Part shown: positions 1 through 25,783 of the stretch, one piece after another | How the letters are laid out: each line of letters opens with the position of its first letter | Position numbering within the stretch: position 1 is the first letter of the stretch | Origin: a virus | Length of the DNA: 25,783 nucleotides | Virus record (IMG/VR): IMGVR_UViG_3300028590_000081 | Location: 1-25,783 of that record | Direction: 5' to 3' (one strand) | Notes under the pieces: model-generated | Database searches by the model: none | What the model saw: the letters and a program-made list of their open reading frames with translations, nothing else | What the model was told of the DNA's origin: nothing | Program-made: the position numbers and the translations under genes

Positions 1-743
1 GCCAGCACCGTGCCGTCCCACGCCCGCTTGACGATCAGCGTGTTGCCTGCGACGTCGAGGATCAGCATCCGCTCGGCGTCGACGAGGATCACCTCACCGA
101 CCGCGAACACCGTGCCGTCGTCGACGGCGACGGTGGTGTTGTTGGCCTGCGCGGTCAACGGGGTCTGCACGGTCTGCCCGGTCGTGAGCGATCGTTTCCC
201 GGTCACGACCATCCGCTCCGTGCCGATGCGGATGAGCTGCCCGATCCCGATCGCCGCGGAGTCCGTGACATCGACCGCGGTCTCGGAGGCGTCGAGCGCC
301 TCGGCCAGCACGCCGGCCGCGGCTTCGTCGTTGGCGTAGCCGTACAGGCCGGTGATGGCGGCGGACTGCTGGTAGGTGGAACCGGCCGAGAGCGCCGACG
401 ACGACGCGAGGCTGATCTCGACCCGGTTGTACGGCGGACCAGAGTTCGGGTACAGCAGCAGGTTCCCGACGGGGATGCCGACCCCGCCGGAAGTGAAGGA
501 GTCGACCGAGATGAGTTCGTTGGCGTCGAGCCACAGTCGCCAGGAGCGGGCACGCTGGACCCGGTTCGGCCAGTCGAACGTGACCGTCTTGACCTCGGGA
601 TAGAACGTGCGGTGGCACAGACCGTGAATGGAGTCGGTGGCCGCGAAAATGGCACTGTCGACCTGCGCGTCGGTGCGCGCGGTCTGCGCACTGTCCAGCG
701 CGCGCTTGACGCGTTCCCGCGTCGCGTATGCGATCCGTACCAT
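1..743 (-). CDS. Head-tail connector-like protein, 3' end off window
   Basis: An uninterrupted minus-strand frame of 247 codons runs from the ATG at 743 off the left edge, so the C-terminus is missing. The protein starts MVRIAYATRERVKRALDSAQ, the opening seen in gp6-like head-tail adaptor proteins, which sit under the portal and join head to tail. After this helical N-terminus come a Trp-rich beta segment (TFDWPNR, SWRLWLDANEL) and a long Ser/Thr/Val-rich beta-type region. AGGGACAGGA precedes the ATG as a weak ribosome site. It is the most distal visible gene of the late head operon, after capsid and accessory head genes, where connector genes normally lie. The family call rests on the N-terminal motif and position only. 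The second half, with repeated IGIGQLIRIGTERM/VGEVILVDAERM-like stretches, could be a separate adhesion or fibre-like domain. Confidence 0.6.
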   Translation of the reverse strand, partial: MVRIAYATRERVKRALDSAQTARTDAQVDSAIFAATDSIHGLCHRTFYPEVKTVTFDWPNRVQRARSWRLWLDANELISVDSFTSGGVGIPVGNLLLYPNSGPPYNRVEISLASSSALSAGSTYQQSAAITGLYGYANDEAAAGVLAEALDASETAVDVTDSAAIGIGQLIRIGTERMVVTGKRSLTTGQTVQTPLTAQANNTTVAVDDGTVFAVGEVILVDAERMLILDVAGNTLIVKRAWDGTVL

Positions 744-802
744 TCCTGTCCCTTGCGTTCTTGGCTGTGCCGCCCAGTGGGCGACAGGGAGTGGCGAAAT
801 TT

Positions 803-1924
803 TCAGTTGTGGGTGGAGCCGACCCGGCCGAGACGGCGGTTGCCCGCGCCCCAGATGGATCCGTCGAACCGGCAATACAGCTCGCTGTCGGGCCCGGTGG
901 TGAGCGGTTCCCCACAGTCCGGGCAGGCTTCGGGATCGCGTTCGAGTTCGTCACGCCGAAGGTCGGAGGCCTCGCGGTAGATGGATAAGAGCCCGTACCA
1001 ACTTCCTGTCTCCCCCACGGATCCCCCCAGATCACTGCGTGCAGTTCCGTGCAGGCCACCGAAAACACCGAGCGCCGTGCCGGTGACGTGGCTTGGCGTG
1101 GTGGCGTGGCCATCGAGCCCGCCGAACGTGGCGCCCCCGGCGCCGATGACGGTGCGGAGCCCGACCGCACCGCCGGACAACACACCGCCCGCGAGCGCCG
1201 CAGTGCCGACTACTTTCCGGGTTCCGCTGGCCGCGCCGGACAGGCCGCCGTACACCGCGGCCGCCGCACCGTTCACGCGTCGCGTGCCGCTAGCCGCCCC
1301 GGCGAGCCCGCCAAGCGAACCGGCGGCGGCGCCGGTCACCGTGCGGACGCCGGACGCCGCGCCCGCGAGCCCGCCGAAGACGCCGGCCGCGGTGCCGGTC
1401 ACCACCGCGGTGACGTCGGCGCCGGTGAAGTTGTCGTAGCGCAGCGCCCCGACCGACTCGGAACGGACACCGACGCTCGTGCCGGTCGTGACACCGGTGT
1501 CGGTCACCGAGACGCGCTCGACACCGTTCACGAAGGCCTTGATCGTGGAGCCGACGGCCTGGACCTTCGCGACGTCACCGGGCGCGGCCGCTGCCGCGTA
1601 GGTGCCGATGCTGGTGAAGCTGCCGCCGACGACGCTGAACAGGTCCCAGGAGGTGCCGTTGTTGCGCCACAGGTAGCCGTTCGAGATGTTCGCGTTGCCG
1701 CGGCACCACACGCCCTGGCTCGCCGACGCGGTGGCGGCGATCGTGATCTGCGCGGAGTTGTCGTCGCTGGCCATCGCCGTGGCGGCGCGGAGGATGATCG
1801 TGCCGCCCAACGCGCCCGGCGACAGCTGGTTGGAGACGATCGACCAGTCGCCGGACACCTCCACCCACCCGGCTCCGAGGTCGCTGGAGTCGGCGCGGTT
1901 GAAGTCGTCGGTGAAGCTCGTCAT
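803..1924 (-). CDS. LamG-like / Gly-Ala repeat / zinc-ribbon fusion, probable virion protein
   Basis: 373 aa in three parts. Residues 1-172 open with FTDDFNRADSSDLGAGW and look like a concanavalin/LamG-type beta sandwich, often found on phage surface proteins and presumed to bind carbohydrate. Residues 174-298 are six tandem units of about 21 residues of the type VTGTAAGVFGGLAGAASGTR. Residues 307-355 are a small domain beginning SWYGLLSIYREA with a Cys cluster (C334, C337, C351, in CPDCGEPL and YCRFDG); similar short stand-alone proteins are common among actinophage head/neck genes. The fusion of a surface lectin-like domain to this neck-type domain is unusual. The start is secured by an exceptionally strong ribosome site. 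The exact role is unknown; surface decoration or a head/neck appendage is my inference. Confidence 0.8.
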   Translation of the reverse strand: MTSFTDDFNRADSSDLGAGWVEVSGDWSIVSNQLSPGALGGTIILRAATAMASDDNSAQITIAATASASQGVWCRGNANISNGYLWRNNGTSWDLFSVVGGSFTSIGTYAAAAAPGDVAKVQAVGSTIKAFVNGVERVSVTDTGVTTGTSVGVRSESVGALRYDNFTGADVTAVVTGTAAGVFGGLAGAASGVRTVTGAAAGSLGGLAGAASGTRRVNGAAAAVYGGLSGAASGTRKVVGTAALAGGVLSGGAVGLRTVIGAGGATFGGLDGHATTPSHVTGTALGVFGGLHGTARSDLGGSVGETGSWYGLLSIYREASDLRRDELERDPEACPDCGEPLTTGPDSELYCRFDGSIWGAGNRRLGRVGSTHN

Positions 1925-1928
1925 GGTC

Positions 1929-1940
1929 GATCACCTCCTT
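1929..1940 (-). promoter_or_regulatory. Extended Shine-Dalgarno site
   Basis: Read on the minus strand the bases are AAGGAGGTGATC, a 12-base perfect complement to the conserved 3' end of 16S rRNA (GATCACCTCCTT). The ATG of the LamG-like gene at 1924 follows. No other ribosome site in this window is this long, which suggests that the protein is made at high level or independently of upstream translation. Confidence 0.85.
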
Positions 1941-1960
1941 CCGGTGACGCTGGTGTCTGG

Positions 1961-2326
1961 TCAGGCGGCGACGGGCAGAGTGAGGTCGAGGTCGCCGGCG
2001 GGGATGGTGAAGCTGTCGGCGGTGGTGACCGCGTTCGCGGTAACTGTGCCGGTGCCGCCGCACGCTCCGCCGGTCGCCAAGGTCCACATCGAGAAGTGCG
2101 AGTAGTCCTCGGTTCCGGCGACGTTCGTCCACGCCAGATCCGCCGACGTGGTCTTCGCCGCACCGGACGCCGCCGACCACGTGGCCTGTTTGCGGGTCGT
2201 CTCGGTCGCCGGGTTCGCGGTGCCCGCGGCCCCGGGGTCACCGACGTGGAGCTTGATCCACGGGTAGGTGGTGCCCTGGTTGTCCAGGTGCGTGTTCGCC
2301 GCCGCCGTGGTGAATCCGACGGTCAT
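1961..2326 (-). CDS. Small conserved actinophage virion protein (head-fibre/tail-fibre-like)
   Basis: 121 aa starting MTVGFTTAAANTHLDNQG, followed by LHVGDPGAAGTANPATETTR. The LHxGDPGAAGTxN signature is familiar from small Ser/Thr/Ala-rich virion proteins of actinophages, often annotated as head-fibre or minor tail protein. No transmembrane or signal segment is seen. The sequence is beta-rich, ending FTIPAGDLDLTLPVAA. It lies three bases after the zinc-ribbon/SAP gene and 36 bases before the LamG-like gene, inside the capsid-distal part of the head operon. The structural assignment rests on motif and position; the specific role is unknown. Confidence 0.75.
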   Translation of the reverse strand: MTVGFTTAAANTHLDNQGTTYPWIKLHVGDPGAAGTANPATETTRKQATWSAASGAAKTTSADLAWTNVAGTEDYSHFSMWTLATGGACGGTGTVTANAVTTADSFTIPAGDLDLTLPVAA

Positions 2327-2329
2327 GGC

Positions 2330-2758
2330 CTACTCCGCGTCCCGCTCGGCTTCGGCGTCTTCGGCCTCGGCAGCGCGGGCAGCGTCGTCCGCTTCGAGCC
2401 GCTCGACCAGCTCGGCCTTGCTGCCGGTGACCGCGAGGTTGCGGTCACGGCCACGGATCTCGGCCTTCAGGTCGTCGACGGTGAACGCGTTGTAGTCCAC
2501 CGTCTCCTCCTCGACGACCGGCGCTTCGGAGGTGGTCGCCTCCGCGGCGACCTTCTCGGACGGCTCCGTCGCTTCGGGCATTCCTTCGCCGGTGTCCGCA
2601 TTGGACGGTCCACCGTGAACGGTGATCTTCGGCATTGCTTCCAGCTCCCTCTGCAGCTGTTCGGCTTCCTTGATCGGGTCGTTGACGCCGTCCTGGGGGC
2701 ACCGCGGCGCATCGACGCTGTATCTCGTTCCGCAACCGCGGCACACCCAGACGGACAT
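2330..2758 (-). CDS. Zinc-ribbon plus SAP-like domain protein in the head operon
   Basis: 142 aa. Start taken at ATG 2758, which overlaps the upstream stop by one base (TGATG). The N-terminus has a Cys cluster, C6-x2-C9 and C20 (CRGCG, RCPQDG), suggesting a metal-binding knuckle, although only three Cys are present. Residues 45-90 are acidic and low-complexity. Residues 91-124 (FTVDDLKAEIRGR then GSKAELVERL) fit the helix-extended-loop/SAP fold that binds nucleic acid or supports head-protein assembly. The tail is Ala/Glu/Asp-rich. Similar small proteins often lie downstream of the capsid gene in actinophages. A longer in-frame reading upstream is antisense shadow and was not used. Function in the virion is unknown. 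Confidence 0.8.
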   Translation of the reverse strand: MSVWVCRGCGTRYSVDAPRCPQDGVNDPIKEAEQLQRELEAMPKITVHGGPSNADTGEGMPEATEPSEKVAAEATTSEAPVVEEETVDYNAFTVDDLKAEIRGRDRNLAVTGSKAELVERLEADDAARAAEAEDAEAERDAE

Positions 2759-3213
2759 CAGGCAGCCACCACCGCGGCGCCGCCGTCGAGCGGCACATAG
2801 GTCAGGACCCAGTTGATGACGCCGTCGGTGCCGGCCGACACCGACTCGATCTGCCCGGCGGTGAGGGTGATGGGCTGCTTCAGGTTCGGCACCGCACCCG
2901 GCCCGGTGAGGATCGAGTCCCCGGTGAGGCCCTGGAAGCCGAGGAGGTTCCCGGCGGGGGTGTCGGTGGTGCCGATGTCGGTCGCCGCCACGAGGTCCTT
3001 GGTGGTGCCGACGGTCGGGTTGTGCTGCAGCTTGTACGAGTTCGCGACGGTGATCGCGGTGGTGACCTCGCCGACGAGAGAGGTGATGAGCACCTTCCCG
3101 CCGGACACGGTGAACAGCGGGATCGTCGTGGCGGCGAGCGTGCCGGTGGACTTCTCCACCCGCACACCGAGCAGGATCGCCCGGACCTGGTCTCCCTGGA
3201 TGAGAGTCGACAT
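2758..3213 (-). CDS. Putative virion structural protein, unknown family
   Basis: 151 aa, start ATG 3213 three bases after the preceding stop. The sequence is beta-rich with few charged residues (VRVEKSTGTLAATTIPLFTV, LTAGQIESVSAGTDGVINW), no membrane segment and no Cys. Alternating hydrophobic and Thr/Gly/Val stretches suggest a beta-sandwich, as in head-decoration proteins. Its place two genes after the major capsid and coupling to the next gene by a one-base overlap support a virion role. I do not recognise a specific family, and a decoration role is inference from position. Confidence 0.75.
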   Translation of the reverse strand: MSTLIQGDQVRAILLGVRVEKSTGTLAATTIPLFTVSGGKVLITSLVGEVTTAITVANSYKLQHNPTVGTTKDLVAATDIGTTDTPAGNLLGFQGLTGDSILTGPGAVPNLKQPITLTAGQIESVSAGTDGVINWVLTYVPLDGGAAVVAA

Positions 3214-3216
3214 GGG

Positions 3217-3654
3217 TCAGACCCCCATCGCGGGCAGGTTCGCGGCCGCGCGCTGCGACGCGAGGTTCGTGATGACCGCGTTGACGGTGCCCGCCCCGGT
3301 CGAGGTGAGCTTCACGAACTTGTAGGTGTCGGACAGCGACGTCGCCAGAACCTCGACGACCGCGGCGTTCTGCACCGCCGACGCGGCGGTGACCATCGTC
3401 GCGGCCGCGGCCTGCGACCGTTCCGTCCACGCGTCCGTGCCGTTGCCCGTGTTCGTGTGGAACTTCGTGATGGCGGCGAGGTTCTGCGCGCCGGTTCCGG
3501 TGGCGTCCTTCGCCTCCTGCAGCGTGTAGGTGTCGCCTGCCGCACCCGCGAGGTAGCACAGGAACGCCACCGCGCCGGCGGCCTTGAGGTTGATCCAGAC
3601 GCCGTCGGCGGCCGGGGTGGTGTTGAACTGGTAGCCGAGTGCCTTCTGAGCCAT
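3217..3654 (-). CDS. Putative virion structural protein downstream of capsid
   Basis: 145 aa starting MAQKALGYQFNTTPAADG. It is Ala/Thr-rich with mixed helix and strand and has no membrane segment. It is the first gene after the major capsid gene and follows two strong hairpins, so its expression may be set separately from capsid. The ribosome site is modest (AGGACAG before ATG 3654). Position and composition suggest a decoration or minor head protein. No recognised motif is visible, so the name is provisional. Confidence 0.75.
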   Translation of the reverse strand: MAQKALGYQFNTTPAADGVWINLKAAGAVAFLCYLAGAAGDTYTLQEAKDATGTGAQNLAAITKFHTNTGNGTDAWTERSQAAAATMVTAASAVQNAAVVEVLATSLSDTYKFVKLTSTGAGTVNAVITNLASQRAAANLPAMGV

Positions 3655-3672
3655 GGTTCTGTCCTGCTTTCT

Positions 3673-3737
3673 CGCGGCGGGGTTTCATTGCCGCCGCGGT
3701 GGTGGCCCGCGCAGGGGGTTGACTGCCTGCGCGGGCC
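3673..3737 (-). terminator. Tandem hairpins after the capsid gene
   Basis: Two perfect inverted repeats follow the capsid stop. The first has 12-bp arms (GGCCCGCGCAGG at 3704-3715 with its complement at 3726-3737, 10-base loop). The second has 8-bp arms (CGCGGCGG at 3673-3680 with CCGCCGCG at 3691-3698, 10-base loop). Neither has a T-run on the minus strand, so they may be partial terminators or mRNA-stabilising ends that raise capsid over downstream expression. Confidence 0.6.
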
Positions 3738-3744
3738 GGTCGGC

Positions 3745-5217
3745 TTACGGACGTGCGGCGAGCTCGACGAACGGCGAGAGGGTCGGGCCGCCGTTCGCGG
3801 GGGTGATGGCGTTCTGCAGCCACGGGCGGCCGTCGACGCGCTGGATGATCCGGTAGGTCGTCTGGTCGGAGCCGAACTTGTAGTCCGTCGAGGACTGTGC
3901 GGACATGACCTGCCGGTCGCCGATCAGGTAGTACGACGGGTCGACGAACGCGATGTCGGACCGGGCGCCGAGACGGCCGGCCTTCTCGGTGACGACGAGC
4001 GGGCGGCCGAAGATGGTGACCGGCGCCGGGCCCGCGACGTTGGTCAGCATCACCGGACCGCCGCCGGTGCCGACCGACAGCGCCATCGTGAACAGTTCCG
4101 GCAGCGCTTCCGGGGAGCAGGTCCAGATGCCGCGCGCCAGGCTGGACGGCAGCATGCGGGAGTACATCTTGATGATGTTCTCCAGCAGGATGGTGCTGGC
4201 TGCCTGACCCGCTTCCGCGGCGACGGCGATCCCGGCCGGGTTGCCCGCGCCGAGGAACCCGAGGGGCTCACCGGCACCGGAGCCGCCCATGAACGCGACG
4301 TCCTCGAAGAACGCCAGCGCCTGCGGCCACAGCCGCTCGATCAGCGCGGCGAACGAGATCAGGCTGTCGGACAGGAGCTCGTTCGGGACGACCGCGAGAC
4401 CGGTCAGCTTCTTCGCGTCCAGCTCGGTACGCCCGAACTTCGGCGAAGACTCCTGCAGCGCGGCGCTTTCCTCACCCCAGTAGGCGATCATGCCGCCGAA
4501 CACCTGGCCGGCGTTCGTGGTCGAGTCGATCATCGGGAACGGCACGCGCGCGGTTTCCATCGGCACGACGGTGGCGCGCGGCCGGACGACGGAGCTTTCG
4601 AGCGCGACCTCGAGCAGCGCGGACCGCAGCGTCTCCGGCACGAGGAACCCGCCGTCGGCCGGGACCACACTGGAGTAGGTGTTGCGGATCGTCTCCATCT
4701 TGGCGCGGGCTTCGGCGCTGGGGTTCATGTGCCACGCGTTGTGGAAGTACTCGGCGGCGGTCTTGAACTCCTTGTCCAGCGCGGAGCCGAGGGCCTTCGG
4801 GTTGTACGCGGTGGCCTGCTTGTGCGAGGTCAGCATCCCCGCCGGGCGGTTCTGCGGGTCCAGGTTGAGGCGCTTGATCGAGTCCTGGTCCTGGACTTCG
4901 TTGTCGCGCAGCATGTTCGCCAGCTGCTTCTGCGTCTCGACCTGCACGAGCTGGTGCAGGTCGGTGCCTTCGCCCTGCGCCTGCTTGGCGTAGGACTCGA
5001 TGAAGGTCTTCAGCGAGTCGGTGTTCGCGAGGACCGGCGCGAGCCTGCCGGGGTCGCCGAGCATCTCGGCGAGTTCGTCGGCGTTCTTCGGGACCGGGAC
5101 GTTCTTGGGTTCGACGGCGGGGGCGCGGTTGTAGACCTTGCCGACCTGGTCGAGACGGATGCCGCGGCGGGCGAGGCGGTCGCGCTGCCCCGGGGAGGCG
5201 TTGAGCATGGTGGTCAT
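3745..5217 (-). CDS. Major capsid protein, HK97 fold
   Basis: 490 aa. Start chosen at ATG 5217, which forms an ATGA overlap with the protease stop; longer in-frame reading runs antisense through the protease gene. Residues 1 to about 175 are a charged, helical N-terminal arm, probably the scaffolding delta-domain that the protease removes. From GGFLVPETL (residues 189-197) the sequence follows the HK97 capsid pattern: LLEVALESSVVRPRATVVPM, FGRTELDAKKLTGLAVVPNE, AFFEDVAFMGGSGAGEPLGF, and a C-terminal FGSDQTTYRIIQRVDGRPWL. These are the hallmarks of the phage_capsid family, which forms the icosahedral shell. Gene order portal-protease-capsid supports the call. Length fits a capsid with a fused delta-domain. 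Confidence 0.95.
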   Translation of the reverse strand: MTTMLNASPGQRDRLARRGIRLDQVGKVYNRAPAVEPKNVPVPKNADELAEMLGDPGRLAPVLANTDSLKTFIESYAKQAQGEGTDLHQLVQVETQKQLANMLRDNEVQDQDSIKRLNLDPQNRPAGMLTSHKQATAYNPKALGSALDKEFKTAAEYFHNAWHMNPSAEARAKMETIRNTYSSVVPADGGFLVPETLRSALLEVALESSVVRPRATVVPMETARVPFPMIDSTTNAGQVFGGMIAYWGEESAALQESSPKFGRTELDAKKLTGLAVVPNELLSDSLISFAALIERLWPQALAFFEDVAFMGGSGAGEPLGFLGAGNPAGIAVAAEAGQAASTILLENIIKMYSRMLPSSLARGIWTCSPEALPELFTMALSVGTGGGPVMLTNVAGPAPVTIFGRPLVVTEKAGRLGARSDIAFVDPSYYLIGDRQVMSAQSSTDYKFGSDQTTYRIIQRVDGRPWLQNAITPANGGPTLSPFVELAARP

Positions 5218-6284
5218 GCCGGTGTTCCTTTCTGCTGCAACAGGGCTGCGAACAGCTCGTCCACGGTGGACGCTGTCGGTTCGGGTTCGAGGAGTCCGCT
5301 GGTGAGGGCGGTCCACGAGTCGGTGGGGTGGTCGCCGATGGCGAGCGGTGCGGCGATGGCCAGCGGCGTCTCGGCGGGGGTTTCCGGCGGGGCGTCGTCT
5401 GCCGGTTCGGGCTCGACGGCGGCGGGTGTCTCGGCGACGTCGTCCACCGGCGGCGCGGGTTCGACGACCGGTTCGGCCGAGGCCTCGACGGCGGGTTCCT
5501 CGACGGGTTCCTCGGCCGGGGCGAGTTCGGCGAGCGGCGCCGGCGCGGGCGCCTGGTCGCGGCCCTCGTGCTTGAACGCGAACAGGGACAGGTCCCACGT
5601 CTTGTCCATCAGCGCGTCGGCCTCTTCCTCCCCTGGCACGACCGCCTCGTCTTCGCCGGTCTCGTCGTCGGCGTTGGCGACCTCGTCGCACAACCCGGCC
5701 GTGTGCGCTTCGGCGGCGGAGTACCAGGTTTCGACCTTCATCGCCGCCCGCCACTGCTCGACGGTGCCGCCGCCCTGCTGGGCGTAGATGTCGGCGATGT
5801 TGTCGGAGCACATGTCGAGAAGGTCGGCCATGGTGCGCATGTCCTCGGCGTTGCCGATCTCGATACCCGAGGCGTCGTGGATCATCATCTGCGCGTTGCG
5901 CTGCATGACGACCTTGTTCCCGGCCATCGCGATGAAGCTCGCGGCGGAGGCGGCGAGACCGTCCACACGGCACTCGACGTTCGCGGGGTGGTCGCGCAGG
6001 GCGTGGTAGATCGCGAGCCCGTCGAACACCTCACCGCCCGGCGAGTTGATGTGGACGATGATGTTCGAGACGCGCAGGCCCATCAGGTCCCGCACGAAGT
6101 CCTGTGCCTCGACACCCCAGTAGCCGATCTCGCCGTAGAGGTAGATCGCGGCGGTGTCGGGCTGGTCGACGAAGTTCTTCATGCGGTACCAGGTGCGCTG
6201 GTCGTCGTTCGTCGACGCTGGTGCGGCGGACCGCATGTTCTTCAGGCGCTGCTGTTGCGCGCGCGAGCGGGCACGTCGTCCCAT
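5214..6284 (-). CDS. ClpP-like head maturation protease with C-terminal acidic extension
   Basis: 356 aa. Residues about 45-205 match the phage S14/ClpP prohead protease fold: IIVHINSPGGEVFDGLAI (oxyanion region), GLAASAASFIAM with candidate nucleophile S113, and MMIHDASG with H136. The third acid position, normally Asp in ClpP, aligns with E185 (VETWYSAAEA). The role is cleavage of capsid delta-domain and scaffold during head maturation. Residues about 207-356 form a long Glu/Pro/Ala-rich, low-complexity tail ending in VDELFAALLQQKGTPA, which resembles a fused scaffolding domain. Start ATG 6284 overlaps the portal stop by one base (TAATG) after a GGGAGG site; the end overlaps the capsid start by four bases. 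An internal ATG at 5609 could start a separate scaffold. Confidence 0.93.
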   Translation of the reverse strand: MGRRARSRAQQQRLKNMRSAAPASTNDDQRTWYRMKNFVDQPDTAAIYLYGEIGYWGVEAQDFVRDLMGLRVSNIIVHINSPGGEVFDGLAIYHALRDHPANVECRVDGLAASAASFIAMAGNKVVMQRNAQMMIHDASGIEIGNAEDMRTMADLLDMCSDNIADIYAQQGGGTVEQWRAAMKVETWYSAAEAHTAGLCDEVANADDETGEDEAVVPGEEEADALMDKTWDLSLFAFKHEGRDQAPAPAPLAELAPAEEPVEEPAVEASAEPVVEPAPPVDDVAETPAAVEPEPADDAPPETPAETPLAIAAPLAIGDHPTDSWTALTSGLLEPEPTASTVDELFAALLQQKGTPA

Positions 6285-8476
6285 TACTGGCCTCCCTCAG
6301 TGGTCTTCGGGCGCCAGACGCCCACAACGGTGCCGCGGCAACGCCAGCGGCCGAGGCAGTCGATGTAGCCGCCGGTCGGGTAGAGCGTGTAGACCGCGCC
6401 CTGGTCGTCGGTGTTGCAGATCCACCGGCCGTGGATTTCCTTGCAGGGCGCGCAGGTTGAGCTGTCCATCTGCTCGGAGGCGTAGAGCGCGCCGACCGGT
6501 CCGGTGGAGAGCGTGGCGACGCGAGCCTGGTTCTGCGCGTCGGTCAGCGCGGAACCGAGCGCGGCTTCCGTTGGGGCGCTGGACATCTCGTCGAGAAACA
6601 GCTGCATGTGCTCGGCGATGTAGTCCTCGTCCGGCTCCGGACCGGCCACGCGCGCGGCCTCGCGTCCGGCAGCGAGGGCCAGGCGCCGCGCTTCAAAGTC
6701 GGCGATCTCCCGTGCGGCGGCTTCAAGATCCTCGGCGGTGGGCCAGGTCGCGGTGAGGTCGACGTCGCTCACGGCGGCCTCGTCGACGGCATGCCCGGCC
6801 GCGGTCTCCCCCATCGCGGCCATGGCGTCGGCGAGCACGGTCGCGGCGTCGTCGACGTCGAGGGTGAGCGCGGCGAGGTCAGTGCGGTCGCCGCCGAGCG
6901 CTGTCTTGATCGCATCGATCAGCGCGGCGATCCACTGCGAGACGACGGTGGTGTTCCAGGTCTCGACCAGCGTCGCGAGCGCGGCCACCCAGGCGGCTTG
7001 CACCGGGGCCAGATCGACCTCGTCGACGGCGTCCACATCGGACTCCGGCCACCCCGCGGGCGGGGACTCCAACGGCGGCGCGTTACGCACGACGTACCGG
7101 CGGAGGAACTCGATGAGCTGGTCGCCGACTTCGGACCGATCACCGCCGAGGGCGAGCGTGACGGTGTTCGCGGGTTGGGGGGCGCCCGGCTCCACCGGAG
7201 TCGTCGGAGCAGGGCCGGGCGCTGTCTCGGGTGCCGGCGGGTTCGCCGGCGGAAGGTGGCCGAACGTCGGCTGCGGCTCGGGCTTCTCCCACGCCAGGGA
7301 CTCCGGGAGTTCGAGCGCTTCCTTCACGGACTCGCCGGTGAACCCGGCGTCGATGTAGGTCTTCGCCGCGGCTGCCTTCGAGGTGCGTTCGGCGTTGACC
7401 TCGGCGGCGTCGGCCGGGACCGGCGAGTCGTAGTCGAACTCGAGGTCTCGCGCGGTGTCGCCGTACAGCGGCAGGAAGTCGTTGTTCAGCGCGCCCTTGA
7501 TCCGCTCCAGCCGCGGCACGGTGAGGTCTTCGGCGAAGAGGGCTTTCCCTGCGGTGGCGCTGGCGCGGTTGACGTCGTCGGAGATGCCTAGCGCGATCTT
7601 GTGCATGCCGAACGCTTCGATGATCGTGTCGCGGCCCTGCGTGCGCAGCTCGGCGAACTGCATGTCCCTCTGCGTGAACTTGCGGTCGACCCACTTGCCG
7701 TGTTCGAGGATCGCGACCCGGTGCGCACGGGCGACCCCGCGGTGCTGCTCGTCCCACCGGGCGGACAGCTCGTCGAACTCGTCGTCGGACAGGCGCCGGT
7801 CGACCTCGATGATCCCGCCGGGCTCGGCGCTGTTGAGGAAGAAGTTCCGGTTCCACTCGGCGCTGTACCGCACCGCGTCGAGGTCGGTCAGCAACGCCTG
7901 CACCGGACCCATGCCGCGGTACAGGTCCATCGGGTTCGGCATGCGAAGCTGGATAACCTCGTCCAGCCGAAGCGGGACCTCTTCGCCGTCCGGGGAGACG
8001 TAGATCCAGCCGGTGAGGAACTTCTCCGGGTGCGGGTCGGGAATCATCCGGTCCGGGCGCACCGGCCACATCTCGAGCGGGACGTTGAACCGCTTGTCGC
8101 GGGAGATGACCCAGTAGGACTCGCCGGTGAGGTCGACGTGCTGCTGGAAGGACTCGACGAACTCCTGCCGTGGCATGAACGGGTTCGGCTTGTTCCACAG
8201 GTCGAGCGCGGCGTGGCTGGTGATCTCGACGCGGTCTTCGGGCTTGCCGGACTTGGCTTTGCGGTAGAGGTGCCAGTCGACGGCGGCGGTCGAGTTCGAG
8301 GTGCGGTGCACGATCGCGAACAGGGTGCCGACACTGCCCATGGCGGACATCTGCTGGACAGCGTCGGTGCGGCGACCGATGAGGTTCGAGAATCGGCCGG
8401 CGGCGCGGGAGACGAGCGGGACCGGGGACTCGTTGGTGACGCGTCCGCGGGCGAGGCCGCCGAGGAGGCTAACCAC
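6284..8476 (-). CDS. Portal protein fused to a MuF-like C-terminal domain
   Basis: 730 aa, much longer than a typical 400-500 aa phage portal. Residues 1 to about 400 show the HK97-type portal pattern (VHRTSNSTAAVDWHLYR, LDLWNKPNPF, SFQQHVDLTGESYWVI, FFLNSAEPGGIIEVD, GISDDVNRASATAGKALF). The portal forms the dodecameric DNA channel at the head vertex. A Pro-rich linker at about 400-445 joins it to a roughly 280-residue C-terminal region that ends in a Cys-rich MuF-like motif (SEQMDSSTCAPCKEIHGRW, then GGYIDCLGRWRC). MuF-type proteins are minor head proteins that are usually separate genes. The start at ATG 8476 overlaps the upstream small membrane gene by eight bases. Confidence 0.92.
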   Translation of the reverse strand: MVSLLGGLARGRVTNESPVPLVSRAAGRFSNLIGRRTDAVQQMSAMGSVGTLFAIVHRTSNSTAAVDWHLYRKAKSGKPEDRVEITSHAALDLWNKPNPFMPRQEFVESFQQHVDLTGESYWVISRDKRFNVPLEMWPVRPDRMIPDPHPEKFLTGWIYVSPDGEEVPLRLDEVIQLRMPNPMDLYRGMGPVQALLTDLDAVRYSAEWNRNFFLNSAEPGGIIEVDRRLSDDEFDELSARWDEQHRGVARAHRVAILEHGKWVDRKFTQRDMQFAELRTQGRDTIIEAFGMHKIALGISDDVNRASATAGKALFAEDLTVPRLERIKGALNNDFLPLYGDTARDLEFDYDSPVPADAAEVNAERTSKAAAAKTYIDAGFTGESVKEALELPESLAWEKPEPQPTFGHLPPANPPAPETAPGPAPTTPVEPGAPQPANTVTLALGGDRSEVGDQLIEFLRRYVVRNAPPLESPPAGWPESDVDAVDEVDLAPVQAAWVAALATLVETWNTTVVSQWIAALIDAIKTALGGDRTDLAALTLDVDDAATVLADAMAAMGETAAGHAVDEAAVSDVDLTATWPTAEDLEAAAREIADFEARRLALAAGREAARVAGPEPDEDYIAEHMQLFLDEMSSAPTEAALGSALTDAQNQARVATLSTGPVGALYASEQMDSSTCAPCKEIHGRWICNTDDQGAVYTLYPTGGYIDCLGRWRCRGTVVGVWRPKTTEGGQ

Positions 8477-8675
8477 GTCGCGCCTGCTTGCGGCGCGGTT
8501 CCATGTCGGCGCGGAGTTCGACGATCAGGCACGAGATGGCGATGGCGACCCATCCGGCGATGTCGCACCAGGCGAACATGCCGATGACGAGCGCAGCGCA
8601 TCCGGCGAGGACCCAGAACAAGGGCAGCACGTAGACCAGCGCGGGGCGGAGCAGCGCTCCCAGACCGGTCAGCAT
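8469..8675 (-). CDS. Small two-helix membrane protein, first gene of head operon
   Basis: 68 aa from ATG 8675. Two hydrophobic segments (ALVYVLPLFWVLAGCAALVIG and CDIAGWVAIAISCLIVEL, quoted in part) are followed by a basic tail (MEPRRKQARRG), so it is probably an inner-membrane protein with a cytoplasmic C-terminus. It overlaps the portal start by eight bases, indicating translational coupling. The open frame extends upstream to 8819, but that part is the divergent promoter region and has no ribosome site, so I chose 8675. There is no clear Shine-Dalgarno sequence here either; the transcript may be leaderless. Function unknown; small membrane proteins in this position are common in phages but uncharacterised. 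Confidence 0.55.
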   Translation of the reverse strand: MLTGLGALLRPALVYVLPLFWVLAGCAALVIGMFAWCDIAGWVAIAISCLIVELRADMEPRRKQARRG

Positions 8676-8681
8676 GGGCAC

Positions 8682-8787
8682 AATGTACAGCCGAACCCGA
8701 TCAAGTTGACACATTGCATACCGCTCTGACCTGCGTGAACGGCCAGGTTGCACGCTCATTGCCGGACTGCACTGTACATTCTGTACA
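8682..8787. promoter_or_regulatory. Divergent promoter/operator with repeated CTGTACATT boxes
   Basis: This AT-richer intergenic stretch lies between two divergent starts. CTGTACATTSTG occurs once on each strand: leftward just before the ATG at 8675 and rightward at 8772-8783. In the rightward copy it is part of the near-palindrome TGTACATTCTGTACA (8773-8787). TACATT could act as a -10 box in each direction. A TTGACA lies at 8706-8711 but has no good -10 partner. The HTH protein encoded at 8819 is the obvious candidate to bind these sites. The promoter call is tentative; the repeated box is directly visible. Confidence 0.5.
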
Positions 8788-8818
8788 CCACCGGACCACG
8801 GCTCATTAGGCGGACACA

Positions 8819-9043
8819 ATGGACACCCGAAATGTGACCCTCGACGACGTGCGTGGCTGGCCGCCGCTCGTGTCGATGGCGGCCGCGTGCAGCGTTCTCG
8901 GCGTCGGCCGGTCGACCGGCTACGAGCTGGCCGACAAGGACGACTTCCCCTGCAAGGTCGTCCGTGTCGGATCCCGCATCCGGGTCGTCACCGCGAGCCT
9001 GCTCGCACTCCTCGAAGGCGAGACCGCGGCCGAGCTACACTAA
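8819..9043 (+). CDS. Small HTH (AlpA/excisionase-like) DNA-binding protein
   Basis: 74 aa. Residues about 15-66 fit a winged helix of the AlpA/MerR-like excisionase type: LVSMAAACSVLGVGRSTGYE is the helix-turn-helix with the typical GVGRSTxYE turn, followed by DDFPCKVVRVGSRIRVVTAS as the wing that packs against a final helix. Proteins of this type act as excisionases or local transcription regulators in actinobacterial mobile elements. It is the only plus-strand gene in the left 14 kb. It sits between the portal and terminase units with its own upstream boxes and downstream terminator, so it looks like a moron. The ribosome site is weak (AGGCGG). Confidence 0.8.
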   Translation: MDTRNVTLDDVRGWPPLVSMAAACSVLGVGRSTGYELADKDDFPCKVVRVGSRIRVVTASLLALLEGETAAELH

Positions 9044-9122
9044 CCGCGCCGGATTGGGGAACGCACCGGGGGCGCCCGGCCTCACCGGCTCCAAACCACC
9101 CGAGGACCTCGACCTCGGCCTA

Positions 9123-9154
9123 CGCCCGGCAGCTACGGCTGCCGGGCGTTTCTC
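9123..9154 (+). terminator. Rho-independent terminator after the HTH gene
   Basis: Perfect 10-bp inverted repeat (CGCCCGGCAG at 9123-9132, CTGCCGGGCG at 9139-9148) with a six-base loop, followed by TTTCTC. Its position 80 bases after the HTH stop, and the T-rich tail on the plus strand, support a terminator for that gene. Confidence 0.8.
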
Positions 9155-9158
9155 ATGC

Positions 9159-9194
9159 GAAGGGCCCCCGACGCCACCGCATCGAGGGCCCTTC
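9159..9194 (-). terminator. Hairpin after the terminase gene
   Basis: Perfect 9-bp inverted repeat (GAAGGGCCC at 9159-9167 and GGGCCCTTC at 9186-9194) with an 18-base loop, about 50 bases beyond the terminase stop in its transcription direction. There is no T-run. With the adjacent hairpin it probably separates the two convergent transcripts. Confidence 0.55.
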
Positions 9195-9242
9195 AGTCGA
9201 CCGCCAGTCCCGAAACCAGCGCCAACCACTGCACGCGGGAGC

Positions 9243-10679
9243 CTACCGCCTTCCACCGCCGAGCTGGCGGAACCGCGGCCGGACCGCCGAGACGAGCAGC
9301 CGGTTCAACGCCTGCGATGCCGTGTCGACCTGGTCGTCCTTGCTGCCATTGGGGAACGCGGCGCACTCCTCGACGAAGTCACCGACCCACGGCGCGAGCT
9401 TCTCGTGCGGCAGGAACGTGTTCCCCGACTCCACATAGGACGACACCGCCGCGACCCGCGCCTCCTTGGACTCGGTCGGGGAGATCGGGATGATGCCGCC
9501 CACCGTGGACTGGAGTTGCGCGATGACGGCGGTGCCGTTCGCCTTGTCCTCCACCAGCTTCGCGTGTGCGGTGGGCCACTTCGCCGACAGGGCGAGCAGG
9601 GCGCGGCACGTCGTCGGGAAGTCCATGCGCCCGCGAACCTGGTCGAGCAGGTAGGCGTCCGCGCCGCGCCGTCCCCACACCTGCCCGACGACGTAGTCGG
9701 CTTTCTTGGTGTCCTTGAACGCCATGTCCCACGACTGGATGACCTCGTCGAATCGGGACGGCAGCATCGTCCCGTTGTCCTGCTCGACCCATTGCGGTGC
9801 GGTGTAGTACTTCCACCATCCGCGCTTGAGCATGTCGCCGTCGGCCGGTGACGGAGAGCCTTGGTAGAGGGCGCCCCATACTCGGGGGCCGACGTCCTTT
9901 TCGATCTCGGCCCATTCCTTCGGTGTCCGGCCGCGCGAGGACACCAGGTATTCCCCTGGTTCGCGGCCGAGCGGGTCGTCGGCGGTCTCGGCCAGGGCGG
10001 GGACGTTGACGAATTCCCAGTCGCCGGTGTCGATCAACCTGCCAGCAAGATCGTCTTCATGCCAGCGGGTCAAGATCAAAACCACCGGTGTGCCGGGCGC
10101 GAACCTCGTGCGCGCGACGTTCGTCCACCAGTCCCAGCACGCTTCCCGCCGAACCTCGGAGTCCGCCTCCGCCCTGCCCTTGATCGGGTCGTCGATGATC
10201 AGCAGGTCCACCGGGCGCCCGGTCAGCGGGCCGCCGATACCGACCGAGTACACGCCGCCGTCGTGCCCCTCCAGCTGCCACTCGTGCGCGGCCGACGTGT
10301 CGTTGCGGACACGCAACCCGATCTCGGGATGCTCGGCGATGTCGTTGCGGATCTGCCGCCCCCACCGGCGCGCGACACCGAGCTCGTAGGAGGCGATCGC
10401 GATCCGCAGCTCCGGATCCTGCTTCAGCATCCACGTCGGGAACCGGCGCGACACCCGCTCACTTTTGCCTTCTTGGGGAGGCATCGACCAGATCAGGCGG
10501 GTGCACTCCCCCCGCGCGACCGCGGCAAGCTTCTCGTCGAGCAGGTCCAGCGCCGGAGTCTGGACGTTGCTCGGGTCGAGACTGCTGGTGAACTCCCCGA
10601 GGGATAGCGCCGGGCGCGCTTCGTCGGCGGCCTGCTCCTCGAGGAGCCGCGCGGCAAGCAGCAGCCCGTCCACGGTCAC
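9243..10679 (-). CDS. terL: Terminase large subunit
   Basis: 478 aa, full length for the family. The N-terminal ATPase has a Walker A-like loop SMPPQEGKSE (65-74), Walker B LLIIDD (159-164), and the coupling motif TRWHEDD (204-210). The C-terminal RNase H-like nuclease has its acidic residues in SWDMAFKDT (D318), VEDKANG (E377, D378) and SKDDQVDTASQAL (D448, D449). It translocates DNA into the prohead through the portal and cuts the packaged concatemer. ATG 10679 overlaps the small-subunit stop by four bases. Unusually, the gene is separated from the portal operon by a convergent plus-strand gene and terminators, so terminase and head genes must be transcribed separately. Confidence 0.96.
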   Translation of the reverse strand: MTVDGLLLAARLLEEQAADEARPALSLGEFTSSLDPSNVQTPALDLLDEKLAAVARGECTRLIWSMPPQEGKSERVSRRFPTWMLKQDPELRIAIASYELGVARRWGRQIRNDIAEHPEIGLRVRNDTSAAHEWQLEGHDGGVYSVGIGGPLTGRPVDLLIIDDPIKGRAEADSEVRREACWDWWTNVARTRFAPGTPVVLILTRWHEDDLAGRLIDTGDWEFVNVPALAETADDPLGREPGEYLVSSRGRTPKEWAEIEKDVGPRVWGALYQGSPSPADGDMLKRGWWKYYTAPQWVEQDNGTMLPSRFDEVIQSWDMAFKDTKKADYVVGQVWGRRGADAYLLDQVRGRMDFPTTCRALLALSAKWPTAHAKLVEDKANGTAVIAQLQSTVGGIIPISPTESKEARVAAVSSYVESGNTFLPHEKLAPWVGDFVEECAAFPNGSKDDQVDTASQALNRLLVSAVRPRFRQLGGGRR

Positions 10680-11449
10680 ACGACCTTGAGGTGTCTCGCT
10701 GCGGCGATCTTCGCCGGACCGCGCTGGCCGGCCGGGATCCCGGCGGCGTCGAGCGCGGCTTCGATCGCGCCGAGCACCATCTCGGCTTGTCGCTCGGCGA
10801 GCCGGACCTGGCGCTCAGCGAGCCCGGCGGCGATGGCCTTGGCGGCGAAGTTCGCGCACCGGTCCCGTTCGTCGGCCTCCAGCTTGGTGAGGCCGCGGAT
10901 CATGTCGCCGGTGGCGTAGATGCGGCCGTCCTTGGTGTCGGCGTAGGAGCTGCCGATGAGGGCGGAGACACCGCCGGTGTTGAAGATCCGGTACAGGTCT
11001 TCGCGTGCGACCTGCACCTCGGGTGCCTCGGGCCGGTCGTCGTCGATGCGCTCGGGTTCGTCGGCGACGAGGAGCTTCTCTGCTTCGAGCCCGGCTTGGA
11101 TCCGTTCGGCGGCGTCGAACGCTTCGGACAGCAGCTGCGAGTACAGCTCGGCGCGGGCGGAGGATTGGGACACGAGCCGGAGGAGGACTTCGCCGGGATC
11201 GACCTTCGAGTCGCCGAGTCCCCAGTTCATCACCTCGGCGCGCACGGCGGCTTTCGCACGGACTTGCTTGGTGCGGCCGCCGTGGGACCAGCACACGACG
11301 CCGCCGGTGATGGAGTGGTTGTCGCAATCGCGGCGGAGGATCTCGCCTTGTTCGTCGCGGACGTACTCGCCGTTGTCGTCGCGGAGTTTCACCTTGACCT
11401 TGCACATCGGGTTCGGCGGGCTCCCGGCCGGCTTCTTCCGTTCCGCCAT
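10676..11449 (-). CDS. terS: Probable terminase small subunit
   Basis: 257 aa from ATG 11449. GGAGG sits six bases upstream, better spaced for this ATG than for the GTG three bases earlier. The N-terminus has a Cys/His cluster (C16, C42, C53, H56, in DCDNHS and CWSHGGRTKQVRAKA), the pattern of actinophage small terminases. Long amphipathic helices follow (ELYSQLLSEAFDAAERIQ, and a C-terminal LAERQVRLAERQAEMVLG helix). The small subunit recognises the packaging site and loads TerL. Direct four-base overlap with terL supports the call. The recognition site itself was not identified. Confidence 0.82.
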   Translation of the reverse strand: MAERKKPAGSPPNPMCKVKVKLRDDNGEYVRDEQGEILRRDCDNHSITGGVVCWSHGGRTKQVRAKAAVRAEVMNWGLGDSKVDPGEVLLRLVSQSSARAELYSQLLSEAFDAAERIQAGLEAEKLLVADEPERIDDDRPEAPEVQVAREDLYRIFNTGGVSALIGSSYADTKDGRIYATGDMIRGLTKLEADERDRCANFAAKAIAAGLAERQVRLAERQAEMVLGAIEAALDAAGIPAGQRGPAKIAAARHLKVV

Positions 11450-11838
11450 CACGCACCTCCGGTCCGGAATCCGGTGGGCTTCCAGTTGTCGATGTCGCCG
11501 AACAGGCGTCGCTCCGCGTCTTCGGCGGCGCGCCGCTCGGCCTCATCGAGTGCGTTGTAGCGCGCGCCCCGGAGGCAGGCCGGGACCGTCGGAGGCAACC
11601 GCGTCTGCTTGGCGTCCTCCAGCCATTCAGCCGGGAACAGGGTTATTCCGTCGCGCTCGGACTCGATGACCGTGTGCACGTTCTCTATCGGGATGTTGCC
11701 GACGGCGGCGACCAGCTCGCGGTACGAACGGTTCACGGCGGCATGGGCCGAGATGAGCGCAGCCCCTTCGGACAGCTCGGCGCGCACGCCATCCGTGTTC
11801 GTGGGCAGGATGTGGCCGCCCGGCTCGGTGTCGGTCAT
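11449..11838 (-). CDS. Unknown protein upstream of terminase
   Basis: 129 aa from ATG 11838, which forms an ATGA overlap with the preceding gene; the longer frame upstream is a shadow. The protein starts MTDTEPGGHILPTNTDGVRA, with a helical middle (SAHAAVNRSYRELVAAVG) and an acidic helix near the end (ALDEAERRAAEDAERRLFG). No Cys cluster, membrane or signal segment is seen. One-base overlap with the small terminase gene places it in the packaging operon. I do not recognise the family. Confidence 0.75.
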   Translation of the reverse strand: MTDTEPGGHILPTNTDGVRAELSEGAALISAHAAVNRSYRELVAAVGNIPIENVHTVIESERDGITLFPAEWLEDAKQTRLPPTVPACLRGARYNALDEAERRAAEDAERRLFGDIDNWKPTGFRTGGA

Positions 11839-12092
11839 CGTGGTGCCGTTTCGTCGAGGAGTTCCCAGGTGCGGCATGGCCACTCGGGACGCTCGGCGGC
11901 GTAGCCGCCGAAGTCGCAGCCGTCGCATTCCCGGCAGACCTCGTCAGGCGAGTGGAGCTGAGCAATCGCGGTGACGAGCCCGCCGACGGCGAGGAGCTGC
12001 TCGTGCCGCGCATCTTCGCGGCCTTCGCGGGCAAGTCGTTCGGCGCGCTGTCGGATCGCCGTGTCGCCGGGGGTGGGGTCGTAGTCGGTCAT
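11835..12092 (-). CDS. Small Cys-rich protein, possible zinc binder
   Basis: 85 aa from ATG 12092, with GAGGAGGG a few bases upstream. It has a helical N-terminal half rich in Arg/Glu (IRQRAERLAREGREDARHEQ) and a C-terminal CRECDGCDFGGYAAERPEWPC-type cluster (quoted loosely; four Cys), which could bind one zinc or iron atom. The start overlaps the preceding gene's stop by four bases and the end overlaps the next start by four bases. Similar small Cys proteins are frequent in actinophage early operons, but the role is unknown. Confidence 0.75.
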   Translation of the reverse strand: MTDYDPTPGDTAIRQRAERLAREGREDARHEQLLAVGGLVTAIAQLHSPDEVCRECDGCDFGGYAAERPEWPCRTWELLDETAPR

Positions 12093-12367
12093 CGGCCCCT
12101 CCTCGGCCCGCGGCGTGCTTCGGCTGCGGTGATGACCCCGCCGTCGCGGAACGGCACACCGTCGACCATGGCCCTGGTTACGACACGACCGGCAGCGATC
12201 GGGACGTCGCCAGGGTGCAGCAGCCAGGCGCGTTCGATCTCGGTGCGCTGTGCGCCGGTCAGGTCGCGGCGGAAACCGAGGCGGCCGGGCATCTCCGGCG
12301 CACGCAGGCCGAGCCGTTGCGCGGTGCCGGTTCGGATCGGGTGGTTCATGTGGACAGTGTGCGCCAT
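12089..12367 (-). CDS. Small basic unknown protein
   Basis: 92 aa from ATG 12367; a GTG at 12373 that overlaps the preceding stop as GTGA is an equally possible start, and neither has a clear ribosome site. The protein is Arg-rich (RLGFRRDLTGAQRTEIERAW, C-terminal ARRGPRRGR), with a short helix-strand centre (DVPIAAGRVVTRAMVDGVPF). Lack of Cys and of membrane segments leaves no clue to function; nucleic-acid binding is possible from charge only. It is part of the tightly overlapping pre-terminase operon. Confidence 0.65.
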   Translation of the reverse strand: MAHTVHMNHPIRTGTAQRLGLRAPEMPGRLGFRRDLTGAQRTEIERAWLLHPGDVPIAAGRVVTRAMVDGVPFRDGGVITAAEARRGPRRGR

Positions 12368-12369
12368 CG

Positions 12370-12975
12370 TCACGCCGATTCGTCCAACGTCGGAATCCTT
12401 TCGCCGACACGCCGCCAGCGCGTGCCATCCACGGTGCTGAACGCAACCTCAAAACGAGTGCGCCCCTCGCGGAACCTATCCACGAAACCTTGGGTGAAGG
12501 GCTCCGAAGCTGGCACCACCCACATCTCCCATGGCGTGCTCATCGGGCCAGTCGGCAGCAGCACAGGCCGTTCTCCGCCCTGCGTCGCCATCGGAACGAC
12601 GATGTCATCATCGAAACCCTCGATCTGAAAGTGCATGGCAACGATCTGGGCCTTGAGTATCGGCTCGGTCGACCAATTCTCGACCTTGACGCGGTATCCG
12701 GTACCGATGCTGGTCTGCGTCTGCTGCACTCGAACGTAGTGCGCCCGCACCCGCGCCTGATCTTCATCACGTCGATGCTCACGTCGTCGCTCGTCGCCTG
12801 CGATCCGAAGTGCCGCCCACGCAGCAAAGAACGCGCCGAGTCCGCCAGCCCACTGGCCGAGCCCGGCCCACGCGTCAGTGCCGAGGAACGGCTGGAGCGC
12901 CATGGCGATGACCACGGCCGAGACCGCCATGACGATCGTGCCCCGGCGGCCAATGCGGTCGAGCAGCTTCTTCAC
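12370..12975 (-). CDS. Two-TM membrane protein with cytoplasmic domain
   Basis: 201 aa, GTG start at 12975 overlapping the preceding stop as GTGA, with AGGAA upstream. Two hydrophobic segments at about 14-31 (IVMAVSAVVIAMALQPFL) and 41-60 (WAGGLGAFFAAWAALRIAG) are followed by a strongly charged stretch (DERRREHRRDEDQARVRAHY) and a beta-rich C-terminal domain (YRVKVENWSTEP, PWEMWVVPAS). The layout is that of widespread actinobacterial hypothetical membrane proteins whose soluble part resembles an Ig-like fold. Its presence in a phage operon may indicate superinfection or host-membrane interaction, which is only inference. Confidence 0.75.
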   Translation of the reverse strand: MKKLLDRIGRRGTIVMAVSAVVIAMALQPFLGTDAWAGLGQWAGGLGAFFAAWAALRIAGDERRREHRRDEDQARVRAHYVRVQQTQTSIGTGYRVKVENWSTEPILKAQIVAMHFQIEGFDDDIVVPMATQGGERPVLLPTGPMSTPWEMWVVPASEPFTQGFVDRFREGRTRFEVAFSTVDGTRWRRVGERIPTLDESA

Positions 12976-13190
12976 GGCTGCCGTTCCTCGCGGTGGGCGG
13001 GGATCGTCGGTAGGGCCTTGGCGATGTTCGCCATGATCCCGGGCGCGGCCTGCCGCATCGCCTCGTTGGCCTGTTCCGCCATCCGACCCAGGGCCTGCAT
13101 GTTGGCCTGCAACGCCTTCACCGCGTCCGGGTCCAGCTTCGGCATCAGACCGGACATTTTGATCTCAGACAGCTTCGCGGGCTCGGTCAT
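12972..13190 (-). CDS. Small Met/Ala-rich helical protein
   Basis: 72 aa from ATG 13190, with GAGAGGAA as ribosome site inside the end of the upstream gene (four-base overlap). The sequence is almost wholly helical and rich in Met, Ala and Gln (KALQANMQALGRMAEQANEA, MRQAAPGIMANIAKALP). It could form a coiled coil or oligomer. No recognised family. The longer frame upstream is antisense to real coding and was ignored. Confidence 0.7.
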   Translation of the reverse strand: MTEPAKLSEIKMSGLMPKLDPDAVKALQANMQALGRMAEQANEAMRQAAPGIMANIAKALPTIPAHREERQP

Positions 13191-13369
13191 GGTTTCTGTT
13201 CCTCTCGGGTTTCCTCGACGACCAAGCCGACCAGCTCGGCGTCCGGGTCGCCTGGTGTGTGGCCGCGCACGGTCTCGGTCCAGCTGGTCCGAGTTCCGTC
13301 GGGGCGGCGGATGTCGCCCGTGGTCTGCCAGTAGCTGCGCGGGTGGGCGGTGAACGGCTCGTCGCTCAA
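13187..13369 (-). CDS. Small unknown protein with TTG start
   Basis: 60 aa. The best start is TTG 13369: GAGAGGAG lies eight bases upstream and the TTGA overlap with the preceding stop copies the coupling seen along the operon. A GTG at 13378 would leave no room for the ribosome site. The protein begins MSDEPFTAHPRSYWQTTGDI and continues with TSWTETVRGHTPGDPDAELV, looking like a small beta-type domain. No family recognised. Confidence 0.65.
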   Translation of the reverse strand: MSDEPFTAHPRSYWQTTGDIRRPDGTRTSWTETVRGHTPGDPDAELVGLVVEETREEQKP

Positions 13370-13863
13370 GGACGCCACTCCTCTCGGTATTGCGGGTGGC
13401 CGGCGTGCGGCAGGGCGAGCAGGCGGAGCGTGCTGCACGGGTACTCGACATGCTCGTGTCCGACGCACTTCTGCCACGGCGGATCCCAGTTCTCCGGCTC
13501 GACGAAGTACCGGCCATCGCTGCTGTCGACCAGCGCGCCTGGCCCGTGCTCGGCGATGATCGCTCGTTTGGCGGCGACGTCGGCCAGCACGACACGTGGG
13601 TGCACCGCCGCCAGATACGCCAGCTCGGCGTCGCCGCTCCCCCACGGGTAGCTCGGGAACGCGTCGCGGTCAGCGGTGCCCGATCCGTCGGCGAACTGTT
13701 CGCCCGCGCGCTCGCGCCCGATCTCCGCTTCGCACGCTTCGGCCTTGGCCTGCAAGTCGTCGAGCTGGGCTCGCAGGAATTCGGTGATGTTGGGCCCAGT
13801 TTGACCAAGATCGTTTGCATCAAGATCAACGCCACCAAGATCATTACGTTCAAGATCAACCAC
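13366..13863 (-). CDS. DUF6221-like protein with repeat-encoded N-terminus
   Basis: 165 aa from GTG 13863, preceded by GAGG at a good distance; a TTG at 13875 is a weaker alternative. From residue about 26 (ITEFLRAQLDDLQAKAEACE) to the end (CSTLRLLALPHAGHPQYREE) it matches the actinobacterial DUF6221 pattern, including the helix VLADVAAKRAIIAEH and the HEHVEYPC segment. These proteins are of unknown function and common in actinobacterial genomes and phages. The first 22 residues (VDLERNDLGGVDLDANDLGQ) do not belong to the family; they are translation of four GATCTTG repeats with 15-base spacing. No ATG, GTG or TTG exists at the expected family start, so the repeat seems to have been added in frame to the gene's 5' end. 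Confidence 0.75.
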   Translation of the reverse strand: MVDLERNDLGGVDLDANDLGQTGPNITEFLRAQLDDLQAKAEACEAEIGRERAGEQFADGSGTADRDAFPSYPWGSGDAELAYLAAVHPRVVLADVAAKRAIIAEHGPGALVDSSDGRYFVEPENWDPPWQKCVGHEHVEYPCSTLRLLALPHAGHPQYREEWRP

Positions 13864-13879
13864 GGGGTACCTCAAGATC
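13806..13879 (-). repeat. GATCTTG repeat array, left cluster 1 (5 copies)
   Basis: Cores on the minus strand occupy 13806-13812, 13821-13827, 13836-13842, 13851-13857 and 13873-13879. The four inside the DUF6221-like gene are exactly 15 bases apart; the fifth is 22 bases further upstream. The TGA stop of the cupin-like gene (13856-13858) straddles the 13851 copy. All point in the direction of local transcription. Confidence 0.85.
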
Positions 13880-14497
13880 GGGTCGGTGAGGGTTCAACTT
13901 GGCCAGCATGTGATCAAAACCCGGAACCGGCTGATCCTTGCGCCTCTGACCAGTCGCCAAATCCAGGTGACCCCAGTTGCCAAACTCGCCGTAACCACAC
14001 GACATGAGGCTCATCGTGCCGGGCTCGCACCAGTCGACCTCATGCCACACGCCGTGACGCACCTCGTTGGCATCCGGGCTGTAGTGCACGACGTGGGGTT
14101 CGATGACGACGTCGGCGTGGTCAGTCTCCGGGTCCACGTTGGTCCGCGTGAACCGGAACTCGCTGTAGGCGCCCTTGAGGACGTGGCCGCGGAACAGGTC
14201 CCACCGGTGATTGTGGGGAACCTGCTCCTCCGCTCCACCACCCCGGATGTCGGGCCGGAACCACACGTTGAGCTTCAGGGTTCTCTCCACGCCGATCAGC
14301 AACGTGAGTTCCGACTTGGAGATCTCGCCGTCGAGGTCGGGGATGTTGAGCCACTTCGCGGGATCGACGAACTGGGCGCGGCTCAACGGGCCGAAGTCGG
14401 GCGCGTGCTCGGCCACCCCGGCCGCGGCGAGTTCGTACATGGAGTCGGTCAGGACGAGTCCGGGGAGGACTTCGAGCGAGAACTTCGCGGATGTCAT
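13856..14497 (-). CDS. Cupin-like protein
   Basis: 213 aa from ATG 14497, preceded by GGGAGGATAAGCCC, an excellent ribosome site. The centre contains VPHNHRWDLFRGHVLKGAYS (H95, H97), followed by beta-strand-rich sequence (YSEFRFTRTN, HVVHYSPD) and WHEVDWCEPGTMSLMSCGYG (H152). Paired His in a HxH-(x)n-H layout between strands suggests a metal-binding cupin (double-stranded beta helix) fold. Cupins range from dioxygenases to isomerases and sugar or nucleotide modifiers; the substrate cannot be told. It lies in the early-side operon downstream of the repressor gene. The stop lies in a GATCTTG repeat and overlaps the next GTG by eight bases. Confidence 0.7.
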   Translation of the reverse strand: MTSAKFSLEVLPGLVLTDSMYELAAAGVAEHAPDFGPLSRAQFVDPAKWLNIPDLDGEISKSELTLLIGVERTLKLNVWFRPDIRGGGAEEQVPHNHRWDLFRGHVLKGAYSEFRFTRTNVDPETDHADVVIEPHVVHYSPDANEVRHGVWHEVDWCEPGTMSLMSCGYGEFGNWGHLDLATGQRRKDQPVPGFDHMLAKLNPHRPDLEVPRG

Positions 14498-14577
14498 GGG
14501 CTTATCCTCCCGTCGGTATGTGTTGCTGCCCATGGGTTTCCTGTTTCCAGATCGCGGAGGGAAGCCCAGTGGGGCAT
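14494..14577 (-). CDS. Micro-ORF leader of the cupin-like gene
   Basis: 27 aa (MPHWASLRDLETGNPWAATH and seven more). ATG 14577 has AGGAA upstream with usable spacing, and its TGA overlaps the cupin-like ATG as ATGA. It may be a short real product or a leader whose translation delivers ribosomes to the cupin-like gene. It follows directly after left repeat cluster 2. Confidence 0.45.
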   Translation of the reverse strand: MPHWASLRDLETGNPWAATHTDGRISP

Positions 14578-14595
14578 GGTCGGGTTCCTGTCGTT

Positions 14596-14654
14596 CAAGA
14601 TCATCCATTCAAGATCGAATTGATGTCGTTCAAGATCGACACCTGACCAAGATC
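14596..14654 (-). repeat. GATCTTG repeat array, left cluster 2 (4 copies)
   Basis: Minus-strand cores at 14596-14602, 14610-14616, 14631-14637 and 14648-14654, spaced 14, 21 and 17 bases. They fill the space between the ribbon-helix-helix gene and the next ORF. The TGA stop of the ribbon-helix-helix gene (14653-14655) lies in the first copy. Confidence 0.85.
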
Positions 14655-14853
14655 AACTCCCCGTGTCGCCCCCCTCCCTGTCGACCTTGAACGGCTGGGG
14701 CATCTGCGCGCCGGGCTCGCCGAGCATGGCGTCGACGAACTCGACGACGAGGGCAGCGGCGGTGGTGCCGGCGTTGTAGGACTCGGCGACGAACCGGAGC
14801 CGCTTCTCCTCTGGCAGGCGGACGGTGAACTTCGGGTTTCCCTGGGTGGGCAT
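14653..14853 (-). CDS. Ribbon-helix-helix repressor candidate
   Basis: 66 aa starting MPTQGNPKFTVRLPEEKRLR. Residues 8-13 (KFTVRL) form the DNA-contacting beta strand, 15-26 helix A and 30-43 (TTAAALVVEFVDAM) helix B, the compact MetJ/Arc/CopG fold that works as a dimer. The C-terminal 20 residues are polar. It reads away from a divergent promoter containing a 16-bp palindrome, so it is a likely autorepressor controlling both directions. The ribosome site is poor (GAGG one base from ATG), which may keep its level low. Antitoxins also use this fold, but no toxin-like partner is visible next to it. The stop codon is embedded in a GATCTTG repeat. Confidence 0.75.
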   Translation of the reverse strand: MPTQGNPKFTVRLPEEKRLRFVAESYNAGTTAAALVVEFVDAMLGEPGAQMPQPFKVDREGGDTGS

Positions 14854-14872
14854 GCCTCACTGTATCAGCCCC

Positions 14873-14924
14873 GGGTACCCACCCAAGATTATTCTATTTC
14901 CCTATTGCGGGTGGGTACCCACCC
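14873..14924. promoter_or_regulatory. Operator pair GGGTACCCACCC with perfect palindrome
   Basis: GGGTGGGTACCCACCC at 14909-14924 is a perfect 16-bp palindrome. A second site, GGGTACCCACCC at 14873-14884, shares 12 bases; the two centres are 40 bases apart, near four helical turns. Between them is the most AT-rich stretch in the area, with TAGAAT on the minus strand (14891-14896) as a possible leftward -10. Spacing suggests cooperative binding by the adjacent ribbon-helix-helix protein. Confidence 0.75.
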
Positions 14925-14933
14925 TGCTATAGT
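14905..14933 (+). promoter_or_regulatory. Rightward promoter of plus-strand block
   Basis: TTGCGG at 14905-14910 and TATAGT at 14928-14933 are separated by 17 bases. The palindrome occupies nearly the whole spacer, so a bound repressor would block RNA polymerase. Transcription would begin near 14940, about 30 bases before the first start codon. Confidence 0.65.
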
Positions 14934-14968
14934 TCTTATATCAGCAAGAGCGAGACAGGGAGAACGAA

Positions 14969-15211
14969 ATGACCGAGACCACCGAAACCGAGACCCTCCC
15001 CCGGGAATGCCTGATCATCCACGCCTTCGCCTACTGGCACATCGAGGAGGTCAAGGAGACCTACTGCGAGACCGAGTACCTGGTGGACCTGGTCATCGAG
15101 ATCCAGGACCTGACCGAGGGCCGGGAGTGGGACCTCCCCGGATGGCGAATCAAGGACCTGAAGACCAAGGAGGAGCTGACCGGGGAGGAGTTCCTCGCCC
15201 GCCACGGGTGA
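14969..15211 (+). CDS. Small acidic unknown protein, first gene of plus block
   Basis: 80 aa starting MTETTETETLPRECLIIHAF, with a strong net negative charge (many Glu and Asp) and a helix/strand mix (YWHIEEVKETYCETEYLVDL). AGGGAG precedes the ATG. Codon use is G/C-rich in third positions as expected for real coding. The gene is directly under the palindrome-controlled promoter and is followed by a GC hairpin, so it may be expressed in excess of the rest of the block. Strong acidity is seen in DNA-mimic anti-repressors and anti-defence proteins, but this is only suggestive. Confidence 0.75.
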   Translation: MTETTETETLPRECLIIHAFAYWHIEEVKETYCETEYLVDLVIEIQDLTEGREWDLPGWRIKDLKTKEELTGEEFLARHG

Positions 15212-15213
15212 GG

Positions 15214-15230
15214 GGCCCGGCCTCCGGGCC
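15214..15230 (+). terminator. GC hairpin after first plus-block gene
   Basis: GGCCCGG (15214-15220), a three-base loop and CCGGGCC (15224-15230) start three bases after the stop. There is no T-run, so termination may be partial. Confidence 0.45.
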
Positions 15231-15316
15231 GGGGCTGCTCCACCCTCCCGCTCACTTGCTTGCTGACCCTACCTAAGCATCTGGGGTTCGGGCCCCGCTC
15301 ACCCTCTCCCGTTGTC

Positions 15317-15339
15317 GATCTTGCTCAGTGTCGATCTTG
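15317..15339 (+). repeat. GATCTTG repeat pair, right cluster 1
   Basis: Plus-strand cores at 15317-15323 and 15333-15339, both preceded by TGTC, 16 bases apart, lying 26 bases before the next start codon. A further GATCTTG at 15551-15557 is inside the following gene and may be chance. Orientation is reversed relative to the left clusters, matching the direction of transcription here. Confidence 0.8.
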
Positions 15340-15365
15340 AACGCACCTCACCCGAGGAGCCAGCC

Positions 15366-15572
15366 ATGAACAGCACCCTCAGCGCCTACCGCTACACCAC
15401 CGCGATGCTGCTGTCCTGCTCCACGCGGCAGCTGACCACCATCTCCAACCGGGCGCACCTCGACATCCACAACTCGCACGCGGTGTACGTCGGCCTGACG
15501 CGGGCGCAGACCCTCGATGCCGCGCGACTGAACCGGGCCGACGCGCTGACGATCTTGGCCCGCCAGGGCTGA
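15366..15572 (+). CDS. Small unknown protein
   Basis: 68 aa from ATG 15366 with GAGGAG upstream; a longer frame from 15312 would translate the repeats and lacks a ribosome site. The protein (MNSTLSAYRYTTAMLLSCST, then helices NSHAVYVGLTRAQTLDAARL) is mainly helical, without Cys pairs or membrane segments. No family recognised. It lies between repeat cluster 1 and the first copy of a 25-bp direct repeat. Confidence 0.65.
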   Translation: MNSTLSAYRYTTAMLLSCSTRQLTTISNRAHLDIHNSHAVYVGLTRAQTLDAARLNRADALTILARQG

Positions 15573-15590
15573 CGGCTCTACCTGACCGAG

Positions 15591-15615
15591 AAGTACTTTC
15601 CGCGCAAGATATTTC
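15591..15615 (+). repeat. 25-bp direct repeat, copy 1
   Basis: Pattern AAGTnCTTTCCnCGCAAGATATTTC in two parts: AAGTACTTTC then CGCGCAAGATATTTC. It matches copy 2 at 23 of 25 positions. It lies 44 bases before the ATG at 15660. It may be a promoter (AT-rich AAGATATTT) or a regulator site; it includes CAAGAT, related to the reverse complement of the GATCTTG core. Confidence 0.7.
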
Positions 15616-15659
15616 ACCTCCCGACCCATCGCCGCATGACCGTCCACAAAGGAGACACC

Positions 15660-16043
15660 ATGTCCAACACCCTCGCCGTCCGTCGCGGCAACCGCGTCCT
15701 GTCGTACATGTCCGACTCGCTGGGCGTGGGCTACGTGGAGGGTATGAGCTACGACCCGACGTGGGGACTGGGCGCCGTGGTCCGCTGGGCTGACGGCTCC
15801 GTCGGCACATGGGACGTGGAGCACGACGTACTGACGGTCATCGACGGCGACACCAGACTGGTGGACGACTTCCACAACAACGTCGGCCGCTACTGCTCGG
15901 TCGACGACGTGCACGGCCGCAGCTGGTGCGTCGTGGCCGCAGTGAGCGGCGGCCGCTACCTGGTGGCACGTGAGCACGGGAGCTTGCCCGTCGACGACGC
16001 CGTGCGCATGGTCACGCACCGCCAGATGTCCAACCTGTACTGA
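15660..16043 (+). CDS. Unknown beta-rich protein
   Basis: 127 aa from ATG 15660 with AAAGGAGA as ribosome site; the upstream ATG at 15636 has none. The protein starts MSNTLAVRRGNRVLSYMSDS and is mainly beta (VGYVEGMSYDPTWGLGAVVR, WADGSVGTWDVEHDVLTVID), resembling a small barrel of SH3/KOW type, with a second similar segment (GRSWCVVAAVSGGRYLVARE). No catalytic motif is seen. The 5' leader resembles that of the next gene (direct repeat, GGAGAC then ACCATGTCCA), so the two are likely regulated alike. Confidence 0.7.
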   Translation: MSNTLAVRRGNRVLSYMSDSLGVGYVEGMSYDPTWGLGAVVRWADGSVGTWDVEHDVLTVIDGDTRLVDDFHNNVGRYCSVDDVHGRSWCVVAAVSGGRYLVAREHGSLPVDDAVRMVTHRQMSNLY

Positions 16044-16100
16044 TCGTCCGCCCCCACCGCGTGTAGGCGCCGCCGGTTCGTGACCGGGCGGGGGCACTCA

Positions 16101-16125
16101 AAGTCCTTTCCTCGCAAGATATTTC
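16101..16125 (+). repeat. 25-bp direct repeat, copy 2
   Basis: AAGTCCTTTC then CTCGCAAGATATTTC, differing from copy 1 at two positions. It ends 15 bases before the ATG at 16141, closer than copy 1 is to its gene, so if it is a promoter the leader here would be very short. Confidence 0.7.
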
Positions 16126-16140
16126 GATTGGAGACCCACC

Positions 16141-16545
16141 ATGTCCATGTCCACCGTCGTCCTCACCCACCGCGCGGCCGCCCTGGTCGGCGAGATCGCC
16201 ATGGCCACCCGCGAGGGCTGGAGCCTGCACCGGATCCACGAGCTGGAGGACGCCCGCGCCACCGCGTTGGAGGAGCTGCACGGCCACGCGATCGCGGAGG
16301 ACGTCGTACGCGGCATCGAGGGCGACGACGACGTGACGCTTGGCCGCCTGCTGTCGTTCGCGCTGCTGCTCGATGTGGACGCGCCGCGGGCCGCGATCGC
16401 GATCCGGGTGGTGCGGGACCGGCTGCACGAGCACGCGGTCGCCGTGCACCTGGCCGGCCGCAACACGCAGCGGTCGGGTCGGGAGGGTGTGCCGCACAAC
16501 ATGAACTACTCGTCGTGCTCTGCTGGTGTCGACCAGTGGCGTTGA
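16141..16545 (+). CDS. Unknown helical protein
   Basis: 134 aa from ATG 16141, preceded by TTGGAGACCCACC. The protein is largely helical and rich in Ala, Arg and His (AAALVGEIAMATREGWSLHR, HELEDARATALEELHGHAIA, AAIAIRVVRDRLHEHAVAVH). The C-terminal 25 residues are polar and probably disordered (HNMNYSSCSAGVDQWR at the end). No family recognised. The TGA stop at 16543-16545 overlaps the first GATCTTG repeat of the next cluster, the same arrangement as at the ends of the ribbon-helix-helix and cupin-like genes. Confidence 0.7.
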   Translation: MSMSTVVLTHRAAALVGEIAMATREGWSLHRIHELEDARATALEELHGHAIAEDVVRGIEGDDDVTLGRLLSFALLLDVDAPRAAIAIRVVRDRLHEHAVAVHLAGRNTQRSGREGVPHNMNYSSCSAGVDQWR

Positions 16546-16603
16546 TCTTGGTCCCACCGTGTTCGATCTTGGTCGCGTTGATCTTGGTCGAATGTCGATC
16601 TTG
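16544..16603 (+). repeat. GATCTTG repeat array, right cluster 2 (4 copies)
   Basis: Plus-strand cores at 16544-16550, 16565-16571, 16580-16586 and 16597-16603, spaced 21, 15 and 17 bases, close to the 17-21-14 of left cluster 2. Flanks follow GTT/GTC before and GTC/AAC after. The rest of the 185-base gap to the next gene (16604-16730) shows no further clear signal. Confidence 0.85.
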
Positions 16604-16730
16604 AACTGAGTCGAAACGTCCCACGCCGGGAGGCGCGGACGTCCGGGGAATCGAGACCCCGCTGACGATGACTCCCGTACCGTCAAGAAACATTCGCGGT
16701 ATTCGCCGCTCTCTCCACATTGGAATCACC

Positions 16731-17252
16731 ATGCCTACAGGCGACCCCGATGACGGGGAGATCGGCGACGTCGACGAGTTCCTTGGCACGCTCGGCGAGG
16801 TTGAGTACGACGACGTTCTGCTCTCCCTCCTCGGCGATGGGGGCAACCTCGACGTGCCCGGTGACGACGTCGAGCAGCAGCTGACGAACCTGCTCAGCGG
16901 CTGGCGTAACGACGGTGACCGCGAGCCGGTGCGGGACGAAGCCATCGGTCAGAAACACCCACAGGGCGGCGAATGGCCGTCGAACACCACAGGAGGAACC
17001 ATGTCCGCCACGGACGACGCTGCTGCTCTCCGCGCGATCCAGTTGCCGAACGGCACGATCCAGCAGTCCATGCAGGAACTCGACAACGTGCTCGCGCAGG
17101 CGAGTTCGATCCTCGGGTCGAGCGGGACGGGTCTCGGCGACATCACCAGTGCCGTGCAGGAAGCGAAGCTTCAGCTGGACAGCGCGTTCTCGGCCATGCA
17201 GCAGGTGGAGAGCGCGCTCGAAACTGCGGCGGGTGGTCTCACGCGAGGTTGA
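16731..17252 (+). CDS. Anti-sigma-D-like N-terminal region fused to helical domain; nested start
   Basis: 173 aa. Residues 15-67 (DEFLGTLGEVEYDDVLLSLL, later DDVEQQLTNLLSGWRNDGD) follow the DxLLxxL...LxxLLxxWRxD pattern that I know from the sigma-D-binding segment of actinobacterial anti-sigma factor RsdA. No transmembrane helix follows, unlike RsdA. From residue 91 a second region starts (MSATDDAAALRAIQLPNGTI) with two helices (MQELDNVLAQASSILGSS; AVQEAKLQLDSAFSAMQQVE) suggesting a hairpin or coiled coil. A strong AGGAGG at 16991-16996 precedes the internal in-frame ATG 17001, so an 83-aa product is probably made separately, or two genes have become fused. The start at 16731 has only a weak ribosome site; ATG 16668 is a longer alternative. 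Confidence 0.6.
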   Translation: MPTGDPDDGEIGDVDEFLGTLGEVEYDDVLLSLLGDGGNLDVPGDDVEQQLTNLLSGWRNDGDREPVRDEAIGQKHPQGGEWPSNTTGGTMSATDDAAALRAIQLPNGTIQQSMQELDNVLAQASSILGSSGTGLGDITSAVQEAKLQLDSAFSAMQQVESALETAAGGLTRG

Positions 17253-17432
17253 AGAGACAGCCTGCTCCCGTTCTCTCGGAACCCGGAACTCGGGAAAACC
17301 GGCCGTCAGCTCGATAACGAGCTGAACGAGGTCGTCGAGGAAGGCATCGAGAGGCGGGCGTACGGCAACGACACCGAGGACCAGGACGCGCGCGAGGCCA
17401 ACATCAAGGATGCCCGCGGTCGCCTGAACTAG
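17253..17432 (+). pseudogene. Stop-separated C-terminal extension of preceding gene
   Basis: Immediately after the TGA at 17250-17252 the same frame stays open for 59 codons to TAG 17432. It reads like protein (QLDNELNEVVEEGIERRAYG, NDTEDQDAREANIKDARGRL) and keeps G/C third-position bias, but has no ATG, GTG or TTG. Either a nonsense change (for example CGA to TGA) cut one longer protein, or the TGA is read through. A sequencing error is also possible. Confidence 0.5.
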
Positions 17433-17469
17433 ACTCGGGTGGTCTGCAACACCCGGGCCTGCCCGGCAG

Positions 17470-17498
17470 AAGGCCCCCGGCATCACGCCGGGGGCCTT
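17470..17498. terminator. Bidirectional terminator between convergent blocks
   Basis: Perfect 12-bp inverted repeat AAGGCCCCCGGC (17470-17481) and GCCGGGGGCCTT (17487-17498) with a five-base loop. It sits between the end of the plus block and the stop of the minus-strand gene at 17504. The A and T ends of the arms suit termination in either direction. Confidence 0.85.
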
Positions 17499-17503
17499 CG
17501 TCG

Positions 17504-17830
17504 TCAGGTGTCGATCTTGGTGGGTGCCGGCCGGACGACGGCGAGCTGGGCACCTTCCAGCACTACACACTGATGGCCGGGGAACTGGGATTCGATCAGT
17601 TCCATCATGAAGTCGTGCTCTGCGTCGCTGAGGGGGTGGTCGACGGTGAACACCAGAATGTCGCCGGGTTCGATCTTGAGGACGGTGGCGTCGACGAGCG
17701 GGAGCACGATGGGGTGCAGTTCGGCGAACGCCTCGGCGATGGCGTCGGACAGCGGGCTCCGCTCGACGCCGTGGACCCGGAGGTACTTCCGGTACACGTC
17801 GACCGGCCGCTCAGGTGCTGGAGTCGTCAC
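17504..17830 (-). CDS. Unknown small protein, last gene of right block
   Basis: 108 aa, GTG start 17830 overlapping the preceding stop as GTGA. The N-terminal half is helical (RSPLSDAIAEAFAELHPIVL), the C-terminal half alternates strand and helix (VLKIEPGDILVFTVDHPLSD, then EHDFMMELIESQFPGHQCVV and a final LEGAQLAVV). Similar short proteins with a GDxLVF...LS..E...L...FPG pattern occur in actinobacteria and their phages with no known function. Its 3' end contains the last GATCTTG copy on the opposite strand. Confidence 0.7.
   Translation of the reverse strand: MTTPAPERPVDVYRKYLRVHGVERSPLSDAIAEAFAELHPIVLPLVDATVLKIEPGDILVFTVDHPLSDAEHDFMMELIESQFPGHQCVVLEGAQLAVVRPAPTKIDT
17513..17519 (+). repeat. 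Single GATCTTG copy beyond the terminator
   Basis: GGTGTCGATCTTGGTGGG carries the full flanking context of the array. It lies 15 bases past the bidirectional terminator, in the rightward orientation, at the point where rightward transcription would collide with the leftward block. Confidence 0.6.
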
Positions 17831-18429
17831 GCGTCACCCGCCTGGGCGAGCAGGAGTTCAAGTAGCACCGCGCCGAGGGATTCACCACAGTCGCCGGGTT
17901 CGGGGATGAGCCACACCTGCGTGTACTCGCCCATGGTGTAGTCGCCGCCCTTCCAGCCCTGGAACGTAGCGCCGAGCGCCTGCCGGGCGGTGTCGAGCAT
18001 GGCCGTCACTGTGACGTCGTGCGCGATCTCGAACGCGAGATCGTGGTAGTAGCCGCGGTAGGACTGTGCACGGTGGAACCCGGTCCGGACGTGTTTGCCG
18101 GGGTGCGCCTCGTGTTCGCGTTCGAGGCGGGTGATCAGGTCGGCGAGTCCGAGGTGCTCGGGTCGCGGGGTGTTGGCGGGTACAGCGGGCGGAGCGGTCT
18201 CACCGGGCGGGGTCCAGCCGAGTTTGAGCAGCGCGGTCCGGGTGGCGTTGTCGACGATGGTGTGGGCGTGGACTTCGGTGTCGGCGATGCGGCCGAGCCG
18301 GACGACGGCTTCGGTGCGGTCGTAGTCGGCTTCGATGGTGATCTTGGTGACGCGGTCGGCGATGTCGACACCGTCGATGACGATCTTGCTGCCGCCGTTC
18401 GGCGCGAGATGGATCTTGGACGTGGTCAC
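17827..18429 (-). CDS. Conserved actinophage protein, function unknown
   Basis: 200 aa from GTG 18429 with GAAGGGA seven bases upstream and a GTGA overlap. The N-terminal part is beta-rich (SKIHLAPNGGSKIVIDGVDI, ADRVTKITIEADYD), and the C-terminal part has a helix (HLGLADLITRLEREHEAHP) followed by SYRGYYHDLAFEIAHDVTVT and TFQGWKGGDYTMGEYTQVWL. The SYRGYYxxLAFE...GxKGGxYTMxE pattern is familiar from early-region genes of many actinophages, all uncharacterised. A two-domain fusion is possible since the two halves are joined by a Pro-rich linker (PPGETAPPAVPANTPRPEH). Confidence 0.78.
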   Translation of the reverse strand: MTTSKIHLAPNGGSKIVIDGVDIADRVTKITIEADYDRTEAVVRLGRIADTEVHAHTIVDNATRTALLKLGWTPPGETAPPAVPANTPRPEHLGLADLITRLEREHEAHPGKHVRTGFHRAQSYRGYYHDLAFEIAHDVTVTAMLDTARQALGATFQGWKGGDYTMGEYTQVWLIPEPGDCGESLGAVLLELLLAQAGDA

Positions 18430-18815
18430 TGCGATGTCCCTTCGGGGAGGTTGAGTTCGTTGCGTAGTCGGTGCAGGCGTTCCGCGGACCAACAGGCGCG
18501 CACCTGATCGGCGGCCTGGCGCTCCGGCGTGCCCTCTGGGTGCCGGTAGGCGAGGGCGAGCAGGCGGAGCCAATCGATGTCCAGCCAGTTGGCCCCGTGG
18601 AGGTGGGGTGTGTCTCCGTGTCGCGGGCAGCCGACTTCGATGAGCGGGGAGGAGTAGCGGCCGATCAACAGGTCGCAATCGGTGTGGCCATCGATGCCCG
18701 CAGCGACAGCGGCTTCGGCGCCTGCATGCCCGGCAGCCCCGGAGTGGAACTCGGGTTCCTCCAGCACGATCGCGGGGTCATGGGAGAGGCACAGGATCCG
18801 GTAGGTGCTGCTCAC
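18426..18815 (-). CDS. Conserved actinophage early-type protein
   Basis: 129 aa from GTG 18815 (GTGA overlap, GGGAGAG upstream). It starts MSSTYRILCLSHDPAIVLEE; this RILCLSHDPA opening is common in actinobacterial and actinophage hypothetical proteins. It continues with DGHTDCDLLIGRYSSPLIEV, CPRHGDTPHLHG with clustered His and Cys (possible metal site), and a helical C-terminus (DIDWLRLLALAYRHPEGTPE). Function is unknown. The end overlaps the next gene by four bases. Confidence 0.75.
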   Translation of the reverse strand: MSSTYRILCLSHDPAIVLEEPEFHSGAAGHAGAEAAVAAGIDGHTDCDLLIGRYSSPLIEVGCPRHGDTPHLHGANWLDIDWLRLLALAYRHPEGTPERQAADQVRACWSAERLHRLRNELNLPEGTSQ

Positions 18816-19288
18816 GTCAGCTCTCCCTTGGCGGTGAGTGCGCGGCGGCGGGCGTTCCATCCGGCGCACAGGTAGGCGGGTTGTCCGTCCACTCGGTACG
18901 GTGTGCGGCCGACAACAGGTGGGGCGTAGTCGGCGGGGTGGCCCGGCACTTCGGCGCCGGACGGGTGCAACCAGCGCACGATCTTGCGCATGCCGTCGTG
19001 GCAGGAGAACGGCTCCCCCGCTCCGGCGAGCCGCTCGAGTTCGTCGGCGTCGCCGCGGTGCTGTTCGTCGCCGGTCTTCTCCGGACTGCCGGGGCGGTAT
19101 GCGCAGTCGCCGCACATCGACGGCCGCACGGTCGGTTGGGCGGTGTCGTCGAGCTGGTCGGTTTGGGCACCGTCGTACACCGGGCGCCAACAGGTGCAGC
19201 TGCCGCGCATCGTCGCGCCGAAGCAGCACGAGAGGCCGAGTTCGGGAAGTTCGGGTCGGGGTTCGTCGATACCGCACACGATGTTCAC
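18812..19288 (-). CDS. Cys-rich actinophage protein, possible metal or Fe-S binder
   Basis: 158 aa from GTG 19288. Nine Cys (5, 21, 22, 31, 33, 59, 62, 96, 141) plus H97 and H108 include a CxC (CTC) and a CxxC (MCGDCAYRPGSPE). The MCGDCAYRPGSPE, FSCHDGMRKIVRW.HP and PAYLCAGWNARR blocks recur in actinophage genomes. Metal or iron-sulphur binding is likely, the biochemical role unknown. GAAGGG lies close to the start, and stop codons overlap by four bases on both sides. Confidence 0.75.
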   Translation of the reverse strand: MNIVCGIDEPRPELPELGLSCCFGATMRGSCTCWRPVYDGAQTDQLDDTAQPTVRPSMCGDCAYRPGSPEKTGDEQHRGDADELERLAGAGEPFSCHDGMRKIVRWLHPSGAEVPGHPADYAPPVVGRTPYRVDGQPAYLCAGWNARRRALTAKGELT

Positions 19289-19473
19289 CGCCCTTCGCCT
19301 GTCTGCTCGTTGGTAGGCGTGTTCTGCCCGGCGCGGAACCCGGTGAGCATCGCGCGGGTGACCTGACGGCGGCGCCGAATACGACCGGCGACCGTTGCGG
19401 CCATGGCGCCCCAGGCGAATCCGGCGATCCAGTCTGGTAGCGGGGTGGTGAGCCAGTGCCAAGCCTCGGCCAT
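19285..19473 (-). CDS. Small single-TM protein
   Basis: 62 aa from ATG 19473 with AAGGAGA upstream. A moderately hydrophobic segment (DWIAGFAWGAMAATVAG) is followed by RIRRRRQ, the positive-inside signature of a single membrane helix. The C-terminus is polar (GQNTPTNEQTGEGR). It begins two bases after the XRE gene stop. Function unknown. Confidence 0.65.
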   Translation of the reverse strand: MAEAWHWLTTPLPDWIAGFAWGAMAATVAGRIRRRRQVTRAMLTGFRAGQNTPTNEQTGEGR

Positions 19474-19475
19474 GG

Positions 19476-19709
19476 TCAGGTCTCCTTGAGTTCGATGTGG
19501 ACGGTGGCGCCGAGTGCGTCGACGTAGCGGGCGAGGGTCGACATCCGGAAGTCCGCGCGGCCGGCCTCGATGAGCCACACCTGGCCGGGGTCGACGTCCA
19601 TGAGGCGTGCGATGTCGGCCTGCGACAGGTTCGCCTCGACGCGAAGTTTGGCGAGCCATGCCCCGACGCCGGAGTCCTTGCGGCGCCGGGGCTTCTGCTC
19701 GGTGGTCAT
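19476..19709 (-). CDS. XRE-family HTH regulator
   Basis: 77 aa from ATG 19709 (ATGA overlap). Residues 17-70 form a Cro/C1-type helix-turn-helix: AWLAKLRVEANLSQADIARL, then MDVDPGQVWLIEAGRADFRM and STLARYVDALGATVHIEL. SQADIARLMDVDPGQVWLIE is the HTH itself, and the final GATVHIEL strand is typical of antitoxin-like and small phage XRE proteins. It may bind the operator arrays in the regulatory hub. No toxin-like partner is next to it: the downstream neighbour is a tiny membrane protein and the upstream one is large and unrelated. Confidence 0.88.
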   Translation of the reverse strand: MTTEQKPRRRKDSGVGAWLAKLRVEANLSQADIARLMDVDPGQVWLIEAGRADFRMSTLARYVDALGATVHIELKET

Positions 19710-20785
19710 CTGGCCCACCGGCGGAGTCGCTGCCAAATGCGATCGACGATCGAGCGTCGTGGCTCGGGCGCCGCGGTGACTTCGGCGATGACGACGGCGC
19801 GGTGCAGGTCGGCGATCGGCTGGGTGATGCCCATCCGTGGTGCGGCGAACTCGATGAACTTGCCGGGCGTCTTCATCATCTCGACGAGGTCGTCGAGCGT
19901 GGCCTCGGTCAGCTCACGGTCGAACCTGAGCGGGCTGGGTGTGGCGTGCCGCCACTGATAGAAAGTGGATTCCTCGACGGTCTCGACGATCTCGATGGGT
20001 ATGTTCCAGATTGTCCGTTCCGGTTCCCACGTTTCCCGCGGCGCCGCGTGTGACCGCACGGCGAGCATCTGCTCGACGGTCAGTTTGACCGTCTCCGGCG
20101 GCGGGAGGGTGCGTTGGAGGGTGTCGACGAAGTCGTCGAGCGTGAACTTCGGCGGTGTGCCGGTGACCTTGAACGCGACACGGTTCGAGACGAACGGGTT
20201 GCCTTCCTGCTCGCAGCTGACCGCGATGTCGTAGCCGGGCGGGATCGCGGCGGCGGCCTTCGCGATCTCCGTGTCGAGCGCACGGTAGAACGCGGCCGGA
20301 TCGGTCGCCGCGAGGTCGTTGAGGTTCACCACCGTGCTGCCGATCAAGTCCTCGTCGGCAGCGGCCTGGAGCGCGTCGGCGATCTCGGGCCGGACGCTGT
20401 CGTGCGCCGCGGTGAAGTCGGCGTCGTCGAGCTGCTCGCCGAGCCGGGCGAGCAGGTCGGCCAGCACGACAGCGGGCGGCGGCTCGATGCCCCAGCTTCG
20501 GGCCTCCTCGATGCTGACGATGCCGAACCCGGGCTTGGTGAAGTCGACGACGCGCTCCGGTCCGGACAGCTCGGCCGGGATCGACCGCAGTTCCGGGGCG
20601 ACGTCGCCCAGTGTCGGCGTGCCCTCACGTCCGGCGAAGAACCCGTTGGCCTGCGGGACTTCCCCTTTCGGCACCTCGGGCGAGGTGTACGGCCTGGCGG
20701 GGATCGGCGCCGGCGGTTCCTCGGCCGGGCCGACGGGCCAGCCGCCCGCCGGGGTGAGGTAGCGGCCGTGGTAGTCGTTGCTCAC
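19706..20785 (-). CDS. Large unknown protein
   Basis: 359 aa from GTG 20785, which has AGGAGG four bases upstream and a GTGA overlap. The first 65 residues are Pro-rich and probably disordered (GPAEEPPAPIPARPYTSPEV). The middle is helical and acidic (VVLADLLARLGEQLDDADFT, PEIADALQAAADEDLIGSTV, AFYRALDTEIAKAAAAIPPG), followed by a beta-type region (YDIAVSCEQEGNPFVSNRVA) and a basic C-terminus (SIVDRIWQRLRRWAR). No catalytic motif or known domain is evident. Size and position suggest a phage-specific early protein. Confidence 0.7.
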   Translation of the reverse strand: MSNDYHGRYLTPAGGWPVGPAEEPPAPIPARPYTSPEVPKGEVPQANGFFAGREGTPTLGDVAPELRSIPAELSGPERVVDFTKPGFGIVSIEEARSWGIEPPPAVVLADLLARLGEQLDDADFTAAHDSVRPEIADALQAAADEDLIGSTVVNLNDLAATDPAAFYRALDTEIAKAAAAIPPGYDIAVSCEQEGNPFVSNRVAFKVTGTPPKFTLDDFVDTLQRTLPPPETVKLTVEQMLAVRSHAAPRETWEPERTIWNIPIEIVETVEESTFYQWRHATPSPLRFDRELTEATLDDLVEMMKTPGKFIEFAAPRMGITQPIADLHRAVVIAEVTAAPEPRRSIVDRIWQRLRRWAR

Positions 20786-20865
20786 TGGTCCTCCTGGTGG
20801 CGTTTGCGGGGGCAGGTGCAGGTCATGTGTCCGCAATGCGGGCACGGGACGGTCGCGGCGTTCAC
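20782..20865 (-). CDS. 27-residue zinc-knuckle protein
   Basis: Starts at GTG 20865 with GGAGG four bases upstream and overlaps its neighbours by four bases on both sides, so it is very probably translated. The peptide begins MNAATVPCPHCGHMTCTCPR; its four Cys and one to two His (CPHCGHMTCTC) are enough for one zinc site. The rest is basic (KRHQEDQ). Confidence 0.6.
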   Translation of the reverse strand: MNAATVPCPHCGHMTCTCPRKRHQEDQ

Positions 20866-21239
20866 GTGGCCTCCAGCGCGGTCGTGATGGCGCGGATGGT
20901 CGGACACGGCAGCTCGTGCTTGTCGTGCCCGCAGAAGTCCGGGTGCTGCCCCTCTTCCGGCACATGGACGTCGAGAACCCCACGCAGCGCGGCGAAGAGA
21001 TGCGGGTACTTCTCGTCCGCTCGGGTCGCCACGGAGAAGATCGCCGTCTGAGCGGCGTAGGTGTCGAGCAGGTCGCTCGCGCTGACCGTGCAGGCGGGGC
21101 ACGGAATCGGGCGGACGAATCCCATGCGGACGGCGCCGTCGGTACCGCGTGCCAGGCTCGACCACGCGGACCACGGTTCGCCGCGCTCGGTGTTGGCGAT
21201 CTTGCGGTCGCCGTTGCAGCGGGTACAGGTCTTCCTCAT
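20862..21239 (-). CDS. DnaJ-type zinc-knuckle protein
   Basis: 125 aa from ATG 21239 (ATGA overlap with the resolvase gene). It begins MRKTCTRCNGDRKIANTERG; CxxCxGxxxI is the DnaJ/RING-like cysteine knuckle. A second CxxC (PCPACTVS) in the middle can complete a four-Cys zinc site. The C-terminal half is helical (DLLDTYAAQTAIFSVATRAD) and ends with FCGHDKHELPCPTIRAITTA, a pattern seen in actinobacterial phage hypothetical proteins. Function unknown. Confidence 0.72.
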   Translation of the reverse strand: MRKTCTRCNGDRKIANTERGEPWSAWSSLARGTDGAVRMGFVRPIPCPACTVSASDLLDTYAAQTAIFSVATRADEKYPHLFAALRGVLDVHVPEEGQHPDFCGHDKHELPCPTIRAITTALEAT

Positions 21240-21802
21240 GCTGCCTCGCTTTCGGTGTCCCAGGCGACGCCGCCGAGCGCCGCCGTGTGGTGGGCGCGGG
21301 TGGGGACGCCGGGGATGCCGAGTCGCTGCCCGGCCATGGTCGCCATCGTGAGGGCGTCCCATTCGTTGTCGTTGGCGCACTGGCATTCCTCGCCCCACAG
21401 GCGGGCCATGCCGACGGCGACGAGGTCCTTCCCGGCGTTGCCCTTGTTCGCGGCGAACTTTTTCACCACGGTCGGGGGTGCGATCGCGACGTGGTGGTGG
21501 TCGAGCAGCAAGGTGTCCACAATGGACCACCACAGCCCGGCGCGGTCCCACATGCTGCCGGTGTTCTTCGAGAAGGCCGGCGCTTCGATGATCACAAGGT
21601 CGGCGTTCAACGCGAGCGTGACGACACAGTCGACGATGCGACGGATCCGGTCGTTGCGGTCGCGGAGACTGTCGCCCTTGTGCCCGACCGACTTGATGGT
21701 CTGCACCTTGTACAGCGGGCCGCCGTTGTCGAGGTAGCTGGTGTCGAGGGCGGCGACACCGGTGCCGGTGAGCGAGGGGTCGATGCCGAGGACGCGGGTC
21801 AT
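21236..21802 (-). CDS. RuvC-like Holliday junction resolvase
   Basis: 188 aa from ATG 21802 with GGAG upstream. RNase H-like fold of the phage RuvC type: first strand with GIDPSLTGTGVA (D8), LVIIEAPAF with E73, the substrate loop TVVKKFAANKGNAGK, and the final acidic helix CANDNEWDALTMA (D145, D149). These four acidic residues form the two-metal catalytic site. The enzyme resolves branched DNA produced by replication or recombination before packaging. Length and motif order are normal for the family. It is coupled to both neighbours by four-base overlaps. Confidence 0.92.
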   Translation of the reverse strand: MTRVLGIDPSLTGTGVAALDTSYLDNGGPLYKVQTIKSVGHKGDSLRDRNDRIRRIVDCVVTLALNADLVIIEAPAFSKNTGSMWDRAGLWWSIVDTLLLDHHHVAIAPPTVVKKFAANKGNAGKDLVAVGMARLWGEECQCANDNEWDALTMATMAGQRLGIPGVPTRAHHTAALGGVAWDTESEAA

Positions 21803-21987
21803 CGTGGCTCCAGGGGGTTCGGGCGGCAGGCGAGGATGCCAGCGGCCATGGCGAGCGCGAGCGCGTCGGACCAGCCGAGGGTGATCAGGGTGAGGACGAC
21901 GGCGAGGAAGACGGCGCTGCCGAGGAGGAAGGCGTCGACGTGCTGGAGGTCGACGGCTTTGGTGGGCTGGCCGGGATCGAGGGTCAC
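21799..21987 (-). CDS. Small membrane protein
   Basis: 62 aa from GTG 21987 (GTGA overlap). A hydrophobic stretch (AFLLGSAVFLAVVLTLITLG) and a second weaker one (WSDALALAMAAGILAC) suggest one or two membrane helices. The ends are polar, with RPNPLEPR at the C-terminus. No family recognised. The longer upstream frame is a shadow of the adjacent gene. Confidence 0.65.
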   Translation of the reverse strand: MTLDPGQPTKAVDLQHVDAFLLGSAVFLAVVLTLITLGWSDALALAMAAGILACRPNPLEPR

Positions 21988-22178
21988 CGCGACACCTCGT
22001 CGTCGACGTGGAAGGACTGCAGGAGCTCCCACTGGTCCTTGGGGGACAGGCCTTCCATGCAGCCCTCGACGACGACACGGTCAGCGTCGAGGAGCTTCTC
22101 CAGGTAGTTCCCGACCTCGATGGCGTAGAGCGGTTCGGGGGCCGGGTAGGTGGGCGGCTGCTGATCGGGCGCGGTCAC
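21984..22178 (-). CDS. Small acidic unknown protein
   Basis: 64 aa from GTG 22178, AGGTGG upstream and GTGA overlap. The N-terminus is Pro-rich, followed by helices (LYAIEVGNYLEKLLDADRVV, GLSPKDQWELLQSFHVDDEV). Net negative charge. Overlaps on both sides mark it as part of the same polycistron. Function unknown. Confidence 0.65.
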   Translation of the reverse strand: MTAPDQQPPTYPAPEPLYAIEVGNYLEKLLDADRVVVEGCMEGLSPKDQWELLQSFHVDDEVSR

Positions 22179-22627
22179 GATCCACCTGACTTTCCGCCGG
22201 ACGTCCCGGCTTTCGCGCCGGCGCCGCCCGTGCTGCCCGCCTTCACGCCGAACCCGCCGCGGTGCACCGCGGCGACCTGGCCGCCGGTCTTCGGGACGCC
22301 CTTGGCGATCGGGGTGCCGGCGGGGACCGTGCGGACGGCGGGGCTTCCGGCTGGCATGCGTTGGCCGACGGGCGGGATGTAGGCGTTCCCTGCGGTCATG
22401 GGCATCCACAGGAAGTAGCTACCGACGCCGGTGCTGTGGCCTTCGTCGTCGTAGTCGCCGCATGCGTCGTCGTCGAGGCGTTCCTGGGTTTGTTCGTTGA
22501 CGCAGACGGCGGCGTATTGGGCGTCGGGGTCGGCGAAGGCGTCGCAGCCGGTGGTGAGGAACAGCATCCCGGCGATGCCCGCGTAGCCGAGGACGCTCCC
22601 TCGACCCTGCTTGCGGTCAGTCTTCAT
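22175..22627 (-). CDS. Putative lipoprotein with Gly-rich tail
   Basis: 150 aa from ATG 22627. The N-terminus has a basic region (KTDRKQGRG), a hydrophobic core (VLGYAGIAGMLFLTT) and GC at 27-28, a plausible lipobox (LTTGC), so it is probably a lipid-anchored surface protein. Mature part: VCVNEQTQERLDDDACGDYD, then Trp/Pro/Tyr-rich YFLWMPMTAGNAYIPPVGQR, and a Gly/Ser/Lys-rich tail (RGGFGVKAGSTGGAGAKAGT). Similar CVxxxTxxRxDDxxC...YIPPVG proteins occur in actinobacterial phages. Phage lipoproteins can block superinfection, but that role is inferred. Confidence 0.72.
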   Translation of the reverse strand: MKTDRKQGRGSVLGYAGIAGMLFLTTGCDAFADPDAQYAAVCVNEQTQERLDDDACGDYDDEGHSTGVGSYFLWMPMTAGNAYIPPVGQRMPAGSPAVRTVPAGTPIAKGVPKTGGQVAAVHRGGFGVKAGSTGGAGAKAGTSGGKSGGS

Positions 22628-22770
22628 CGTCGGAACTTCTTCCTCTGGTGGTGGGCGACCCAGCACGACTTGTGGGGGTACCGCACGTAGTGGCAGCGCT
22701 GCCCGGGTTTCGCGCCGCAGCGCCAGCAGGTGTCGAACGAAGCCCAGTAGGCGTCCCAGTCGACGCTCAT
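22624..22770 (-). CDS. 48-residue zinc-finger protein
   Basis: Starts at ATG 22770 (ATGA overlap) and ends overlapping the lipoprotein start by four bases. The peptide starts MSVDWDAYWASFDTCWRCGA, then KPGQRCHYVRYPHKSCWVAH and HQRKKFRR. CxxCxxxPGxxCxxxx...CxxxHH is the small actinophage zinc-finger pattern, with a basic tail fit for nucleic-acid binding. A related CxxCxxxPxxxC block occurs in the gene cut by the right edge. Confidence 0.75.
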   Translation of the reverse strand: MSVDWDAYWASFDTCWRCGAKPGQRCHYVRYPHKSCWVAHHQRKKFRR

Positions 22771-23714
22771 GGCTCTTCGGGTAAGGCGTCGGCGGCGGGC
22801 ACGAACGGCGCGGGTGGCCCGGGGACGTAGTCACCCTCGTATGCCGGGCAGGTCGAGGTGTCCGTGAGCTGGGCGCAGGCCAGGCATTCATCGCCGGTGA
22901 GCGGGTTGTCGTGGTCGTCGTAGTCGCACTGGCCCGCGCAGGTACACACAGGTCCGTCGGACTTCGCCACTGCTTCGCCACTGTCCACAGTGGATCGGGT
23001 TTCGGCCGGAAACCCTTGCGGCGTGGGTCCGGATCGACCAGTACGCGCGTCCGGCTCGTCGGGCTGGTCGCCTTGCAGCACGGCGATCGCGGCGCGGCGG
23101 ACGTCGCCGGCGTCCTGTCCCCCGCGCAGCAGCTCGGCGAGCGCCTTGTCGATGCGGGCCTGCAGCTGGTCCCGCTCGGTGGTTGCCCTGATCGCCTGCT
23201 GCCGATCGCGTTCCATGAACCGCTCGGCATCAGCGAGGTCTTGCCTCAGCTGGTCCCGTTCGGCGACGAGGTTCCGAACCCGGGCGGCGAGGCCCTCGCC
23301 CTCGATGACACCGGCCTCGCGCAGCAGCCGCACGGCTTCAGCGACCACGCCGGTCAGCCGCTCGTGCTCGGCGGCCGGGACCATCGGTCCCTTGTAGGCG
23401 GGTGCGGGAGGCCATTCGCCGGGAGGCAGGGTGGCGCAGGCGGTCAGCCACTCGGCGGTGCGCAGCTTCCCGGACCGCTTCGCCAGAGCGGCGGCGTGCC
23501 GGAGGAGCGGCGTGGCTTCGCGGGCCCGGTCGTCCCAGAGTTCGACCGGGACGAGCATGCCGCGGTGAGCGAGCGCGCGGGCAGCGGCGACGTCGACGAC
23601 CGCGGGTTCACCGCCGGGTGTAAGCCCGAACTCGGTCGAGATGGCTGCGTGGATGGTGCGGGCGGCGAAGTCGATCACGGCTTCGGCGCCGGCGGGTTCG
23701 GTCTCGTCAGGCAT
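22767..23714 (-). CDS. Coiled-coil protein with Cys-rich C-terminus
   Basis: 315 aa from ATG 23714, with GAGGCGG upstream and an eight-base overlap with the preceding gene. Residues 1-95 are helical (RTIHAAISTEFG, ARALAHRGMLVPVELWDDRA). Residues 145-196 form a coiled coil (VRNLVAERDQLRQDLADAER, TTERDQLQARIDKALAELLR). A flexible linker leads to a Cys-rich end (C257, C259, C263, C277, C280, C289; VCTCAGQCDY, DECLACAQ) that could bind zinc. An overall role is unknown; a DNA- or RNA-associated scaffold is possible. Confidence 0.75.
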   Translation of the reverse strand: MPDETEPAGAEAVIDFAARTIHAAISTEFGLTPGGEPAVVDVAAARALAHRGMLVPVELWDDRAREATPLLRHAAALAKRSGKLRTAEWLTACATLPPGEWPPAPAYKGPMVPAAEHERLTGVVAEAVRLLREAGVIEGEGLAARVRNLVAERDQLRQDLADAERFMERDRQQAIRATTERDQLQARIDKALAELLRGGQDAGDVRRAAIAVLQGDQPDEPDARTGRSGPTPQGFPAETRSTVDSGEAVAKSDGPVCTCAGQCDYDDHDNPLTGDECLACAQLTDTSTCPAYEGDYVPGPPAPFVPAADALPEEP

Positions 23715-24276
23715 GGTCGGCCGCCTCGTCTTCGTCGGGGAGCACGCCGTGCTCGCGGGCGACGTCCGCGCCGAGTTCGGCACCGAGCAAGGCGGCGTGG
23801 GCCTGCTCCCGCTCGCGCCGCTCGCGCCCCGCTTGGTCGACTGCGGCCTGCCACTCCTTCGCCGTCAACGACTGGATCTCCACGCCTGGTCCGTCCCAGC
23901 CCTCTTGCTCGGTCAGCTGAACTGCGACGGCGTAGCGGGCGATGTCGCCCTCCGCCGACTGGACGGCCACGCCGGCGGGCACGGTGTCGTAGGGGAAGAA
24001 CACCCGAGGCACGGCAGGTGGCTCGGTCTGCGGCGGACACTCGTGCCGCGAGTCGGTGTGGTGAAACACGTTCCAGCCGCCGTCCTGCCGAGGTTGCAGA
24101 TGGCCGGCGTACAGGAACTCCCCGCTGTACCCGAACACGTCGACCGCAGCCGGCTGGTGTTCGGCGACCAGTTTGAGGATGTGGTCTGCTGCCTCTTCCG
24201 GTGTCGGGTCCCACGAGTCGAGGGTGAGCAGGGACTCCACGAACTCCGTGATCTTGGCTTTCAGGGGTTCCGTCAT
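23707..24276 (-). CDS. Unknown protein of early block
   Basis: 189 aa from ATG 24276 (ATGA overlap, AAGGCGAC upstream). N-terminal helices (ITEFVESLLTLDSWDPTPEE, AADHILKLVAEHQPAAVDVF) precede a beta-rich middle (YSGEFLYAGHLQPRQDGGWN, RVFFPYDTVPAGVAVQSAEG) and a charged helical tail (QAGRERREREQAHAALLGAE, ending DEDEAADHA). No membrane, signal or catalytic motif. Family not recognised. Confidence 0.72.
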   Translation of the reverse strand: MTEPLKAKITEFVESLLTLDSWDPTPEEAADHILKLVAEHQPAAVDVFGYSGEFLYAGHLQPRQDGGWNVFHHTDSRHECPPQTEPPAVPRVFFPYDTVPAGVAVQSAEGDIARYAVAVQLTEQEGWDGPGVEIQSLTAKEWQAAVDQAGRERREREQAHAALLGAELGADVAREHGVLPDEDEAADHA

Positions 24277-25562
24277 GAGGTCGCCTTCCAGGCGCTGTAC
24301 GCGCGGCCGTTGTCGCCATACCAGGTGTGGTCATGCGCGTGACCCTCGTACTGCTGACACTGGCGCCCTTCGGTGACGACGTTGCCCTCGGGAACGAGCT
24401 TCGGGCACCGGCGAGGGCGCTCGGTCTCGTCGGTGGGAAGCGGGCCACCAGCGCCGAGAAGTTCGACACCGATCATGCGGCCGTCGCGGGTCCAGTCGAT
24501 CAGGGCCGGGGCTTCCTCGCTGGTGTGGTGCACGGACTCGTCGAGGATCCGCACATACCACGGGCTGTTGTCGGACTCGACTTCGAGGCGCCCGGTGTGG
24601 TGTCGGCGGCCGACGATGTCGGTGTCCGGTGTCGGTTCGTCGAATTCGATGCGCTCGTACCAGGTTTCGCCGATCTGCACGAGCTCGCCCCGGTTCATGC
24701 GCGCTTCGATCTCGGCGCCCTGCTCATAGCTGGACAAGTCCGGCAGCCCAGACAGCCTCGCCATCCTGGCCGCGTGGTGCACCCCATAGCCCTGGGGCGG
24801 GGTGGCGAGCCGCTCGCCGTCCTTGGCGTGGACGGCCGTCCACGGGCCGTCGACCACCGTGCGCTGGATGACCTCGAAGTCCGGGAACTTCGCGACCTTG
24901 TCGCGGGCGTACTCCTCGGTCACCACGTTCGCTTCTCTCGAGCCGATCTTCGGGTGCTGCCACGACCACTCGACCCGGGACGTCTCGCCCTCGACGGGTG
25001 CCCGCCAGCCCCGCTCCTGCAGCACCGCGATCGTGATCTGCGTGACGACCCGCGCAGGTGGCAGCACGACGCCGTAGTCGGCCTGGTAGGACGCGACGAG
25101 GGCGTCGATCTCCTCGTGCACCGACGGGTCGTCGACACCCCGTCCGGCAAGTTTCGCCCTGAGATCGTTTCTAACGGCCTGAGTTGATCCGTCCGCGTCT
25201 CCGGGCGCAAACGGCGGGTTGATCACTCCACGACCCGAATCCGGGCCAGCGATGATCGGTTCCGCATGATCGTCCCGGCCCCCAGTCGTGATCCCTTGGT
25301 CATGATCTTGGACAGCCTCGGCGAAAGCCCTGGTGTGGAAGTCCGGGGCCGAGCCGAGTTCGTCGGCGAGCTTCCGGGCGGCATCGAGGATCACGTCACC
25401 GGTGCCGGGTTCGGGCAGTGCGAGGGCGTCGAGGTGGGCGAGGACGGCGTGGCCGGTGGCCAGAGCGGCGACGACGGCGGCGTGGTCCGGCGAGGTGTGG
25501 AGCGCAGCTTCGGCGCGCTGGAGGTAGTCCTCGGCGCGTTCGCGGTGGGTGGGCTGGTTCAC
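24273..25562 (-). CDS. Multi-domain protein with DUF2283-like segment
   Basis: 429 aa from GTG 25562 (GGAG five bases upstream, GTGA overlap). Residues 1-50 are helical (RERAEDYLQRAEAALHTSPD, AVVAALATGHAVLAHLDALA), a layout common in actinobacterial hypothetical proteins. Residues 60-185 include further helices (ARKLADELGS; EEIDALVASYQADYGVVLPP). Residues 190-310 are beta-rich (EWSWQHPKIGSREANVV, GETWYERIEFDEP). Residues about 336-370 (YVRILDESVHH, PALIDWTRDGRMIGVELLGA) fit DUF2283, a small beta domain of unknown function. The C-terminus carries RQCQQYEGHAHDHTW, the C...GHxxxHxW motif common in actinophage proteins. Probably a composite of small modules. Function unknown. Confidence 0.72.
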   Translation of the reverse strand: MNQPTHRERAEDYLQRAEAALHTSPDHAAVVAALATGHAVLAHLDALALPEPGTGDVILDAARKLADELGSAPDFHTRAFAEAVQDHDQGITTGGRDDHAEPIIAGPDSGRGVINPPFAPGDADGSTQAVRNDLRAKLAGRGVDDPSVHEEIDALVASYQADYGVVLPPARVVTQITIAVLQERGWRAPVEGETSRVEWSWQHPKIGSREANVVTEEYARDKVAKFPDFEVIQRTVVDGPWTAVHAKDGERLATPPQGYGVHHAARMARLSGLPDLSSYEQGAEIEARMNRGELVQIGETWYERIEFDEPTPDTDIVGRRHHTGRLEVESDNSPWYVRILDESVHHTSEEAPALIDWTRDGRMIGVELLGAGGPLPTDETERPRRCPKLVPEGNVVTEGRQCQQYEGHAHDHTWYGDNGRAYSAWKATS

Positions 25563-25783
25563 GGGTTCTCCTGGTCGGATTTGCGGGCGGGGTGGTAGCC
25601 GCGGAGCGGGATGCGGCCGCCCCGACCAGCACGTGTGCAGCGTTGGCGTGGTGCGGCGTGGCATGCGGGGCAGTCGCGGAGGAGTGGGCTGGTGGCGAGT
25701 TCGTCGGGGAGTTGTTCGGCGGGGACGTACGGGGCGTCGGGGGTGTCTTGCCAGAGGCCGGTGCGGAGGTTCGCGCGGCCTTT
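25559..25783 (-). CDS. Zinc-finger protein, 5' end off window
   Basis: 74 codons of a minus-strand frame enter from the right edge and end at TGA 25559-25561, overlapping the next GTG as GTGA. The visible part includes GLWQDTPDAPYVPAEQLPDE, then DCPACHAAPRQRCTRAG, a CxxCxxxPxxxC finger like that at 22624-22770, followed by a basic tail (RIPLRGYHPARKSDQENP). Probable nucleic-acid-binding protein. The N-terminus is missing, so length and start are unknown. Confidence 0.7.
   Translation of the reverse strand, partial: KGRANLRTGLWQDTPDAPYVPAEQLPDELATSPLLRDCPACHAAPRQRCTRAGRGGRIPLRGYHPARKSDQENP

What the first reader, a model, noticed from the sequence alone, without database searches (positions are those of the whole stretch)
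13856..16550. Stop codons built from the repeat
In three genes (RHH ending at 14653, cupin-like ending at 13856, unknown ending at 16545) the TGA stop is formed by the TTGATC part of GTTGATCTTG. In each case the reading frame ends at exactly the same point in the repeat. This suggests that the repeat spreads or is selected at gene ends, supplying a stop and a downstream site at once. It could be a mobile or recombinational module that tolerates insertion at 3' ends, or a coupled translation/transcription stop signal.
Basis: seen in the sequence. Interest (0 to 1): 0.7.

Follow-up and report, generated by a model that had tools for sequence, protein, structure and literature searches.

The report
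Phage repeat arrays supplying stop codons
A temperate-phage fragment carries four small arrays of the sequence GATCTTG at joints between genes, three genes really do take their stop codon from it, and relatives show that the arrays came to lie at existing gene ends; they are probably control sites rather than mobile elements, and nothing about their function has been tested.

Summary
RHH-like (stop 14653-14655), cupin-like (13856-13858) and the unknown gene (16543-16545) all end at the TGA of GTTGATCTTG, in the same phase. The window holds 15 array units (core GATCTTG, consensus GTYGATCTTGRWCG) in four arrays within 2.8 kb around a divergent promoter, each read in the direction of transcription. 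Two syntenic phage records decide most of the question. G001 has matching arrays with other copy numbers (one unit instead of four after the unknown gene) and the same stop phase, even after a strongly diverged RHH-like gene. G002 lacks all arrays. Repeat-free cupin homologues stop earlier, so the window's last residues are repeat-encoded. A DUF6011 gene keeps one stop with the array (G001) or without it (G002), so the stop is not always part of the repeat. Between window and G001, cores are 28/28 identical and the rest 49/66 (P=0.001). I found no sign of a mobile element (no fixed unit or terminal inverted repeats; shared positions) and no general RNA hairpin. Best reading: transcription-oriented cis-regulatory site arrays at gene junctions, like oriented intergenic repeats of other actinophages, with the stop a by-product of position. 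The trans-acting factor is unknown. New variant of a known kind.

The parts
14596..14657 (-). Array A1, 4 units (cores 14648, 14631, 14610, 14596) between the RHH-like gene and the short ORF/cupin-like gene; the first unit holds the RHH-like stop
   Evidence: matching array in G001, 87.5% over 88 bp
14653..14655 (-). TGA stop of the RHH-like gene, inside GTTGATCTTG
13806..13879 (-). Array A2, 5 units (cores 13873, 13851, 13836, 13821, 13806) between the cupin-like gene and DUF6221; the last four are 15 nt apart and open in the DUF6221 frame
13856..13858 (-). TGA stop of the cupin-like gene, inside the second unit of A2; the last residues (PDLEVPRG) are encoded by repeat DNA
15314..15339 (+). 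Array A3, 2 units (cores 15317, 15333) upstream of the gene at 15366; supplies no stop
   Evidence: related array in G001 right after a TGA
16541..16606 (+). Array A4, 4 units (cores 16544, 16565, 16580, 16597) after the unknown gene; G001 has a single unit at this junction
16543..16545 (+). TGA stop of the unknown gene, inside the first unit of A4
16607..16622 (+). TGAGTCGAAACGTCCC, start of a conserved stop-and-3'-flank module; in G002, which has no array, the homologous gene ends at the matching TGA
14653..14853 (-). RHH-like gene (66 aa)
   Evidence: weak Arc/ParG match below cut-off
13856..14497 (-). cupin-like gene (213 aa), homologues in Saccharopolyspora and Amycolatopsis plasmids and in G001
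16141..16545 (+). Unknown gene (134 aa), homologues in G001 (69%) and G002 (54% over residues 1-96)
14873..14924 (.). GGGTACCCACCC repeats in the divergent promoter region, probable operator of the RHH-like protein (inferred); G001 has a different repeat there (CGTGTATCTACA)

Best explanation
The repeat is a short asymmetric cis-acting site (consensus GTYGATCTTGRWCG, core GATCTTG) present as irregular arrays of 1-5 units at gene junctions around one divergent promoter of a temperate actinophage. Shown: arrays lie at junctions, read with transcription, keep their cores while spacers and neighbouring genes diverge, differ in copy number at a shared junction, and are absent all together from a syntenic relative. 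Shown: at gene ends the first or second unit can supply the stop, and in the cupin-like gene repeat DNA extends the protein. Inferred: the sites are bound, as DNA or nascent RNA, by a phage or host factor that adjusts expression across these junctions, as oriented intergenic sites do in other actinophages. Inferred: the TGA is a by-product of the array starting at the gene end; insertions that supply a stop are tolerated. Inferred: copy number changes by recombination between units.
For: All 15 array units in the window, and all 7 in G001, read with transcription and lie at gene junctions within a few kb; the rest of G001's 48 kb has no arrays. Core 28/28 against the rest 49/66 identical in the A1 pair, P=0.0012. 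A1 is 87.5% identical although the RHH-like genes upstream give no BLASTP alignment. One unit in G001 against four in the window after the 69%-identical unknown gene; G001's unit equals the 5' half of window unit 1 joined to the 3' half of unit 4. G002 has 8 scattered GATCTTG and no pair within 30 nt. The GTT-GAT-CTT reading uses rare codons (4%, 9% and 5% of their families), which argues against a protein-level reason. The probable RHH operators differ between window and G001 while GATCTTG does not, so the RHH-like protein is unlikely to be the binder.
Against: No binding factor is identified and no expression data exist. G001 is one relative, so core conservation rests on one array pair, and units were defined by an exact GATCTTG match. 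Spacings of 14-22 nt show no clear helical phasing. Clusters seen in unrelated viral contigs are not consistently oriented with genes.
Confidence: 0.45

Rival explanations
1. MIRU-like or recombinational spacer repeats: units insert or recombine at gene ends, and are tolerated there because they bring a stop (and a TTGA stop-start overlap). No dedicated binding factor.
For: Stop supplied in three window genes and two G001 genes; cupin-like protein lengthened by repeat DNA; array placed between the unknown gene and the TGAGYCGAAAC module at which the G002 homologue ends; copy-number difference; neighbouring gene content differs next to each shared array. MIRUs are said to insert at start codons with a coupled ORF (PMC12548453).
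Against: No fixed unit length, no terminal inverted repeats, no target duplication demonstrated; positions shared by window and G001; absent as a set from G002; compound form in only 24 genome contigs, none titled as an actinomycete. Core conservation is not expected of a neutral spacer.
Confidence: 0.25
2. RNA elements: each unit folds as a small hairpin near the stop codon and affects termination, stability or re-initiation.
For: The G001 two-unit array folds well (z -3.8) and another G001 array moderately (z -2.1).
Against: Window arrays do not fold better than shuffles (z +0.5 to -1.0); pairing of flanks across units does not exceed permutation (P=0.23); no Rfam hit; terminator matches at chance level.
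Confidence: 0.12
3. The repeats are coding: xDLxx (VDLER, NDLGG) units form N-terminal extensions of downstream proteins, as in A2 before DUF6221.
For: A2 is open in the DUF6221 frame with 15-nt spacing; the frame of A3's last unit runs into the next gene.
Against: Spacings within the other arrays are not consistently multiples of three; frames differ between arrays; rare codons.
Confidence: 0.06
4. Coincidence of phase: the repeat is real, but its falling on stop codons means nothing beyond gene-end position.
For: Three of three at 1/3 each is only P=0.037; one gene keeps the same stop with and without the array.
Against: Stop phase retained in G001, including after a strongly diverged RHH-like gene; repeat-encoded C-terminus of the cupin-like protein.
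Confidence: 0.12

Closest known systems
Stoperators of cluster A mycobacteriophages (L5, TipsytheTRex; PMC9283540)
   Same: About 13-bp asymmetric sites in short intergenic spaces, oriented with transcription
   Different: Stoperators lie throughout the genome and are bound by a known immunity repressor; here the sites form dense arrays in one 2.8-kb region, and no repressor is known
Start-associated sequences of cluster K mycobacteriophages and Microbacterium EF phages (PMC3203893, PMC7302621)
   Same: Short, mostly asymmetric and oriented repeats in intergenic gaps of non-structural genes, function unknown
   Different: SAS lie 3-7 bp upstream of start codons; these begin at stop codons and occur in multi-unit arrays
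18-bp asymmetric motif of Microbacterium cluster EC phages and 30-bp repeats of cluster EI (PMC7302621)
   Same: Repeated motif in small intergenic regions, unknown role
   Different: Dispersed copies with another sequence, 22-30 bp upstream of starts in EC
Mycobacterial interspersed repetitive units (PMC12548453, PMC2734929)
   Same: Repeats at gene junctions with variable copy number, touching translation signals of neighbouring genes
   Different: MIRUs are 40-100 bp bacterial repeats said to insert at start codons; here a 13-14 bp phage site with irregular spacing, at stops

Membership tests
Stoperator | Asymmetric ~13-bp site oriented with transcription in intergenic spaces | tested here: met
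   22 of 22 array units in window and G001
Stoperator | Sites distributed across the phage genome | tested here: not met
   Arrays confined to 2.8 kb (window) and about 1.6 kb (G001, whole 48-kb record)
Stoperator | Cognate immunity repressor with HTH and Stoperator domains | tested here: inconclusive
   Only small XRE and RHH-like proteins seen among the proteins scanned; the window is a fragment and G001 was not scanned completely
Start-associated sequence (SAS) | 3-7 bp upstream of a start codon | tested here: not met
   The last units lie further upstream, and the first units start at stop codons
MIRU | 40-100 bp repeat unit | tested here: not met
   Unit about 13-14 bp, spacing 14-22 nt
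MIRU | Located at gene junctions with copy-number variation | tested here: met
   One unit in G001 against four in the window at the same junction
MIRU | Mobile insertion | tested here: inconclusive
   Shared positions in two relatives; one repeat-free relative; no target duplication shown
MITE / insertion sequence | Terminal inverted repeats and fixed ends | tested here: not met
   Arrays of 1-5 units of variable length; the inverted repeats found at the arrays are unit-to-unit matches between oppositely oriented arrays
Intrinsic terminator | GC-rich hairpin followed by a T run | tested here: not met
   2 matches against 1.3 in shuffles over 13300-17600, one just before A4 and overlapping its start
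Known Rfam RNA family | Match at gathering score | tested here: not met
   No match in the window

The most novel reading that the evidence does not exclude
The arrays are portable gene-end adaptors: each unit is both a recombination joint and a built-in stop, so that accessory genes can be exchanged at their 3' ends without losing termination. The shared GATCTTGGTC extension in some unrelated viral contigs would make this a wider device.
Probability: 0.13. Interest if true: 0.7.

Novelty: new variant of a known kind. Interest (0 to 1): 0.42.

Why it matters
Oriented intergenic repeats recur in actinophages and mostly lack a known function. This case adds arrays that vary in copy number and overlap stop codons, with relatives that have and lack them, so function and origin could be tested directly. 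It also shows a gene's C-terminus apparently rewritten by repeat DNA.

Tried and rejected
RHH-like protein as the binder: its probable operators change between window and G001 while GATCTTG does not; inference only. CTTG-tetraloop hairpin per unit: flank pairing at permutation level. Host-wide repeat: compound pattern found in 24 genome contigs with no actinomycete title; this tests one compound form only, and the host's own genome could not be searched. Site at 17513 (end of the gene at 17504): rejected as coding, since the L070 homologue has the related DKVDT residues. Close homologues of the cupin-like and RHH-like proteins in viral contigs: none, although the G001 cupin homologue (60%) was missed by that search and found later, so such negatives are weak. 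RHH-like and unknown-gene homologues in plasmids: none. Terminase relatives L001-L080 show no comparable cluster, but most do not cover this region. BLAST of array A1 against phages and plasmids gave chance-level hits.

Full report
What the window is. It is a 25,783-base IMG/VR virus record with terminase and portal genes on the minus strand and a RuvC-like gene and an XRE protein further right. The host is probably a member of the Pseudonocardiaceae: the cupin-like protein has homologues in Saccharopolyspora and Amycolatopsis plasmids. That host assignment is inference.

The observation. GTTGATCTTG is strongly over-represented. Counting cores, 15 units form four arrays: A1 14596-14657, A2 13806-13879 (both minus strand), A3 15314-15339 and A4 16541-16606 (both plus strand). 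Units to the left of the divergent promoter read on the minus strand and units to its right on the plus strand, so all read with transcription. A unit of the form TTGATCTTGA even holds two TGA codons in the same frame (TGA TCT TGA). The arrays are not always stops: A3 supplies none, and two internal GTTGATC units are not stops.

Relatives. A search with the unknown gene led to G001 (IMGVR_UViG_2856594327_000001, 48,011 bases, with an integrase). The RuvC-like gene led also to G002 (IMGVR_UViG_2862753875_000001, 49,173 bases). Both are syntenic with the right part of the window. G001 has seven array units at three junctions; G002 has none.

Junction by junction. (i) Unknown gene: window and G001 proteins both end in QWR followed by CGT TGA TCTTG (frame: CGT, then the stop); the window then has four units and G001 one. 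In G002 the homologue ends ..AACCGC TGAGCCGAAACGTCCC; the window has TGAGTCGAAACGTCCC directly after its array. The array therefore lies between the gene and a conserved stop-and-flank module. Whether it was inserted there, or a neighbouring gene was lost from a G001-like order, is not decided. (ii) RHH-like gene: window and G001 genes give no BLASTP alignment, although a global alignment beats shuffles, so they are strongly diverged relatives; both end at the TGA of unit 1 of the same array. (iii) Cupin-like gene: the G001 homologue, at another place and without repeat, ends LNPHLRPQ; the S. pogona homologue ends MNPHL; the window ends LNPHRPDLEVPRG, whose last residues are read from two units. 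(iv) DUF6011 gene: G001 has TGA followed at once by GTTGTCGATCTTGG, and G002 has the same TGA followed by unrelated DNA (family). Here the stop is independent of the array.

Is the core selected? In the A1 pair the four cores are identical (28/28 positions) and the rest is 49/66, Fisher P=0.0012. This is one array pair, and gap positions count as differences.

Mechanism. Folding does not support a general hairpin, although G001's two-unit array folds strongly. The rare codons GTT, GAT and CTT argue against protein coding. The joint absence of all arrays from G002 fits a shared trans-acting factor, but also a single ancestral gain or loss. I therefore prefer oriented cis-regulatory sites, with MIRU-like recombinational repeats as the main rival. 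Neither has been tested by experiment.

Comparison with known kinds. Oriented asymmetric intergenic repeats of unknown or regulatory role are known from cluster A (stoperators, PMC9283540), cluster K (SAS, PMC3203893) and Microbacterium phages (PMC7302621). The present sites share orientation and intergenic position but fail the genome-wide distribution of stoperators and the start-codon position of SAS. MIRUs share junction position and copy-number variation but not unit size. A text search for TTGATCTTG gave 454 papers, of which the ten listed looked unrelated by title and abstract; no paper describing this repeat was found.

Wider occurrence. Most hits have 3-base periodic spacing, as coding repeats would. 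Twenty loci do not, including L193, with about 15 clustered copies in an intergenic stretch, and small clusters in L117, L184, L093 and L120. Several carry the extended GATCTTGGTC. Their orientation to genes is not consistent, and I do not claim that they are the same element.

Noticed in passing
window 15591-15628 and 16101-16138; L225 about 2964-3003: A second repeat, AAGTACTTTCCGCGCAAGATATTTCGATTGGAGACCCA, shortly upstream of start codons (also in G001), a start-side counterpart to the stop-side arrays
   Followed up: partly
window 16607-16622; L239 (minus strand) at the ends of the genes at 15273 and 14747; L225 about 4258: TGAGYCGAAAC.. module: different genes end at the same conserved TGA followed by a hairpin-like flank, another stop shared as part of a 3' module
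   Followed up: partly
window 16041-16100; L239 (minus strand) about 15724-15660: TGATCGTC..GCCCCC..GCGTGTAGGCGCCGCCGGTTCGTG conserved 3' flank beginning at the stop codon after two different genes
   Followed up: no
L193 4086-4705: 19 GATCTTG/CAAGATC copies in an intergenic stretch of an unrelated phage with 43% GC, mostly TTGATCTTG, in both orientations
   Followed up: partly
L117 3393-3474, L184 5704-5793, L093 3579-3613: GATCTTG clusters downstream of a similar CCCGTACA..-containing non-coding stretch in three GC-rich phage contigs
   Followed up: partly
window 14873-14924; L225 2144-2242: Different palindromic repeats (GGGTACCCACCC; CGTGTATCTACA) in the divergent promoter region, apparently exchanged together with the small regulator gene
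   Followed up: partly
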